Source: Roseobacter sp. MED193 | Lineage (GTDB): Bacteria; Pseudomonadota; Alphaproteobacteria; Rhodobacterales; Rhodobacteraceae | Direction: 5' to 3' | NCBI RefSeq assembly: GCF_000152965.1 | Contig: NZ_CH902583.1 | Location: 4,032,219 to 4,096,218, forward strand | DNA: 64,000 nt | Shown here: piece by piece, positions 1 to 64,000 of the stretch | How the letters are laid out: every line of letters begins with the position of its first letter | Numbering within the stretch: position 1 is the stretch's first letter | Made by a program: the position numbers and the translations under genes | Notes under the pieces: model-generated | What the model was told of the DNA's origin: nothing | Seen by the model: only the letters and a program-made list of their open reading frames with translations | Database searches by the model: none

Positions 1-26
1 ATGGGGTATGGCTCTTTGCCCAGGGG

Positions 27-1211
27 CTAGCGCGTCAGCTCACGCATGCCTTCCTCGAGCCCGTCCAGGGTCATCGGTACCATGCGGTCCTCAAAGATCT
101 CGCGGACCATGCCGATGGAGTGGGTGTAGTCCCAGTGCTTTTGCGGCACCGGATTGATCCAAAGGTGGCTCTTCCACTGCTCCCGCGCGCGTTCCAGCCA
201 AACCTGACCCGCCTCCTGGTTCCAATGCTCATTGGCACCTCCGGGATAGGCGATTTCGTAGGGGGACATTGAGGCATCGCCAACAAAGATGCATTTGTAA
301 TCCGGACCATAGGTGCGCAGCACTTCATGGGTTGGCATCTGTGCGTCCCAGCGGCGCCGGTTGTCACGCCAGACGCCCTCATAAAGGCAGTTGTGGAAGT
401 AGAAATACTCCAGGTGTTTGAACTCGGTTCGCGCGGCGGAAAACAGTTCTTCCACCACCTTGATATGGGGGTCCATCGAGCCGCCAACATCCAAAAATAG
501 CAAGACCTTCACCGCATTATGGCGCTCTGGGCGGGTTTTGACGTCGAGATAGCCATGCTCGGCAGTCGAGCGAATGGTGTTGTCGAGATCCAGTTCCTCA
601 TGGGCACCTTCGCGGACCCAGCGGCGCAGACGTTTCAGCGCCACTTTGATGTTTCGGGTGCCCAGCTCGACATCACCATCCAGGTTCTTGAATTCGCGCT
701 TGTCCCAGACCTTGACCGCGCGTTGGTGACGGCTTTCCTTCTGGCCGATGCGCACACCTTCGGGATTATAGCCGTAGGCGCCAAAGGGCGAAGTGCCACC
801 GGTACCGACCCATTTATTGCCGCCTTCATGGCGGCCCTGTTGTTCCTCGAGCCGCTGTTTCAGCGTCTCCATCAGCTTTTCAAAGCCGCCCATGGCTTCG
901 ATCTCGGCTTTTTCTTCGGCGCTCAGGTGTTTTTCAGACATTTTGCGCAGCCATTCTTCGGGAATGTCTACCGCCTCCATCACCGCTGAATTTGGGATTG
1001 CCTCCAGCCCCTTGAAGGTCGCTGAAAACGCGCGGTCAAACTTGTCGATATTGCGCTCGTCCTTGACCATGGCGGCACGGGCCAGAAAGTAGAAGGCTTC
1101 GATATCATAGGTCACCAGCCCCTTTTTCATCCCCTCCAGAAAGGTGAGGTATTCGCGCAGAGAGACCGGGATTGAGGCCTTGCGCAGGTTTTCAAAAAAG
1201 GGCTGGAACAT
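27..1211 (-). CDS. VWA domain protein, CoxE-like
   Basis: This 394-residue soluble protein carries a C-terminal von Willebrand factor A domain. The metal-site motif DVGGSMD begins near residue 241, and a second metal-site segment follows (FVGDASMSPYE). The first loop is DxGxS rather than the classical DxSxS, as is usual in CoxE-like members. The N-terminal half is helical and charged, followed by a Gly-rich linker around residues 128-150. VWA proteins of this type act with a MoxR AAA+ ATPase to remodel or insert metal into target proteins. A MoxR gene lies 1.9 kb upstream on the same strand, with a lipoprotein and a tiny membrane protein between them. The target is unknown. Family placement is secure; role is inferred from the pairing. 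Confidence 0.88.
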   Translation of the reverse strand: MFQPFFENLRKASIPVSLREYLTFLEGMKKGLVTYDIEAFYFLARAAMVKDERNIDKFDRAFSATFKGLEAIPNSAVMEAVDIPEEWLRKMSEKHLSAEEKAEIEAMGGFEKLMETLKQRLEEQQGRHEGGNKWVGTGGTSPFGAYGYNPEGVRIGQKESRHQRAVKVWDKREFKNLDGDVELGTRNIKVALKRLRRWVREGAHEELDLDNTIRSTAEHGYLDVKTRPERHNAVKVLLFLDVGGSMDPHIKVVEELFSAARTEFKHLEYFYFHNCLYEGVWRDNRRRWDAQMPTHEVLRTYGPDYKCIFVGDASMSPYEIAYPGGANEHWNQEAGQVWLERAREQWKSHLWINPVPQKHWDYTHSIGMVREIFEDRMVPMTLDGLEEGMRELTR

Positions 1212-1231
1212 CTAAGAGCCTTTCGCGAGGG

Positions 1232-1399
1232 TTAAGCCAACATGCGATGGATCACGATGGTGGCGATGACACCTACAATACCAAAGGAGATGGCATAGAC
1301 AGCGCCATATTGCAGCAAATCGGCGGTATTGCCGCCACGTTTTCGCGCGGTGTAGAGCCCCAATAAAATGCCCAGCAGGACTGCGCCAATTACGATCAT
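1232..1399 (-). CDS. Small two-helix membrane protein (55 aa)
   Basis: A 55-residue ORF starts with MIVIGAVLLGILLGLYTARK. It has two hydrophobic segments (about residues 2-17 and 33-50) separated by a short basic, polar turn containing RKRGGN. A GGTGGAAA ribosome-binding site lies just before the ATG. The gene ends 20 bp before the VWA gene on the same strand and follows the DUF2927 lipoprotein gene, so it probably belongs to the same transcript. Proteins of this look recur in Rhodobacterales, sometimes under misleading enzyme names, but it is far too short to be an acyltransferase. Function unknown; an inner-membrane partner for the VWA/MoxR pair is only a guess. Confidence 0.72.
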   Translation of the reverse strand: MIVIGAVLLGILLGLYTARKRGGNTADLLQYGAVYAISFGIVGVIATIVIHRMLA

Positions 1400-1463
1400 G
1401 TGTTTTCCACCTGTTTATGCGCCATGTAAGGCGCCAGTGAGTGTACCGGTATTGCTACCTGAG

Positions 1464-2825
1464 TCAGTTGGTTGAGGGGCGCAGCTCAGCGACTTCGCGG
1501 ATCTTGGCCTGCACCGCCCAATCCGGGCCAAACCCGTAGCGCGCCCATCCCAGGCTGTCCAGCCTGACCGTGTGGGCAGTGGCAAATTGGCCCAACAGGT
1601 CCAACGCCTCGGCCTTGATCAGTAGCGCTGTGGCCAGCAGGGCTGCATTCTCATGGCGGCTGGCCACGGGGAGTACCGGATTGATTTGTTGCAGAGCGGC
1701 TTCGCCATTGCCGCGGGCAATCTGATAGGCGGCCATGCGTGGACGGATAATGGCCTGATGTAGCGCACTGCCCGGAGTTTGGCCCAGAAAATCAATAGCG
1801 GTCTGAAAATGCCGCTGTGCCAGGTCCGGATCCCCAGCCTGGATCATCCGCCCCAGCACATAGTGACTATAGGCACGGCGGTGATCCGACCAGCCCAGTT
1901 CCTGCGCAAGGAGGACCGCCTGATTTGCCGCTCGCTTTCGGGTGTTGAGCGCACTGCCAGGGCCAAGTGCTGTCTCGATTGCAGTGATCCAACTGCGTGG
2001 GGTAGCGGGCAGGGCGCGTGCTGGAATGGAATCGCCTGCAGGGTTCAGGCGGGACAAAAGATCCGGCAAGACAGCGGCGACTTCACTGCGGGTCATGCCG
2101 GTGCGCAGTTCTGGCGCATAGGTCGCCTGCAGAACCAGCATATCAAACCCCGTGAGCACAGTATGAACATTGTCGTCGTTAAAGACAGAATCTGACAGGC
2201 GGTAGAGGTCGTTGAGCGGACCGATGGCCTGGGCGAGCTCTTCATGCAGACAATCACGTGCCTCTTGTGGGCTGATGTCATTGGGTACAAAAACGGCAAG
2301 CCGATCGCGGCTGCGCAGGCGCGACCAATCCGTGTCGGGGCTGCGCCGCTTGCGACGAAGCTCTGCCAGAGAATCGACATTAGGGACGACAAAGCAGGCA
2401 GCTTTGGGCAGGGCACGATGGATTGCACGACTGGAGACTGCCTGCACGGTAATTTCGACGGGGCCACTGCTGACCCGCTGTATGTCAATTCCGGCTTCAT
2501 GTTTGAAACGCTGCAACAGTTGGTTGAGATCTCTTTGAAACCCTTGGCTGGGCGCGCCTGCGACGCGCAAGCGAATGGGCTGTTCAAAACGCGTGAACAC
2601 CGGTAGTGTGGTGCCTCCTTCAAGCCGGAAATGCAGATCGAGAAAATCGCGGGCGATGTCGCGGTTAGCGCGCTGAGGCGGTTGCGGGCGCGGTGCTGAA
2701 AACGCCTTGGCCGCAGGGAGGCTCGTGCTGGCGAGAGCAGCACGGCTGGCGGGTTTTTGACTGACAGGCAGTGCACAGGCAGAAACAAGTGCCACCAGAG
2801 CCAGAGGCAGGATGAACCCTTTCAT
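1464..2825 (-). CDS. DUF2927 lipoprotein
   Basis: This 453-residue protein starts at the Met of MKGFILPLALVALVSAC, a lipoprotein signal with lipobox VSAC and Cys17 as the lipidated residue. A longer start 28 codons upstream would bury the signal peptide. The first half carries a DUF2927-like region containing CLHEELAQAIGPLNDLYRL followed by SVFNDDNVH. The second half is helical and TPR-like, with alternating small and Leu residues from about 330. It is probably periplasmic and membrane-anchored. It sits between moxR and the small membrane/VWA genes on one strand. No catalytic function can be assigned; the HEE motif resembles a metalloprotease-like site but that is unproven. Confidence 0.8.
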   Translation of the reverse strand: MKGFILPLALVALVSACALPVSQKPASRAALASTSLPAAKAFSAPRPQPPQRANRDIARDFLDLHFRLEGGTTLPVFTRFEQPIRLRVAGAPSQGFQRDLNQLLQRFKHEAGIDIQRVSSGPVEITVQAVSSRAIHRALPKAACFVVPNVDSLAELRRKRRSPDTDWSRLRSRDRLAVFVPNDISPQEARDCLHEELAQAIGPLNDLYRLSDSVFNDDNVHTVLTGFDMLVLQATYAPELRTGMTRSEVAAVLPDLLSRLNPAGDSIPARALPATPRSWITAIETALGPGSALNTRKRAANQAVLLAQELGWSDHRRAYSHYVLGRMIQAGDPDLAQRHFQTAIDFLGQTPGSALHQAIIRPRMAAYQIARGNGEAALQQINPVLPVASRHENAALLATALLIKAEALDLLGQFATAHTVRLDSLGWARYGFGPDWAVQAKIREVAELRPSTN

Positions 2826-3061
2826 CCCTGCGAGACCGGTCCTGCGCGGCACAGAATCTGAGTGCCCGGCGCCGGTAGAGGGATCAATTCGAAATCTCAA
2901 GGCCATCACTCCGGGCTCCAGCTTGGGTCACAAAAGCGGTGCGAAATGGCACCTCAGGGATAGATCCATCCCTATGTGATAGGCGAATGGGGCGCGAATT
3001 TGAAGAGTTGGCGGCAGCTGAGAGAAACTTCTCACGCTAGACGGGAGCTCTATGGTCTTTC

Positions 3062-3091
3062 TTGCTGGCGGCAACAGCGAACCGCCAGCAA
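3062..3091 (-). other. Hairpin downstream of moxR
   Basis: A perfect 10-bp inverted repeat (TTGCTGGCGG and its complement) with a 10-nt loop lies 12 bp past the moxR stop codon. Neither strand shows a T tract after it, so it may be an mRNA-end stabiliser or weak attenuator between moxR and the lipoprotein gene rather than a classical terminator. Confidence 0.55.
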
Positions 3092-3102
3092 AGCGATGTT
3101 TT

Positions 3103-3942
3103 CTAGCGGCGCCCGCGCGCCATGAAGGCAAGGCGTTCAAACAGATGCACGTCCTGTTCGTTCTTGAGCAGAGCCCCATGTAGTTTTGGCAGCGCATCTG
3201 CCCCGTCACGGGCCAGATCTTCTGGGCTCAGATCTTCGGCAAGTAGCAGCTTCAGCCAGTCCAGCACCTCGGAGGTCGAGGGCTTTTTCTTCAGGCCAGC
3301 TGTATCGCGAATTTCGTAGAACTGGGTGAGTGCCGCTGTAAGCAATGAGTCTTTAATATCAGGATGGTGCACGGCAACGATCTTTTTCATGGTCGCCGCA
3401 TCGGGGAACTGGATGTAGTGGAAGAAGCAGCGGCGCAAGAAGGCGTCTGGCAGCTCTTTCTCGTTGTTGGAGGTAATGATCATGATCGGGCGGTTTACGG
3501 CGCGAATGGTCTCACCTGTCTCATAAACGTGGAACTCCATCTTATCGAGCTCCTGGAGCAGGTCATTTGGAAACTCGATATCGGCTTTGTCGATTTCATC
3601 AATCAACAAAACAACCTTTTCATCCGATTCAAAGGCTTCCCATAGCTTGCCTTTTTTGATGTAGTTTTTGACATCGTGCACGCGCTCTTCACCAAGCTGG
3701 CTGTCGCGCAACCGGCTGACCGCATCGTACTCATAGAGCCCTTGCTGGGCACGGGTGGTGGATTTGACGTTCCACTCGATCATCTTAAGGCCGAGCGAGT
3801 CTGCCACCTGTCGGGCCAATTCTGTTTTACCGGTGCCGGGTTCACCCTTTACCAGCAGCGGCCGCTCAAGCGTTACAGCTGCATTGACTGCTATTTTCAG
3901 GTCGTCGGTGGCGACGTAGTCTTTAGTGCCTTGAAACTGCAT
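3103..3942 (-). CDS. MoxR-family AAA+ ATPase
   Basis: This 279-residue protein is a compact AAA+ ATPase of the MoxR branch. Walker A is GEPGTGKT near residues 33-40 and Walker B is VVLLIDEIDKAD near 110-121. A sensor-1 segment follows (IITSNNEKELPDAFLRRC) with the arginine-finger region after it. MoxR proteins use ATP hydrolysis to remodel substrates presented by VWA-domain partners; the VWA gene at 27-1211 on the same strand is the obvious partner. Start at MQFQGTKDY fits the family. It faces dksA across a 194-bp divergent region that includes a short tandem repeat. Family call is firm; the substrate is unknown. Confidence 0.93.
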   Translation of the reverse strand: MQFQGTKDYVATDDLKIAVNAAVTLERPLLVKGEPGTGKTELARQVADSLGLKMIEWNVKSTTRAQQGLYEYDAVSRLRDSQLGEERVHDVKNYIKKGKLWEAFESDEKVVLLIDEIDKADIEFPNDLLQELDKMEFHVYETGETIRAVNRPIMIITSNNEKELPDAFLRRCFFHYIQFPDAATMKKIVAVHHPDIKDSLLTAALTQFYEIRDTAGLKKKPSTSEVLDWLKLLLAEDLSPEDLARDGADALPKLHGALLKNEQDVHLFERLAFMARGRR

Positions 3943-3961
3943 AATTTATACACATCCCCTG

Positions 3962-3982
3962 CTTGCTTTCTTGCTTTCTTGC
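3962..3982. repeat. Short tandem repeat in moxR-dksA intergenic region
   Basis: The 8-nt unit CTTGCTTT is repeated two and a half times upstream of moxR. It is a direct observation with no assigned role. It falls in the presumed promoter/leader zone of moxR, where slippage could matter. Confidence 0.6.
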
Positions 3983-4136
3983 GATCTGGCGCATTTAGCA
4001 AGGTTTTAACCCGGTCTGTTTACTATTGTGTAGTGACAATCGGCTTGTCAGGGGATAAACGCAGCGGCATGGGGAGCCAGGATGTATGGCGAAGATTGAA
4101 GAGACCTACAGAATGGGCGATACCGAAGGAGCCGAA

Positions 4137-4559
4137 ATGAAACAAGAAATGTTTCTGCCGGAAGATTACCGTCCGGCCGAAGATGAGCCTTTCATGAATG
4201 ATCGGCAGCTTGAGTATTTCCGTCGTAAACTTCTGAACTGGAAGCAGGATTTGCTCGCTGAAAGCCGCGATACGATCGAAGGGCTGCAAGACAATACCCG
4301 TAATATTCCTGATGTTGCAGATCGGGCCAGCGAAGAAACGGATCGGGCTTTGGAGCTGCGCACCAGAGATCGTCAGCGCAAGCTGGTTTCTAAAATCGAC
4401 GCAGCGATCCGCCGAATTGACGAGGGGGAATATGGGTACTGCGAAGTGACGGGAGAGCCGATCTCGCTCAAACGTCTGGACGCGCGTCCCAATGCCACTA
4501 TGAGCCTGGAAGCGCAGGAGCGTCATGAACGCCGCGAAAAAGTCCATCGCGACGATTGA
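4137..4559 (+). CDS. dksA: RNA polymerase-binding factor DksA
   Basis: This 140-residue protein binds the RNA polymerase secondary channel and, with ppGpp, tunes promoters such as those for rRNA. The coiled-coil tip motif DVADRA (DxxDxA, Asp59/Asp62/Ala64) is intact, as is the C-terminal helix rich in R/E. The zinc-finger region keeps only one cysteine (Cys102, in YGYCEVTGEP); the other three ligand positions are Thr, Arg-like and Ala, a pattern known for alphaproteobacterial DksA. The start chosen is the ATG at 4137, five bases after AAGGAG; an in-frame upstream ATG lacks such a site. Monocistronic, with a terminator following. Confidence 0.95.
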   Translation: MKQEMFLPEDYRPAEDEPFMNDRQLEYFRRKLLNWKQDLLAESRDTIEGLQDNTRNIPDVADRASEETDRALELRTRDRQRKLVSKIDAAIRRIDEGEYGYCEVTGEPISLKRLDARPNATMSLEAQERHERREKVHRDD

Positions 4560-4583
4560 TTTCTGACCAAATCTAAAAAAACC

Positions 4584-4615
4584 ATCGCGCCGGGGCCTGT
4601 TGCTCCGGCGATTTT
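4584..4615 (+). terminator. Rho-independent terminator after dksA
   Basis: GC-rich inverted repeat (GCCGG pairing with CCGGC, extended by ATC/GAT) followed by TTTT. It lies 25 bp past the dksA stop and before the monooxygenase start. Confidence 0.65.
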
Positions 4616-4631
4616 CGTTTATGGACGATTT

Positions 4632-5831
4632 ATGAGCGAAACACAGCAGGCTGCAATGACTCTGAGACATCTCAATATCACCATCATTGGCGCAGGGATC
4701 GGTGGCTTGGCCGTGGCCTTGGTGTTGCGGCGCAAAGGTGCCCAGGTGACCGTTTTGGAACAGTCCGAGGCGATTTCCGAAGTGGGCGCTGGCTTGCAGG
4801 TCACGCCCAATGGTGTCGCTGTTTTGACCGCTCTAGAACTAAATGACGCGCTGGCCTGGTCTTCGCAACGGGCCAAGGCGGTGGTCTTGCGTGAGCATCG
4901 CCAGGGGCGTGAGGTGTTGCGGTTGGATCTGGATCAATATGCTGCAGATCTTCGCTACTATTTCGTGCATCGTGCGGACCTGATAAAAATTCTGGCCGAT
5001 GCTGCGCGCGAAGCTGGGGTGCAGGTCCGGCTTTTGCAGAAAGTTGAACGTGTTGAGACTGGGCCAAAGCCAATGGTGCATTTGGCCAATGGGGCTCAAT
5101 GTGGTGGCGATCTGGTCATTGGTGCCGATGGGTTGCATTCCAAGGCCCGACAGGCGCTGAATGAGGTGAGCCAGCCGTTTTTCACCCGCCAGGTGGCTTG
5201 GCGTGCCATTGTGCCAAATCACAGTAAGCTGCCAGCCGAGGCGCAGGTTTTTATGGGACCAGGGCGGCATCTGGTGGCCTATCCGCTGCGCGATGGATCG
5301 ATGATCAATCTGGTGGCTGCACAGGAACGCCGCGCCTGGGCCGAAGAAGGCTGGCATCAGCCGGATGACCCGGAGAACATGCGCCGGGCCTTTGCTGGAT
5401 TTGGCGGTGAGGCGCAGCAGTTGCTGGCACAGGTGCAGGACTGCGCCCTTTGGGGTTTGTTTCGCCACCCTGTTGCCAACCAATGGCATCGCGGAGCCGT
5501 TGCATTGCTTGGGGATGCAGCGCATCCGACTCTGCCCTTTATGGCTCAGGGCGGGAACCTGGCGCTCGAAGATGCCTGGGTGCTGGGAGAGGCGCTGGAG
5601 GCTGTGCCGGACGATATTCCTTCGGCATTGGCGCGCTATCAACTCTTGCGGCGGGAGCGTGCTGTAAGGGTGGTCGATGCGGCCAGTCGCAATGCCTGGA
5701 AATACCATCTGCGTGCGCCCCTGAACTGGCCTGCACATCAACTTCTAAAGCTGGGGGGCTATCTGGCGCCTCAGCGTGTGGTGTCTCAGTTTGACTGGAT
5801 TTACCGCCACGACGTGACCCAGCAAAATTGA
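4632..5831 (+). CDS. FAD-dependent monooxygenase, salicylate hydroxylase-like
   Basis: This 399-residue protein is a group A flavin monooxygenase. It has the N-terminal FAD-binding GAGIGG (residues 20-25), the DG motif GADGLHSKAR (about 164-173) and the second FAD motif GDAAHPTLPFMAQGGN (about 294-309). Such enzymes use NAD(P)H and oxygen to hydroxylate aromatic or related substrates. Length matches the family. No catabolic genes sit next to it, and it follows dksA in isolation, so the substrate cannot be named. A ubiquinone-pathway or 3-/6-hydroxybenzoate-type role is possible but unsupported. The start at 4632 is uncertain because no strong ribosome site precedes it; an in-frame ATG eight codons later is an alternative. 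Confidence 0.87.
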   Translation: MSETQQAAMTLRHLNITIIGAGIGGLAVALVLRRKGAQVTVLEQSEAISEVGAGLQVTPNGVAVLTALELNDALAWSSQRAKAVVLREHRQGREVLRLDLDQYAADLRYYFVHRADLIKILADAAREAGVQVRLLQKVERVETGPKPMVHLANGAQCGGDLVIGADGLHSKARQALNEVSQPFFTRQVAWRAIVPNHSKLPAEAQVFMGPGRHLVAYPLRDGSMINLVAAQERRAWAEEGWHQPDDPENMRRAFAGFGGEAQQLLAQVQDCALWGLFRHPVANQWHRGAVALLGDAAHPTLPFMAQGGNLALEDAWVLGEALEAVPDDIPSALARYQLLRRERAVRVVDAASRNAWKYHLRAPLNWPAHQLLKLGGYLAPQRVVSQFDWIYRHDVTQQN

Positions 5832-5850
5832 CGCAGCTTTCGCGAGTACC

Positions 5851-5937
5851 GGGGGGGGGGGCTCCCGCCCGTCGTTCGGGGATCACAGATCCCCGCCTCC
5901 CGTTGGGCCCGGCGCCGCGCTATCGCACGGCGCGGCC
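5851..5937. repeat. G11 tract and stacked palindromes (REP-like intergenic element)
   Basis: The region between the convergent monooxygenase and xth genes holds a run of eleven G (5851-5861). A perfect 8-bp stem with ACA loop follows at 5877-5895 (core GGGGATC/GATCCCC). A 7-bp stem, GCCGCGC with GCGCGGC, lies near 5914-5936. The architecture resembles the dispersed palindromic elements found between convergent genes. Only one copy is in this window, so repeat status is inferred. Confidence 0.5.
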
Positions 5938-6002
5938 TGATCCGGGTCAGTCGGCATTTCCTTTTCAGACGTACCGACATTTGAGTGGCCTGTTAGGGCA
6001 GC

Positions 6003-6809
6003 CTAGAGGTCCAGGTCCACCCAGATCGGGACGTGATCAGAGGGTTTGTCACGGCCACGGATCTCCTTGTCGATCTGACAGTCCTGCAGGAGATCTGCTG
6101 CCTGGGGGGAGAGCAGGAAGTGGTCAATGCGGATACCGTCGTCCCGATTCCAGGCGCCAGCCTGGTAATCCCAGAAGGAATAATGCCCCGGCCCCTGGTG
6201 CCGTGCCCGGAAGGCCTCGGTAAAGCCTAGGTTGACGATCCGCTGGTAGGCGGCGCGGCTTTCGGGGCGGTGCAATGCATCCTCGCGCCAAGCCTCGGGG
6301 CGTTTGGCGTCTTCGGCCTGAGGGATGATATTGTAATCCCCCGCCATCAGCGCAGGCATTTCGCTTTCCAGCAAATCCTGTGCCCGGGCGTGCAGCCGCT
6401 CCATCCAGGCAAGCTTATAGGCGTATTTCCCGCCTGGCACGGGGCTGCCCTCATCGGTGAGTTCTACCGGGTTCCCGTTGGGCAAATAGAGGCCACAGAT
6501 ACGCAGGGCCTGTTTGCCAATAACCGTTGCTTCAATCCAGCGCGCTTGCAGGTCGTCTTCATCCCCGGGCAAACCTCGGCTCACGTCCTCCAGCGGAAGT
6601 TTGGACAGTATAGCAACCCCGTTGAACCCTTTTTGCCCATGGGTTTCGACATTGTACCCGCGCTCTTCAAACAGCTCGCGCGGGAAGGCCTCATCGATGG
6701 ATTTGATTTCCTGCAACACCACCACATCAGGTTTGGCTTCATCGAGCCATTGGGGAAGAGCCGCAGCGCGGGCTTTGATGCCGTTGATGTTGAAACTGGC
6801 GATCTTCAT
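6003..6809 (-). CDS. xth: Exodeoxyribonuclease III
   Basis: This 268-residue Mg-dependent enzyme of the ExoIII/APE fold removes 3' blocks and cuts at abasic sites during base excision repair. Motifs in order are FNINGIKA at the N-terminus, VLQEIK (metal-binding Glu), GLYLPNGNP, GDYNI (catalytic Asp/Asn), DGIRIDHFL and the terminal SDHVPI histidine. The start is the ATG of MKIASFNINGIK, preceded by GGAGA; extending 60 codons upstream adds non-family, Pro-rich sequence. It runs convergent to the monooxygenase and stands alone. Complete, with all catalytic residues present. Confidence 0.95.
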   Translation of the reverse strand: MKIASFNINGIKARAAALPQWLDEAKPDVVVLQEIKSIDEAFPRELFEERGYNVETHGQKGFNGVAILSKLPLEDVSRGLPGDEDDLQARWIEATVIGKQALRICGLYLPNGNPVELTDEGSPVPGGKYAYKLAWMERLHARAQDLLESEMPALMAGDYNIIPQAEDAKRPEAWREDALHRPESRAAYQRIVNLGFTEAFRARHQGPGHYSFWDYQAGAWNRDDGIRIDHFLLSPQAADLLQDCQIDKEIRGRDKPSDHVPIWVDLDL

Positions 6810-7081
6810 GGTGCGTCTCCTGCCACGGGGGATTGGATGCTTTGGCTGATCTATCGCCGAAGTGGAAGGCCGGAGCAAGGGGGGGCTGAAAGGCGAATCA
6901 ATACAGGGCCCATCCGAGCGCAAAGAAGCGAGGTTTTGCAGGGTCGTACCAAGCAGCCCCTTAGGGAGAGTTTTGTCTTGCATATACAAAGGGGTGGATA
7001 ACCCATGTTGTTTCCTGTGGGTTTAAATAATTATTTGAAAAATAACATATAAATCTGATTTCAAGTTGAGGTGGGTATCTT

Positions 7082-7110
7082 TTGACTGGCAACCTTGAAT
7101 TGAATTAAAC
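7082..7110 (+). promoter_or_regulatory. Candidate sigma-70-type promoter
   Basis: TTGACT (7082-7087) lies 17 bp before TTAAAC (7105-7110), giving a good -35 and a poor -10. It is 67 bp before the chosen start of the repeat peptide. The first arm of the inverted repeat overlaps the spacer and -10, so a repressor there would block transcription. Confidence 0.35.
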
Positions 7111-7164
7111 TGTTTTCTGACAGGAAGAGCCATGCAAGCGTTTGAGGGTGAAAATTCAATTCAA
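7095..7164 (+). repeat. Perfect 12-bp inverted repeat upstream of the repeat peptide
   Basis: TTGAATTGAATT at 7095-7106 is exactly complementary to AATTCAATTCAA at 7153-7164, with 46 nt between. The second arm ends two bases before the GGAGG ribosome-binding site at 7167-7171. It could be a paired operator or, if transcribed, a stem that affects access to the ribosome site. Confidence 0.7.
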
Positions 7165-7176
7165 ACGGAGGTTCCA

Positions 7177-7488
7177 ATGACTGCTTTGCATAAGATTCAT
7201 ACTGCGACTTTTTCCTCGGCTCAGACAGAGGTTGAGGCGGAAACCAAAGGGAAGAGCCTGTTCCATGGTGATGGGGTTGAGCTTTATTCCTCCGGCTCTG
7301 CGCCCGAAATGACGAGTTGTTGGAGCGGAGAGAGTACCGCGCTGTTTTCTTCTGGTTCGGCGCCAGTGGCACGGGGGGATCAGGCCACTGGGGCATTGGT
7401 GGGGCTGTTCTCTTCCGGGTCGGGCCCTGCGGCTGAGGTCTCGGCGCTGCGGGGGGATTTGTCCGGGCTGTTCTCTTCGGGCAGCTAA
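7177..7488 (+). CDS. Short protein with four L(F/Y)SSGS repeats; precursor-like
   Basis: This is a 103-residue protein of no family I recognise. After a polar leader of about 35 residues come four copies of L-F/Y-S-S-G-S, starting at residues 36, 56, 77 and 98 (spacing 20, 21, 21). The first three are followed by A/G-P, and the last forms the C-terminus exactly. The repeats use different codons for the same residues (TCC TCC GGC TCT, TCT TCT GGT TCG, TCT TCC GGG TCG, TCT TCG GGC AGC), so the peptide sequence is conserved, not the DNA. A single Cys48 lies between repeats 1 and 2. The start at 7177 follows GGAGG by 5 nt; an in-frame ATG at 7132 has a weaker AGGAAG. No signal peptide or membrane helix. 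It heads a three-gene unit; a peptide precursor or a repeat-based binding protein are both possible. Confidence 0.82.
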   Translation: MTALHKIHTATFSSAQTEVEAETKGKSLFHGDGVELYSSGSAPEMTSCWSGESTALFSSGSAPVARGDQATGALVGLFSSGSGPAAEVSALRGDLSGLFSSGS

Positions 7489-7501
7489 AGCGCGCAAACC
7501 A

Positions 7502-7527
7502 AGGCGCGCCCCTTCGGGGGCGCGCCT
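7502..7527 (+). terminator. Perfect UUCG-loop hairpin, probable attenuator
   Basis: An 11-bp perfect stem (5' arm AGGCGCGCCCC) is closed by the extra-stable TTCG tetraloop, 13 bp after the repeat-peptide stop and 67 bp before the next gene. No T tract follows (GTACCTG), so it is more likely a transcript-stabilising or partial-termination element. It would let the short peptide be made in excess over the genes behind it. Confidence 0.65.
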
Positions 7528-7594
7528 GTACCTGACGAAATGAGTGACCTTTCGGCCGCAACAGGGCGAGGGAGATGACCATGGAGAAGACGTT

Positions 7595-8743
7595 ATGGCA
7601 GTAGTTTTGAGGTTCCCTGATCGTAGGGCGCACCCCAGTCGGGCGGAAAACCTGTCTCATCTGATCCAAGCCCTGACCTGTCACCGCCACCCACAGGAAG
7701 ATGTCTACTGGCTGAAAGAAAATGCGGAACTGCTGAGCGTTCTTGAATGCAGCGGGGAGTTCTCTGCAGAAAAATCTCAGGTCGGAGCGCATGATTTGGC
7801 CAAGGCCTGCCCAACGGCCCTGAGCCCACTGCGCCGTTTTTATAAGGATGCGGACCGTCATCTGTGCTTTTTCCGGCAATATTACCGTTTTATCCTGTCT
7901 ATCTGCCTGGACCTGGAGGATCTGGGGCTGGTGGACACAGGCGGAGGAGATCGCGCAGAGGCGCTGGCCCATTGGGTGAGGCAGCAGGATCTGCCGCAGC
8001 ATGAGTTGTCGGACCTGCAGAGGGCAGAGGCGCGCCGTTTGTTGGCCCGACGTGGCCTGGAGGGGGATTTTCCAGGGTTGGACGGGCGTCTGCGCCTGTT
8101 CGCCGATAACACGACCCAGTTTGCTGTCCCAAATCGAAAAGCGGCCTATGAGCTGACGCATATTGTCTTTTATCTTAGCGACTACGGACGCCGTGATCCC
8201 GATTTGTCAGCTCAGGCGCGATTAAGCCTTGATCATCTCGGGGTGCTTGCATTTCTGGATCAAGACGCGGATCTGCTTTCTGAGGTCTGTATCGCGCTGC
8301 GCTATTGCGGGGAAACCCCCGCTGCGGCCTGGGAGGCATGGTTGAGGCATCATCATCAGGGGTTCGCGCTGAGCTCGGCAGAGCGCGCGACCGCGCCGTC
8401 ATTGCATTGCGACGACTATCATATGTTTCTGGTGAGCAGTTGGTATCAGGGCCTGTCGACTGGGTCCTGTTTCAACCAAGAAATACCGCCCGGTGCTCTG
8501 CGGTTTCAGCGCCCGGAGCGCACAGGGATCCTGCATCAACTCTCCCATGCTGTTTTCCACGCGGGGGGGCAGGTAGGGGATTGGCATCGGCTCAGGTCAC
8601 AGGTCTGCGCCGAGCTGAGCGAGCCCGCCTATCAGATACTCTGTCAGGCCGAGCAAAGTTCTGCGGATTTTGGTGTCTTCTTTGAGGCCTTTGCGCGCAG
8701 AGGAACTATTCAGCCAACAGTGACGCAAGCGGAGGTCGGATGA
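7595..8743 (+). CDS. Unrecognised 382-residue protein in the repeat-peptide unit
   Basis: I do not recognise this family. The predicted protein is soluble and largely helical, rich in Leu, Arg, His and Cys. A striking segment, ELTHIVFYLSDYG, lies at residues 186-198, followed by helical pairs that look like alpha-alpha repeats (LDHLGVLAFLDQDADLLSEV). There are scattered Cys (31 to 350) and a His cluster RHHH near 251. No Walker, SAM, kinase or oxidoreductase motif is visible. The start at the ATG of MAVVLRFPDRR is preceded by GGAG at 8 nt; an upstream GTG is less likely. It follows the repeat peptide and its hairpin, and its stop overlaps the transporter start by ATGA, implying translational coupling. 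A partner of, or modifier for, the repeat peptide is a reasonable guess. Confidence 0.78.
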   Translation: MAVVLRFPDRRAHPSRAENLSHLIQALTCHRHPQEDVYWLKENAELLSVLECSGEFSAEKSQVGAHDLAKACPTALSPLRRFYKDADRHLCFFRQYYRFILSICLDLEDLGLVDTGGGDRAEALAHWVRQQDLPQHELSDLQRAEARRLLARRGLEGDFPGLDGRLRLFADNTTQFAVPNRKAAYELTHIVFYLSDYGRRDPDLSAQARLSLDHLGVLAFLDQDADLLSEVCIALRYCGETPAAAWEAWLRHHHQGFALSSAERATAPSLHCDDYHMFLVSSWYQGLSTGSCFNQEIPPGALRFQRPERTGILHQLSHAVFHAGGQVGDWHRLRSQVCAELSEPAYQILCQAEQSSADFGVFFEAFARRGTIQPTVTQAEVG

Positions 8744-9762
8744 GAGGCTTTTCGGCCCCGGTTCTTGGGGCGTTGATGATCGTGGGCTACACTGGCATTA
8801 TTTCCTCTGCGGACGGGATCATTAAGTTGCTTTCTGGGGGGTATGAAGCGGCGCAGATCTATGCGCTTTCAGGGGGGGTGGTTGCGCTCTTGTCGGTCTT
8901 GACCAACGGGGCGCATAACTTCACCGGGCAGAACCGCCGCACGCGCAGCTCTCCCTTGGCCGATCAAACCGCCGTAGCCCAGCGCACAACGGTCAGAGCA
9001 CCAGCACTGGGGCGTAGATCGCAGCCCAAGCGGGGTGTCAGCTTTGTTCCCTGGCGAACAGAGTGCCCGCGCGCCATGGGGCTGCGAAGTCTGGGGGCGC
9101 TGCTGGGGGCGATTTGCTTTTTCTACGCGTTTCGCCTGCTGCCCTTTGCGCAGGTTTTCCTGTTCATTGGCCTTATGCCACTGCTGGCAGGCGTAATGTC
9201 CGGCGTGATCCTGAAAGAGCGGATCGGTTTTGCCGCTTGGATCGCTTTGGCTTTGGGCTTTGTGGGGGTGATGTTTCTGTTTCCCAGCGGTTTTTCTTCA
9301 GTCTCGGTTGGGCATGGCCTGGCGTTCTTAGGGGCAAGCTGTGGGACGTTTTCGATGGTAATGGCGCGCTACATCAGCCGCTACGATAGCAATCTGATGC
9401 CGCAGGTCTTTTATCCCAATCTGGTGCTGTGTCTTGCGATGCTTCCGCTGTTGCCCATGGTTTGGCAGCCCATGCAGCTTGCGGATCTGGCCTGGGCTTT
9501 GAGCTATGCTGTATTGCTGTTTGCCGCCCGCTCGTTGGCTGTCTCAGCCCTGCGCCTGTTGCCCGCCTATGTGGTGACGCCGCTGATGAACCTGCAATTT
9601 GTCTGGATGCTCACAATTGGCGCCTGGGGTTTTGGCGAGATGCCAACTCAAGGTACCTGGATCGGTGGCTTTATCGTAATTGGTTCCGGTCTGTTTCTAT
9701 TAAGCGGGCAGGTGGTAAAACCCCGCGTCAAAGCTCACGGCAAGGCGGTAACGAGTGCCTAG
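8740..9762 (+). CDS. DMT/EamA family transporter with inserted loop
   Basis: This 340-residue inner-membrane protein has about ten hydrophobic helices arranged as two EamA halves. It is typical of drug/metabolite transporters that move small metabolites or amino-acid derivatives. Unusually, about 50 hydrophilic, Arg-rich residues (roughly 61-112, with RRTRSS and RRSQPKRG) separate helices 2 and 3, where family members have a short loop. The start ATG overlaps the preceding stop (ATGA), so it is coupled to the unknown 382-residue protein. The context suggests export or import linked to the repeat-peptide unit; the substrate cannot be named. Confidence 0.85.
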   Translation: MRGFSAPVLGALMIVGYTGIISSADGIIKLLSGGYEAAQIYALSGGVVALLSVLTNGAHNFTGQNRRTRSSPLADQTAVAQRTTVRAPALGRRSQPKRGVSFVPWRTECPRAMGLRSLGALLGAICFFYAFRLLPFAQVFLFIGLMPLLAGVMSGVILKERIGFAAWIALALGFVGVMFLFPSGFSSVSVGHGLAFLGASCGTFSMVMARYISRYDSNLMPQVFYPNLVLCLAMLPLLPMVWQPMQLADLAWALSYAVLLFAARSLAVSALRLLPAYVVTPLMNLQFVWMLTIGAWGFGEMPTQGTWIGGFIVIGSGLFLLSGQVVKPRVKAHGKAVTSA

Positions 9763-9857
9763 GCATGGCTCTACTGCTGGTCTGAAACCTGGATCGACGG
9801 AAGGGGGGCTGGCCCCACAAAGGGTCCCGAAGGGCGCTGTTCAATTTTGAAGATGTA

Positions 9858-10181
9858 TTACATCGAAAAGGAAGTGCCACAGCCGCAGCTGGAGGAGGCA
9901 TTGGGGTTTTCAATGGTAAACCGGGCACCGATCAGCTCTTCGGTGAAATCGATGACCGCGTTTTCCAAAAAGGGCAAAGAGACAGTATCAACCACAACTT
10001 TTTCGCCCTGGCCCTCAAGAATCAGATCATCCGCATTAGGCGCGTCCAGACCGATCTCGTATTGGAAGCCAGAGCAACCGCCGCCCTCAACCGCAATACG
10101 CAGTGCCTGCCCCTGGCTGGCGGCGCCAATCTCTGTCAGGCGGGCAAAGGCCCGGTCGGTCACTTTTGGTGGCAGGTTCAT
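9858..10181 (-). CDS. erpA: A-type iron-sulfur carrier, ErpA/IscA-like
   Basis: This 107-residue HesB/IscA-family protein receives Fe-S clusters from the assembly scaffold and passes them to client enzymes. The three ligand cysteines are present: Cys36 in GGGCSGFQY, and Cys99 and Cys101 in the C-terminal SSCGCGTSF. The start is the ATG of MNLPPKVTDRA with a GGGAGAG ribosome site. It is transcribed divergently from dgt, 90 bp apart, an arrangement common in this order. Distinguishing ErpA from IscA or SufA needs a phylogeny; the lack of an isc or suf operon nearby favours ErpA. Confidence 0.9.
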   Translation of the reverse strand: MNLPPKVTDRAFARLTEIGAASQGQALRIAVEGGGCSGFQYEIGLDAPNADDLILEGQGEKVVVDTVSLPFLENAVIDFTEELIGARFTIENPNASSSCGCGTSFSM

Positions 10182-10271
10182 TTGATCTCTCCCGATGCTG
10201 TATTGCAGCGCACACCAATATATAGAAAGGTGCGAGCCAGACGACAAGATTTCACGGGAGAAAGATTAGTC

Positions 10272-11423
10272 ATGCACGCCTCTTATGCCACCAAACCGGA
10301 TCAAAGCCGGGGGAGGCTGGTCGATGAGGAGGAAAGCAGCTTTCGCTCTCCCTATCAACGCGACCGGGATCGTATCATTCACGCCAGCGCCTTTCGCCGG
10401 TTGAAACACAAGACGCAGGTTTTTGTGGAGCATGAAGGCGATAACTATCGCACGCGGCTCACCCATTCGATTGAGGTCGGCCAGGTCGGGCGCACAATTG
10501 CTGCGGCCCTGGGGCTCAATCAGGAATTGACCGAGGCCGTGGCTCTGGCTCATGACCTTGGCCATACGCCCTTTGGTCACACCGGGGAAGATGCGCTGCA
10601 TGCTTTGATGCAACCCTATGGCGGCTTCGACCATAACGCCCAAGCCATCCGCATCGTGACCTGCCTAGAACGCCACTATGCGGAGTTTGACGGACTGAAT
10701 CTGACCTGGGAGACCTTAGAAGCCATTGCCAAACACAATGGACCGGTCCTGGGGGAACTGCCCTGGGCCTTGGCAGAATGCAATGCGGCGATTGATCTAG
10801 AGCTTCATACCCATGCCAGTGCTGAGGCGCAGGTCGCTGCTTTGTCCGATGATATCGCCTATAACAATCACGACCTTCACGATGGCCTGCGCGCCGGGCT
10901 GTTCACTGATGCGGATATCTTGCAGCTGCCGATCATTGGCCCAGCCTACGCGGCGGTTGATGAAAAATATCCAGGTCTTGATCCATTGCGCCGCCGTCAC
11001 GAAGCCCTGCGCCGCGTTTTTGGCGTGATGGTCGGGGATGTAATTGACACTACCCGCAGCACCCTGTCGCAGAGCGGTGTTCAAAGTGTCGAGGAGGTGC
11101 GCGCTCTCGGCTACCCAGTGGTGGCCTTCTCTCCTGGAATCTGGGCGGATCTAAAGGAGATCCGGGCCTTTTTGTTCACCCGCATGTATCGCGCTCCATC
11201 GGTCATGGAGGTGCGCCTGCGCATGGCGGCGGTGGTTGAGGCGCTGGTTCCCTATTTCTTAGCCAACCCGTTAGAGATGCCCGAACGCTGGCATGAAGAG
11301 ATAAAGGCGGTGTCGGACCAAACCGGCCTCGCGCGGATCATTTCGGACTACATCGCGGGGATGACGGATCGATTTGCTTTGCAAAAATTTGATCAGCTGT
11401 TGGGAGAAGGAAAGCTGTCCTGA
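10272..11423 (+). CDS. dgt: dGTP triphosphohydrolase-like HD protein
   Basis: This 383-residue HD-superfamily enzyme belongs to the short (type 2) dGTPase-like class that hydrolyses dNTPs to deoxynucleoside and triphosphate, keeping pools balanced. Metal-binding signatures are RLTHSIEVGQ, ALAHDLGHTPFGHTGED (the HD pair) and SDDIAYNNHDLHDGL. Start at MHASYATKPDQ; the longer upstream reading is antisense to erpA. It leads toward argS with a YciI gene between. Length and motifs are complete. Confidence 0.92.
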   Translation: MHASYATKPDQSRGRLVDEEESSFRSPYQRDRDRIIHASAFRRLKHKTQVFVEHEGDNYRTRLTHSIEVGQVGRTIAAALGLNQELTEAVALAHDLGHTPFGHTGEDALHALMQPYGGFDHNAQAIRIVTCLERHYAEFDGLNLTWETLEAIAKHNGPVLGELPWALAECNAAIDLELHTHASAEAQVAALSDDIAYNNHDLHDGLRAGLFTDADILQLPIIGPAYAAVDEKYPGLDPLRRRHEALRRVFGVMVGDVIDTTRSTLSQSGVQSVEEVRALGYPVVAFSPGIWADLKEIRAFLFTRMYRAPSVMEVRLRMAAVVEALVPYFLANPLEMPERWHEEIKAVSDQTGLARIISDYIAGMTDRFALQKFDQLLGEGKLS

Positions 11424-11553
11424 TTGGGCGCATTGTCGTGTGATCTGGGGCATGATCTGCCTGCTGGCCGTATCTCTGTTGTGATCTGGCCCTATGCGCG
11501 GACGATCCGTGGTTCATTTATTGGGGCACCATCACACGAGACCGGCGCGCACT

Positions 11554-11850
11554 ATGAAACAATGGACTGTTACCTTTTCTGATGATCCGGCCATGTCCCG
11601 GGTCCGGGCCGACAAAGCGCGCCGTCTTGCGCATATCGCCTTTGTGCGGGAGCGGCCTGAGCTGCAGATTGGCGGCCCCTTGGCGATGACGCCCATGCAG
11701 GATTTTCCCGGCGCCATCTGGACTGTTCAGGCGGCAACCCGAGCCGATGTTGAGCAGTTGATCCTTTCCGATCCATATTATGTTGCATCCCTGCGGCGCT
11801 ATAAAATTAGGGCTTGGGGGCATGCTGTATTGGGTCAGGCTGCGCTTTGA
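11554..11850 (+). CDS. YciI-like protein
   Basis: A 98-residue protein with a ferredoxin-like YCII-related fold. It starts MKQWTVTFSDDP and contains RRLAHIAFVRERPELQIGGP, then AIWTVQAATRADVEQLILSDPY. YciI domains may act as small dehalogenase-like or oligomeric enzymes, but physiological substrates are mostly unknown. No good ribosome site precedes the ATG at 11554, so the start could be further upstream (in-frame ATG at 11494). It sits between dgt and argS on the same strand, probably as a passenger of that transcript. Confidence 0.78.
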   Translation: MKQWTVTFSDDPAMSRVRADKARRLAHIAFVRERPELQIGGPLAMTPMQDFPGAIWTVQAATRADVEQLILSDPYYVASLRRYKIRAWGHAVLGQAAL

Positions 11851-11991
11851 CCGCCTTTGACCTCATGCTGGGAAAAAGATCGGACAGGAAAGGTCGCTCG
11901 AGCGGTTTCTGCGCTGGTCATAGTGCATAGAATGGTTGACCATTGAGCTAGGCATGATAAGCCGCAAAGCCGAACCAATGGGACGCCAGAG

Positions 11992-13737
11992 ATGAACCTT
12001 TTTTCCGATATCCGCGCGCTTGTCATCGACAGCCTCACTGCAATGACCGCCGAGGGCGCACTGCCCGAGGGACAAGATTTTGCTAATGTCGCAGTTGAGC
12101 CGCCCCGAGATTCGGCGCATGGGGATATGGCAACCAATGCTGCCATGGTGCTGGCCAAGCCCGCCAAGATGAAACCCCGCGATATTGCCGATGCTCTGGC
12201 CGCTAAACTGGCCCAAGATGCGCGGATCGCTTCGGCTGAGGTTGCGGGCCCCGGTTTCTTGAACCTACGACTGTCCCCTGTTGTCTGGCAGAGCGTGCTC
12301 GGCGCTGTTCTGGAAGGGGGGCTTGACTATGGTCGCGCCAATCTGGGCCAGGGCAAAAAGGTCAACGTGGAATATGTTTCGGCCAACCCCACCGGACCTT
12401 TGCACGTTGGCCATACCCGTGGGGCAGTCTTTGGCGACGCACTTGCGTCTTTGTTGGGCTACGCCGGCTATGATGTCACCCGTGAATATTACATCAATGA
12501 TGGCGGCGGTCAGGTCGATGTTCTGGCGCGTTCCGTCTATCTGCGCTATTTGGAAGCGCATGGGCAGGAAGTTGCCTTTGCTGATGGGACTTATCCTGGT
12601 GATTACCTGAAGCCCGTGGGCGCGGCCCTAAAGGATAAGGTTGGTGATGCCTATCTCAACAAAGGGGAAGATGTTTGGCTCTCAGAGGTGCGGGAATTCT
12701 CCACCGATGCGATGATGGACCTTATCCGCGAGGATCTTGCTCTGCTCGGCATCAAGATGGATGTCTTCTATTCTGAAAAATCGCTCTATGGCACCGGCCG
12801 CATCGAGGCCGCCTTGGAGGAGTTGGAAAGCAAGGGGCTGATCTATCAAGGTGTGTTGGAGCCGCCAAAAGGCAAAAAGCCTGATGATTGGGAGCCACGT
12901 GAGCAGACCCTGTTCAAATCCACAGACCACGGCGATGATGTTGATCGGGCAGTGAAAAAATCCGATGGGGCATGGACCTATTTCGCCCCGGATATCGCCT
13001 ATCACTATGATAAGGTCAGCCGCGGATTTGATGAGCTGATCGACGTCTTTGGCGCCGATCATGGTGGCTATGTCAAGCGGATGAAGGCCGCTGTTTCGGC
13101 GCTGTCCGATGGCAAGGTGCCCCTGGATATCAAGCTGTGCCAGTTGGTGAAGCTGTTCAAGGACGGCCAGGAGTTCAAGATGTCGAAACGGGCAGGGACC
13201 TTTGTCACCCTGCGCGACGTGGTTGATGCGGTCGGCGCCGATGTCACGCGCTTTATGCTGCTCACCCGCAAGAATGATCAGGGTTTTGACTTTGATCTCG
13301 ATAAGGCGCTTGAGCAGTCCAAGGACAACCCGATCTTCTATGTGCAATATGCCAATGCCCGCATCTGCTCGACCCTGCGCAAAGCGGGTGAGGCTGATAT
13401 TGCCACCGATGACGCGGTGCTGGGGGCGGCGGACCTGGCGCAGGTCTCCCATCCGGCGCAGCTGGCTGTGGTTAAGAAACTGGCAGAATGGCCGCGCCAG
13501 ATCGAAATCGCTGCCCGTACAAACGAGCCACACCGGGTTGCCTTTTACCTCTATGATCTGGCGTCAGAGCTGCACGGGCTCTACCATCTTGGCAAAACCG
13601 AGTTTGGTTTACGTTTTGTTAACGAGAGCAGCGAAACGGCAACACATGCCAATTTGGCGCTCGCGCGCAGCGTTTCCATTGTTATTTCCGCCGGTCTTGG
13701 TATTCTAGGGGTGAAACCGGCGCAGGAGATGCGGTAA
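11992..13737 (+). CDS. argS: Arginyl-tRNA synthetase
   Basis: This 581-residue class Ia synthetase charges tRNA-Arg. The N-terminal Arg-S additional domain covers about residues 1-95. The HIGH-type motif is HVGHTRGA, in [18 protein letters not shown], and the KMSK-type loop is [15 protein letters not shown]-terminal anticodon-binding DALR domain ends near [12 protein letters not shown]. Length is normal and no essential motif is missing. It follows dgt/yciI and is separated from the SPOR gene by a stable hairpin, which may set relative expression in the dgt-argS-SPOR-nagZ-scpAB string. Confidence 0.97.
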
Positions 13738-13784
13738 AAACCGCGCACAACCGCCGGACTGAGGCAGTTCAAGAGACCCAAATG

Positions 13785-13814
13785 TAGTCAGGTGAGAGGC
13801 AACTCTCCTGACTA
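13785..13814 (+). other. Intercistronic hairpin with GCAA tetraloop
   Basis: A stem of about 12 bp with one bulge (5' side TAGTCAGGTGAGAG, 3' side CTCTCCTGACTA) is capped by GCAA, a GNRA tetraloop, between argS and the SPOR-protein gene. No T run follows, so an mRNA-processing or stabilising role is likelier than full termination. Confidence 0.6.
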
Positions 13815-13835
13815 TCAAGGGCAGTAAGGCGGATT

Positions 13836-15452
13836 ATGGCGTATTTTGCGCAGGCGGGCTCTGGTCAGTCCCATTCCCATGGTGGTTCCCGGAATGAAGG
13901 GGCTGCCGATACCTTTGGGCAGGGGGCATCCAGTTCTAACCTCTCTGGACCAAGGGTCACTGTTAACCCACATGTGACGGCGCGCCCTGTTTTGGCAGGT
14001 CAGCAGCCGACCTTTGGGCAGGCCCCTCAATCGCAGGTCGTTCAGCCACAGGTCACGCGTCCAGCGAGCCCCTTTCCTGTGGAAGGGCCTGATCTTTATG
14101 CCAATTACCAGCCGAGATCGTCCGAGCCTGAGACAGAGGCTGCGCCAATTACGTTCTCCGCAGCCGCGCCGATGGCACCTCAGTCAAGCCTGAAGGACTA
14201 TGTGAGCGAAGATTACGGGGTGCCAGGGATCGGTGCTCAGGCCTATGCCGCGCCCAGTTTTGCTGGCGACGACCACGCCGCGGAGTCCGCGCCGATGCAG
14301 GTTTCCGCTGCGCCGGAATGGGGTGCACAGCCCGATGGCCAAGACGTGAACGGTGCACAGCATTCCCCAAGTGATGACGCCTCTGGTGCTGTCTATGGCG
14401 GGACCGCAACTCAGAGCTATGGCTATGAGTCGCAAGAGCAAACCCCAGACTACGGCTATGACGATGGCAGCGCCTACGCCACACCTGTTGCAGCAAGCGG
14501 CTTTGCCCGCGCCACAGGTTTGGTTGGCGCTGCGGCTTCGCTTGCACTGGTGGTAGGACTAGGCGTTTGGGGATATCAACTGGTCATGCGCGACGTCAGT
14601 GGCGTTCCCGTTGTCCGCGCCGTTGAAGGGCCTATGCGGGCTCAACCTGAAAATCCAGGCGGCAGCCAGGTCGATCATCAGGGGTTGGCTGTGAATTCCG
14701 TTGCCGCCAATGGCACAGCCGAAGCGGCGGCCGATCGGGTCACCCTGGCGCCGCAACCCATTGAGCTGTCTCTTGATGATCAGCCCATGTCGCGTCTGTC
14801 TGCACCCGAGGCGGATGTGCCGCCGCAGGTGATCAGCGAGACCCCGCAAGCCGCCGCGCCGGAGATTTCTGAGGCATCGGTTACAGCCTATCGCAACGGC
14901 GATATCGACGCCTTGGTTGCTGAGCTCACCGACGGGGTGGCGCCAATTGGCTCCGAACAGGGGAGTGCGGCGCAACAGCCCGCAGCTGCCCCCGCCATTG
15001 TGCAGCCTGAACCCTTGAAGCCTGTGGAAATCGCAGCCATTGGTGCCGCAACCGCGCCATCCTCCGCCTTGCGCAATGCGCCTGGTGTCAAGATCTCCTT
15101 GCGGCCAAATCTGCGGCCCGCACGTTTTAGCCCTGCTGTCGCACAGGCGACCCCTGGCTCGGGCCGAGCAACCTTGGAAGTTGATCCCAAGAGCCTGCCT
15201 GCTGGGACACGTCTGGCGCAACTGGGCGCCTATGAAAGCGCCGCGGTCGCCCGCGCAGAGTGGGATCGGATCTATAGCCGGTTTGAAGACTATCTGGTAG
15301 GTAAACAACGCGTTATCCAACGAGCTGAAAGTGGGGGTCGCACCTTCTACCGTTTGCGGGCCATGGGGTTTGATGGGCTTTCGGATGCCCGTCGGTTCTG
15401 CTCTACCCTGGTGGCGGGCAAGGCGGATTGCATCCCGGTTACAACCCGCTGA
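13836..15452 (+). CDS. SPOR domain membrane protein
   Basis: This 538-residue bitopic protein has a long, disordered, Gln/Pro/Ala/Tyr-rich N-terminal cytoplasmic region (1-225) and one membrane helix (about 228-250). A Pro/Ala/Glu-rich periplasmic linker follows, then a C-terminal SPOR domain (about 452-538, LPAGTRLAQLGAYESA...). SPOR domains bind peptidoglycan stripped of stem peptides at division sites. Its stop overlaps the nagZ start (TGATG), so the two are translationally coupled, which fits a shared link to peptidoglycan turnover. The very long disordered N-terminus is large for a SPOR protein. Confidence 0.88.
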   Translation: MAYFAQAGSGQSHSHGGSRNEGAADTFGQGASSSNLSGPRVTVNPHVTARPVLAGQQPTFGQAPQSQVVQPQVTRPASPFPVEGPDLYANYQPRSSEPETEAAPITFSAAAPMAPQSSLKDYVSEDYGVPGIGAQAYAAPSFAGDDHAAESAPMQVSAAPEWGAQPDGQDVNGAQHSPSDDASGAVYGGTATQSYGYESQEQTPDYGYDDGSAYATPVAASGFARATGLVGAAASLALVVGLGVWGYQLVMRDVSGVPVVRAVEGPMRAQPENPGGSQVDHQGLAVNSVAANGTAEAAADRVTLAPQPIELSLDDQPMSRLSAPEADVPPQVISETPQAAAPEISEASVTAYRNGDIDALVAELTDGVAPIGSEQGSAAQQPAAAPAIVQPEPLKPVEIAAIGAATAPSSALRNAPGVKISLRPNLRPARFSPAVAQATPGSGRATLEVDPKSLPAGTRLAQLGAYESAAVARAEWDRIYSRFEDYLVGKQRVIQRAESGGRTFYRLRAMGFDGLSDARRFCSTLVAGKADCIPVTTR

Positions 15453-16456
15453 TGGCCTGTGGGGCCACGATTCTAGACGCCGAAGGGGTAAGGCTGACTG
15501 CTGAGGAAAAGGCATTCTTCCGCGCAGCAGATCCCTTTGGCTTTATTCTGTTTGCACGCAATATCCAAAGCGCTGAGCAGACCCGCGCGCTTTGTAATGA
15601 ATTGCGCGAAGCCGTTGGCCGTAACTGTCTGATCACCGTCGATCAGGAAGGTGGGCGGGTGCAGCGCCTGCGCAGCCCACTGGCGCGCGATTGGATGGCG
15701 CCATTGGACCACGTGGAACAGGCCGCAGAACAGGCCGAGCGTGCGATGTATCTGCGTTATCGGCTGATTGCGCAGGAGCTGTTTGAGCTGGGCATTGACA
15801 GCAACTGCGCACCAGTGGGTGATTTGATCACGCCTGATACCCATCCATTTCTGAAAAACCGCTGTTATGGGACAGACTTACACCAGGTGGCCATACTTGC
15901 TCGGGCCGTTGCGCAGGCGCATTTGGATGGCGGTGTGCTACCTGTTTTGAAGCATATTCCCGGTCATGGGCGTGCGCAGGTGGATAGCCATAAAGAACTG
16001 CCACGGGTCACGGCATCGCTTGAAACCCTTCGTTCGCAGGACTTTGCGGTTTTTGCTGCCTTGAATGACCTGCCCTTGGGGATGACCGCGCATCTGGTCT
16101 ATGAGGCGCTGGACGAGCACCCAGCCACCATCTCTGGGCAAGTCATGGCGATGATCCGTAGTCAGATCGGCTTTGGTGGGTTGATCATGACGGATGATAT
16201 TTCGATGAAGGCACTGGCGGGGACACCTGCACAAAAGGCAGCGGCAGCCCGCGCTGCTGGCTGCGATTTGGTGCTGTTTTGTAATGCTGAGCTGCAGGAC
16301 CGCCGTGCTGTGGCAGAGGCGGCTGGTGAAATGGATGGCGCAGGCCAAGCCCGGGCTGACGCTGCCTTGGCGCTGCGGCAGCCTCCCGTCCTGCTTGACA
16401 CCGAGGCCGCCGAAGCCGAACTTACCGCCTTGATGGGCGGAAAGGTCTATGTCTGA
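15452..16456 (+). CDS. nagZ: Beta-N-acetylhexosaminidase NagZ
   Basis: This 334-residue glycoside hydrolase family 3 enzyme is predicted to be cytoplasmic (no signal peptide). It removes GlcNAc from anhydromuropeptides in peptidoglycan recycling. Visible signatures are VDQEGGRVQRL, the family loop KHIPGHGRAQVDSHKELP with its His/Asp pair, and the nucleophile region IMTDDISMKAL. The ATG at 15452 overlaps the preceding stop, and the end overlaps scpA by 8 bp. anmK, the next recycling step, is elsewhere in this window (32978-34090). Confidence 0.94.
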   Translation: MACGATILDAEGVRLTAEEKAFFRAADPFGFILFARNIQSAEQTRALCNELREAVGRNCLITVDQEGGRVQRLRSPLARDWMAPLDHVEQAAEQAERAMYLRYRLIAQELFELGIDSNCAPVGDLITPDTHPFLKNRCYGTDLHQVAILARAVAQAHLDGGVLPVLKHIPGHGRAQVDSHKELPRVTASLETLRSQDFAVFAALNDLPLGMTAHLVYEALDEHPATISGQVMAMIRSQIGFGGLIMTDDISMKALAGTPAQKAAAARAAGCDLVLFCNAELQDRRAVAEAAGEMDGAGQARADAALALRQPPVLLDTEAAEAELTALMGGKVYV

Positions 16457-17246
16457 GCAAAACCTGTTTGATGAAGCATCCGCGCAGTCCGTCGAGGAGC
16501 GGCTGGCTGCGGAAGCTCTGATTGTTGACGTCGACGGCTTCGAAGGGCCGCTCGACCTTTTGCTGACGCTGTCGCGGACGCAAAAGGTGGACCTGCGCCG
16601 CATCTCGGTTTTGGAGTTGGCCCGGCAATATCTGACCTTTGTCGAACATGCCAAGGAGCTGCGGATCGAGCTGGCCGCGGATTACTTGGTGATGGCAGCC
16701 TGGCTTGCCTATCTGAAATCGCGTCTCCTGTTGCCCCCGGACCCTACCGAAGAGGGCCCCTCCGGGGCGGAGTTGGCGGCGCATCTGGCCTTTCAGCTGG
16801 AGCGGTTGCAAGCGATGCGTGATGCCGCTGCCCGGTTGATGGCGCGCGATCAGCTGGGGCGCGACTTCTTTGTGCGCGGCCAGGATGAGAATATCCAACG
16901 GATCAGAACCGTAACCTATTCCGCCAATCTCTTGGACTTGATGCAGGGCTATGCCCGGATCCGCACCAAGGATGATTTTCGCCCCTTTGTGATGGACCGC
17001 GACAGTGTGTTTACTATGGAGGAAGCCCTAGAACGCATGCGGGCTTTGATCGGTTTTACAGGGAGTTGGACCGATATGCTCAGCTATCTGCCCGATGGTT
17101 GGCACAAGGACCCTGTTAAGCGGCGTTCCGCCACGGCTGCGACTTTTGCGGCCTCCTTGCAGCTGGTCAAGGAGGGGCGGTTAGAGATCCGCCAGAATGA
17201 GAATTTTGCGCCTATTCAGCTGCGCAGCCTAGACGAGGAGAGCTGA
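16449..17246 (+). CDS. scpA: Segregation and condensation protein A
   Basis: This 265-residue kleisin subunit of the SMC-ScpAB condensin contains the signature DGFEGPLDLLLTLSRTQKVDL near the N-terminus, then YLVMAAWLAYLKSRLLLP. It bridges SMC heads and recruits ScpB to compact and segregate chromosomes. It overlaps nagZ (8 bp) and scpB (TGATG), indicating one coupled operon. Length and motif order are normal. Confidence 0.95.
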   Translation: MSEQNLFDEASAQSVEERLAAEALIVDVDGFEGPLDLLLTLSRTQKVDLRRISVLELARQYLTFVEHAKELRIELAADYLVMAAWLAYLKSRLLLPPDPTEEGPSGAELAAHLAFQLERLQAMRDAAARLMARDQLGRDFFVRGQDENIQRIRTVTYSANLLDLMQGYARIRTKDDFRPFVMDRDSVFTMEEALERMRALIGFTGSWTDMLSYLPDGWHKDPVKRRSATAATFAASLQLVKEGRLEIRQNENFAPIQLRSLDEES

Positions 17247-17905
17247 TGCAGCCCCCGAGTGAACCGCCCCGTGACAGTGACAGCCTGTTTGACGCGCCCC
17301 CAATTGCGGAACAGGAACGCATGGTGGAGGCGGTGCTCTTTGCCAGTGCCACCCCAGTGACCCTGCGCGACCTGGAAGGGCGTATGCCCCATGGTTGTAA
17401 CCCGGCAGCGGCGCTGGAACATTTGCGCAAGCGTTATGAGGGGCGCGGCGTACGGGTGGTTCAGGTCGGCGAGGCCTGGGCAATTCGCACGGCGCCCGAC
17501 CTTGGCTTCTTGATGCAAAAGGAGATAGTCGAGACCCGAAAGCTCAGCCGCGCCGCCATCGAGACGCTGGCGATTATTGCCTATCACCAGCCAGTGACAC
17601 GCGCCGAGATTGAAGAGATTCGGGGGGTTTCGGTCTCACGCGGTACAGTGGATCAGCTGCTGGAGATGGAATGGATCCGTATTGGGCGGCGGCGGATGAC
17701 ACCGGGTCGGCCTGTCACCTTTGTGGTGACGCCGGTATTCTTGGACCATTTCGGGCTCGAAAGCGCCCGTGACCTGCCAGGTCTGAAAGAGCTGCGTGCC
17801 GCCGGACTGTTGGAGAACAGACCGCCTCCGGGCAGCTTGCCACTGGGGCAGGGGGGAGAAGAGATTGAAGAGGTTGGTGATCAGCCAGAGCTGTTCGAGG
17901 ATTGA
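17246..17905 (+). CDS. scpB: Segregation and condensation protein B
   Basis: This 219-residue partner of ScpA is built of two winged-helix domains. Recognisable segments are MVEAVLFASATPVTLRDLE and the typical ETLAIIAYHQPVTRAEIEEI followed by RGVSVSRGTVDQLLE. The acidic C-terminal tail after about residue 190 is variable. Its start codon overlaps the scpA stop, which supports stoichiometric production. Confidence 0.95.
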   Translation: MQPPSEPPRDSDSLFDAPPIAEQERMVEAVLFASATPVTLRDLEGRMPHGCNPAAALEHLRKRYEGRGVRVVQVGEAWAIRTAPDLGFLMQKEIVETRKLSRAAIETLAIIAYHQPVTRAEIEEIRGVSVSRGTVDQLLEMEWIRIGRRRMTPGRPVTFVVTPVFLDHFGLESARDLPGLKELRAAGLLENRPPPGSLPLGQGGEEIEEVGDQPELFED

Positions 17906-18037
17906 GCCAATTCTGGATGTTTGGACGATGCAGCGGTCAAGGAATTGCCCAAATTGCATGCTATGCCTTGTGCCAGTTTTGGGCGGATGCTGGTGGGGCG
18001 CCGGACATCTGGCACCTCTGGCGATGGGAGATAAGTA

Positions 18038-18280
18038 ATGAACCTGGATATGATTCTCAAAATGGTGATGCGGCGTTTGTTAGGCAAAGCCGTGAATGCT
18101 GGGGTTGATGCCGGGTTGGGGGCGCTGTCGGGGCGAAAGCCTAAAGGCTCAGGCCGAGATCGCCCTCAGGGTGCTGCTGTCGAGACCCCAGCAGAGGCAG
18201 AGGCCCGTGCTGAGCGGGATCGTATTCGCGCTATCAGACAGGCGCGTCGGGCGAAACGCAATCATCAGGATCAGGGCTAG
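18038..18280 (+). CDS. Small conserved basic protein (80 aa)
   Basis: An 80-residue protein with a short amphipathic N-terminus (MNLDMILKMVMRRLLGKAV), a Gly-rich middle, and a highly charged C-terminal helix with alternating Ala/Glu/Arg. The ribosome site GGGAG sits 7 nt before the ATG. Similar small proteins are common after scpAB in this order; no function is known. Its 3' end overlaps the convergent MFS gene by 47 bp. Confidence 0.7.
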   Translation: MNLDMILKMVMRRLLGKAVNAGVDAGLGALSGRKPKGSGRDRPQGAAVETPAEAEARAERDRIRAIRQARRAKRNHQDQG

Positions 18281-19445
18281 GGTGGCGGCGTAGGGTTATA
18301 GCGGACTCAATGGCCTCCAACAGGCACAGAAGTGAAGAGAGCGCCATGCACCCCATCAGGCCCCATAACGGAAAGAGCAAGGCACCCGCAAAGGGCGCGG
18401 CAAAGACGCAGAGATAGGTAATGGTGCTATAGAGCCCCATGATTGCGCCGCGCTGCGCTTGATCCAGCCCTGTGAGACGAGCCACCAAAAGGTTTAGCCC
18501 GAGGTGTTGGAAAATGCCCCAGATCAGAGCGAACACCAGTAGCAGGGAGAAATTCTCTGCAAAGGCGAGCATCACCACATAGTTGAGGGCGATCAGTACA
18601 AAGACGGGTGGTGAGGCGCGGGCGAGGCCAAGCCGGTCTAGCAGTGGATCAAAGATCACCGCCAATCCAAACCCAATGCCATAAAATAGCGGCAACAACC
18701 CTGCCTGGGCAGTGCTGAGCTCAAGGCTAAGGGTGACATGGGCGCCTGTGAAGAAATAGGTGGTATAAAAGCTGAACATCAGCAGACAGGAGGCCAACAG
18801 GCCGCGCCGAATGCCGGGCACCCGCATGGCAGTCAACGGCGAGCTGACCTGACCGGCAGCGTTGGAGGTTATCCGTCCCAACCCGGCAGAGCTGAGCCAG
18901 AGAAGGGCCGCAAGCAGAGCCAGTGCCAGATAGACCACGCGCCAGCCTGCCAGATCTGCCAGCCACGCGCTGAGGCTCACTCCAAGCACCATCGACAGCG
19001 TCCAGCCTGTCAGAACCAGCCCCACAACACGGGCCTCGCGTCCCCTTGGTGCAATGACGGCGGCCAGGGTGTAGATTGATGGCAGGGCTGCGCCGCCTGC
19101 CAGGCCGCACAGAACCTGCGCCGCAATCAACCCCCAAAGCCCCGGTGCGGCAGCGCTCATAGCGAGCCCCAGCGCGAGTGCAATCAGGGCGAGCCGCAGC
19201 AACTGACCTGCTCCAATTCGGTCCCCCAGTGGTGCCAGGGTCAGGGCTGCAGCTGCAACCCCAAGCCCATAGGCGCTGGCGGCCTGCATGACCTCAGTGG
19301 GTTTGACCCCCAGATCGCTGCCCACTGCCAGAACCAGAGGTGAGAGCAGCAAGGAGTTTGAGCCTACAATTCCGATGGCGCTCATCAGGATCACAATTGA
19401 GGCCCAGAGCGGTTGCTGGAGAGGTTGAGAGGGCAAGGGCGACAT
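18234..19445 (-). CDS. MFS transporter, DHA1-like
   Basis: This 403-residue inner-membrane protein has about twelve hydrophobic helices. MFS-type sequences include LAPLGDRIGAGQLLRL after helix 2 and GWTLSMVLGVSLSAWLADLAGWR around helix 5, as in drug/metabolite:proton antiporters of the arabinose-efflux type. Start at MSPLPSQPLQQ with AAGAGG six nt upstream; a Met five codons earlier is less likely. It is monocistronic and convergent with the small gene at 18038. Substrate unknown. Confidence 0.88.
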   Translation of the reverse strand: MSPLPSQPLQQPLWASIVILMSAIGIVGSNSLLLSPLVLAVGSDLGVKPTEVMQAASAYGLGVAAAALTLAPLGDRIGAGQLLRLALIALALGLAMSAAAPGLWGLIAAQVLCGLAGGAALPSIYTLAAVIAPRGREARVVGLVLTGWTLSMVLGVSLSAWLADLAGWRVVYLALALLAALLWLSSAGLGRITSNAAGQVSSPLTAMRVPGIRRGLLASCLLMFSFYTTYFFTGAHVTLSLELSTAQAGLLPLFYGIGFGLAVIFDPLLDRLGLARASPPVFVLIALNYVVMLAFAENFSLLLVFALIWGIFQHLGLNLLVARLTGLDQAQRGAIMGLYSTITYLCVFAAPFAGALLFPLWGLMGCMALSSLLCLLEAIESAITLRRHPSPDPDDCVSPDAPV

Positions 19446-19551
19446 ATGGTGCCTCTTCATTCAGGGGGGTATTTCGCGAGCCCCTGGCTGAACCCTTGGC
19501 CCCTGTGAAACCTTGAAAGAGGCGGGTTTTGGACCACCCAGGGAGCAGTGC

Positions 19552-20631
19552 TCAGCGAGGAGATTTGAAATGTTTGGAGAGCTTCAACCCCTGGCCCTGA
19601 TAGTTGGAGGCAATACCGGCACCATAGAGCTGTTCGGGCAGTTCACTCATGCGTTCATAAACCAGGCGTCCAACCACCTGACCGTGTTCAAGCACGAAGG
19701 GTGCCTCGTGGCAGCGGACTTCGAGAACCCCGCGTGAGCCCTTGCCGCCAGCGGCATCATGCCCAAAACCCGGGTCAAAGAAACCAGCGTAATGTACGCG
19801 GAATTCTCCCACCATAGCGAGATAGGGCGCCATCTCTGCGGCATAGGCGGGCGGGATCTGCACGGCCTCCCGGCTGACCAGGATGTAAAAGGCCCCAGGG
19901 TCAAGAATAATACGGCCAGAGGTGCTGTGCACCTCTTCCCAATAGTCCTGCGGATCGTATTCACCAATACGGTCCAGATCAATTACACCCGTGTGCGGCT
20001 TGGCGCGGTAGCCTACCAGATCAGACCCTGGCAGGCGCAGATCAACCGAAAACCCAAGCCCGTCCTCAATCACCGCCTTTCCATCCACTAGCGGGCTTTG
20101 TTGGTGCAGGTCGGTGAGTTCACCATCGCTCAGCACAGCCTGACCCTGGCGAAAGCGGATCTGGTTCAATCGCATCCCAGGGCGTACCAGAACCGAAAAG
20201 GAACGCGGGCAGATCTCAGCGTAAAGTGGACCTGAATAACCGGGTTTTATCCGGTCAAACTCAACCCCACCATCGGTGATCGTCCGGGTCAAAAGGTCAA
20301 GCCGCCCAGTTGAACTCTTGGCATTGGCCACCGCCGAGACATCCTGTGGGAGGGCCAGCCCCTCCATCAGGGGCACCAAATAGACGCAGCCTTTTTCCAG
20401 GACAGCGCCCTTTGTCAAATCTATGCGGTGCATTTCAAATTCGCTGATCCGATCCGCAACGCTGCAGTTCTGTCCAGCCAGAAAAGAGGCGCGAACACGA
20501 TAGGCGACAGAGCCGAGCCGCAGGTCCAGACTAGCGGGTTGAACCTGACCATCGACCAGAGGTTCGGTGAGGGTGATTTCACCGCGATCAAACATTTTTT
20601 CAATAGCTTGGCTGGGAAGAACGCCGGTCAT
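19552..20631 (-). CDS. dcd: 2'-deoxycytidine 5'-triphosphate deaminase, double-length Dcd
   Basis: This 359-residue protein of the Dcd/dUTPase fold is twice the length of the enterobacterial Dcd. The first half contains QVQPASLDLRLGSVAYRVRA and a characteristic AKSSTGRLDLLTR. The second half repeats the fold, with ILDPGAFYILVSREAVQIP and AGFFDPGFGHDAAGG. It likely deaminates dCTP to dUTP for thymidylate synthesis, as annotated for alphaproteobacterial homologues of this length. Start at MTGVLPSQAIEKMF preceded by GAGG. It is transcribed toward the MFS gene, downstream of tRNA-Pro on the same strand. Confidence 0.88.
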   Translation of the reverse strand: MTGVLPSQAIEKMFDRGEITLTEPLVDGQVQPASLDLRLGSVAYRVRASFLAGQNCSVADRISEFEMHRIDLTKGAVLEKGCVYLVPLMEGLALPQDVSAVANAKSSTGRLDLLTRTITDGGVEFDRIKPGYSGPLYAEICPRSFSVLVRPGMRLNQIRFRQGQAVLSDGELTDLHQQSPLVDGKAVIEDGLGFSVDLRLPGSDLVGYRAKPHTGVIDLDRIGEYDPQDYWEEVHSTSGRIILDPGAFYILVSREAVQIPPAYAAEMAPYLAMVGEFRVHYAGFFDPGFGHDAAGGKGSRGVLEVRCHEAPFVLEHGQVVGRLVYERMSELPEQLYGAGIASNYQGQGLKLSKHFKSPR

Positions 20632-20725
20632 GATCCATATCCTCTGGCTTGGGTGTGCCGTTAGAGCTGACCGATACCACCTCTGCGGGGTTTTGGCAAA
20701 ACGACATGTGTTCATGCCCAGAATC

Positions 20726-20765
20726 AAAAAAACCGTTTGAATGCAAAGCATTCAAACGGTTTTTT
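20726..20765 (-). terminator. Terminator of tRNA-Pro, bidirectional
   Basis: A perfect inverted repeat (ACCGTTTGAATGC and complement, 3-nt loop) is flanked by A7 and T6, so it can terminate on either strand. Read on the minus strand it immediately follows the encoded CCA of tRNA-Pro and ends in seven U. Confidence 0.9.
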
Positions 20766-20841
20766 GGTCGGGCTAGCAGGACTCGAACCTGCGACCTTCC
20801 GTCCCCCAGACGGACGCGCTACCAGGCTGCGCCATAGCCCG
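20765..20841 (-). tRNA. tRNA-Pro (GGG anticodon)
   Basis: A 77-nt cloverleaf with acceptor stem CGGGCTA/TAGCCCG, discriminator A and CCA encoded in the DNA. The D-arm contains GCGCAGCCTGGTAGCGC. The anticodon stem TCCGT/ACGGA encloses loop CTGGGGG (anticodon GGG, reading CCC/CCU), and the T-arm is GCAGGTTCGAGTCCTGC. It lies 76 bp downstream of the merR gene on the same strand and is followed at once by a terminator, so it may be co-transcribed or have its own promoter. Confidence 0.97.
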
Positions 20842-20917
20842 CTGATGACGGGTTCTACTGTATTTCCCAGCGGGGGCAAGGGGGTATTTCCGGTTTTTTT
20901 CCGTAGCGAGGAATATT

Positions 20918-22183
20918 TTAGCCTGCATTCAGGATTGCGCGAAGCTCCGCCGCACAGCCAGCCACATCGGCCTTTAAATGCGCAGGGAGATGCGTCGTCG
21001 TTGACAGGAGAGAAAGGACATTGGCTGTCGTCGTCGATGGCTCATACCTGGGCGCGGTGGGCTGAGGCACGGGCACCGCCTGCGGCGCCTCTGCTTCGGC
21101 GGAGGTAAGATCGGCCTCCTGGCCATTCTCATCGGCGATTAACTCAGCGGCGGAGGCCTCTGCGGAGACCATCGAATGATTCTCTGGGTTCGCCAGCTCA
21201 ACAGCGCCGGATCCAGCGCCAGGTTCGCCAGATGCGAGCTCCTGCGGCATGGTTTCTGTCAGCTCTGGGGGCTCTTGCTCTAGAGTTGGAGGCAGGTCGG
21301 CAGCAGGGGAGGCATGAGCGGAGGGCACTTCAGCATCTGTTTCGATCTGCAAAGAGGGGGCCGGAACGGCTTGGTCAAACTCTGCCGGACTTTCGAGTTC
21401 CATATGCATTTGCTCGGGTTCGGGCGGTACCGATTCCGGGCCAGATGGCGCATCGGGCACTTCCTCTCGCGAGGTTGCAGCAACAGCGGGGGGCTGCGGT
21501 TCCGATTCAGATGCAGAAGAGATGGGCTCGGAGATTTCAGCGTCTACAGCGTCCTGATGTTCGGCAGGGGGCAGTGTCGTTGCCGCTGATTCGTCCTCTA
21601 CCGCTGCGAAAGATGGGCCTGGGGTTTCAGCAGATTGCGATTCTATCGGCTCAAGCGGGGGCTCGGCAGGGGAATCCGGTGCGGACGCAACTGTGTCGGT
21701 TTGGTTCGCATTTCTGGAGCGCTTCACACTTAAACCGGGTGGGCGTTGTGATTTGGATGTGTCGTCCTCCACAGGCGCAGAGTCCAGTACACTATCGTTT
21801 GTTTCTGTAGGTGAAGGGGGAGGCGATTGCTGTGAGACTTGTTCTTCCGCTCGCGTTGTTTTTGGCAAAGGGGCGATTGAAGCATTCTCAGCGGGTGGGG
21901 AATCAGAGTCCAACTCATGGGAGAGCTGACTCACATGAGCGATGCCTTGATCGCGCAGAATTGTCTGCACCTCTTTGATCGACAGACCATCTTTGTGCAG
22001 GAGCTTTCTGATCCCGCCCAGTAAGAGCATGTCCGCAGGCCGATAGTAGCGGCGGCCACCTGCGCGTTTTACAGGTTTAATCTGCGTGAATTTGCTTTCC
22101 CAAAAACGCAGAACATGAGCCTGCACACCGAGCCAGTCCGCAACTTCGCTGATCGTGCGAAAGGCGTCTGCTGATTTTGACAT
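20918..22183 (-). CDS. MerR-family regulator with long acidic C-terminus
   Basis: This 421-residue protein has an N-terminal MerR winged helix ([22 protein letters not shown], then [21 protein letters not shown]) over residues 9-77. About 330 residues of low-complexity Glu/Pro/Ala/Ser-rich sequence follow, ending in a short hydrophobic tail ([19 protein letters not shown]). Typical MerR proteins are under 160 residues and bind an effector through the C-terminus; no Cys effector site is seen. It follows ihfA on the same strand, the usual alphaproteobacterial order. Targets unknown. Confidence 0.88.
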
Positions 22184-22288
22184 CTAAATTGTTCCAATAA
22201 TCTCGCCCTGGGAAGAGCTGTGTTGTGCTGGTCCCGTTCCAGCGAGAAAGCACCGGACAGGGGTGGTCTGATCCGGACCTGGGCCGCG

Positions 22289-22591
22289 TTACTTGCGGTT
22301 GCCGTCGGCGACCCGGTCTTTCATCAGATGTGACGGGCGGAATGTCAAAACACGGCGGGGTTGAATCGGAACTTCCTCGCCAGTTTTTGGATTGCGTCCA
22401 ATGCGTGCAGATTTATCCCGTACGCTAAAGGTGCCAAAAGATGAGATTTTCACTTGCTCACCCTGCACCAGCGCATCGGACATGTGTTGCAACATGCTCT
22501 CTACCAACTGGGCACTTTCGTTTCGAGACAAGCCAACCTCACGGAAGACTGCTTCGCTCAGATCCATACGTGTAAGAGTTTTTTCGCTCAT
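22289..22591 (-). CDS. ihfA: Integration host factor subunit alpha
   Basis: This 100-residue DNA-bending protein works as a heterodimer with IHF beta in recombination, replication and sigma-54 promoters. The signature is [20 protein letters not shown], with the beta-arm prolines and the N-terminal [19 protein letters not shown]. Start at [10 protein letters not shown]; a longer reading adds unrelated residues. It lies between fabH and merR on one strand. Confidence 0.96.
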
Positions 22592-22685
22592 GCTAAATCC
22601 CCATTGTTTCTCAAAGCATAGGGGTAGGGGAATTTCCCTGTCAATATCAATGAATTGCAAGAGCCCTTGTTTCGCTGATTCGTAG

Positions 22686-23657
22686 CTACCAGCGCAACAC
22701 TACCGCCCCCCAGGCCAGACCGCCGCCGATGGCTTCGGTTACAATCAGGTCTCCAGCCTTGATCTGACCACGCGCCTTGCCAACTGAAAGCGCCAGCGGA
22801 ATGGACGCCGCTGAGGTGTTGCCATGATCCTGAACCGTGACCACCACGTTGTCCATTGACAGGCCCATCTTTTTGGCTGTGCCCTGAATGATGCGGATAT
22901 TGGCCTGATGCGGTACAATCCAATCGACATCAGCTGTGCTCAGTTCGGCGCGTTCCAGCGCCGTGTTAGCGGTTTTAGCCAGTTTTTCCACCGCATGGCG
23001 GAACACCTGGTTGCCCTGCATGCGCAGATGGCCTGTATTTTGCGTGGCCACACCACCATCCACATAGAGCAGGTCTTTGTAACGCCCGTCAGAGTTGAGG
23101 TCCGTGGAGAGAATCCCACGATCCTCATTGGTGCCGCTGAGAGACTGCGCTTCGAGAACCAGCGCCCCGGCGCCATCGCCAAAGAGAACACAGGTGGAGC
23201 GGTCGGTCCAATCCATGATGCGGCTAAACGTTTCTGAGCCGATCACCAGAACACGATCCGCCTGGCCAGAGAGGATCAGGGCATTGGCGTTTGTCAGCGC
23301 ATAGACAAAACCGGCACATACCGCCTGCACGTCAAAGGCAAAGCCATTGGTCATGCCCAGCTTGGCCTGAACCATGGTTGCGGCGGATGGAAAAGTCAGA
23401 TCTGCCGTTGAGGTGGCAAGAACAATGGCGTCGATGTCCTTGGCTTCCAGTCCGGCGTCTTTCAGCGCAGCTAGGGCTGCTTCGGTCGCCATATCGGAGG
23501 TGGTTTCACCCTCAGCAGCAAAATGCCGCCGCTCAATCCCTGAGCGTGACCGAATCCATTCGTCGCTTGTTTCCAGTGAGGCCTCAAATTCCGCGTTTTC
23601 AACCACCCGTTTGGGGAGATAATGTCCTGTGCCAACCACTACCGCACGTCGCGTCAT
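22686..23657 (-). CDS. fabH: 3-oxoacyl-ACP synthase III
   Basis: This 323-residue thiolase-fold enzyme condenses acetyl-CoA with malonyl-ACP to start fatty-acid synthesis. The catalytic triad is visible: Cys114 in [13 protein letters not shown], His in PHQANIRI and Asn in DHGNTSAAS. Full length. It lies 20 bp downstream of plsX, in the conserved rpmF-plsX-fabH string that ties phospholipid and fatty-acid initiation together. Confidence 0.97.
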
Positions 23658-23677
23658 TCTAAGCCTGCCTTTTGGAG

Positions 23678-24784
23678 TTATTTAGTTGGATTCTCAGCAT
23701 CCTGAGGATCCGCGTCATCTTGGGTAAGCTCGACGACAGATGCAACCCGTGCAGCCAGTTTTTCGGCAAAGCCTTGCTGAGCCAACAGAAAGGCGAGTTT
23801 GACAGCGGCCGAGATGCCAGTAGCATCAGCGCCACCGTGAGATTTGACGACTGTCCCATTTAGCCCGAGGAATACACCTCCGTTGACCCGCCGTGGGTCA
23901 ATGCGTTTGGCCAGGCGAGAAAGCGATGTATAGGCCAGAATGGCCGCGATACGAGAAAGAACAGAGTATTCAAAGGCTTCTCGTAGGGTAGTGCGCAGCA
24001 TACTGGCAGTGCCTTCGCCGGTCTTGATCGCAACATTTCCCGTAAAGCCATCCGTGACAATGAGGTCAACCGCATCGCCTGGGATGTCGCTGCCTTCGAC
24101 AAAGCCGACGAACTCGTAGTCGGCCTTCTCGGCTTGGGCGGAAATCAGGCTATGGGCCTCTTTCAGCTCGGCGTGCCCCTTGTGTTCTTCGGTGCCTACA
24201 TTCAATAGGCCAACCCGAGGACGGCGGATATTCATTGAGTTGCGCACATAGGACGTCCCCATGAGGGCATATTGCAGCAAGTCGCGGGCATCGGCGCGTA
24301 CGTCAGCGCCCACATCCAGCATCACGTTAAACCCTTGAGGGTTGCGTGACGGCCAGAGAATCGCAATCGCCGGACGGTTCACGCCCGGCATCTTGCGCAG
24401 TCGCAACATCGACAGGGCCATCAGGGCTCCCGTGTTGCCACAGGATACGGCCCCGGCGGCCTCCCCCGTTTTGACGGCATCTAGGGTCGACCACATAGAG
24501 GTTCCCTTGCCGTTGCGCATGACCTGGCTGGGCTTGTCTTCCATTGTGACAACCTTTTGGGCATCACGAATTTCGACGCGCCCGTCCAAGATGCGCCGTT
24601 TGGCCACCAAGGAGGTCAGCTCTTCGGTCGGGCCATGAAGCAAGAACCCGAGCTGCGGATTCTTCTTTGCAGACATGGCAAGGCCGGCCACTACTACAGC
24701 AGGGCCGGCGTCTCCGCCCATGGCGTCAACCGAGATCACTATGCGGTCGGATTTTGTCAGTGATTGATCGGGTTTACCCGTCAT
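23678..24784 (-). CDS. plsX: Phosphate acyltransferase PlsX
   Basis: This 368-residue enzyme makes acyl-phosphate from acyl-ACP for glycerol-3-phosphate acylation. The N-terminus contains ISVDAMGGDAGPAVVVAGL, and further family segments are SCGNTGALMALSMLRL and VTDGFTGNVAIKTGEG. Placed between rpmF and fabH on the same strand. The acidic C-terminal tail is a family-variable extension. Confidence 0.97.
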   Translation of the reverse strand: MTGKPDQSLTKSDRIVISVDAMGGDAGPAVVVAGLAMSAKKNPQLGFLLHGPTEELTSLVAKRRILDGRVEIRDAQKVVTMEDKPSQVMRNGKGTSMWSTLDAVKTGEAAGAVSCGNTGALMALSMLRLRKMPGVNRPAIAILWPSRNPQGFNVMLDVGADVRADARDLLQYALMGTSYVRNSMNIRRPRVGLLNVGTEEHKGHAELKEAHSLISAQAEKADYEFVGFVEGSDIPGDAVDLIVTDGFTGNVAIKTGEGTASMLRTTLREAFEYSVLSRIAAILAYTSLSRLAKRIDPRRVNGGVFLGLNGTVVKSHGGADATGISAAVKLAFLLAQQGFAEKLAARVASVVELTQDDADPQDAENPTK

Positions 24785-24823
24785 GCAAAAATCCGCCCCG
24801 CAAATTGTGTGATCGTCGCGATC

Positions 24824-25030
24824 TTATGCCGCGTCTTCGTCGATTTCGACGTCGTCGTTCACAGCAACAATTTCTTTGCTGTCATAGTGACCGCAGGAGG
24901 GGCACACGTGGTGTGGGCGCTTCAACTCACCGCAGTTCGAGCATTCGTTCGGGTTAGCAGCAACCAGAGCGTCGTGCGCGCGGCGGTTGTTACGGCGCGA
25001 CTTGGATACTTTATTCTGTTGGACGGCCAT
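24824..25030 (-). CDS. rpmF: Ribosomal protein bL32
   Basis: A 68-residue large-subunit protein beginning [20 protein letters not shown]. It has a zinc-ribbon pair CSNC and CPSC (about residues 30-33 and 43-46), so it is the zinc-binding form. Gene order DUF177-rpmF-plsX-fabH is the standard one. Confidence 0.97.
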
Positions 25031-25252
25031 GTCTCAACCTTCGTATTTGGGGCCTTGGGGTTGATGCCCGCGGCGCGTTTCACATTCGTTCGTTAGATCG
25101 GTAGGCGAGCGTTTAGGCCGCAGCCTCTCCGATGTCCAACCAAAAATTCCGATGAGCGCGCGAAAATACTGAGAATCTCCGTCTGCGCAAGCGTTTTTTT
25201 AAGCTAGGCTGTCCGGCGATACCACCCGGAAAACCGCCATCCCAAGAGTTTT

Positions 25253-25795
25253 TTAACTCTCATTGTTCTGGTCGAGCTGTTTCTTCAAAGCGGCCAACCC
25301 GGCAAAGGGTTTGGTGTCTTCCTCTCGCAGAGGTTCCACACCAGGCTGGCTATAGACGGCCTCGCCGAGCTCTGCGCCTTCCTTGCGGGGGTAGGGGGGG
25401 ATCAGGAGTGACAGGGCCTCGATCATCACAACCGCGGGGTCAATAGTGTCCTGAAGCGGCTCGATGCGGTCATCCGCATCCATTTCCACCTCTGGGTCGT
25501 CCGGTTCCGACAGGTCGGACACAAAAATGCGCTCAACTTTTTCATCGATTCGCGTGGTCATCGGTTCCAGTGTCACCACGCAGTCCTGCAGGACAGTCGC
25601 CCCTAAAGTGGCAGAAAGCTGCCAGTCGCGGCGTCCCTTGGTGCTGACCTTCCCAGTGAAGCGGAGCTTTCGCAAACCCTTGATATCCAGCTCCTGAGCC
25701 AGGGTTTCAAGGGTCTTGGCATCTGGTTGCAAGTCAAACGAAGTTGCCCTGTTCTGTGGCAGATCGGACACCTTTAGGGTGGTGCTGTCAGTCAT
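25253..25795 (-). CDS. DUF177 / YceD-family protein
   Basis: A 180-residue protein of the DUF177 family. A beta-rich core includes GRRDWQLSATLGATVLQDCVVTLEP, followed by an acidic segment (DLSEPDDPEVEMDADDR) and a C-terminal PRKEGAELGEAV motif. YceD homologues upstream of rpmF are linked to 23S rRNA accumulation. It is the first gene of the rpmF-plsX-fabH-ihfA-merR string; the 222-bp gap before rpmF may hold a separate promoter. Confidence 0.9.
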   Translation of the reverse strand: MTDSTTLKVSDLPQNRATSFDLQPDAKTLETLAQELDIKGLRKLRFTGKVSTKGRRDWQLSATLGATVLQDCVVTLEPMTTRIDEKVERIFVSDLSEPDDPEVEMDADDRIEPLQDTIDPAVVMIEALSLLIPPYPRKEGAELGEAVYSQPGVEPLREEDTKPFAGLAALKKQLDQNNES

Positions 25796-25893
25796 GTTGG
25801 CTACTTTCGTTTCTTGAACCGGAGGCCTGCATTAGGTAATCGGGTTCAAAGGCGTGTTCAAGCCAGAGGCAATGCAGTGTTGTGGGGATCATC

Positions 25894-26364
25894 ATGAATG
25901 CACATAAAGACCAGCTGAGATCAGCGGCGAAATATGCAGCCTGGGCACTTGCTGCAGCGGCATTGGCGGGATGTAGCGCGATCTACCAAAAACACGGCTA
26001 TGTCCCCACCGAAGAGCAACTGGCGGAGGTTGTCGTCGGGGTTGATACCAAGGATTCGGTCGCCGAGACGGTGGGCACGCCCTCGGCCTCGGGTGTTTTG
26101 AATGATGGTGGGTACTACTATGTATCGACCCTAATGCGGACCCGCGGTGCAGGCGCAACCAAGCCGGTCTCGCGCACATTGGTCGCGGTTACATTTGATT
26201 CCCGTGACGTCGTTTCAGGCATCGAGCGCTACAGTCTTGAAGATGGTAAGGTGATTCCGCTTCAACGCCGCGTGACCAGCTCTAGCGTGGAAGACAAAAC
26301 ATTCATCCGCCAGCTTCTTGGTAGTCTCGGCAACTTTAACCCAGGTTCCTTGCTTGAGGAGTAG
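25894..26364 (+). CDS. bamE: Outer-membrane assembly lipoprotein BamE
   Basis: This 156-residue SmpA/OmlA-family lipoprotein has a signal ending in lipobox LAGC (Cys27 from MNAHKDQLRS). A BamE domain follows, including GYVPTEEQLAEVVVGVDTKDSV and VAETVGTPSASG. It supports the BamA complex that inserts beta-barrel proteins such as LptD (also in this window). ATG at 25894 is preferred over a GTG four codons earlier. Transcribed divergently from the DUF177 gene. Confidence 0.93.
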   Translation: MNAHKDQLRSAAKYAAWALAAAALAGCSAIYQKHGYVPTEEQLAEVVVGVDTKDSVAETVGTPSASGVLNDGGYYYVSTLMRTRGAGATKPVSRTLVAVTFDSRDVVSGIERYSLEDGKVIPLQRRVTSSSVEDKTFIRQLLGSLGNFNPGSLLEE

Positions 26365-26474
26365 TCCCTCGGTCTTTGCCCGGGGGCAGCGGATGGTACC
26401 GGGCAGGTTGGTCTGAAGTGTGAAGGGTTGGTCCCCAGGTGTGGCCATTGCAAAGGGCAGGGGAGGGCTGGACG

Positions 26475-27272
26475 GTGTCAGGAAACTGCGAAGCGGGGCT
26501 GCTGGCTCATACCGTGGCTGCGGATCTTCTTTTGGAAAAAGGCGGCTACCGGGCGCGACTGGCACAGAATTCCAGCGATCTGTTGGCGGCCCGTCTTCTT
26601 CGGGCGCGCTGTTTTCAAACTGGCTCCCTGGATCAAGACAAATTTGACGACGTCTGTCTGCATGTATTGATCGAGTCTCGCAGCGATGGGGCACTGGTGG
26701 GCTGTTTTCGGCTTATGCTGCTCGAAAGCGGGCAAGAGTTAGACCAGAGCTACTCCTCACAGTTCTATGATCTCTCACGGCTTTCCGCCTTCACCGATCG
26801 CATGATGGAGCTGGGCAGATTTTGCATTGATCCGGCTGTTCAAAATCCGGATGTGTTGCGCCTCGCCTGGGGTGGTGTCACGGGGATGGTCGATCAACAT
26901 GGCGTTGGCCTGCTGTTTGGGTGTTCGTCCTTTGCTGGAACCGACCCCGCCGCCAATCTCGAGGCTTTTGCGCTGCTACAGCGTCGACATCTTGCACCGG
27001 CTGCCTGGTCGCCAGGGCAAAAGGCGACGGATACGCGGTTGTTTAGGGATCTTTTGCGGGACCGACCCACAGATCAGAAACCAGATCTTAAGCTGGCGCA
27101 GGCGCAGTTGCCGCCGCTGTTGCGTAGCTATCTGACCATGGGAGGCTGGGTAAGCGATCATGTGGTGATCGATGCCGCCCTCAATACTTGCCATGTTTTT
27201 ACCGGGCTGGAGGTGAAAGCCGTACCGTCCGTGCGCAAACGGCTCTTGCGCGGCGTTGCCAATTCGCTCTGA
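26475..27272 (+). CDS. olsB: Ornithine-ACP N-acyltransferase, OlsB-like
   Basis: This 265-residue protein of GNAT-like fold is similar to OlsB, which makes lyso-ornithine lipid from ornithine and 3-hydroxyacyl-ACP. Recognisable stretches are RYRARL-type N-terminal strands, DDVCLHVLIESRSDGALVGCFRLM, MELGRFCIDPA and GLLFGCSSFAGTDP. The likely start is GTG at 26475, 8 nt after GGGAGG; a reading starting 12 codons earlier lacks such a site. The second enzyme, OlsA, is not next to it. The call is by sequence character; a related acyl-homoserine-like synthase is a weaker alternative. Confidence 0.78.
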   Translation: MSGNCEAGLLAHTVAADLLLEKGGYRARLAQNSSDLLAARLLRARCFQTGSLDQDKFDDVCLHVLIESRSDGALVGCFRLMLLESGQELDQSYSSQFYDLSRLSAFTDRMMELGRFCIDPAVQNPDVLRLAWGGVTGMVDQHGVGLLFGCSSFAGTDPAANLEAFALLQRRHLAPAAWSPGQKATDTRLFRDLLRDRPTDQKPDLKLAQAQLPPLLRSYLTMGGWVSDHVVIDAALNTCHVFTGLEVKAVPSVRKRLLRGVANSL

Positions 27273-27310
27273 GCGTTGACCTTAGCGCCTGCGCGGTTTA
27301 GCTGGCTGAC

Positions 27311-29134
27311 ATGGCACGTATACCTCTTTTGCAGATGACCGGGATTTCTCTGACCTTTGGCGGCGATCCCCTCTTTTCAGATCTAGATCTGGTGGTGCAA
27401 CCTGGTGATCGGGTCGCCCTTGTGGGGCGCAATGGATCAGGAAAATCTACCCTTATGAAGGTGATGGCGGGGCTAGTTGAAGCCGATGCCGGTACGCTTG
27501 TCGTGCCCTCTGGTCGCTCTGTTGGCTATATGGAGCAGGACCCGCAGATGACTGGGTTCACCACGCTGGGCGAGTTCGCTTCTAGTGGCTTGGATCCTGG
27601 TGAGCTCTATAAGGTTGAGCGTGCAGGCGAGGGCCTGAAATTTGACCCTGACCGTCCGGTTGCCACTGCCTCTGGTGGGGAGCGTCGCCGCGCGGCCCTG
27701 GCCAAGCTGATGGCAGAGGCCCCCGATCTAATGCTGCTGGACGAACCGACCAACCATCTGGATATCGAAGCGATTACCTGGCTGGAATCCGAGCTGAAAT
27801 CCACCCGCGCAGCCTATGTTCTGATCAGCCACGACCGGGCCTTTTTGCGGGCGCTGACCCGGGCGACGCTTTGGGTGGATCGTGGCCAGGTGCGGCGGCA
27901 GGAAAAGGGCTTTGAGGGGTTTGAGGCTTGGCGCGACAAGATCTGGGAAGAAGAAGATCAGCAACGCCATAAGCTGAACCGTCTGATCAAGAGCGAAAGC
28001 CGTTGGGCGGTTGAAGGTATCTCTGCCCGCCGTAAGCGCAATATGGGCCGGGTAAGGGCTTTGCATGAGCTGAAGGATCAGCGGGCCAGCCAGATCCAAC
28101 GCCAAGGCGCGGCCGAGTTGGCGCTGGAGGCTGGCCCCAAATCCGGCCGTAAAGTGATCGAGGTCGAAGGCCTGAGCAAGAGTTTTGGCGACAAGCAAAT
28201 TGTATCCAATTTTTCCCTGAAGGTTCAACGCAGTGACCGGGTGGCCTTTGTCGGTCCAAACGGTGCGGGGAAGACCACCCTGCTGAAGCTGATGTTGGGG
28301 CAGGAGAACCCGGATGCGGGGGTGGTAAAGCTGGGGACTAATCTTGAAATCGCCCTGTTTGACCAAACCCGTGACCAGCTCGATCCTGAGGCGACACTCT
28401 GGGAGAACCTGACTTCTGACCCGCTGTTGGGCATTTCTGGAAAGGCGGATCAGGTCATGGTGCGCGGGGTTCCCAAACATGTAGTGGGCTACCTCAAGGA
28501 GTTTTTGTTCGATGAGGCCCAGGCCCGTGCGCCGGTGCGCTCACTCTCTGGCGGTGAAAAAGCCAGGTTGCTGCTGGCCCGATTGATGGCGCGGCAAAGC
28601 AATCTGTTGGTGCTGGATGAACCGACCAATGATCTGGATGTGGAAACGCTGGATCTGTTGCAGGAATTGCTGGATTCCTATGAAGGTACCGTTCTTTTGG
28701 TCAGCCACGATCGGGATTTTCTGGACCGGGTCGCCACCACGACCATCGCCATGGAGGGCGATGGAAAGGTGACAGCCTATGCCGGGGGCTGGAGTGACTA
28801 CATCAGCCAGCGCGGTGGATTGCCTGGGATGGAAAAGGGGGAGAAACCTCCAAAAAGCAAAACACAAAAGACAAAGGTTAAAGCCGTTGAAAGCGCGCCT
28901 GCCCAAGAGAAGCTGAGCTTTAAAGAGAAACACCGGCTTGAGGCGCTCCCCGCTGAGATGGAGCGGCTGGAGCAGGAGATCGCGAAGCTGCAAGAGTTGA
29001 TGGCGGACCCTGAGCTGTTTACGCGGGAGCCTGTGAAATTCAAAAAGGCTACCGAAGCGCTGGTCGAACGGCAGGAAAAACTTGCAGCTGCCGAAGAGGA
29101 ATGGCTGGAGCTAGAAGAAAAGGCTGGCGGGTAA
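27311..29134 (+). CDS. uup: ABC-F ATPase, Uup-like
   Basis: This 607-residue soluble protein has two ABC domains in tandem: Walker A GRNGSGKST and GPNGAGKTT, signatures SGGERRRAAL and SGGEKARLLL, and Walker B LMLLDEPTNHLD and LVLDEPTNDLD. A C-terminal Lys/Glu coiled coil follows (about 520-607), typical of Uup. ABC-F proteins act on ribosomes or on DNA ends rather than as transporters; no membrane domain is present. It starts 38 bp after olsB on the same strand. Another ABC-F gene lies at the end of the window. Confidence 0.92.
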   Translation: MARIPLLQMTGISLTFGGDPLFSDLDLVVQPGDRVALVGRNGSGKSTLMKVMAGLVEADAGTLVVPSGRSVGYMEQDPQMTGFTTLGEFASSGLDPGELYKVERAGEGLKFDPDRPVATASGGERRRAALAKLMAEAPDLMLLDEPTNHLDIEAITWLESELKSTRAAYVLISHDRAFLRALTRATLWVDRGQVRRQEKGFEGFEAWRDKIWEEEDQQRHKLNRLIKSESRWAVEGISARRKRNMGRVRALHELKDQRASQIQRQGAAELALEAGPKSGRKVIEVEGLSKSFGDKQIVSNFSLKVQRSDRVAFVGPNGAGKTTLLKLMLGQENPDAGVVKLGTNLEIALFDQTRDQLDPEATLWENLTSDPLLGISGKADQVMVRGVPKHVVGYLKEFLFDEAQARAPVRSLSGGEKARLLLARLMARQSNLLVLDEPTNDLDVETLDLLQELLDSYEGTVLLVSHDRDFLDRVATTTIAMEGDGKVTAYAGGWSDYISQRGGLPGMEKGEKPPKSKTQKTKVKAVESAPAQEKLSFKEKHRLEALPAEMERLEQEIAKLQELMADPELFTREPVKFKKATEALVERQEKLAAAEEEWLELEEKAGG

Positions 29135-29229
29135 GACGGCTGGTAAGTTAATTTTTGTTAATAGCCGGTTATGGGCCGTCCTTATTGTAAGGTTGCACAT
29201 GATTTCGGGGGTGAAAACTGTCAGGAGCC

Positions 29230-29394
29230 TCAGCGCGCCGCCTGATTGTACTTCAGCAGATTTTGCAAGGCGGCAAAGGCAGGTTCTTGCACCCGCAGGG
29301 GCCAGGCGGGCGTCTTTATGGGGCCCTGGGTGTGACAGCGCAGGCGCGTTGCAATTGGTGTAAGATGCGGCCCAAATGGGAAAGAAGCGCAGGA
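29230..29394 (-). pseudogene. Open coding-like stretch without a start codon
   Basis: In the otherwise empty 304-bp gap between the ABC-F and SDR genes, the minus strand is open for 54 codons, ending in TGA, with no ATG. The translation has a coherent C-terminal look (TPAWPLRVQEPAFAALQNLL, then KYNQAAR). It may be the remnant of a gene end or a mis-started small gene; GTG within it would leave only about 20 residues. No family is recognised. Confidence 0.3.
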
Positions 29395-29438
29395 TTAATT
29401 TCCTACGCCTCTTGCTTGTTCTATCTTAGTTTTTGGCC

Positions 29439-30194
29439 TTAGCGCATGCGCAGAGCGCCGTCGATGCGGATGACTTCGCCGTTCAGGTAGCCCGCCTCAG
29501 TGATGAAGCCTGCCAATTGGCCGTATTCTGCCGGATCTCCGAGACGTGCTGGGTTTGGCACATCTGCTGCCAGCTGCTGCTGGACCTCCTCTGGCAGTCC
29601 TGCCAGCATGGGGGTCATAAAGATACCAGGGGCAATGGTCATGACCCGAATGCCGGAGGAGGCCAGATCACGGGCCATGGGTAGGCACATGCCCACCACG
29701 CCGCCTTTGGAGGCGGCATAGGCAGCTTGGCCCTTTTGACCGTCGTAGGCCGCAATCGAAGCGGTATTGATGATCACACCGCGGGCACCATCGGGTTCGG
29801 GGGTGTTCTTGGCGATCTCAATGGCGGCAAGCCGGGCGACATTGAAGGTGCCCACCAGATTGATGTCGATGGTGCGCTGGTAGGCGTCCAGCGGATGAGC
29901 CCCATCGCGGCCAATAGTTTTGATGCCATAGGCAATCCCAGCGCAGTTCACACAGGCGGAAATGCGGCCCATCTTTTCGACGGCATAGGCGATGGCTGCG
30001 CTCACTGATTCCTCATCGGTTACATCGGTTTGCACAAAATGGCCGCCGATCTCTGTGGCGATCTTTGGACCACGTTCGGCATCACGGTCCAGAATCGTAA
30101 CTGTCGCACCGTTTTGGGCAAAATGGCGTGCGGTGGCCTCTCCGAGGCCAGAGGCGCCGCCGGTGATGATAGCGCAGGTCTGAGAAAGTTTCAT
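29439..30194 (-). CDS. SDR-family 3-hydroxyacyl-CoA dehydrogenase-like
   Basis: This 251-residue short-chain dehydrogenase has cofactor motif TGGASGLGEA (residues 12-21) with an acidic Asp after strand 2 (ILDRDAE) that favours NAD. CAG in CVNCAGIAYG replaces the usual NAG. The catalytic Ser and YAASK (Tyr/Lys) are intact. The sequence resembles the type-2 3-hydroxyacyl-CoA dehydrogenase (HSD17B10-like) group, so oxidation of a hydroxyacyl-CoA is likely. Single gene; no partner beta-oxidation genes adjacent. Confidence 0.88.
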   Translation of the reverse strand: MKLSQTCAIITGGASGLGEATARHFAQNGATVTILDRDAERGPKIATEIGGHFVQTDVTDEESVSAAIAYAVEKMGRISACVNCAGIAYGIKTIGRDGAHPLDAYQRTIDINLVGTFNVARLAAIEIAKNTPEPDGARGVIINTASIAAYDGQKGQAAYAASKGGVVGMCLPMARDLASSGIRVMTIAPGIFMTPMLAGLPEEVQQQLAADVPNPARLGDPAEYGQLAGFITEAGYLNGEVIRIDGALRMR

Positions 30195-30256
30195 GAGCGA
30201 GGGTCCTTCAGGTATCTGAACATTTGTTCAATAACTACCAGATAAAGCCGGTCTGT

Positions 30257-31168
30257 CTAGCACTTCATGGCGCTCATCAGTTTTCTGTCCCAGCGCGCCA
30301 GAGGCGAGAACAGTCGCCCCAAGGGAGGCCACAGAAGCCAGGTGCCCCCCAGTTGTGACAGGCGTGCTCCGGTACCCAGTTTGAAACGCGCCAGGCCAGG
30401 CGCCTCTTCGGTATTGATGAGACCCAGATCCAGCTGCTCACAGCCCTTCCTGGCTAGCCAAAGCATGACCTCCCACATCAGCAGGTTATGGGCTGACAGG
30501 GCTTTGCCGGTCTGGGTGGTATTGGAGATATGATACGTGGCGCCCCTACCATGGCGCAGGATCAGGATTGCGGCTACCGCAGTAGTGCCCTCAAAGGCCT
30601 GAAAGAGCTTGGCCTGGCCTTTGTTTGCCTTGGCATAGGCCAGCGTCAGGGCAACGGGCCAACTGCGGTAGCCACGTTTCCTCTGTTGCGCTTGATCGGC
30701 GGCGAACAGCCAGTGGTTTGGATCCAACGGCATGTTCTGACGACTGACTCGAAGTCCACGCCCCTGCGCCCGATTCAGCCGGTTGCGCCATTTCTGATGA
30801 AGCGCTTCTCTCTGAGATCCTGCTGTTTGCTTGAGATCAAGGAGGGCGACAAAGGCGGGGGTGACAAGCGGGAGCGCGCCGATCCCTGCCAGTTCCGGGC
30901 GGGGATGTTCGGGAGAGAGGATCACTGGACTGCGCCCCAGCTCAACGGTTCGCAACGCTTCGACAAGTTGGTCGGGATGGTCCAGCGGGGCGCGGTTGAT
31001 CATCGCAACCTGGAAGCCTGCGGACATACGCCGGGTGGTGACCAGCGTGTTGTTGAGACCCGGCAGGAGGACAGGCGATTGGCCGTTGAGTGAAAGGGCC
31101 CCGCGAAACTCAGAGGTCTGAGCGAGTGCCTGGGGCGCAGGCGAAGTGGGTGAGGGGCAATCAAACAT
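30257..31168 (-). CDS. FemAB-like GNAT acetyltransferase
   Basis: This 303-residue protein has a GNAT/BioF2-like C-terminal half. LHQKWRNRLNRAQGRGLRV opens the domain, AFEGTTAVAAILILRHGRGATYHISN forms the central strands, and CEQLDLGLINTEEAPGLARFKLGTGA closes it. These features are usual in FemAB-like aminoacyl or acyl transferases acting on peptidoglycan or capsule. Ribosome site AGAGG lies 10 nt upstream. No nearby pathway gene points to a substrate. Confidence 0.72.
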   Translation of the reverse strand: MFDCPSPTSPAPQALAQTSEFRGALSLNGQSPVLLPGLNNTLVTTRRMSAGFQVAMINRAPLDHPDQLVEALRTVELGRSPVILSPEHPRPELAGIGALPLVTPAFVALLDLKQTAGSQREALHQKWRNRLNRAQGRGLRVSRQNMPLDPNHWLFAADQAQQRKRGYRSWPVALTLAYAKANKGQAKLFQAFEGTTAVAAILILRHGRGATYHISNTTQTGKALSAHNLLMWEVMLWLARKGCEQLDLGLINTEEAPGLARFKLGTGARLSQLGGTWLLWPPLGRLFSPLARWDRKLMSAMKC

Positions 31169-31198
31169 AGAGTTATTTACCTCTTAGAAACCTAAATC

Positions 31199-31351
31199 AT
31201 GGTTAATGAAGCAATGAAAAAACACCTATCCGTTCAAGGCCAGATTGCCCCCAATCCCAAGATGACATTGACAGCCGCCTTTGTGCTGGCCTGCGTCCTG
31301 TCCGTTCCGGTTTTTACTCTGTTAAGCTTGGTGGATTGGTTGTTTTTGTAA
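31199..31351 (+). CDS. Possible 50-residue single-pass membrane protein
   Basis: A 50-codon ORF divergent from the GNAT gene, 30 bp away. It has a short polar, basic N-terminus (with MKKHLSVQGQIAPNPKM) and one hydrophobic helix (about residues 24-50: AAFVLACVLSVPVFTLLSL). A second Met at codon 6 is an alternative start. The ribosome site is weak, which lowers confidence. A structure-rich intergenic region and a T-tracted hairpin follow it. Confidence 0.42.
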   Translation: MVNEAMKKHLSVQGQIAPNPKMTLTAAFVLACVLSVPVFTLLSLVDWLFL

Positions 31352-31372
31352 GGCTCTGCCTCACACTCCGGG
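31351..31372 (+). repeat. 22-nt dispersed repeat, copy 1
   Basis: Begins AGGCTCTGCCTC and ends CTCCGGG; 20 of 22 bases match the copy at 34163-34184. Both copies are intergenic. It overlaps the last base of the small ORF stop and opens a structure-dense stretch. Confidence 0.6.
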
Positions 31373-31383
31373 AAAACTATTAT

Positions 31384-31517
31384 GGGCCAAATGAAGAAAA
31401 GGGCTTTCTCCCGGACTGTCATTTGGCCCTAAGTATCCTAGGGACAATGGGGCAAAGCCCCCTTTTCCTAGGGGTAGAAACGAGCTACCAGCCGCCTCCA
31501 AGTCACGCAGGAGGCGG
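31384..31517. other. Structure-dense intergenic region before the tyrS end
   Basis: Three perfect inverted repeats lie in succession. GGGCCAAATGA pairs with 31419-31429 (11 bp, with a nested AGAAA/TTTCT stem). GGGGC-AAA-GCCCC at 31449-31461 is followed by TTTT on the plus strand and flanked by two CCTAGG. CCGCCTCC pairs with 31510-31517 (8 bp). The middle one can terminate plus-strand transcripts; the last lies just past the tyrS stop on the minus strand. No gene is supported here. Confidence 0.6.
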
Positions 31518-31535
31518 GTTGTTTCTGCAGCCCTG

Positions 31536-32792
31536 TCAGCTGCCCAGTTGAACCAAAGCATGGCGCTTTTTGCCTGCACTGAGCTTGATTGGGCTGGAGA
31601 GGTCGGTGGCAGTGATCATCAGGCCTGCGTCCATGAGCGGCTTGTCATCCAGCTTGGCACCGTTTTCATTGATCAAGCGCTTGGCATCCTTGCCGGATTT
31701 CGCAAGGCCAGACTTGACAATCAACTGCACAATGGAAATGCCATCGCCAAGCTCTTCACTGGACAGGGACAGGGTTGGCAAATCCTCCCCTATACCACCC
31801 TTTTCAAAGACTTCTCTGGCGGTGGCCTCTGCGGCGACCGCAGCCTCAGCCCCATGCAGCAGTTTGGTCACCTCATTGGCGAGGATGACCTTGGCTGCGT
31901 TTACCTCTGAGCCAGCGAGTGCGCCGAGGCGGTCACATTCATCCACGGGCAGTTCTGTATAGAGTTTCAGGAAGCGGCCAACGTCGGCATCCGTCGTGTT
32001 GCGCCAGAATTGCCAGAATTCATAGGGGCTGCGCATATCAGCATTGAGCCAGACGGCGCCATCCTGACTTTTACCCATCTTCTTGCCGTCTGAGGTCGTC
32101 AGAAGGGGAGAGGTGAGCCCATATATGGAATTGTCGAGTACCCGACGGGTCAGGTCGATACCGTTGACAATATTACCCCATTGGTCCGAACCACCCATCT
32201 GTAGAATGCAGCCATATCTACGGTTTAGTTCCAGGAAATCGTAGGCCTGCAAGATCATGTAGTTGAACTCGAGGAAGCTGAGGCTTTGCTCGCGATCAAG
32301 GCGCGATTTGACCGATTCAAAGGCCAGCATACGATTGACCGAGAAGTGCCGCCCGATATCGCGCAGGAACTCAAGGTAATTCAGCCCGTCCAGCCACTCC
32401 GCATTGTTGAGCATTAGGGCTTTGTTTGGCGCGTCGCTGTCGTAGTCAATATAGGCTGAGAAAACTTTCTTAATCCCGGCGATATTGTCGTCGATCTGTG
32501 CTTCGGTCAGCAGTGGGCGTTCATCGGCGCGAAACGAAGGATCACCAACCTTGGTGGTGCCACCGCCCATCAGGGTGATTGGTTGGTGGCCGGTCTTCTG
32601 AAACCAGCGCAGCATCATGATCTGGATCAGAGAGCCCACGTGCAACGACTTGGCCGTGGCGTCAAAACCGATATAGGCAGGCTTCACCCCCTGCATCAGA
32701 GCCTCATCAAGGCCTTGATAATCGGTGCAGTCAGCAAGGAACCCGCGTTCCATCATGACAGCGACGAAGTCCGATTTTGGGTGATAGGTCAT
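31536..32792 (-). CDS. tyrS: Tyrosyl-tRNA synthetase
   Basis: This 418-residue class Ic synthetase contains the HIGH-type [11 protein letters not shown], the tyrosine-binding stretch [21 protein letters not shown], and the KMSKS-type loop [14 protein letters not shown]-terminal S4 RNA-binding domain covers about residues 350-418. Start at MTYHPKSDF with GAGG 7 nt upstream; a longer reading adds a non-homologous 18 residues. Divergent from anmK, separated by 185 bp. Confidence 0.96.
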
Positions 32793-32977
32793 AACATGCC
32801 TCGGTTTTTGGTTTGCGATCTGCTGTATAGGGCTCAAATGTCCCACATGGAACCTGTTTTCCAGACAAAAAGCGGCGGTTTCCAGTGGTGAAGTTGCCTG
32901 CTATGCAAAGAAAAAGGCTCTACAGAGCATTTCAGAGCTACAGCAGGCTTTGCTGATACGACGGGACGAGGCAAAAG

Positions 32978-34090
32978 ATGAGTAAGGCGATCGCTAAATC
33001 GGGAGTTCTTCGTGCCTTGGGGGCGATGAGTGGCACCTCATTGGACGGTGTGGATGTTGCGGTCCTTGAAACGGATGGTCACCAAATTTCAGGTTTTGGC
33101 CCAAGTCGGTATTTTCCCTACTCTGTGGCAGAGCGGGAGGCGCTGCGCGCTGCCCTAGGGCAATGGTCGGGGGCCAAGGTTGAGGCGGCCACAGGGGTGG
33201 TGGAGGCGGCGCATCTAGCTGCACTTTCTGGGTTTGATAATGTCGATTTGGTTGGTTTCCATGGCCAGACACTGGCCCATGCGCCGCGCCTACAGGGCAC
33301 CCTACAGGTGGGAGACGGGGCGGGGCTGGCTGAAGCGTTGGACCTGCCAGTGGTTTGGGATTTTCGCAGCGATGATGTCGCGATGGGCGGCGAGGGCGCG
33401 CCGTTGGCTCCCTTTTACCACTTTGCCTGCGCCAAGTACATCAAGGCGACCGCCCCGATTTGTTTCCTGAACCTGGGCGGCGTTGGAAATATCACCTATG
33501 TTGACCCGCGGTTTGACCGCCCGGAGCAGACTGGGGCGCTCTTGGCGTTTGACACCGGACCTGCAAATGCTCCGATCAATGATCTGCTGCAAGCACGGCT
33601 GGGGCTGGCTTTTGACAGAGACGGAGCCGTGGCCAGGAGCGGTGAAGTTGAGACTGGCGCCTTGGAGTTGTTTCTGGCTGAGCCGTATTTCTCAAAGATG
33701 CCGCCTAAATCGTTAGACAGAAATGACTTTTCTGAAATGATTGACTTGGTTGAAGAGTTGAGTGATGCGGATGCTAGCGCAACGCTTACCGCAATGTGTG
33801 CCGCCGCTGTAGCGCAGGGGATGGAGCATTGTCCGCATCCGCCCTCGGCGGTCTTGGTGACGGGGGGAGGGCGTCAAAATCCGGTGCTTATGGAGATGCT
33901 GACTGTATCACTGGATTGTCCGGTCAGGCGAATTGAGGAGGTTGGCCTTGATGGAGATATGTTGGAAGCACAGGCGTTTGCATATCTGGCCGTTCGGGTG
34001 GCGCGAGGGCTGCCTACCTCCTGCCCGGGGACAACTGGAGTTAGCGCTTGCGTTGGAGGCGGGATCGTCAGCATGCCCGGAGCGGACTGA
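32978..34090 (+). CDS. anmK: Anhydro-N-acetylmuramic acid kinase
   Basis: This 370-residue ASKHA-fold kinase converts 1,6-anhydroMurNAc to MurNAc-6-phosphate in peptidoglycan recycling. Motifs are [17 protein letters not shown] (phosphate loop), [31 protein letters not shown] with the catalytic Asp, and [14 protein letters not shown]. It complements NagZ in the same window. The usual tyrS/anmK divergent pair is present. Complete. Confidence 0.95.
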
Positions 34091-34162
34091 TCTGATGTAG
34101 CTGCGGCATGGTAGCCCTTAGGTGTCAGGCGCTTTGACCTGTGACAGTGGTGGTATGATGAG

Positions 34163-34184
34163 AGGCTCTGCCTCGCGCTCCGGG
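34163..34184 (+). repeat. 22-nt dispersed repeat, copy 2
   Basis: Second copy of the repeat at 31351-31372, with two base changes in the middle (GCGC for ACAC). It lies in the convergent gap between anmK and the cupin gene. Here the CCTCG within it can pair with a CGAGG 11 nt later to form a small hairpin. Confidence 0.6.
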
Positions 34185-34280
34185 CACGAGGGGGCAGGAG
34201 GTAACTGATCTGAAAGATTGCGGCGGAGCCCAGATGGAAGTCCTTTTGCGGATCTGGCACCTATTTCACATCGAAAATGT

Positions 34281-34700
34281 TCATGAGAGCGGGATGTCAA
34301 AGCCCGGTTCTGCCAATTCAAACCCTTCAAAGAGAAACCCAGGTGAGACGGTGCAGCTTACGAGGGTGTATTCTCCGGAGGTCCGGGCGGCTTGCCAGTG
34401 GCCTTTGGGGACGATGATCTGAGGTCGCCCTGCGGTCAGATCAGGGCTGAGCAGATGTTGCTGGGCTGGCCCCTGGTCTTTCGCTGACAGTGATAGGATG
34501 AGTGGTGCACCAGAATGGTAAAGCCAGATCTCAGTGGCATCGACTCGGTGCCAGTGACTGGCCTCACCGGCACGTAGTAAGAAATAGATGCAGGTGCCGC
34601 TGGGCCGACCTTCGTTCTCTGCCGCCCAAGTTTGACGGTACCACCCGCCTTCGGGGTGGCGGGAGAGTTGCAGTTTTGTAATGATTTCATCTGCTGTCAT
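34281..34700 (-). CDS. Cupin protein, DUF985 family
   Basis: This 139-residue single-domain cupin contains LSRHPEGGWYRQTW at the N-terminus and the metal-type HWHRVDATEIWLYHSGAPL. IIVPKGHWQAARTSGEYTLV carries the second cupin motif. DUF985 cupins bind a metal but have no firm physiological substrate. It runs toward anmK and is divergent from selO (53 bp). Confidence 0.9.
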   Translation of the reverse strand: MTADEIITKLQLSRHPEGGWYRQTWAAENEGRPSGTCIYFLLRAGEASHWHRVDATEIWLYHSGAPLILSLSAKDQGPAQQHLLSPDLTAGRPQIIVPKGHWQAARTSGEYTLVSCTVSPGFLFEGFELAEPGFDIPLS

Positions 34701-34753
34701 CGCAATCCCACCTTGATACTGTTATTCTTGTATCTGACACTTATCTTGAGGTC

Positions 34754-36172
34754 ATGGCTTTGCACATCCCCTTTGACAATACTTATGCCCTGCTGGGGCC
34801 CGGTTTTTTCAGCAAGCAACTGCCTGACCCGGTGGTGGCGCCGCGGTTGATCGCCTTTAATCAGAGATTGGCCGATGTGCTGCAGCTGGGGGCAGGTGAG
34901 CCTGCGGAGATGGAGCAGATTTTTGCTGGAAATCAAATTCCAGCTGGGGCGGATCCTTTGGCGCAGGCCTATGCAGGGCACCAGTTCGGCAATTTCAATC
35001 CGCAGCTGGGCGATGGTCGTGCGATCCTGCTGGGGGAGGTGACGGGTACAGATGGTGTTCGTTATGATATCCAGCTCAAAGGTTCGGGGCGCACGCCTTA
35101 CTCCCGTCAGGGCGATGGACGCGCTTGGCTCGGCCCGGTTCTGCGCGAATTCGTGGTTTCAGAAGCGATGCATGCTCTGGGCGTACCCACCACGCGCGCG
35201 CTGGCGGCCGTGGCAACGGGTGAGACCGTCTGGCGTGAGGGCGGAATGCCCGGCGCGGTTCTTACACGTGTTGCTGCAAGTCATCTTCGGGTTGGCACCT
35301 TTCAGTATTTTGCCGCCCGCGGCGAAACTGAGGCGCTGAAGCGGCTGACAACCTACGCTATCGAGCGCCACTACCCCCAGGCTCAGGGGGCGCTGGGACT
35401 GTTGCGAGCGGTGCGCGATGCACAGGCGCGGCTGATTGCGTCCTGGATGTCGGTCGGCTTCATTCACGGGGTGATGAACACCGACAACTGCAGCATTTCT
35501 GGCGAGACGATCGATTATGGTCCCTGTGCCTTTATGGATCAATACCGGGCAGATCAAGTTTACTCATCGATTGATCGAATGGGGCGTTATGCCTACGCAA
35601 ACCAGCCAAAAATTGTGGTCTGGAACCTTGCGCAGCTCGCCACGGCCTTAATTCAGCAACTGGATGATCCGCAAGAGGCGGTGGAAGAGGCGACGGCTAT
35701 TATTCATGCAATGCCGTCACTGATCGAAGTCGAATGGCTGCGTCTGTTTCGGCGCAAACTTGGGCTTGAGACAGTGGCGCCTGAAGATCTGGACCTGATC
35801 TCAGACCTGTTGCAGCTGATGTCCGATGGGCAGGCAGATTTCACCAATACCTTCAGGGCTTTGTCTGAAGGGAACGCAGTAGAGCAATTCCGCGACGCAA
35901 AGGCCTTTGAGGTGTGGAATGCGCGCTGGATGCAGCGGCGCGCCCAGGAGCAAAACGCCGAGGCACTGATGCGGGCGAGTAACCCGGTCTATATTCCGCG
36001 TAACCATAAAATGGAGGAAATGATCGCCGCAGCTGTGGCAGGTGATTTCACGCTGTTTGAGCGCCTCAGGGTGGTTCTTGCTACCCCCTTTGACGTGCAG
36101 CCAGGTGCTGAGGATCTGCGACGAGCTCCGGAGGCCCATGAGGTCGTTGGGGCGACCTTTTGCGGCACGTGA
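34754..36172 (+). CDS. selO: Protein adenylyltransferase SelO (YdiU)
   Basis: This 472-residue pseudokinase-fold enzyme transfers AMP to protein Ser/Thr/Tyr, and the family is linked to oxidative-stress protection. Signatures are LKGSGRTPYSRQGDGRAW with the nucleotide-binding residues, GPVLREFVVSEAMHALGVPT, and the metal/catalytic stretch GVMNTDNCSISGETIDYGPC. It ends FCGT without selenocysteine, as bacterial members do. Length fits. Monocistronic, with a terminator 190 bp after. Confidence 0.95.
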   Translation: MALHIPFDNTYALLGPGFFSKQLPDPVVAPRLIAFNQRLADVLQLGAGEPAEMEQIFAGNQIPAGADPLAQAYAGHQFGNFNPQLGDGRAILLGEVTGTDGVRYDIQLKGSGRTPYSRQGDGRAWLGPVLREFVVSEAMHALGVPTTRALAAVATGETVWREGGMPGAVLTRVAASHLRVGTFQYFAARGETEALKRLTTYAIERHYPQAQGALGLLRAVRDAQARLIASWMSVGFIHGVMNTDNCSISGETIDYGPCAFMDQYRADQVYSSIDRMGRYAYANQPKIVVWNLAQLATALIQQLDDPQEAVEEATAIIHAMPSLIEVEWLRLFRRKLGLETVAPEDLDLISDLLQLMSDGQADFTNTFRALSEGNAVEQFRDAKAFEVWNARWMQRRAQEQNAEALMRASNPVYIPRNHKMEEMIAAAVAGDFTLFERLRVVLATPFDVQPGAEDLRRAPEAHEVVGATFCGT

Positions 36173-36362
36173 TTTTCCGTGTCGGGGCAAGGTGCGAGAT
36201 TTCCTCGCGCACTGGTGGCAACCGTGCCTTTTGATGCCTACGCGCCAATCTGTTTGCAGGACCGGCAGAAGGAAAGGGCCAAGCCATTCTATGCTGATAG
36301 GTCTACCCTGACATTCAATTCAGTCGGAATAGGCGTTTGCGTTTTGTGGTGCTGCGTATAGC

Positions 36363-36393
36363 AGAGCGCCCCGCAAAAAGCGGGGTGCTCTTT
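36363..36393 (+). terminator. Terminator between selO and the helicase gene
   Basis: A 12-bp stem (5' arm AGAGCGCCCCGC, one G-U pair) has an A5 loop and a short T run. It lies in the convergent gap and can serve selO; on the minus strand it lies after the helicase stop. Confidence 0.7.
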
Positions 36394-36425
36394 ACTAAAT
36401 ATGGGATAGGCGCGGACTAAGAGTG

Positions 36426-37739
36426 TTAGCGCGCCTGGCGACGTCTGCTATTGCCTGCGCCGCCGGCTCCGTTCCCAGATCCACCGGGTTTGCCACCACT
36501 GCGGGCGCCACCGCCACCTTGACCACGACCACCGCCGCCCCGGCGACGATTGCCACCTGGTTTGCCGCCAGGACGGCCACCGCGTGAAGGGGTGGCGCCC
36601 GGAACGGGCTCCCAAGGACTGCCCGAGGCAGTTGGGATGGTGATCTTCATCACCTTCTGGATCGCTTTCAGCTCTTCCATTTCATCGGGGGAGCAGAAGG
36701 CCACGGCCTGGCCATCCTTGCCAGCGCGGGCGGTTCGGCCGATCCGGTGCACATAGGCATCCGGCACATTGGGCAGCTCGTAGTTATAGACGTATTTCAC
36801 ATCCGGGATGTCGAGCCCGCGGGCTGCCACATCCGTTGCCACCAGGACTTTGATCTGGCCGGACTTAAACGCCGCCAAGGCACGCTCGCGCTGACCCTGG
36901 CTTTTGTTGCCATGAATGGCGGCTGCGGCAAAGCCGGATTTCTCCAGCACTTTCATCAGCTTTTCCATACCGTGTTTGGTGCGGCCAAAGACCAGCGTGC
37001 GCTCATCCTTATGTTCAGTCAGCAGTTCCTTCAGTAGGCTCAGCTTCTCGGCCTTGGCGATGAAATGCACCGATTGGGTCACCTTGGCGGCGGGTTTGCC
37101 GGGCGGGGTGACTTCGATGCGCACAGGTCGATTGAGATAGGAGTTGGCGATCTCATTCATCTGCTTTGGCATGGTGGCCGAGAACAGCATGGTCTGGCGT
37201 TCCTCGGGCAGCAGGGATGAGATCTTGCGCAGGGCATGGATAAAGCCGAGGTCCAGCATTTGGTCGGCCTCGTCCAGCACCAGGAAATCACAGGAGCCCA
37301 GATCCAGCGCGTTACGGTCCAGAATATCTAACAGGCGGCCAGGGGTCGCCACCAGGATGTCAGTGCCGCGTGAAATACGCTGAATTTGCGGGTTGATCGA
37401 TACTCCGCCAACCACCAGGCCGATCTTCATCGGGGTGCCTTCGGTGAGGGCCTTCAATGTGGCTGCGATCTGATTGGCCAGTTCGCGGGTGGGGGCCAGG
37501 ACCAAGCCGCGTACGGTATGGGCCGCGGGTTTGCGGCCATAGTCCAGCATGCGCGAAATCAGTGGCACACCAAAGGCTGCGGTCTTGCCGGTGCCGGTCT
37601 GGGCCAGGCCCAAGACGTCTTCACCGTTCAGGGCATGGGGAATAGCGCGCGCCTGGATTGGGGTTGGATCCTTTAGACCCATGTCGGCCAGACGGGCCAG
37701 AACTTGATCGGGCAGGCCCATTGTAGAAAATTCAGTCAC
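36426..37739 (-). CDS. rhlE: DEAD-box RNA helicase, RhlE-like
   Basis: This 437-residue helicase has the Q motif (GLKDPTPIQARAIPH), AQTGTGKTAAF, PTRELANQI, VLDEADQMLD, SAT, and HRIGRTARAGKDGQ. The C-terminal tail (about 380-437) is Gly/Arg-rich with RGG-like repeats that bind RNA nonspecifically. Members unwind short RNA duplexes in ribosome assembly or mRNA decay. Its 359-bp upstream region contains a nested stem-loop that could be a structured leader. Assignment to RhlE over other DEAD groups is tentative. Confidence 0.9.
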   Translation of the reverse strand: MTEFSTMGLPDQVLARLADMGLKDPTPIQARAIPHALNGEDVLGLAQTGTGKTAAFGVPLISRMLDYGRKPAAHTVRGLVLAPTRELANQIAATLKALTEGTPMKIGLVVGGVSINPQIQRISRGTDILVATPGRLLDILDRNALDLGSCDFLVLDEADQMLDLGFIHALRKISSLLPEERQTMLFSATMPKQMNEIANSYLNRPVRIEVTPPGKPAAKVTQSVHFIAKAEKLSLLKELLTEHKDERTLVFGRTKHGMEKLMKVLEKSGFAAAAIHGNKSQGQRERALAAFKSGQIKVLVATDVAARGLDIPDVKYVYNYELPNVPDAYVHRIGRTARAGKDGQAVAFCSPDEMEELKAIQKVMKITIPTASGSPWEPVPGATPSRGGRPGGKPGGNRRRGGGGRGQGGGGARSGGKPGGSGNGAGGAGNSRRRQAR

Positions 37740-38098
37740 GTATCGTCCTTTCGCGGCTCAGTGCAATCGGCACGAACCGTTTCGGCCAGTCGCAATAGGC
37801 GCTGGCTCTTGGTGGGGCAAAGCCCTCGAACGGAGGCTGGCGATTGCCAGTCCGCTGGGATTTGCGAGTGCCCCACGCGTGATTTTGGGAACCTTGGCAC
37901 TTCACTAGACAGCGGGTCTGTCGCGCATATCGCGCGTCCTGGCTGTCTCTGCTCACGCGGCAGGGAAGGATGCCTATGCCCCACATGGGCGGTTCTGTGG
38001 ATAAAGTCAATGACGCGTTCATGTGGAATTTCGGTTTTCGTCGGCGCGTTGATTGACTACATAGAGAACCCAGACCAGCGGACGGAAAGCAAAACGTG
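37740..38098. promoter_or_regulatory. Divergent control region of the helicase and fur genes
   Basis: A gap of 359 bp without a supportable gene. It holds the nested structure described separately at 37812-37876 and a small palindrome CGCGC-ATATC-GCGCG at 37922-37936. Promoters for both genes are expected here but no clear sigma-70 pair was found. Confidence 0.5.
37812..37876 (-). promoter_or_regulatory. Nested stem-loop in the helicase leader
   Basis: An outer perfect 8-bp stem (GTGGGGCA with TGCCCCAC) encloses a hairpin at 37831-37854 (CTGGC-GATT-GCCAG extended by CGGA/TCCG). A competing local pairing GGGC-AAA-GCCC at 37815-37825 uses the same bases as the outer stem, so two exclusive folds are possible. 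It lies 73-137 bp upstream of the helicase start. Confidence 0.45.
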
Positions 38099-38518
38099 AT
38101 GACAATTATCGCTCGATGTGAGGCCAAAGGCCTGCGGATGACCGGCCAGCGCCGGGTGATTGCCCGTGCCCTGCAGGAGAGCGCCGACCATCCGGATGTT
38201 GAAGAGCTCTATGCTCGCGCCAGTGCGCTGGATGCGGGGATTTCTCTGGCCACTGTCTATCGGACCGTCAAGCTGTTCGAAGAGGCGGGGATTCTGGACC
38301 GGCTGGAATTTGGCGATGGCCGCGCCCGCTATGAGGATGCCGACCGGGAACACCACGATCACCTGATTGACATTAACACCGGCGCAGTTATCGAATTTTG
38401 CGATCCTGATATCGAAGCGCTGCAAGAGCGTATCGCTGCGAAACTGGGCTATCAGCTCAAAGGGCATAAACTGGAGCTTTATGGGGTGCCTTTGAAGAAA
38501 CGTGACCGGGCAGACTAG
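38099..38518 (+). CDS. fur: Fur-family metal-responsive regulator
   Basis: A 139-residue Fur/Mur-type repressor. The winged helix contains RMTGQRRVIARALQ and ISLATVYRTVKLFEEAGI; the metal site includes EHHDHLIDI. The usual CxxC structural zinc site after it is absent (NTGAVIEF), as in alphaproteobacterial Fur/Mur proteins, which often sense Mn or Fe. Irr, the other Fur-type protein in this group, is an alternative. ATG at 38099 is preferred over the GTG one codon upstream. Autoregulation is plausible but no operator was identified. Confidence 0.88.
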   Translation: MTIIARCEAKGLRMTGQRRVIARALQESADHPDVEELYARASALDAGISLATVYRTVKLFEEAGILDRLEFGDGRARYEDADREHHDHLIDINTGAVIEFCDPDIEALQERIAAKLGYQLKGHKLELYGVPLKKRDRAD

Positions 38519-38740
38519 TAGCCCCAAGGCGCAAAGTTCGACGAGGATTGCACCTGTTGAGCTCTCACTTCCCAGAGGGGGCATCAACATTTGTGAACGC
38601 GTTGCCCACAAACTGTTGTGTTCGGTGTCGCAAAGGGACTTGCAGCCTGCCTGCCTGCCCCCCATCCACTGGGATGGCTGCGGCACCGGGCCAACAACTC
38701 CGGCGCGCCAAACAGCGCATGTTTATTTGGAGGGCCAGGC

Positions 38741-39634
38741 GTGAACAATCTTAACGGCATTCTATTCATCATTGCAGCTATGGCTGCCTTCACATTGGAA
38801 GACGCCTTCATCAAACGCCTGTCTGGAGAGGTTCCTGTTGGCCAGATCCTGATCATGCTTGGTATTGGTTCGGGGGCTGTTTTTGCGGGTGCGGCCTTGT
38901 ATCGGGGGGACAACCTGTTTGCGCCTGCGGCCTGGCGTGGAACGGCGATCCTGCGCACGCTGTCCGAAGCCCTCGGCGCCATGGCTTTTGCTACTGCGTT
39001 GTCTTTGGTCGATATCTCGACAGTTGCCGCAGTGTTTCAAGCCCTGCCGTTGGTCATTACTATGGGGGCAGCGCTGTTTCTGGGGGAGCAGGTCGGCTGG
39101 CGGCGTTGGAGTGCGATCTGTGTTGGTTTTGCCGGGGTCTTGATGATTGTTCGCCCTGGGCTAGACGGGTTTGATCCTTCGGTCATTTTGGTGCTTTTTG
39201 CAGTATTAGCCATTGCTGCGAGGGACTTGCTTACCCGCCTGGTTGACAGCCAGGTGTCCTCTGCTGTTGTCAGCTTTCAGGCATTTGCTTCGCTCATTGT
39301 GGCCGGGGCTCTGCTATTGCTGATGACCGGCGAGACGGCCTCTGCCATCAACAGGCCGCAAGCTGGGCTGATGCTGGGTGGTATTATCTTTGGTGTCATT
39401 GGCTATTATGCCATTGTTCGGGCGACCCGCATAGGCGATGCCTCTGCAATTACCCCGTTTCGCTATAGCAGGTTGCTGTTTTCTATTTTGATCGGCGTCG
39501 TTGTATTTGGCGAACGACCCGATGCCATGACACTTGGCGGGGCGGCGCTGATTATTGCCTCTGGGCTCTATACCTTTGTGCGGGAGCGCCGCTTGGCCCG
39601 TGCCCCGGTCCCGGTTGCAGCCGAAAGAGCCTGA
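38741..39634 (+). CDS. DMT/EamA family transporter
   Basis: A 297-residue inner-membrane protein of ten helices in two EamA repeats (FIIAAMAAFTLEDAFIKRL at the start; ALSLVDISTVAAVFQALPLV in the first half; AITPFRYSRLLFSILIG in the second). Start is GTG at 38741, 7 nt after GGAGG; upstream extension would be non-hydrophobic. Unlike the DMT gene at 8740, it has a normal short loop between helices 2 and 3. Substrate unknown; stands between fur and eno. Confidence 0.88.
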   Translation: MNNLNGILFIIAAMAAFTLEDAFIKRLSGEVPVGQILIMLGIGSGAVFAGAALYRGDNLFAPAAWRGTAILRTLSEALGAMAFATALSLVDISTVAAVFQALPLVITMGAALFLGEQVGWRRWSAICVGFAGVLMIVRPGLDGFDPSVILVLFAVLAIAARDLLTRLVDSQVSSAVVSFQAFASLIVAGALLLLMTGETASAINRPQAGLMLGGIIFGVIGYYAIVRATRIGDASAITPFRYSRLLFSILIGVVVFGERPDAMTLGGAALIIASGLYTFVRERRLARAPVPVAAERA

Positions 39635-39725
39635 ACGGACCCTGGGCTATTTTCTACGCCTTCGCTCCAATCAACAAGCGCTGTCTTTTTCTCGACATCG
39701 ATACCGGTGGCGCAAACAGGTGAAT

Positions 39726-39766
39726 GGTAACGTTAACTGTGCCAGTTAATTGCCGTTAGCGGTAAC
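39726..39766 (+). promoter_or_regulatory. Two LacI-type operator-like palindromes upstream of eno
   Basis: GGTAACGTTAAC (39726-39737) and GTTAGCGGTAAC (39755-39766) are each near-palindromes with a central CG, 29 bp centre to centre. A further perfect palindrome, TTAACTG-TGC-CAGTTAA, lies at 39733-39749. LacI-family sites have this CG-centred form. The global carbon regulator CceR/PckR of alphaproteobacteria is an attractive candidate, by analogy. Confidence 0.5.
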
Positions 39767-39774
39767 GAAGGCTG

Positions 39775-41115
<1,341 letters not shown>

Positions 41116-41155
41116 GCGATATTGGCTGAAGCTGGCGCTTCAGACAGGTTGAACA

Positions 41156-41183
41156 GGGGCAGCTCTTTGAGCTGCCCCTTTTT
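41156..41183 (+). terminator. Rho-independent terminator of eno
   Basis: Perfect 10-bp stem (GGGGCAGCTC and complement) with a TTT loop, followed by T5. A second smaller hairpin (CTGAAGC/GCTTCAG, 41126-41143) precedes it. Confidence 0.93.
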
Positions 41184-41272
41184 CGTGCCCCGCAACCGCC
41201 TCCATACTTTGGAGAGAAATCTTTAACTGGCATGCTTGCCTCTTGTCGAAAGGGATGTAACGTTCGCCTCAA

Positions 41273-41288
41273 AATTTGATCATATTAT
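41273..41288 (+). promoter_or_regulatory. 16-nt shared motif, copy 1 (upstream of GNAT gene)
   Basis: AATTTGATCATATTAT ends 9 bp before the GNAT start and recurs exactly, in reverse, at 45393-45408 upstream of an agmatinase gene. It may be an operator; AT-rich 16-mers are unlikely to recur by chance in this GC-rich DNA, but the evidence is only two copies. Confidence 0.4.
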
Positions 41289-41297
41289 GGGGTTGGA

Positions 41298-41744
41298 ATG
41301 GAAATTATCACTGCTGGTATTACCGATAGTAGATTGGTTGCAGGTTTTGTGGCTGCGCTGTTGAAAGAGCTATCGGGTGGGGAGCACTATGATCCAGATG
41401 ATCTGCTTGAACTCACTGCCGACCTGCTGGCCCGAGAGGAGGTGGTGGGATTGCTGGCCTTTGACGGAGATAAGCCGCTAGGGCTTATTATGCTCAATCA
41501 ATGTGCGGCAATTTACGCCGGTGGTCTCTTTGGTGAAATTACAGAACTCTTTGTCGTGCCTGATCAACGATCAAACGGCGTGGCACAGAAACTTCTGCTT
41601 GCAGCGCGGGACCTGGGTCGTGCGCGCGGCTGGAAACGGCTGGAAGTTGGCGCCCCAAATCAGCCTCAATGGCAGCGCAGCTTGCAGTTTTATCAGCGAG
41701 AAGGTTTTTTGGTGACAGGGCCGCGGCTGCGCCAATTGCTTTGA
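41298..41744 (+). CDS. GNAT acetyltransferase
   Basis: This 148-residue GNAT has the acetyl-CoA binding segment LFVVPDQRSNGVAQKLLLAARDLGRARGWKRLEV, where the R/Q-x-x-G-x-A motif is replaced by RSNGVA, and a C-terminal GFLVTGPRLRQLL. Substrate unknown. It starts just behind the 16-nt motif and is convergent with the next GNAT gene, 20 bp away. Confidence 0.88.
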   Translation: MEIITAGITDSRLVAGFVAALLKELSGGEHYDPDDLLELTADLLAREEVVGLLAFDGDKPLGLIMLNQCAAIYAGGLFGEITELFVVPDQRSNGVAQKLLLAARDLGRARGWKRLEVGAPNQPQWQRSLQFYQREGFLVTGPRLRQLL

Positions 41745-41764
41745 TCCAGTGGAATTCTATTCGG

Positions 41765-42214
41765 TTATAGAATCTTGGTCATCAACATATATCTGTCGCG
41801 TGGCTGGAACCTTGTGCGCTGATATAGTCTCTGGGCCTGCTCATTTTCCCGGTCCACCTCTAGATGCAGCGCTTTGATCCCGGCCTGTGCTAGGGTCTTG
41901 GGCAGCTCAATCAGCACCTCCGAGGCGAGGCCGCGTCCACGCACGGGCGGGCGGATGTAGATCTCATCAACAAACCCATCCATGCCGCCAAATTCCACTG
42001 ACCAGCCAAAGGTCACCACGATGTAGCCAATGGGCGCACGGGTGGGGCCGATGATATAGACCGCGCCATAGGGGATGCCCTCCAGCAGCGGCTCAATGCC
42101 AGCACGTTGAAGCTCTGGGCTGGTCTCGAGGCCTTCCTCGGCGTGAAAGGCTTCGACCATTGTGAGCAGCTTTTCCAGATGCTCTGGCCGGGCCAGATGC
42201 AGGGCGGCGCTCAT
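41765..42214 (-). CDS. GNAT acetyltransferase
   Basis: This 149-residue GNAT contains YIVVTFGWSVEFGGMDGFVDEIYI, the acetyl-CoA loop PPVRGRGLASEVLIEL (R-G-x-G-x-A), and KALHLEVDRENEQAQRLYQR as the last family motif. Its start overlaps the stop of the nucleoside-hydrolase gene (ATGA), suggesting a two-gene operon. Substrate unknown. Confidence 0.92.
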   Translation of the reverse strand: MSAALHLARPEHLEKLLTMVEAFHAEEGLETSPELQRAGIEPLLEGIPYGAVYIIGPTRAPIGYIVVTFGWSVEFGGMDGFVDEIYIRPPVRGRGLASEVLIELPKTLAQAGIKALHLEVDRENEQAQRLYQRTRFQPRDRYMLMTKIL

Positions 42215-43152
42215 AGGCGGGCCAAACGTTCGGTGATGAGTTTGAAAAAGCCCTCAGCATCAAGATCACCGATGAACAGGGCGTTAGGCCTGCGATCTGT
42301 AACACCCCACCAATCGGCGACGGTCATGCCAAGGGTGAGCTTTGACTGGGTTTCGATCTCTACATTGATATGGCGCCCAGTGAAGAGGTCCGGCGCAATG
42401 AGGTAGGCGATGACGCAGGGATCATGCAGCGGCCCCCCTTCGGAGCCATATTTCTCCATGTCGAACCGCTCAAAGAAATCGAGCATCTCTGCCGTGAAGG
42501 TTCCGGCAGAGTTGCCCAGGTTGCGCAGGGCCTCGATACGCGGGCGGGTGGTTAGGGCCTTATGGGTGACATCCAGCGGCATCATGGTGATCTGAATGCC
42601 AGATTTTAGCACGATTTCTGCGGCTTCCGGGTCAACGTAGATGTTGAATTCAGCCGCAGGGGTGACGTTGCCCACCTCAAAATAGGCGCCGCCCATCAGC
42701 ACAATTTCTTGTACTCGCGCCACGATATCGGGGGCAGCCTGAAAGGCGGCAGCGATATTGCTGAGAGGCCCCAAGGGGCAGAGGGTCACGCTGCCTGCGG
42801 GTTCGCGACGCAGCGTTTCTATGATGAAGTCGACACCGTTTTGGCTTTGCAGAGGCATCTTTGGCTCAAACAGCTCAGGGCCGTCCAGTCCAGTCTTACC
42901 ATGAACCTCTTCTGCGGTGACCAAGGGGCGCATCAGGGGCGCTGCGCGGCCTGCAAAGACGGGAACATCCGGGCGCGAGGCCACTTCGCAGATCATACGG
43001 GCATTTTTTTGGGTCAGTGACAGTGGCACATTGCCTGCCACGCAGGTGATGCCCAAGAGGTCGATCTGATCCGGGCTGGCCAACGCCAGTAAGAGAGCGA
43101 CGGCGTCATCCTGGCCAGGGTCAGTGTCGATAATTACTTTGCGGGCAGTCAT
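42211..43152 (-). CDS. Nucleoside hydrolase, IunH-like
   Basis: This 313-residue inosine-uridine-preferring hydrolase-type enzyme cleaves nucleosides to base and ribose. The calcium-binding N-terminal signature is IIDTDPGQDDAVALLLAL, followed by VFAGRAAPLMRPL and NIYVDPEAAEIVLKSG. The C-terminal HDPCVIAYLI carries the conserved Asp. First gene of a pair with the GNAT at 41765. Confidence 0.94.
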   Translation of the reverse strand: MTARKVIIDTDPGQDDAVALLLALASPDQIDLLGITCVAGNVPLSLTQKNARMICEVASRPDVPVFAGRAAPLMRPLVTAEEVHGKTGLDGPELFEPKMPLQSQNGVDFIIETLRREPAGSVTLCPLGPLSNIAAAFQAAPDIVARVQEIVLMGGAYFEVGNVTPAAEFNIYVDPEAAEIVLKSGIQITMMPLDVTHKALTTRPRIEALRNLGNSAGTFTAEMLDFFERFDMEKYGSEGGPLHDPCVIAYLIAPDLFTGRHINVEIETQSKLTLGMTVADWWGVTDRRPNALFIGDLDAEGFFKLITERLARL

Positions 43153-43264
43153 AGGCGGGGTCCTGTCGTAAGAGATGAGCGTTGCAGTGGAGATCGGAAA
43201 TGTCCAGCCTCGCGCCAGTGGAAGGGCGCGGGTTTTGAGAATTTAGACCAAGATGAGGCAGGGG

Positions 43265-44110
43265 TCAGGCAGATTTTCTTTCGTCTGCCTTTACGGCATC
43301 CCACAGCGCATCCATCTCTGTAAGATTGCTGTCTTCCGGGCGTTTTCCGCGTTGGGCGAGCTTTGCCTCGACGCCCTCAAATCGGCGGATGAATTTGGCG
43401 TTGGCTTTGCGCAGTGCTGCTTCGGGTTCAACACCGAGGTGGCGGCCCAGGTTGGCCATCACAAACATCAGATCGCCAAATTCCTCTTCGACTTCTGTCT
43501 CGGAGAGCTGGGCGCGGGCCTCGGCCAATTCGGCGCTTTCCTCAGCAATTTTGGCGATAACCTGATCAACCTGTGGCCAGTCAAAACCGACACGGGCGGC
43601 GCGTTTTTGTAGCTTGTAGGCCCGCAACAGGGCGGGCAGCCCGACTGCAACACCGTCCAAAGTGCCGGTTTCCTGCTTTCCTGCGCGCTCGGCCGCCTTG
43701 ATGGCTTCCCAGTCGGCGGTTTGCTGATCAGCGCTTTTGTTACGGTTTTCATCGCCGAAAACATGGGGATGACGCGAGACCATCTTGTTGGACATGGTGG
43801 TGACCACATCCTGAAAGGTGAAATGCCCGGCCTCAGTAGCCATCTGTGCATGAAAGACGGACTGGAACAACAGATCGCCCAATTCCCCCTTTAGCTCATC
43901 CCAGGCTTCGCGCTCAATTGCATCCGCGACCTCATAGGCTTCCTCGATCGTATAGGGCGCGACGGAGGCGAAATCCTGTTCCAGATCCCAGGGGCAGCCG
44001 TGGTTGGGGTCGCGTAGCGCTCGCATGATTTCGATCAGCCGTTCAATCCCTGCGGTTTCGCTTTGGATCAACGCCCTGTCGAAAGGGGGGGCTTGGGGTG
44101 TTTCGGGCAT
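43265..44110 (-). CDS. mazG: Nucleoside triphosphate pyrophosphohydrolase MazG
   Basis: This 281-residue all-alpha NTP pyrophosphatase removes aberrant or excess nucleoside triphosphates. Two MazG domains are visible. The first contains IMRALRDPNHGCPWDLEQDF and the EExxD-type ELKGELGDLLFQSVFHAQ. The second has EVEEEFGDLMFVMANLGRHLG. Start at MPETPQAPPFDR with GAGAGG upstream; further upstream sequence overlaps the divergent amidohydrolase. Complete. Confidence 0.95.
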   Translation of the reverse strand: MPETPQAPPFDRALIQSETAGIERLIEIMRALRDPNHGCPWDLEQDFASVAPYTIEEAYEVADAIEREAWDELKGELGDLLFQSVFHAQMATEAGHFTFQDVVTTMSNKMVSRHPHVFGDENRNKSADQQTADWEAIKAAERAGKQETGTLDGVAVGLPALLRAYKLQKRAARVGFDWPQVDQVIAKIAEESAELAEARAQLSETEVEEEFGDLMFVMANLGRHLGVEPEAALRKANAKFIRRFEGVEAKLAQRGKRPEDSNLTEMDALWDAVKADERKSA

Positions 44111-44173
44111 TGCAGCCTCTCTTGTTCCTGTGTCAGATGCATCAATCCCGATCCTCGCACAGGAGTCCACCCC

Positions 44174-45370
44174 ATGGCCGTCGTGAACCGCATTGCTGAT
44201 TTTGCCCCCGAGATGAAGACTTGGCGTCAGCATCTTCACCAAATCCCTGAACTGGCGCTCGATCTGCCCAAGACAGCGGCCTATGTGGCGGAGCGTTTGC
44301 GTGAGATTGGGGTGGATGAATTGCATGAAGGAATTGCCACTTCTGGCATGGTGGCGATCATCAATGGTCAGGGCAATGTGCAGGGCGAGGGGCCAACAAT
44401 AGGGCTGCGGGCGGATATGGATGCGCTGCCGATCCCAGAGGAAACTGGCGTTGACTATGCGTCGCTGCATGCAGGCAACATGCATGCCTGTGGCCATGAC
44501 GGCCATACTACGATGCTGCTGGGCGCGGCTAAGTATCTTGCAGAGACCCGTAATTTTTCGGGCCGGGTGGCATTAATTTTCCAACCGGCTGAGGAGGCCA
44601 TTGGTGGAGCCCGAATCATGGTCGAGGAGGGTATCATGGAGAGGTTCGATATTGGCGAAGTCTATGCGCTACACAATGCGCCTGGATTGCCGGTTGGGGC
44701 CTTCTTGACTGCGCCGGGGGCACTGATGGCGGCGGTAGATACGTTTCACATCCATATTCAGGGGGTCGGAGGACATGGGGCGATGCCCCATGAGACCAAA
44801 GATCCGGTGATGGCGGCCTGCGGCATGGCTCAGGCAATCCAAACCATTATCAGCCGCAATCATCACACGCTGGAGGACCTGGTGGTGTCGGTCACGCAGA
44901 TCCATACCGGAACCGTTGACAATGTGATCCCAGACACTGCCTATATTAATGGCACGGTGCGCACCTTTAATCCGCAGGTGCAGGCCATGGTGATGCGGCG
45001 AATGGAGGAAATCGTCGCAGGCCAGGCAGCAAGTTACGGCGTTTCAGCAGAGCTGGATTATGAGGTCGGCTACCCTGCAACCATCAACGATTCGCAAAAA
45101 TCAGCCTTCGCGGCTGATGTCGCGGGAGAGGTTTCTGGCCCGGAGAATGTCGAGGCTGATGGTGAACGTGAAATGGGCGCTGAAGATTTCTCATATATGT
45201 TGAATGCCCGTCCAGGGGCCTATCTGTTCTTGGGCCAGGGGGAAGGGGCAGGGCTGCACCACCCCAAGTACAACTTCAATGATGAGATTGCGCCAATTGG
45301 TGCCTCCTTTTTCGCCCGTCTGGTAGAACGTGCCCAGCCCTTGGCCCAAGCAGAGGTGACAGCCGCGTGA
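44174..45370 (+). CDS. M20 family amidohydrolase, hippurate hydrolase-like
   Basis: This 398-residue M20D-type peptidase/amidohydrolase contains HLHQIPELALDLPKTAAYV, GLRADMDALPI, the metal-binding CGHDGHTTMLLGAAKYL, FQPAEEAIGGARIMVEEG with the catalytic Glu, and MGAEDFSYMLNARPGAYLFLG near the end. It hydrolyses N-acyl amino acids or amides. AGGAG precedes the start. It heads a group with two agmatinase-family genes, so an N-acyl amine or amino-acid intermediate of guanidino/amine breakdown is a plausible substrate. Confidence 0.93.
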   Translation: MAVVNRIADFAPEMKTWRQHLHQIPELALDLPKTAAYVAERLREIGVDELHEGIATSGMVAIINGQGNVQGEGPTIGLRADMDALPIPEETGVDYASLHAGNMHACGHDGHTTMLLGAAKYLAETRNFSGRVALIFQPAEEAIGGARIMVEEGIMERFDIGEVYALHNAPGLPVGAFLTAPGALMAAVDTFHIHIQGVGGHGAMPHETKDPVMAACGMAQAIQTIISRNHHTLEDLVVSVTQIHTGTVDNVIPDTAYINGTVRTFNPQVQAMVMRRMEEIVAGQAASYGVSAELDYEVGYPATINDSQKSAFAADVAGEVSGPENVEADGEREMGAEDFSYMLNARPGAYLFLGQGEGAGLHHPKYNFNDEIAPIGASFFARLVERAQPLAQAEVTAA

Positions 45371-45392
45371 AACTTCGCTATTCCAGGTTTTG

Positions 45393-45408
45393 ATAATATG
45401 ATCAAATT
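45393..45408 (-). promoter_or_regulatory. 16-nt shared motif, copy 2 (upstream of agmatinase)
   Basis: Exact reverse-orientation copy of the motif at 41273-41288, lying in the 101-bp gap between the amidohydrolase and agmatinase genes. With its flank it forms TTTGAT-N6-ATCAAA. A GGGGG/CCCCC hairpin follows it. Confidence 0.4.
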
Positions 45409-45471
45409 ATGTGAGTGCTGGCGGGGGGAATATCCAACCCCCGGATCACTCTGCAAACGGAAAGTACGATC

Positions 45472-46440
45472 ATGGCACTGGAAGATGCAAAACACGCAAT
45501 CGACGCGGCCTTTACCCGGGAAGACCTGAAGGGCTTAAGCTTTGAAATTACCTTTGGTGGCGCGACCTCCTTTTTGCGGCGCAAATACACTAAAGATCTG
45601 AGTGGGGTAGACATTGCCGTCACCGGGGTGCCATTCGATCAAGCGGTGACCAACCGGCCGGGGACACGGCTAGGGCCACGGGCAATTCGGGAAGCCTCGA
45701 CTCTGCAAAGCCCGGATGAGCCCTATGGCTGGCCGCATAAGCCGCTCAGCACCCTAGCGATTGCCGATTACGGCGATCTGGCTTTTGATCATGCCAATGT
45801 GCCTGAATTTCCTGCGGCGCTGACGGATCATATTCGTGGGATTCTCTCTCAGGATACGGCTTCGGTTGTTTTGGGAGGGGATCACTATATCAGTTTCCCA
45901 ATCTTGAAAGCCTATGCTGAAAAATTTGGCCCAATTTCGCTGCTGCAATTTGACGCCCATACGGACACCTGGCCAGACGACAATATGGACCGTATCGATC
46001 ACGGCACCATGTTCTACAAAGCGGTGAAATCCGGCATCGTGGACCCCGAAACCTCGGTCCAGGTGGGGATCAGAACCACCAACGACGACACGCTGGGGGT
46101 AAATATCATTGATGCTGCCACCGTGCATGAGATCGGCCCGGTTGAGACCGCACGCCGGATCAAAGAGATCCTGGGGGGGCGCCCGACCTATCTGACTTTT
46201 GACATCGACGCACTGGATCCTGCCTATGCACCAGGCACCGGCACCCCAGTTTGGGGCGGACTGACCTCTGCGCAGGCTGCACGCATCTTGCGCGAGATCG
46301 CAGGTATCAATATCAAAGGCGGCGATGTGGTGGAGGTTTCCCCTCCTTTTGACACCACCGGAGCGACCGCAATTGCCGGGGCTCATGTGGCAACGGAAAT
46401 TATCTGCCTTCTGGGCTGGAATATGAGAGACAATGGCTGA
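45472..46440 (+). CDS. speB: Agmatinase/ureohydrolase family protein 1
   Basis: This 322-residue binuclear-Mn ureohydrolase has all metal ligands: GGDHYISFP, LQFDAHTDTWPD and TFDIDALDPAYAPGTGTP. Family members hydrolyse agmatine, guanidinobutyrate, proclavaminate or related guanidino compounds with release of urea; these motifs do not settle which. It overlaps the next family member by 8 bp and follows the M20 gene, preceded by the 16-nt motif. Confidence 0.92.
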   Translation: MALEDAKHAIDAAFTREDLKGLSFEITFGGATSFLRRKYTKDLSGVDIAVTGVPFDQAVTNRPGTRLGPRAIREASTLQSPDEPYGWPHKPLSTLAIADYGDLAFDHANVPEFPAALTDHIRGILSQDTASVVLGGDHYISFPILKAYAEKFGPISLLQFDAHTDTWPDDNMDRIDHGTMFYKAVKSGIVDPETSVQVGIRTTNDDTLGVNIIDAATVHEIGPVETARRIKEILGGRPTYLTFDIDALDPAYAPGTGTPVWGGLTSAQAARILREIAGINIKGGDVVEVSPPFDTTGATAIAGAHVATEIICLLGWNMRDNG

Positions 46441-47380
46441 GTTTAATCAACCGATTAGTGGCAATGATCTGGCCCGGTTCTCCGGGCCGAGCACCTTTAT
46501 GCGTCTGCCGCAGGCGACCTCGCTTGAGGGGCTGGATGTGGCCTTTCTGGGGGTGCCGATGGATATCGGAACCTCTTGGCGGTCTGGCACGCGGTTTGGT
46601 CCCAAGCAGATCCGTTCGGAGAGTGCCATGCTGCGGCCCTATAACATGGCCACCGGAGCGGCGCCTTTTGACAGTCTGAATGCCGGCGATATTGGTGATC
46701 TGGCAATCAATACCTTCTCGCTGAAGGAATCGCTGCGCATCATCGAGGAAAGTTATCAGGCGATCCTGTCAGGCAATGTGATCCCGATGGCCATGGGCGG
46801 CGATCATTCGATCACTCTGCCAATTCTGCGGGCCATTGCCGCCAAATACGGACCCGTCGCATTGGTGCATGTGGATGCCCATGCGGATGTGAACGATGAT
46901 ATGTTTGGTGAGCGTGAAACCCATGGCACCGTGTTTCGGCGTGCTTATGAAGAGGGTCTCATCGTTGCTGATAAGACCTATCAGATTGGCATTCGCGGCA
47001 CAGGCTATGGCGCCGATGATTTCACCGAGGCCCAGGGCTGGGGCTTTCAGCAGTTCCCCGCACAGGAGCTTTGGGGGCGGCAATTGCACAATATGGGCGC
47101 TGAAATTCGCCGTGATATTGGCACCCGTCCGGTCTATATCTCCTATGATATCGACAGTCTGGATCCTGCCTTTGCGCCCGGCACCGGGACGCCCGAGATC
47201 GGCGGCTTGACCACGCCGCAGGCGCTGGAACTGATACGCTCTCTGAAGGGGCTCAACATTGTGGGCTGTGATTTGGTGGAAGTTTCGCCGCCTTATGATA
47301 CTACCGGAAATACCGCGCTGACTGCGGCTAATTTGCTTTATGAGATGATGTGCGTTCTTCCTGGCGTGAAGTCACGTTAA
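46433..47380 (+). CDS. speB: Agmatinase/ureohydrolase family protein 2
   Basis: This 315-residue paralogue also keeps every metal ligand: GGDHSITLP, VHVDAHADVNDD and SYDIDSLDPAFAPGTGTP. The DAHAD form with the loop VNDDMFGERETHGTVFRR is closer to the classical agmatinases. The two copies are adjacent but clearly divergent in sequence, so they probably differ in substrate rather than being a recent duplication. Confidence 0.92.
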   Translation: MAEFNQPISGNDLARFSGPSTFMRLPQATSLEGLDVAFLGVPMDIGTSWRSGTRFGPKQIRSESAMLRPYNMATGAAPFDSLNAGDIGDLAINTFSLKESLRIIEESYQAILSGNVIPMAMGGDHSITLPILRAIAAKYGPVALVHVDAHADVNDDMFGERETHGTVFRRAYEEGLIVADKTYQIGIRGTGYGADDFTEAQGWGFQQFPAQELWGRQLHNMGAEIRRDIGTRPVYISYDIDSLDPAFAPGTGTPEIGGLTTPQALELIRSLKGLNIVGCDLVEVSPPYDTTGNTALTAANLLYEMMCVLPGVKSR

Positions 47381-47439
47381 GCTTCTATTTGGTGGCCCCA
47401 TACGGAGGGTGCCAGGGATAGGAAGAGGGCAGGAGCAAG

Positions 47440-47862
47440 ATGGGGAAGATTATGATGCTGATTTGGGTGGGTCTGGCGGCAGTGGTGGTCGTTGTCGGCT
47501 TTATCAGATTGGCGCCGGTTGATCCCTTTGATTGGAACAGCCAGCCAGAACTCACCGAGGATAAAGAGTTCCGGGGGGGCGTTTTTAAGGTGGTGCGTTC
47601 GGGCCCGGATGGGCTGCAGCAGTTTGATCGCATTGCCAGCGCAGCCCCACGAACGAAACTTCTGGCTGGATCCGTCGAGGAAGGCATGGCGACCTATGTA
47701 ACCCGCACCAAGGTGATCGGTTTTCCTGACTACACCACCGCGCGCCAGGATGGGGATCTGCTAAAGGTCTATGCCCGGCTGCGATTTGGTCGCTCTGACC
47801 TCGGCGTAAATAAGGCGCGCATAGATGGTTGGTTGTCATTGATGCCCAAAACCACGGACTAG
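47440..47862 (+). CDS. DUF1499 domain protein
   Basis: This 140-residue protein has an N-terminal membrane helix (MLIWVGLAAVVVVVGFIRLA) and a DUF1499 domain. The domain's conserved segments are ATYVTRTKVIGFPDYTTA and VYARLRFGRSDLGVNKARI. Probably membrane-anchored with the domain outside the cytoplasm. AGGAG lies 4 nt before the ATG. Function unknown; family members are common in alphaproteobacteria. Confidence 0.88.
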   Translation: MGKIMMLIWVGLAAVVVVVGFIRLAPVDPFDWNSQPELTEDKEFRGGVFKVVRSGPDGLQQFDRIASAAPRTKLLAGSVEEGMATYVTRTKVIGFPDYTTARQDGDLLKVYARLRFGRSDLGVNKARIDGWLSLMPKTTD

Positions 47863-47912
47863 GCTTTGCCCGCCTCTGGAAAGGGCTAACCCTCTGTGCT
47901 GGTCAGGATGGA

Positions 47913-48218
47913 TCACAGAGCGGGAAGTGGAGATTGTGCGATAGAATAGGGGGGCTGGGCTGGCTGGCGGAGGCTTGCAGAAAGGCAATTTGCCTGAACT
48001 TCCCGCCACATTGGCACGTTGAGCGACATTTGGCACTGGGCCATGAATTGTCTCCCGTCGACATCCAGACAGCGAATTTCTCCTAGATCGACCCGTTCAC
48101 CGGTTTTGTCGGTGCAGTAGCAGTCAATCACCTTGCCGCCAGGGCCAACCACATCACCTAAGCTGGGTCCAGACGCAAGGATCAGCGCAAATATGACAAG
48201 GGCTCTGGCATGTTGCAT
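47913..48218 (-). CDS. Small secreted cysteine-containing protein
   Basis: This 101-residue protein has a signal peptide ([21 protein letters not shown], cleavage near residue 20). A compact mature part follows with five Cys (CYC, RC, QC, NC within about 45 residues) and the conserved-looking [20 protein letters not shown] and [16 protein letters not shown]. Cys spacing suits disulfides in the periplasm. Family unknown to me. It is transcribed opposite to prfA, whose start is 74 bp away. Confidence 0.72.
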
Positions 48219-48291
48219 AGAGCTAGCATATCACAGAAACCACAGCTGCCAAAGTGGCAGGATGGCACCCCAACAGAAATATGAGGCACGG

Positions 48292-49347
48292 ATGATCCCC
48301 GAAGAGCGGCTAGAGCAGATCCTGCAACGGTTCCAGTATCTTGAAGCCGCAATGGCGGAGGGCGCCAGCGGCGCCGAGATTGCAAACCTGGCGCGCGAGT
48401 ATTCCGAGATAAAGCCGGTTGCCGAGCAAATCACCGCCTATCGCCAGCTCCTGACCGATCTTGAGGATGCTGAGGCCATGTTGTCGGATCCCGATATGAA
48501 AGAGTTGGCGGCCGAGGAAATCCCAGAACTGAAGGCGGCATTACCCGGCGCCGAAGAGGCGCTGCAACTGGCGCTTTTGCCCAAAGACGCCGCCGATGCG
48601 CGCCCGGCCATGCTGGAGATCCGGCCCGGCACCGGGGGCGATGAGGCCGCGTTGTTTGCCGGAGATCTGCTGCGCATGTACCAGCGCTACGCCGAAGCGC
48701 GGGGCTGGAAGTTCGAGGTGATCGAGGAACAAGCGACTGAGCTGGGCGGCATCAAAGAGGTGGTTGCCCATATCAAGGGGGAAAACGTTTTTGCGCGCAT
48801 GAAATATGAAAGCGGCGTGCACCGGGTCCAGCGTGTGCCAGTGACGGAAAGCGGCGGCCGCATTCACACCTCAGCCGCCACTGTAGCGGTTTTGCCGGAA
48901 GCTCAGGAAGTTGACGTGCAGATAGATCCTAGCGACATTCGCATTGATACCATGCGGGCCTCAGGGGCGGGGGGGCAGCACGTCAACACAACTGACTCCG
49001 CTGTACGCATTACCCATATTCCCACCGGGGTCATGGTGGTCAGTGCCGAAAAATCCCAGCACCGCAACCGCGAGATCGCGATGCAGGTTCTGCGCGCGCG
49101 ACTTTATGATCTGGAACGTCAGCGGGTGGACAGTGAACGCTCCGCCGATCGCGCCAGCCAGGTGGGCTCGGGCGACCGCTCCGAACGCATTCGTACCTAT
49201 AATTTCCCACAGGGGCGCATGTCTGATCACCGCATCAACCTGACACTCTATAAGCTAGACCAAATCATGCAGGGCGATCTGGACGAAATCATCGATGCGC
49301 TCACGGCAGACAACCAGGCGCGTCTCCTGGCAGAGATGGGGCAATGA
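48292..49347 (+). CDS. prfA: Peptide chain release factor 1
   Basis: This 351-residue factor terminates translation at UAA and UAG. Motifs are the GGQ loop in [20 protein letters not shown] and the family segments [15 protein letters not shown] and [20 protein letters not shown], with the arginine-rich [21 protein letters not shown]. The start is the ATG at 48292, 5 nt after GAGG; a longer reading adds an unrelated N-terminus. It overlaps prmC, its modifier, by 4 bp. Confidence 0.97.
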
Positions 49348-50198
49348 ATACACAGGGTATCGCCTTGACTGCGGCTCAGGCCATGGCAGCTGCTGCGGCG
49401 CGTTTGCGTGCGGCCGGCGTGGAGGATCCCGCCCGCGATGCCCGAATTCTTCTGGCCCATGCTGCCCGGATCGAAGCCAGCCGCGTGACCTTGATTGCGC
49501 CTGAGGATCTTGAGCCCGAAGTGGCAGAGCGTTACGAACAGCTGATTGCCCTGCGTGCGATCCGCGTGCCGGTGTCGCATCTGCTGGGGGAGCGTGAATT
49601 TTATGGTCGCCGGTTCAAAGTCTCAAAAGATGTGTTGGACCCTCGGCCAGAAACCGAAACCCTGATCGAGGCCGCACTTGCAGAGCCTTTTGAACGGGTA
49701 CTGGACCTTGGCCTTGGCTCCGGCTGCATCTTGGTGACGCTGCTCGCAGAGAGCCCGCAGGCCACTGGCTTAGGGGTAGATCTGAGCGAAGCTGCCTGCC
49801 TGCAGGCAAGTGCAAACGCCATCTTGCATCGGGTTGAGAGCCGCATTGATATTCAGCAATCGGATTGGTTTTCCAATGTCACAGGCCGCTTTGACCTGAT
49901 TGTTTCAAACCCGCCCTATATCGCCTTAGACGAAATGGCAGATCTGTCACCTGAGGTGCGCCAGCATGAGCCTGATATGGCGCTCACCGACGGGGGGGAT
50001 GGTCTTGCGGCTTACCGTGCGCTTGCCGCGGGGGTGCGTGCGCACCTGCGCTCAGGCGGGCGCTTATGTCTGGAAATCGGCCCGACCCAGGGTCAGGCCG
50101 TGGCCGCAATGATGCAGGAGGCTGGGCTCACCAATATCGCTGTGCTACCGGATCTGGATGGCCGGGACCGGGTTGTTTTTGCCCGAAATCCCGGCTGA
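49344..50198 (+). CDS. prmC: Release factor glutamine methyltransferase PrmC
   Basis: This 284-residue SAM-dependent methyltransferase modifies the Gln of the release-factor GGQ motif. It contains the SAM loop [17 protein letters not shown] and the NPPY motif in [14 protein letters not shown]. Its ATG overlaps the prfA stop (ATGA), so enzyme and substrate are produced together, the usual pairing. Confidence 0.96.
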
Positions 50199-50295
50199 AG
50201 CAGGAAATTCTTTGGAAAATTTGTGTTTTTGAAAGAAAGTTCACGAAATATGGGATGCGGCCCTTGTCTGAGAGGGTAGAAAGTGGTTACTCAAA

Positions 50296-50339
50296 GTGTC
50301 GCTTGACTACGGCGAGGTTACTCTACCTCCCAGCGACAC
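50296..50339 (+). promoter_or_regulatory. Nested stem-loop upstream of the DUF4167 gene
   Basis: A perfect 8-bp stem (GTGTCGCT with AGCGACAC) encloses a GAGGT/ACCTC hairpin with 6-nt loop, 85 bp before the DUF4167 start. No T tract follows. It could be a leader structure or the 3' end of prmC mRNA. Confidence 0.4.
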
Positions 50340-50423
50340 CAAGCCCAAAATAGTCGATCATCCGGCGCAAGGATGCGCTGAATTGGATCCATGACACATG
50401 AAATTAAGGCTTACGTTAGGCAT

Positions 50424-51224
50424 ATGAGATCGTCAAAATCACGTTCGCGTTCCAAGTCGAACCGAAACCGCCCCAATGGGGTCAATGTTGTAAATCGCGT
50501 CTTCGACAGCTCCGGCCCCGAGGGCAAGGTGCGTGGGACTCCGCAACAGATCATTGATAAATACAACCAGCTGACACGGGACGCGCAACTCAGCAATGAC
50601 CGTGTTGCGGCTGAGAATTTTCAGCAACATGCTGAGCATTACCTGCGTCTTCTGAATGAGGCACAGCGCGAGATTGATGCGCGGCGCGAAGAGCAGGAAC
50701 GCCAGAACCGCGAGCGTCAGGCTGAACGTGATCGTGAACGCGCTGAACGTCTGGAGCGTCAGGAACGCGAGGCTACTGCCAATCAGGCGGCGCAGCAACA
50801 GCCCTCTCGTCAGCAGGGGCAGCAGCCCCAGCCAGGCCATTCCAGTGGCGAACGTCAAAGCGACGTGGCAGCGACGCAGCCGGCAGCGCGCCAGGATCCC
50901 GCCAGTGCGCCTCAGCCTGAGGTGATAGACCCACGTGATACTACCAGCAATGCCCCAGAGGGCAGCGGCTTGGTGGAAACCCCTGAAAGCAAAGGCAAGG
51001 AACCAGTGGCAGCGCCCAAGAAGCCTGCCGCTCGCAAACCGCGTGCACGCAAGCCTGTAGCGGCCAAACCTGCAGCCGAGGGCACGGCCCCTGAAGGCGA
51101 AGCGGCCAAGGCACCTGCCGTCGCTCAAGACGCCGACACCGAAGCCAAGCCCAAGCGCACGCCCAGACCGCGCAAACCCAAACCAAAGCCCAAGGCCGAG
51201 GATGCGCCAGAAGCTGCCGAGTAA
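50424..51224 (+). CDS. DUF4167 protein with long charged tail
   Basis: This 266-residue protein has an N-terminal DUF4167 domain (RSKSNRNRPNGVNVVNRVFD, then GTPQQIIDKYNQLTRDAQL and NDRVAAENFQQHAEHYLRLL). A long Gln/Glu/Arg-rich coiled region follows, and then an Ala/Pro/Lys-rich basic tail with AAKP/KPKP repeats. The domain occurs throughout alphaproteobacteria; the basic tail suggests nucleic-acid binding. Start at MRSSKSRSRSK is chosen because family members begin there; an ATG 11 codons earlier is possible. A terminator follows. Confidence 0.88.
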   Translation: MRSSKSRSRSKSNRNRPNGVNVVNRVFDSSGPEGKVRGTPQQIIDKYNQLTRDAQLSNDRVAAENFQQHAEHYLRLLNEAQREIDARREEQERQNRERQAERDRERAERLERQEREATANQAAQQQPSRQQGQQPQPGHSSGERQSDVAATQPAARQDPASAPQPEVIDPRDTTSNAPEGSGLVETPESKGKEPVAAPKKPAARKPRARKPVAAKPAAEGTAPEGEAAKAPAVAQDADTEAKPKRTPRPRKPKPKPKAEDAPEAAE

Positions 51225-51281
51225 TGCTGGCAGCACGGCATGCTGGTCGCTCGGGTTACTTGCAGTCAGGTAAAGAACATG

Positions 51282-51314
51282 AAAACCGGCCTTCCCTGGG
51301 GAGGCCGGTTTTTT
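51282..51314 (+). terminator. Terminator after the DUF4167 gene
   Basis: GC-rich stem (CCGGCC with GGCCGG, extended by AAAA/TTTT) followed by a T6 run, in the convergent gap before rsmA. It can also act for minus-strand transcription because of the A run on its other side. Confidence 0.88.
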
Positions 51315-51340
51315 GTGTCGGATGAATGAAGAGCAGGCAG

Positions 51341-52186
51341 CTAGTCTAGGGGTTTGATACTGCGGGCAAGGGCGCAGAATTCTTCCAGGCTGACTTGTTC
51401 TGCCCGTTCTGTGGGGGCAATACCTGCCGCCTTTAAGTGATCTTCAATTCCCGGTGTTACGCTTTTGAGACTGGCGCGCAGCATTTTGCGGCGCTGATTA
51501 AAGCCAGCGGCAATCACCCGCGACAGCGTTGCGGCATCTGCGGGGAAGCGCGGCTCTTGCAGAGCGGTGAGATGCACTACCGCGCTATGAACCTTAGGCG
51601 GTGGGCTAAAGGCTTCGGGGGGCAGCGAAAGTACAATCCGCGCATCCGCGCGCCACTGCGCCAAAAGCGCCAAACGGCCATAGGCCTTGGTTCCGGGTTG
51701 GGCCACAATTCGTTCGGCGACTTCACGTTGAAACATGAGGGTAAGGCTTTGCCAGAAGGGCGGCCAGGCCTTTGGGGTGAGCCAACGGACCAGCAGTTCA
51801 GTGCCGACATTATAGGGCAGGTTGGCTGCGATCCGTACCGGTGGGGTAAGATGCTCAAGGGGATCAATATCAAGCGCATCCCCATTGATCAGCTGTAGCC
51901 GACCTGGATAGGCCTCGGCTATTTCCGCCAGGGCGGGCATACAGCGGCTGTCTTTTTCAACCGCCAGCACCCGGCGCGCCCCTTCGGCCAACAAACCACG
52001 GGTCAAACCCCCGGGGCCGGGGCCGATTTCCAGCACATCACATTCGCTCAGATCGCCAGCTTGGCGGGCAATCTTGGAGGTCAGATTGAGATCGAGCAGG
52101 AAGTTCTGCCCTAGCGATTTTCGGGCCAGCAGTTGATGGGTGTCGATGACCTCACGCAGAGGGGGCAGGGAGTCGATGGCGCTCAT
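51341..52186 (-). CDS. rsmA: 16S rRNA dimethyladenosine methyltransferase RsmA (KsgA)
   Basis: This 281-residue SAM-dependent enzyme dimethylates two adenines near the 3' end of 16S rRNA. Motifs are [35 protein letters not shown] (SAM site) and [15 protein letters not shown] (motif IV). The C-terminal domain contains [14 protein letters not shown]. Start at [13 protein letters not shown]. Last gene of the lptF-lptG-lptD-surA-pdxA-rsmA string. Confidence 0.96.
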
Positions 52187-52270
52187 TACGATATGTCCAG
52201 GGCGCGCGGCCAAACGGGGCGCCAGTCAAAGAGAAGGTGCCGTTGGGGATAGGCAGTGGGGCCAGAGGCG

Positions 52271-53266
52271 TCAAGTGGGCGCAGCGCTGCGTAGCGCCAT
52301 GGACTGCGCCATTTTAAGCGCCTCTACCAGGCTGGATGGGTTCGCCGCACCGGTGCCTGCGATATCGAAGGCGGTACCATGGTCCGGGGAGGTGCGGATA
52401 AAGGGCAGGCCCAGGGTGACATTGACTCCGCGATCGAAATCCAGCGTTTTGATCGGGATCAGCGCCTGGTCGTGATACATGCAGATGGCGGCGTCATAGC
52501 GAGCGCGTGCCGCAGCATGAAACAGGGTGTCTGCGGGATGCGGCCCGGTGAGGGTCAGATTGTCAGAGTTGAACGCATCTATCAGATCATTGATCCACAA
52601 GAGTTCTTCCTGTCCCATCGCGCCGCCCTCTCCGGCATGGGGGTTTAGCCCGGCTACAGCGATGCGTGGTTGGTCAATCCCAAACTGGCTGCGCAGCCCT
52701 TGGGCGGTGATCGCGATCACTTCGCGCAATAGCTCCGGAGTGAGGGTCTTTGGCACCTCGCTCAGCGCGATATGGATGGTGGCAGGAACCACCCGCAAAG
52801 CAGGGCTGGCCAGCATCATCACCACGCGGCTGCGATCTGCCAGATGGGCCAGAAACTCGGTATGGCCGGGAAAGGCAAACTGAGCTCCGTCAATCAGGGC
52901 CTTTTTATGTATTGGCGCGGTGCAAAGCGCTGAGGCCGCTCCCGATTGAACCAGTTCAACGCCGCGTTCGATGGACTGCACCACCCCTGGAGCATTTTTG
53001 GGATCAGCCTGGCCCTTTGTGGTTGATCCTGCAAACTGCAAAGGCAGAACCGGCAAGGCCTTGGCGCAGAGCTCCTGGGCCTCATCTGGCGTTTTGATCA
53101 GCGCAACAGGGGTGTCCTCTGGCAGATGACGTGGATCACCAATCCAAAAAAACGGGCAGCTCTCTTTCAAGAGCTGCCAGGCCTTGGCGGTGATCTCTGG
53201 TCCGATTCCGGCGGGTTCCCCGCAGCTGAGCGCGATGGGGCGCGCGGGCAGGCCGGAGGCCATCAT
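52271..53266 (-). CDS. pdxA: 4-hydroxythreonine-4-phosphate dehydrogenase
   Basis: This 331-residue NAD-dependent enzyme of pyridoxal-phosphate synthesis contains LSCGEPAGIGPEITAKAW at the N-terminus, the family stretch GLNPHAGEGGAMGQEE with its metal-binding His, and MYHDQALIPIKTLDF. Its ATG overlaps the surA stop, showing coupling. It sits between surA and rsmA, as in many proteobacteria. Confidence 0.96.
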   Translation of the reverse strand: MMASGLPARPIALSCGEPAGIGPEITAKAWQLLKESCPFFWIGDPRHLPEDTPVALIKTPDEAQELCAKALPVLPLQFAGSTTKGQADPKNAPGVVQSIERGVELVQSGAASALCTAPIHKKALIDGAQFAFPGHTEFLAHLADRSRVVMMLASPALRVVPATIHIALSEVPKTLTPELLREVIAITAQGLRSQFGIDQPRIAVAGLNPHAGEGGAMGQEELLWINDLIDAFNSDNLTLTGPHPADTLFHAAARARYDAAICMYHDQALIPIKTLDFDRGVNVTLGLPFIRTSPDHGTAFDIAGTGAANPSSLVEALKMAQSMALRSAAPT

Positions 53267-54522
53267 TTCTCAATGATGAGGGCGTCGGCCCGCAGCTGCT
53301 CGATGAAGCTACTGGACAGGGATTCCAAACGTTGCTGTGTCAGGGCGTTTGCCACGGTTTCACGGGATTCCCCTTCGCCCAGTTCGGCGGTGCGCCCGCA
53401 AAGCATCAAGAGCATCAGCGTCTGCCCCTGGTTGCGGGTGAGAGTGAGCGAGGTCTCATTGGGGTCCAGCTTGGCCAGTTCAATCGCAATATCCTGCGGG
53501 ATTTCTGCGGGTACTAGACTTTGGCGGTCCAGCACCGCGGGATCTTGATCTTTGGCGATACCATACAGATCGTCACAGGTATCAATGCGATTTGCGATCT
53601 CCTGCCCAAGAGCCAAGGCCTCAGCGCTGCGCCCCCCTGGGATGTAATAGCTGGCGTATTCGATGGCAGAGTATCGTTGACGACTGCCGGTTACTTCCCG
53701 AACGCCGCGCATCTGGAACATAGCGACGGCGCCCTGCAAAGGCAGAGGTTCGGTGATCTCACCAGGATCAAGCGCAAGCACCACGGGCTGCAGTTGCGGC
53801 GGCAGTTTGGTCAGGTTCATCCAAGGCAGCCGTCCGCCGTTATTGCGGCTGTCAGAGGCTGAATACTGTGTGGCCGCAGAAGAAAAGGCAGCAAAACTGG
53901 TCAACTGGCCGACCTGATCAGTCAAGGCTTCCACCTGCTGCGCATTTTGTTCGTTGATGGGAACGATCAGCTCTGACAACAAGACCTGGACCCCGCCTGA
54001 TCCGGCCTGTCCCATGGCGCGGTCAATCTCCGCCTCCGTTGGTCGAGCACGGGACAAAAAGCGTGCGCCAATGTACTCGCGCCAGCCAATGCCGACCTTG
54101 GTAAAGTCGCGCACCGTTTCTGGATCGATACCGTTTTGTTTGAGAACCGTCAGGAATTCATTCAGCGACAGATTGGCCCGGCTGGCAAGCTCGGTCATGC
54201 CTGCGGTAATCTCTTCCTCACTTGGCGAAATGCCGACCTTGGCCAATTCCGCCAATTTAAGCCGATCTTTGATCAGTTCTTGGCGGGCCATGACCTCTGG
54301 ATCACCAGGGGTGCGCAGCACTCCCATGAACAGGGCACGTTGATTGAGCTCGTAATAGGTGATCGCGGCGTTATCGACGGTTACCGCGGGCGAAAACAGG
54401 CCCTGAGCAGCCAGTGGCACGGCTGTCGTGGAAAGCGCAAAGCCCAAAGTCATAGCGGCCGCTGTTCTAGAGAAGCTTCGGATCAAGGAAGCGGAGAAGG
54501 CCTGGGTCAAGATTGTCTGCAT
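53263..54522 (-). CDS. surA: Periplasmic chaperone/peptidyl-prolyl isomerase SurA
   Basis: This 419-residue exported protein has signal peptide region MQTILTQAFSASLIRSFSRT through LSTTAVPLAAQG. A SurA N-terminal domain follows (DRLKLAELAKVGISPSEEE) with one parvulin-like domain (VQVLLSELIVPINEQNAQQV). It carries unfolded outer-membrane proteins such as LptD to the Bam complex. The gene overlaps the end of lptD by 16 bp. The family is compact in alphaproteobacteria, often with a single PPIase domain, as here. Confidence 0.9.
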   Translation of the reverse strand: MQTILTQAFSASLIRSFSRTAAAMTLGFALSTTAVPLAAQGLFSPAVTVDNAAITYYELNQRALFMGVLRTPGDPEVMARQELIKDRLKLAELAKVGISPSEEEITAGMTELASRANLSLNEFLTVLKQNGIDPETVRDFTKVGIGWREYIGARFLSRARPTEAEIDRAMGQAGSGGVQVLLSELIVPINEQNAQQVEALTDQVGQLTSFAAFSSAATQYSASDSRNNGGRLPWMNLTKLPPQLQPVVLALDPGEITEPLPLQGAVAMFQMRGVREVTGSRQRYSAIEYASYYIPGGRSAEALALGQEIANRIDTCDDLYGIAKDQDPAVLDRQSLVPAEIPQDIAIELAKLDPNETSLTLTRNQGQTLMLLMLCGRTAELGEGESRETVANALTQQRLESLSSSFIEQLRADALIIEK

Positions 54523-56669
54523 GATCGCCTGTACTGTTTGCTGCCGTTATTGACTGAGAACCCGTTCATGGAAATTGAAAACCCAAAATCCGTAGAGGGA
54601 TCTACGCTTGTTGTTGAGGTATAGCGCCGGTTAACCGAAAGGTCGACCGTCACGCACTCGTTGCTATAGGCTAGGCCAAGGCCCGCTCGCGTTGCCCGCG
54701 CATCCGAAATATCATAGCGCAGGCTGGCGCTGGCTTTCCAGCCGGCAGAGACCTGATACGATCCATCAACCCATATCTCGGATGTCTCTGTGGTGCGATT
54801 TTCGCGTGGGTCGGTACCAAGCCAGAGATAGCTGCCGGAAACGGCCAGCGCATCCCGGTACCAGTCGCCGCGCACCTCTGCTTTGGAGAAGTTCAGGGAA
54901 TCGTTCAGCAGACCGCGCGCCGTCAGGGCGATGCCATCGTTGAACTTTAATTGCCCTGCCAAAAGCAGGTCTGATGTGGTGCCGCCAAGGCCGGAACTTT
55001 TAGTGTAACGGGTATCGGCATCCTGCCGGATAATCTGGCCAAGGCTGGCATAGGCCTGCCAGCCACTGCTGGCAAAGCGCGCCCAATTGACCCCGTAAGC
55101 GAGGCTCAAACCATCTTCACGCGCATCAGATGCTGGAAACCGCGACAGGGACAGCAGATTGCCCTGATCAAATTCCACATAGTTGCTTTCATCCTGAGCA
55201 ACGCTGTCTCCGATGACATTGCTCCAGCCCAATTGGACGATGGGTTCCAGATATTGCGCGGCGCCACTTGCATCAGTCTTGGACATCGGCAAGCGCAGGG
55301 TTAACGCAGATCGTGGGGTGATGCGCGAACTGTGCTCTGAGAAATAGGAATCGTCATAGGTGGTAAACCCATCAATCGCAGTGCCAAGCTCCCATTCAAG
55401 TTCGAAGCCTCTTGCAAGATGCCAACTGCGCCGCCAATCAAGATCTGCGGTGAGACGTCCGTGGTCGCGCCCGTTGGCTGAGGTCAAATTCCCCTCCAGA
55501 TCAGAGGTCCGGTTGTGGCCGTGCGCTTCCAGGGTCAACCTGGTCTCTCCGCCGATTGAGGTCGGGAAATAACGCTTCTGGTAGAAAACTTCGCCGATGG
55601 AAGAGGGGATCAGATCCTGGTTTTCACTGTCTCTGAGCGTTTTGAAATTGGTCAAAGCCGCGTACAGCAGGCTGTCGCGTGCGGATTTTGTCAGAGTAAC
55701 GTCTGATCTGAGGCGGTCCAGATCCGGCAGGCTGTAGTCGGCAATATAGGCGTCGTCTGATACGGTTTTGAGATCAAACTCAAGCTGGAAGTCACGCGGC
55801 AGATCAAATTGGCCGGTCGCAAAGAGGTAACCTCGATCTTCATCGGGTTGCAGATCATCGCGGGTAAAGGCGCCTTCGAGTCCAATGCTGCCATGCCGGA
55901 AGGCCTGACGGTACCGGGCATCCAAGGTTCTCGTGCGGCTAGAGATATAGGGCGACAACGTTAGATCGCGGCTATCCCCCAGTGTGAAGAAATAGGGGAT
56001 CTTTACCCCGGTTCCAAGATTCGATGTTGTCCGCGTCGAGGGCACTAGGAAGCCGCTGGTACGGTCCAGGTTGGGATCCGGAAGGCGCACTGCAGGGAAG
56101 TAGAAAACCGGCACGTCTAGAATTCTGACCTGGGCGTTCTCAAAATAGAGTTGTTGCTCGACTTGATCGTGGATGACGCGCTCGGCACGGATCTGCCACA
56201 GCGGTGGCTTGCCGTCATCGCAGACATGGCAAGAGGTCACGGAGGTTTTGTAGAGCTGGGTATAGCGTCCCCCCACACGGGTCATCTGCAAGGAGGCCAG
56301 TTGTAGCTGCTGCTTGAACACCATGCGCGCGCCAGTCAAGAGCCCGTCACGCAAGCTACGGTCCAGTTCTGCGGCATTGGCTAGGATCGTGACTTCGCCT
56401 CCCTGGTCAATTCGAATCGGCCCTTCAATCTTTAGGGTGCCACTGCCTTCTTCAAAGGTGACCTTTTGGGCCTGTAGTCGTACATCCCCTTGAAAGGCTT
56501 CGACATTTCCTTTTGCGATCAGTTGACGGTCGGGGGTGATGAACATCTGGTCGGCAACCAGAATTGCTGGGGTCTCCACCGAAGGGGCGGGACCGTCTTG
56601 CTGGGCCTGTGTCGGGGCCGCGATGGTCAGCCAAGGCAGAACCACCGAGAGCAATAGGGCTCGGCGCAT
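54507..56669 (-). CDS. lptD: LPS-assembly protein LptD
   Basis: This 720-residue outer-membrane beta-barrel delivers LPS to the cell surface. A signal peptide (MRRALLLSVVLPWLTIAAPTQA) is followed by an OstA-like periplasmic domain. The TSCHVCDDGKPPLW pair supplies cysteines for the LptD disulfide, and the barrel follows with alternating aromatic strands. C-terminal Cys residues (NECVTVDLS; RRSCRQS) could complete the disulfides. Start at the ATG 18 bp inside the longer reading, with GAGGA upstream, two bases after the lptG stop. Confidence 0.94.
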   Translation of the reverse strand: MRRALLLSVVLPWLTIAAPTQAQQDGPAPSVETPAILVADQMFITPDRQLIAKGNVEAFQGDVRLQAQKVTFEEGSGTLKIEGPIRIDQGGEVTILANAAELDRSLRDGLLTGARMVFKQQLQLASLQMTRVGGRYTQLYKTSVTSCHVCDDGKPPLWQIRAERVIHDQVEQQLYFENAQVRILDVPVFYFPAVRLPDPNLDRTSGFLVPSTRTTSNLGTGVKIPYFFTLGDSRDLTLSPYISSRTRTLDARYRQAFRHGSIGLEGAFTRDDLQPDEDRGYLFATGQFDLPRDFQLEFDLKTVSDDAYIADYSLPDLDRLRSDVTLTKSARDSLLYAALTNFKTLRDSENQDLIPSSIGEVFYQKRYFPTSIGGETRLTLEAHGHNRTSDLEGNLTSANGRDHGRLTADLDWRRSWHLARGFELEWELGTAIDGFTTYDDSYFSEHSSRITPRSALTLRLPMSKTDASGAAQYLEPIVQLGWSNVIGDSVAQDESNYVEFDQGNLLSLSRFPASDAREDGLSLAYGVNWARFASSGWQAYASLGQIIRQDADTRYTKSSGLGGTTSDLLLAGQLKFNDGIALTARGLLNDSLNFSKAEVRGDWYRDALAVSGSYLWLGTDPRENRTTETSEIWVDGSYQVSAGWKASASLRYDISDARATRAGLGLAYSNECVTVDLSVNRRYTSTTSVDPSTDFGFSISMNGFSVNNGSKQYRRSCRQS

Positions 56670-56670
56670 G

Positions 56671-57774
56671 TTATCCGTCCTCAGCATGTAATAGCAGTCC
56701 CATCGTCAACAAAATTGAAGCCACAGGTGGTGCCCAAGCGGCCAGGGCCACCGGAATCTGGCCATTTTCCCCCAAAATTTGCGCAAAATTTCGAACAAAG
56801 TACAGCCCAAAGCCCAATAAAACAGCAGTCAGCACCGCAAGGCCTGTACCGCCAAATCGCGTATGCCGCATGGTGAAGGCTGCACCAACCAATACCATTG
56901 CAATGAGGAAAAGCGGCCGCGCCAGCTCCACCTGATACCAGACCTGATAGCGTTTCGTCGAAAAGCCTGCCTGGGCAAGATCGCGAATGGTCGTGGGCAG
57001 ATCATAGACAGATATCCCATCCGCAGATCCCAAGCGGTCCCGAATGCGATCTTGGGTCAGCGTGGTCGGCAGGCGCAGGGTCTCATGGGTTGCCGCAGAA
57101 CGTTCGGGGTTAAGGCCGGCCGTCATATGCCAGGCCTTGGCCTTGTGCAGTAGCCATTCCTCCCCATCCAATCGGGCGCTTTCAGCAATGATCTGTCGGA
57201 TAGGACCACCCTGTGGCGCGTAGGCTAGGATGGTGACATCATACAAAACGATATTGTCGCTGCCGCCACCATAAGAGGACGCGTGGATTACGGACTGACC
57301 GCTAGGGCTTCCCTGGCGCAGCCAAAGCCCCTCCCCTGAAAACGACAGGGCAGAGGGCCCGCCGGTACGGTAAGTGTCCGCCAGGGTCTTGGACAGGTTG
57401 GTTGTGGCGGCAACGATTGGGTTCAGCGTGCTCACCGCCAGTATCCCCAACAGACCCGCGACCAGAACCGGTGCTGCCAAGGCGCGGATGCCGGAGCGCC
57501 CGATTGCTCGGGTCACAACCAATTCGCTGCTCCGGGCCAGACCAACAAAAAGGACAATGGTGGTGAGGATCATGATGAGTGGCAGGAACTCACTGAGAGC
57601 AGCAGGGGCATTGAGCAGGGTTAATCCTACTATTTCACTGGCACTGACATCAAATTCATCAAAGCGACGGATCTGCTCATTCAGGTCAATCAGCATAACC
57701 AGGGTCATCAACACGCCGCAGATAACGGCAAACCACTGCAAAAACCGTCTGGCATAGTAGAGATCTAGCTTCAT
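56671..57774 (-). CDS. lptG: LPS export permease LptG
   Basis: This 367-residue inner-membrane permease of the LptB2FG transporter has six helices, three at each end (MKLDLYYARRFLQWFAVICG at the start; FLIAMVLVGAAFTMRHTRFGG near the end). A periplasmic jellyroll domain lies between them. It overlaps lptF by 4 bp and abuts lptD, so the export chain is encoded in order. The ATPase LptB is not in this window. Confidence 0.95.
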   Translation of the reverse strand: MKLDLYYARRFLQWFAVICGVLMTLVMLIDLNEQIRRFDEFDVSASEIVGLTLLNAPAALSEFLPLIMILTTIVLFVGLARSSELVVTRAIGRSGIRALAAPVLVAGLLGILAVSTLNPIVAATTNLSKTLADTYRTGGPSALSFSGEGLWLRQGSPSGQSVIHASSYGGGSDNIVLYDVTILAYAPQGGPIRQIIAESARLDGEEWLLHKAKAWHMTAGLNPERSAATHETLRLPTTLTQDRIRDRLGSADGISVYDLPTTIRDLAQAGFSTKRYQVWYQVELARPLFLIAMVLVGAAFTMRHTRFGGTGLAVLTAVLLGFGLYFVRNFAQILGENGQIPVALAAWAPPVASILLTMGLLLHAEDG

Positions 57775-58934
57775 GACCCAGCCTTTTGCTGTCCAGTTGC
57801 GCCGCCCGGGGCATAGTGTTGCGGTGCGCGTTGGCGCGGTGTCAGCGGATGGGCCGCCAGTTGCAGGAACCCAACCGCAATGGCCAGGCCAATAAAGGCC
57901 GGCAGGTAGATCAACAGCCAGAGATCGGGATTGCTGCGCACCGGTTCCGAGACCACGCCGCGCAGCCCTTCAACAAGGATCAGCAACAAAAAGGCCACAA
58001 GCGCCTGACGCCAGACGCCCAGGCGGGAGTAGGACCCAAGCATAAGCGTTGAGAACCCGATGAGTGCCACTGCGACGCAGATAAGCGCACGCGCAAACCG
58101 CAGGTGGAATTCCTCTGCCAACGCTCCTCGGCTATACCCTTCGGTCAGGCTGATGTTTTCGCGGTCTTGCAGGAGTTCCCAACTGGAAATTTCACGGATG
58201 TTGCGTATCGCGGCCGTACTCTGGTTTGCCAAAGAGCTGATATCATAAGAGAAGTCAGAAAAGTTGGTCGTGGAAAGTTGCTGTGTCCGATGCTCCAGGC
58301 GCTGTGCCATGCCATTTACCATAATCAGGTGCGTGTTCTCTCCATCGCGCACCAAGAAAGCCCGTGCCCCTGTGTAGGTCATGGTTTGGTTAGGATCGCG
58401 TCGGTCAGACAGGAAGACATCATTGAGCGTGCCATTGCTGTCGATTTGGCGAATATAGAAAGTCACTCCTTTGACCGGGTGGAGGAAATGCCCTTCTGTC
58501 AGCAGCTTAGCTGTAACGTTACGAGAGACCTCCTGCTCGCGCAGCGCCAGTTGGCTGATTGAACTAGGTAACAGGAAATGAGTAAGCACCGACATCATAA
58601 GGGCAGTAATCACGCCAAAGGCCAGCGCGGGGCGCGCCATTTGCCAGGGGCTGGTTCCTGTGGCCCGCAAGACGGTCAGCTCGCTCTCGCTTTGCAGTCT
58701 ATTGGTCACCCAGACGGCGGAGGCGAAAACCGCCACAGGTAGCACCATGCGGATCAAGTTAGGCAGGGCGAGGGCCGTAAATTCTAGAAAAACAATCGCG
58801 GTTTGCCCGTCTCCGATGAGGCGGTCAAATAGCACCACCGCCCGGTTGACCCAGAAGACGGCGACCAGAATAAGCGCAAAGAAGCTGAAAAACAGCAGGT
58901 ATTGCGACAGGACATATCTGTCAAAGCGTGACAC
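57771..58934 (-). CDS. lptF: LPS export permease LptF
   Basis: This 387-residue partner of LptG has the same 3+3 helix layout, with MSRFDRYVLSQYLLFFSFFA opening and FARALICVAVALIGFSTLMLG in the second half. VTNRLQSESELTVLRATGTSPWQ is the cytoplasmic coupling region that contacts LptB. It is the first gene of the minus-strand cluster and divergent from pepA (229-bp gap, likely promoters both ways). Confidence 0.94.
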   Translation of the reverse strand: MSRFDRYVLSQYLLFFSFFALILVAVFWVNRAVVLFDRLIGDGQTAIVFLEFTALALPNLIRMVLPVAVFASAVWVTNRLQSESELTVLRATGTSPWQMARPALAFGVITALMMSVLTHFLLPSSISQLALREQEVSRNVTAKLLTEGHFLHPVKGVTFYIRQIDSNGTLNDVFLSDRRDPNQTMTYTGARAFLVRDGENTHLIMVNGMAQRLEHRTQQLSTTNFSDFSYDISSLANQSTAAIRNIREISSWELLQDRENISLTEGYSRGALAEEFHLRFARALICVAVALIGFSTLMLGSYSRLGVWRQALVAFLLLILVEGLRGVVSEPVRSNPDLWLLIYLPAFIGLAIAVGFLQLAAHPLTPRQRAPQHYAPGGATGQQKAGS

Positions 58935-59163
58935 TTGATCCCCCCAGATCCTGCCATTGTCATTTTGCAGAACCTTAGAGGAATTGTTTCACGGGGAAAA
59001 CTGCTATCTGCGTGATTTCTGAGGTCAAACGCAGGTTTGGCGGGTTGGTGCCGAGCGCGATTGCCCGCAGGCTGATTGTCTCTGGGGGCTGGCTATTGTG
59101 CGGAGCGCAAGTTATTTATCGGGAAATATAACAAGACCTCATTCCGACAGGAGCCTCCACACC

Positions 59164-60639
59164 ATGAGCACCATGCCAGCCATCCGTTTTGCAGATTACG
59201 ATCCAAAGGCCCTTTCAGGGATGACTGGCCATGTGGTTGTTCTGGTGACCCCAGAAGGTGTGATGGATCAGGCGGCACGCAGCGCAAACCGGCTGACCAA
59301 GGGGGCCTTGGCGCGTTTGATTGCAGATGCCGGGTTTGCAAAACATAAATCCGGCACCGTGATCACGCTCCAATGGCCCACGGGGATGGCAGCTGAGGCT
59401 CTGCATGTTCTGGTGCTTTCGCGTCGCCTAACCCCTGTTGAGGCGCGCCAGGCTGGGGCGAAACTGGTCGCGGCTGCGCCAGACCAATCCATGATTGTCA
59501 TGGCAGGTTCTATCCCCAAGGCTGCTGAGTTGGCGATGGGAATGGCCCTGCGCAGCTATGGGTTTGACAACCACAAGGCCCTGAAAGACCCCAAACCTGC
59601 GGCTGAGATCACCATCGCGCATAAGGCTTTCGATGAGATGGCAGCGACCTATGCGCCCCTGGCTGCGGTGGCCGAAGGCGTGCACATGACCCGCGATCTG
59701 GTCAATGAGCCCGCGAATGTTCTGACCACCGTCGAATTTGCCCGCCGGATTGAGGAAATGTCCGAAATTGGACTTGAGATCGAAATTCTGGACGAGGCGC
59801 AGCTGGAAGAACTTGGCATGGGAGCGTTGCTCTGTGTTGGCCAAGGGTCCGACAGCCCTTCTAAGGTTGCGATCATGAACTGGAAAGGCGGTGCCGAGGG
59901 GGAGGCACCGCTGGCCTTGGTTGGCAAAGGCGTGGTCTTTGACACGGGTGGGATTTCGCTGAAACCCGCTGCTGGTATGGAAGACATGACCATGGATATG
60001 GGCGGCGCCGGTGTGGTTGTTGGCACCATGAAAGCGCTGGCTCTGCGCAAGGCCCGCGCCAATGTTGTTGGGCTGGTTGGTCTGGTGGAGAATATGCCCT
60101 CGGGCAATGCCACCCGTCCTGGCGACGTGGTGAAATCCATGAAGGGCGATACTGTTGAGGTGATCAATACAGATGCCGAGGGACGCTTGGTGCTTTGCGA
60201 TGTGCTTTGGTACGCGCAGGAGCGGTTCAATCCCTGTGGCGTTATTGATCTGGCCACCTTGACTGGGGCGGTGATTATTGGGCTTGGACATGAAAACGCG
60301 GGGGTTTTCTCCAATGATGATACCCTGTGCAATGGTTTCCTTAAGGCCGCGAAGGCGACCGACGAAGGTGCCTGGCGGATGCCTCTGGGGCAGGCCTATG
60401 ACGATCAGCTGAAATCCCGAATTGCCGATATGAAAAACGTCGGTGGCCGCCCAGCCGGTTCGATCACTGCGGCGCAATTCCTCAAACGTTTTATCAAGGA
60501 TGACATGCCCTGGATTCACCTGGATATTGCTGGTGTCGCCTCGGTGAAATCGGCCACTTCTTATGCCCCCAAAGGTGCCACAGGCTGGGGCGTCATGGCG
60601 CTGGACCGTCTGGTGCAAGATCGTTTCGAGGCGGAGTGA
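59164..60639 (+). CDS. pepA: Leucyl aminopeptidase PepA
   Basis: This 491-residue M17 dizinc/dimanganese aminopeptidase frees N-terminal residues and in some bacteria binds DNA. The M17 signature NTDAEGRLVLCDVLWYAQE is complete, with the metal-binding stretch VVFDTGGISLKPAAGMEDMTMD and catalytic Lys/Arg in the family loops. Start at MSTMPAIRFADYD with AGGAG upstream. Followed 7 bp later by holC. Confidence 0.96.
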   Translation: MSTMPAIRFADYDPKALSGMTGHVVVLVTPEGVMDQAARSANRLTKGALARLIADAGFAKHKSGTVITLQWPTGMAAEALHVLVLSRRLTPVEARQAGAKLVAAAPDQSMIVMAGSIPKAAELAMGMALRSYGFDNHKALKDPKPAAEITIAHKAFDEMAATYAPLAAVAEGVHMTRDLVNEPANVLTTVEFARRIEEMSEIGLEIEILDEAQLEELGMGALLCVGQGSDSPSKVAIMNWKGGAEGEAPLALVGKGVVFDTGGISLKPAAGMEDMTMDMGGAGVVVGTMKALALRKARANVVGLVGLVENMPSGNATRPGDVVKSMKGDTVEVINTDAEGRLVLCDVLWYAQERFNPCGVIDLATLTGAVIIGLGHENAGVFSNDDTLCNGFLKAAKATDEGAWRMPLGQAYDDQLKSRIADMKNVGGRPAGSITAAQFLKRFIKDDMPWIHLDIAGVASVKSATSYAPKGATGWGVMALDRLVQDRFEAE

Positions 60640-60646
60640 ACCCAGC

Positions 60647-61105
60647 ATGGGGTCTGCCTATTTTTATCACCTGACCCAGCGCCCTTTGCAGGAGACCTTA
60701 CCGGTCTTACTGCAAAAAGCGCGCGGTGCTGGCTGGCGCATCGCGGTGCGTGGCCAGCAGGCAGACCGGATGAGCTGGCTGGACGAGGTCCTCTGGCAGG
60801 GTAGTGCCGACAGTTTCCTGGCGCATGGGCTGGCGGGTGGCCCCCATGACGCCCTGCAACCGATTTTGCTGACCACCACGCAGGACAGCGCCAACCAGCC
60901 GGAGTGTCTGATGACGGTGGATGGCGCTGAAGTGACAGCTGCGGAAGTTCAGGCGCTGGAGCGGGTTTGCATACTGTTTGATGGCAATAATGAAACGGCG
61001 CTTCAGCAGGCGCGCAGCCAATGGAAGAGCCTGACAGGCGCGGGATGCTCCGCGCAGTATTGGTCGGAGGAAACAGGGCGGTGGGAAAAGAAGGCTGAGG
61101 CTTGA
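60647..61105 (+). CDS. holC: DNA polymerase III chi subunit
   Basis: This 152-residue HolC-family protein contains FYHLTQRPLQETLPVLLQKARGAGWRIAVRG, MSWLDEVLWQGSADSFLAHGL and PILLTTTQDSANQPECLMTVDG. Chi links the clamp-loader to SSB. Its position directly behind pepA is the standard one. Start at MGSAYFYHL; the longer reading only runs back into pepA. Confidence 0.93.
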   Translation: MGSAYFYHLTQRPLQETLPVLLQKARGAGWRIAVRGQQADRMSWLDEVLWQGSADSFLAHGLAGGPHDALQPILLTTTQDSANQPECLMTVDGAEVTAAEVQALERVCILFDGNNETALQQARSQWKSLTGAGCSAQYWSEETGRWEKKAEA

Positions 61106-61130
61106 AAGAATAGTTCAAGCCCAGGCCGAA

Positions 61131-61712
61131 CTAGCGGGTGAGGACCAGCGCGCCATTGCGGATTTCTATGCTGGACCAACGTTGCAGATAGGTCATGCCC
61201 AGCAAGGACTTATCCATTTCGCCCTGGTTGACCGAAACCCGTAAATTCCGATCGCGGATCTCACCTAGGGCCACCTCATCAACTCGAACTGATGCAGTGC
61301 GTACCACGCCATTGGCGGTATTCGCCCGACCTAGATAGGCAAGCTTCTCTGGCACTAGCCCGGCCCGCCTTGCATCCGCCGTGCTTAGCACCACTTCGCT
61401 GGCACCGGTATCCACGAGGAACTCTATCTGCGCGCCATTGACTGTGAGTGTGAGATAGTAGTGCCCATCCTGCGACCGGGGCACCGTCACCCGCCCGGCC
61501 TCATTCATCACTGATTGCTGGGGGCGCACTGTCTGGCGAATGTCGTCCCACAGGCCATAGCCTGCAATAACCCCCAGAAAGATAAAGGCCCATATCGCCA
61601 GTTGTTGCAGGGTGGTGCTCAGATTCTGTCGGGTTTGCACAAAGACCCAGGACCCTACTGCGCAGAGCAGCAACAGAAGGTATAGCAGACGTCCATAATC
61701 TAGATCTTCCAT
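61131..61712 (-). CDS. Retropepsin-like aspartic protease, TIGR02281 type
   Basis: This 193-residue membrane protein has two N-terminal helices (about 8-24 and 32-50) and a single-chain retropepsin half-domain with catalytic motif FLVDTGASEVVLS, followed by VRVDEVALGEIRDRNLRVSV and LLGMTYLQRWSSIEI. Such proteases work as dimers; substrates are unknown. It is transcribed toward holC, downstream of marC. Confidence 0.88.
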   Translation of the reverse strand: MEDLDYGRLLYLLLLLCAVGSWVFVQTRQNLSTTLQQLAIWAFIFLGVIAGYGLWDDIRQTVRPQQSVMNEAGRVTVPRSQDGHYYLTLTVNGAQIEFLVDTGASEVVLSTADARRAGLVPEKLAYLGRANTANGVVRTASVRVDEVALGEIRDRNLRVSVNQGEMDKSLLGMTYLQRWSSIEIRNGALVLTR

Positions 61713-61750
61713 GGGCCTCTCTTACGTCCTTTTGCGGCTTTTGGCCTTGT

Positions 61751-62374
61751 TTAGCTGGCAAAGCCAAAATCGCGCAGCCCGTCCAGGACAAACTGCACCG
61801 ACAGGGCCGCCAGCAACATCCCTAAAAGCCGGGTCACCACATTGATTCCCGTCTTGCCCAGGGCGCGCTCAAACAGGCCAGAGGAGAGGAACATGGCCAA
61901 CATCACGATCAAGACTGCAACAACCACGCACATCACCAAGGCAAAGCCTTCCAGCCCAGGCTTTTGCCCTGACAAAAGGATCACGGTGGCAATGGAGCCT
62001 GGGCCTGCGATCAACGGGATCGAGAGGGGGAATACAGAAGGATCATCGGCTTCTACGGCCTCTTCGCCCTGGTTTTCCCGCCTCTTGGTGCGACGCTCAA
62101 ACAACATGTCCAGCGCGGTGATAAACAGTAGCACGCCGCCTGCGACGCGGAAGGCGGCCATGGAAATGCCCGCAAACCCCAGCACAGCCTCGCCAAAGGC
62201 GGCAAAGAGCGCCAGCAGAAACATGGCGGTAAAGGCGGCGCGGATGGCGATCGAGCGCCGCTCTTGCGCGGTCGCGCCTTGGGTCAGTGCCAAGAAGATC
62301 GGGGTGAGGCCAATGGGATCAATGATCACAAAGAGCGTCACAAAAGAGGTGATCAAAAAGGCAGTGTCGATCAT
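61751..62374 (-). CDS. MarC-family inner-membrane protein
   Basis: This 207-residue six-helix protein of the MarC/YhgN family contains FVTLFVIIDPIGLTPIFLALTQGA and ATAQERRSIAIRAAFTAMFLL, then PSVFPLSIPLIAGPGSIATVILLSG. Despite the name, MarC members have not been shown to give drug resistance. Its ATG overlaps the stop of the upstream ABC-F gene (ATGA), suggesting co-expression. Confidence 0.9.
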   Translation of the reverse strand: MIDTAFLITSFVTLFVIIDPIGLTPIFLALTQGATAQERRSIAIRAAFTAMFLLALFAAFGEAVLGFAGISMAAFRVAGGVLLFITALDMLFERRTKRRENQGEEAVEADDPSVFPLSIPLIAGPGSIATVILLSGQKPGLEGFALVMCVVVAVLIVMLAMFLSSGLFERALGKTGINVVTRLLGMLLAALSVQFVLDGLRDFGFAS

Positions 62375-64000
62375 AGAGCCTCGGCTTTTTCCAATTTCTC
62401 GAGGGCCCGCATCCACAACAGCTCAGCCCGCTCTAGTGCGGTGATGACCTCGGCATGTTTGCCCTGCCAAACCCGAGCCTCGTCTTTATTCTCAGGTTCG
62501 TAAAGCTCTGGGTCCGCCAGCTTGGCATCCAGCTTGTCTTTCATCTGGGTCAGCTTGGTGACGCGCTCTTCGGATTTGCGCGCCTCTTTGCGGAGCGCCA
62601 GGATAGCATCGCGGGAGGGGCGCGCCGGTTTGGGCTTTTCCTTCTTCGCTGGCTTGTCCTTGGGGGCGGGCTTGTCTTTTTCCAGCAGTAAGGCCCGATA
62701 AGAGGCCAGATCGCCCTCATAGGGTTTCACTGTGCCCTTTGACACCAGCCAAAGCCGATCTGCCACCAGGCTCAGCAGGTGCATATCGTGGCTGACCAGA
62801 ATCACCGCACCGGTATAGGCCGTCAGGGCCTCAACCAGCGCCTCGCGGCTTTCGATATCCAGGTGGTTTGTCGGCTCATCCAATATCAACAGATGCGGCG
62901 CATCCAATGTCGCCAGCAAGAGCGACAACCGTGCCTTTTGCCCGCCCGACAGGCGTCCGACTTCAGTATCGGCCTGATCGGCGCCCAGCCCAAATCCAGC
63001 CAAGCGGGCGCGGAGGCGGGCCTGGCCTTCACTCGCGCGCTCTCGCATCAGATGCTGAAGCGGTGTTTCATCAATATATAGCTCGTCCACCTGGTGCTGA
63101 GCAAAGAAGCCGATGCGCAGCTTGCTGGACTGTGCCATCTTGCCGCCCATTGGGGCCAGTCGCGCGGACAGCATCTTGGACAGGGTCGATTTGCCCTCGC
63201 CGTTTTTGCCCAATAGGGCAATACGATCGTCCTGATCGATACGCAGGTCCAGCTTGCTCAGGATCACCTTGCCATCATAGCCGACCTTGACGCCCTCGGT
63301 GGCAATGATCGGTGGCGACAGCTCTTCCGGTGTGGGAAAGGTGAAAACCGTACGTGCCGCATCTTCGGGCGCTCGGATGGTTTCCATCTTTTCCAGCATC
63401 TTAACCCGGCTTTGCGCCTGTTTGGCCTTACTGGCCTTGGCCTTGAAGCGATCGACAAAGCTCTGCAGATGCGCACGTCGCGCATCCTGCTTTTTGGCCT
63501 GGGCGGCCTGATTGGCCCGATTGGCAGCGCGCTGGCGGGCAAACTGGTCGTAGTTGCCGCCGTAATAGGTGACCTTTCGGTCTTCCAGGTGCAAGATACC
63601 GCCCACAGAGCGGTTCAACAGTTCCCGGTCGTGGCTGATGATGATGACCGTATGGGGGTACTTGACCAGATAGGCCTCCAACCAGAGCGCCCCTTCCAGA
63701 TCGAGATAGTTGGTCGGTTCGTCTAGCAACAACAAATCCGGCTCAGAAAACAATACAGCTGCCAAGGCAACCCGCATGCGCCAGCCGCCGGAAAAATCAG
63801 AACAGGGCCGCGCTTGGGCTTCTTCGTCAAATCCGAGACCTTTGAGAATCGAGGCCGCACGCGCTTCGGCTGACCAGGCATCAATATCCGCCAGCCGTGT
63901 CTGAACCTCGGCAATACGGGTTGGGTCTGTTGCGGTTTCCGCCTCAGCCATCAGTGCTGCGCGTTCGGTGTCTGCGGCCAGAACCGTGTCGATCAATGAC
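62371..64000 (-). CDS. ABC-F ATPase, 5' end outside the window
   Basis: The coding region continues past the right edge, so the N-terminal Walker A is missing. Visible parts are the first domain signature SDFSGGWRMRVALA and Walker B LLLLDEPTNYLD, a linker rich in Lys/Ala (AKASKAKQAQSRVKML), the second Walker A GKNGEGKST, signature LSGGQKARLSLLL, and LILDEPTNHLD. A C-terminal Lys/Pro/Glu coiled region follows. It resembles the YheS/ABCF group more than Uup. No stop or frameshift is seen in the part present. Confidence 0.92.
   Translation of the reverse strand, partial: SLIDTVLAADTERAALMAEAETATDPTRIAEVQTRLADIDAWSAEARAASILKGLGFDEEAQARPCSDFSGGWRMRVALAAVLFSEPDLLLLDEPTNYLDLEGALWLEAYLVKYPHTVIIISHDRELLNRSVGGILHLEDRKVTYYGGNYDQFARQRAANRANQAAQAKKQDARRAHLQSFVDRFKAKASKAKQAQSRVKMLEKMETIRAPEDAARTVFTFPTPEELSPPIIATEGVKVGYDGKVILSKLDLRIDQDDRIALLGKNGEGKSTLSKMLSARLAPMGGKMAQSSKLRIGFFAQHQVDELYIDETPLQHLMRERASEGQARLRARLAGFGLGADQADTEVGRLSGGQKARLSLLLATLDAPHLLILDEPTNHLDIESREALVEALTAYTGAVILVSHDMHLLSLVADRLWLVSKGTVKPYEGDLASYRALLLEKDKPAPKDKPAKKEKPKPARPSRDAILALRKEARKSEERVTKLTQMKDKLDAKLADPELYEPENKDEARVWQGKHAEVITALERAELLWMRALEKLEKAEAL

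Follow-up and report, generated by a model that had tools for sequence, protein, structure and literature searches.

The open frame at positions 7177-7488 (+ strand) of the window, i.e. the whole stretch of 64,000 nucleotides analysed here, is best read as a candidate gene for a multi-core precursor of the RiPP type, the product of which would be modified by the DUF6902 protein encoded directly downstream. We assign a probability of about 0.68 to DUF6902 being an enzyme that acts on the repeat protein, whatever its chemistry. As known for RiPPs, a precursor-like protein with a leader and cores under selection adjoins one partner gene, its putative maturase. A domain without assigned function and a repeat protein without a name thereby obtain a joint function open to testing. 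If true, about a quarter of the sampled Rhodobacteraceae genomes (82/295), those with the cassette presumably being roseobacters judged by their closest named relatives, hold an undescribed peptide pathway; its single modifying enzyme would offer a compact means of altering tandem peptides, and candidates for signals or antagonists would be found among the lineage-specific cores.

The frame 7177-7488 encodes a product of 103 amino acids, in which a leader (residues 1-35; 7177-7281, +) with a start of the M(T/S/N)A(L/Q)xK type is followed by four L(F/Y)SSGS repeats on the same strand: core 1, LYSSGS, begins at residue 36 (7282-7299), and the three LFSSGS cores begin at residue 56 (core 2, 7342-7359), residue 77 (core 3, 7405-7422) and residue 98 (core 4, 7468-7485), the last one forming the exact C-terminus with the stop codon next to it. 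Translation and shuffling confirm the layout described in an earlier note on this DNA, i.e. four repeats after a leader at a spacing of 20-21 residues (20, 21 and 21) ending at the C-terminus: four copies of the six-mer were observed versus two at best in 2000 composition-preserving shuffles allowing one mismatch, and at least three copies occurred in 0/2000 shuffles. Within a unit, the spacer ends in G(D/E/A)xxx-hydrophobic, the core (F/Y)SSGS follows and then, except at the C-terminus, (A/G)P. The codon divergence among the copies, also pointed out in that note, amounts to 24 synonymous differences at 32.5 sites versus 10 non-synonymous differences at 75.5 sites, summed over the six pairs of the four copies, the latter including the Phe/Tyr exchange and Ser AGC/TCN paths of two steps. 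Further upstream, the frame is open to ATG 7132 (118 amino acids); we prefer the start at 7177 for its ribosome-binding site, with GGAGG ending five bases before the ATG, and for its M(T/S/N)A(L/Q)xK type, which is seen again in relatives, the starts of the latter having been picked by a script biased towards this pattern. M1 and K6 are invariant in 15/15 aligned repeat proteins, a pattern favoured by the same start-choosing script. ORFs are present over 7177-7488 on the opposite strand as well, and no Pfam or NCBIfam family matched the window repeat protein above cut-off.

The repeat protein belongs to a family in which we counted 572 cores at 88 loci, with 2-20 cores per protein and a median of 6. 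Only words with at most one mismatch to the dominant word entered this count, the dominant words being found by a script and 24 of them set by hand; L099, L112 and L113 hold additional cores missed by it, and the copy numbers of L078, L092, L093 and L116, cut by a contig end, are minima. The 88 loci are those remaining after the removal of L119 and L136, which lack a repeat gene, of L085 with its run of N, of the broken L026 and of five loci duplicating other rows (L016, L021, L105, L106 and L121). Across them we found 40 dominant four-residue core words, including SSGS, TSWS, TSGL, TCGA, TTSM, SSTC and TNWC, with the cores being mostly uniform within one protein (core identity of 0.992 within proteins, high by construction, versus 0.422 between proteins). 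Ser, Thr or Cys is present in 39/40 dominant words, IAGL being the exception, with the word-finding script favouring such words. Phe precedes 507/572 cores, the spacing is 20 or 21 residues in 436/484 intervals, and the final counted core coincides exactly with the C-terminus in 51/88 proteins and lies at most eight residues from it in 82/88. Most same-genus genomes carry four copies, and G004 and G007 carry five. At four loci (L063, L069, L074 and L084) extra cores lie eight residues after the preceding one, as in FTSGLVQMFTSGL, representing a second unit type.

The earlier note had named fixed repeats with variable spacers and a variation in copy number as support for a multi-core or multi-docking design, and both were found: in six same-genus orthologues, a set excluding the 101-residue L007 and longer relatives, pN/pS is 0.025 for the cores, 0.232 for the spacers and 0.327 for the leader, and the copy number ranges from 2 to 20 over the 88 loci. 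Near-identical cores, copy-number variation and variable spacers characterise a multi-core precursor. Homologues without repeats, which had been named as speaking against this role, were not encountered, every relative read carrying repeats. The uniformity of the cores within each protein suggests many copies of one product and not diversity, which counts against our preferred reading.

A folded repeat domain had been named as a second counter-argument. AlphaFold2 applied to the repeat protein with nine sequences yielded a mean pLDDT of 38.8 and a pTM of 0.10 with no strands, predicting a disordered protein without the confident repeat fold of a solenoid. Pfam matches in ten longer repeat proteins, four of which exceed the cut-off (Herpes_UL35 in L058, TRASH_ZMYM4 in L066, T6SS_Vgr in L109 and CRAM_rpt in L133), were rejected as low-complexity, with no stretch passing alone. 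A secreted structural repeat protein, be it a solenoid, an amyloid-like or a surface protein, would agree with the tandem units of about 20 residues and their short hydrophobic stretch, but the low pLDDT, the absence of strands in the model and the low-complexity nature that we ascribe to the Pfam matches all speak against it and it leaves the DUF6902 partner unexplained, making it very improbable.

The repeat gene and DUF6902 occur together. DUF6902 is present in 82/295 sampled genomes of the window's family, and a profile built from 15 repeat proteins and searched over the same 295 genomes matches 76/295, all inside the 82, and 0/213 genomes without DUF6902. This profile misses some repeat genes: six DUF6902 genomes gave no match, among which G110, G275 and G294 have the repeat gene at the locus, and G050 and G299 carry DUF6902 with no repeat gene there. 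The repeat gene lies directly upstream of DUF6902 in 79/81 inspected loci, these being the window and 80 of the 83 matches with their flanks, with the partial matches G192:C73 and G150:C17 left out. Among 12 same-genus genomes, ten carry both genes and the same two carry neither, one of these two (G011) being 86% complete. Both genes are broken in G006, with a stop in the repeat gene and DUF6902 in five pieces; the locus L026 (Phaeobacter sp. CECT 5382) has a disrupted repeat frame together with a DUF6902 frame that does not stay open over its full length. Against joint decay, the DUF6902 match of G003 is in two pieces with the repeat gene being intact. One record, L024, carries the label Nocardioides marinus (Actinomycetota) yet has roseobacter-like genes, probably reflecting mislabelling or contamination.

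The cassette is composed of the repeat gene, the DUF6902 gene (7595-8743, +) and a gene for an EamA (DMT) transporter (8740-9762, +; PF00892, E 1.1e-15), a candidate exporter overlapping the DUF6902 stop by four bases; no peptidase or second maturase is found in the cassette. An EamA relative follows DUF6902 in 61/80 loci, two of them at 29% identity, and no match was obtained in 19/80, one of these being cut by a contig end. In 9 of the 20 listed EamA-free loci the next ORF lies on the opposite strand and encodes 107-116 amino acids, the size of the ErpA-like gene of the flank. Between the repeat gene and DUF6902 we identified a perfect, GC-rich 11-bp hairpin with a TTCG loop (7502-7527, +), which has no T-run and is therefore not a textbook terminator; it may set unequal transcript levels for precursor and enzyme, perhaps as an attenuator. 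Stems resembling it are present in L012 and L013, and the feature is strong in the genus and not general, with z at or below -2 in 20/82 intergenic regions relative to mononucleotide shuffles and z = -1.78 in the window.

Outside the cassette, a divergent exonuclease III-like gene (6003-6809, -; PF03372, E 2.7e-32), which we take to be xthA, forms one flank. The other one comprises an Fe-S biogenesis gene (9858-10181, -, with an inferred start; PF01521, E 1.4e-16), presumably ErpA-like, paired with a second gene that we assume to be dGTPase-like. These three neighbours enclose the cassette in 74, 69 and 69 of 80 loci, respectively. The ErpA-like and the exonuclease gene lie close to each other in 9/10 genomes that lack DUF6902, the tenth, G011, ending at a contig edge, and in the same-genus cassette-free genome G002 both genes are 83 bases apart. 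With its flanks lying near each other in cassette-free genomes, the cassette resembles a module that is acquired or lost at one fixed position. In five of nine cassette-free genomes (L178, L180, L181, L182 and L183) about 600-1350 bases lie between the exonuclease III-like and the ErpA-like gene.

The DUF6902 protein of 382 amino acids, for which we assumed ATG 7595 as the start by analogy with L012 and L013, is a clear family member (PF21843, E 4.7e-126; 420.9 bits versus a gathering cut-off of 27) and at the same time matches PF21836, DUF6895 (E 2.3e-20; 73.6 bits versus a cut-off of 23.8). Its closest named relatives are from Pseudophaeobacter, with 69% identity in the best segment to Pseudophaeobacter sp. 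EL27; a plasmid search with the window protein gave no match. Searching Pfam up to E 1 returned DUF6902 and DUF6895 alone and no nucleotide-, flavin- or radical-SAM-binding family. The protein is predicted by AlphaFold2 to be mostly helical (pLDDT 85.3, pTM 0.86). Foldseek with this model found no solved fold at E <= 0.001, and the DUF6902 profile searched against PDB sequences gave two chance-level matches only. The best Foldseek match, GH154 proteins at E 0.084, was not used. With no fold at this threshold, our reading of the active site therefore rests on conservation.

DUF6895 matched in 13/398 genomes; the matches in the window's family, except for G253, are DUF6902 loci as far as the loci were read, and the matches below cut-off in G381 and G392 lie outside the analysis. 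We analysed eight DUF6895 loci, four each from proteobacterial genomes (L150-L153) and from plasmids (L158-L161) of Kitasatospora, two Streptomyces and Pseudalkalibacillus. Directly upstream of DUF6895, a small ORF resembling a leader plus core is found in 6/8 loci, with a leader-like part of approximately LxxSGLIDxxxTxxQL and a short end containing aromatic residues; five of the eight DUF6895-associated small ORFs were searched against Pfam, and none of these five gave a match. L150 has two small upstream genes, and in L151 and L152 two copies reside in one ORF, as seen for the two leader-plus-aromatic-core copies of L152:8425-8910 (DWTFVSPNYVYKG / DWTFISHNYVYKG) and of L151 (reverse strand, about 9907-10338; GAELAGPWYIYK / GGELVGPWFVLK). 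L153, with a frame of 228 amino acids lacking the YH motif, shows no upstream small-ORF pattern, and L161 deviates in having a 62-residue ORF, one further ORF and two tandem DUF6895 genes. In L161:3833-7688, on a Streptomyces fungicidicus plasmid, the tandem DUF6895 genes are followed by a serine hydrolase gene, which looks like a small biosynthetic cluster. Shi et al. (ACS Catal. 2026, 16, 1757; cited in PMC13352647) describe one DUF6895 member as a lasso-peptide epimerase in their title.

Comparing 87 DUF6902 proteins (of 94, leaving out two short ones and five duplicates) with the eight DUF6895 proteins, we defined a common set composed of Y185, H189, G198, D226, E230, Y275 and H276, arranged in three motifs. 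Motif 1, YELTHIVFYLSDYG (8147-8188, +; Y185, H189, G198), has H189 in 86/87 DUF6902 proteins and is present in 8/8 DUF6895 proteins; motif 2, DxxxE (8270-8284, +), has D226 in 86/87 and E230 in 87/87 DUF6902 proteins and is present in 8/8 DUF6895 proteins; motif 3, YH (8417-8422, +), has Y275 in 86/87 and H276 in 87/87 DUF6902 proteins and again occurs in 8/8 DUF6895 proteins. A strict pattern of all three motifs is matched by 8/8 DUF6895 and 79/87 DUF6902 proteins, five of the eight misses being a Phe192 to Tyr replacement.

Both loci without a repeat gene, L119 (G299) and L136 (G050), encode DUF6902 proteins that lack H189 and D226, which no other of the 88 proteins does. L119 is the sole one of the 87 lacking both and is also changed at Y185, T188 and Y193; L136, too divergent for the 87, has lost H189, D226, E230, Y275 and H276 according to an alignment made uncertain by this distance. 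A chance coincidence of repeat-gene absence and His loss, two each of 88, is expected once in 3828 cases, a post hoc figure. No other single observation indicates as strongly that the motif set is there for the repeat protein. The DUF6902 genes of L119 and L136 are still open frames, and the proteins may have taken another role. At 79 loci the distance between DUF6902 proteins correlates with the distance between cores given xthA (Mantel test, partial r 0.192, with 6/2000 permutations as high), and xthA distance versus core distance given DUF6902 yields 0.086 (171/2000 permutations), suggesting that DUF6902 and core type co-vary weakly, but to an extent not accounted for by the xthA control; shared descent is not removed from this correlation. 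At residue 213 of DUF6902, His is present in 15/17 enzymes with Trp cores versus 5/68 others; this is suggestive, but we do not claim it as a specificity residue, the Trp cores being clustered on the tree (5 changes versus 15.7 after shuffling).

These data support what the earlier note had offered as a pair, i.e. a multi-core precursor or a multi-docking protein, two halves that sequence does not separate; we lean towards the precursor because the motif set is common to DUF6902 and the peptide-epimerase family DUF6895. Were the repeat protein a multivalent docking scaffold, DUF6902 would be a helical non-enzyme receptor, the copy number would set the valency and nothing would be cut or modified. 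The constant spacing of 20-21 residues, i.e. a near-constant repeat period that also fits a repeated binding scaffold, the predicted disorder of the repeat protein and weak Foldseek matches of DUF6902 to importins, catenins and other binders built from helical repeats (none below E 0.1) are in agreement with such a scaffold. It is rendered improbable by the conserved set of His, Asp/Glu and Tyr-His residues that DUF6902 has in common with DUF6895, of which one member is titled an epimerase, and by the loss of His and Asp exactly where the repeat gene is missing.

Returning to the reading of a precursor modified by DUF6902, epimerisation is our first guess for the reaction, since a paper title, and no more than that, presents DUF6895 as an epimerase of lasso peptides; by this kinship we propose it tentatively and with weak confidence. 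According to the model, DUF6902 would bind each repeat unit and modify its core, possibly by inverting an alpha-carbon from an L- to a D-residue via H189, D226/E230 and H276. The gene neighbourhood suggests that the units would be cut apart by a protease encoded outside the cassette and the product be exported via the EamA transporter, where present. A multi-core RiPP with another chemistry on its Ser/Thr/Cys-rich cores, for example dehydration, isomerisation or a cleavage carried out by DUF6902 itself, is a part of the probability of about 0.68 given above and the less likely choice within it: Ser, Thr or Cys in 39/40 core words, found in a biased way, and a superfamily tied to epimerisation by one title only leave room for it, but DUF6902 shows no nucleotide-, flavin- or radical-SAM-binding family in Pfam to E 1 and has the same motif set as DUF6895. 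In its widest form, which we consider possible at somewhat below even odds, our reading describes a new RiPP class in 82/295 genomes, in which DUF6902 would convert 2-20 FxSxS-type cores, nearly uniform per precursor and swapped between lineages, into short modified peptides, with D-residues as the first guess; DUF6895 and DUF6902 would form the shared maturase superfamily of a larger and mostly unexplored group of precursors, with one or several cores, from Proteobacteria, Actinomycetota and Bacillota.

In the open-access papers searched we found no system of the kind formed by the repeat gene and DUF6902: DUF6902 appeared in no paper, DUF6895 was present in the title of a single reference, none of five core strings led to a relevant paper, and DUF6749, which we took as a possible repeat family, gave nothing together with Rhodobacteraceae. 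RiPP clusters are present in Sulfitobacter, presumably a roseobacter genus related to that of the window. The passages on these clusters name DUF692, a P450 and an S9 peptidase as enzymes (PMC11278168) and not the pair of repeat gene and DUF6902; DUF692 is a family different from DUF6902. The epimerase MslH of the lasso peptide MS-271 is described to use His/Asp acid-base pairs on the C-terminal residue of a ribosomal precursor and to have a calcineurin-like fold with Ca(II) (PMC10406935). The last core of 7177-7488 is C-terminal as well; the mostly helical fold predicted for DUF6902 would be unrelated, and a metallophosphoesterase fold was found neither by Pfam nor among the best 50 Foldseek matches listed. 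With the DUF6895 lasso-peptide epimerase known by its title, DUF6902 shares sequence kinship (E 2.3e-20) and the three motifs, the difference being that the gene beside DUF6902 encodes a multi-core protein. Lasso peptide clusters comprise genes for a lasso cyclase, which is Asn-synthetase-like, and a leader protease beside the precursor; Pfam detected neither family in nine window proteins, which thus do not form such a cluster, nor in two further sets of ten neighbours. Multi-core RiPP precursors are known from orbitides, cyanobactins and microviridins, in which a leader precedes tandem cores with conserved flanks and the copy number varies. None of their maturase classes matched in the window neighbours by Pfam, but the repeat protein resembles their precursors in all of these features, i.e. 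the leader, the tandem cores, the conserved flanks and the copy-number variation.
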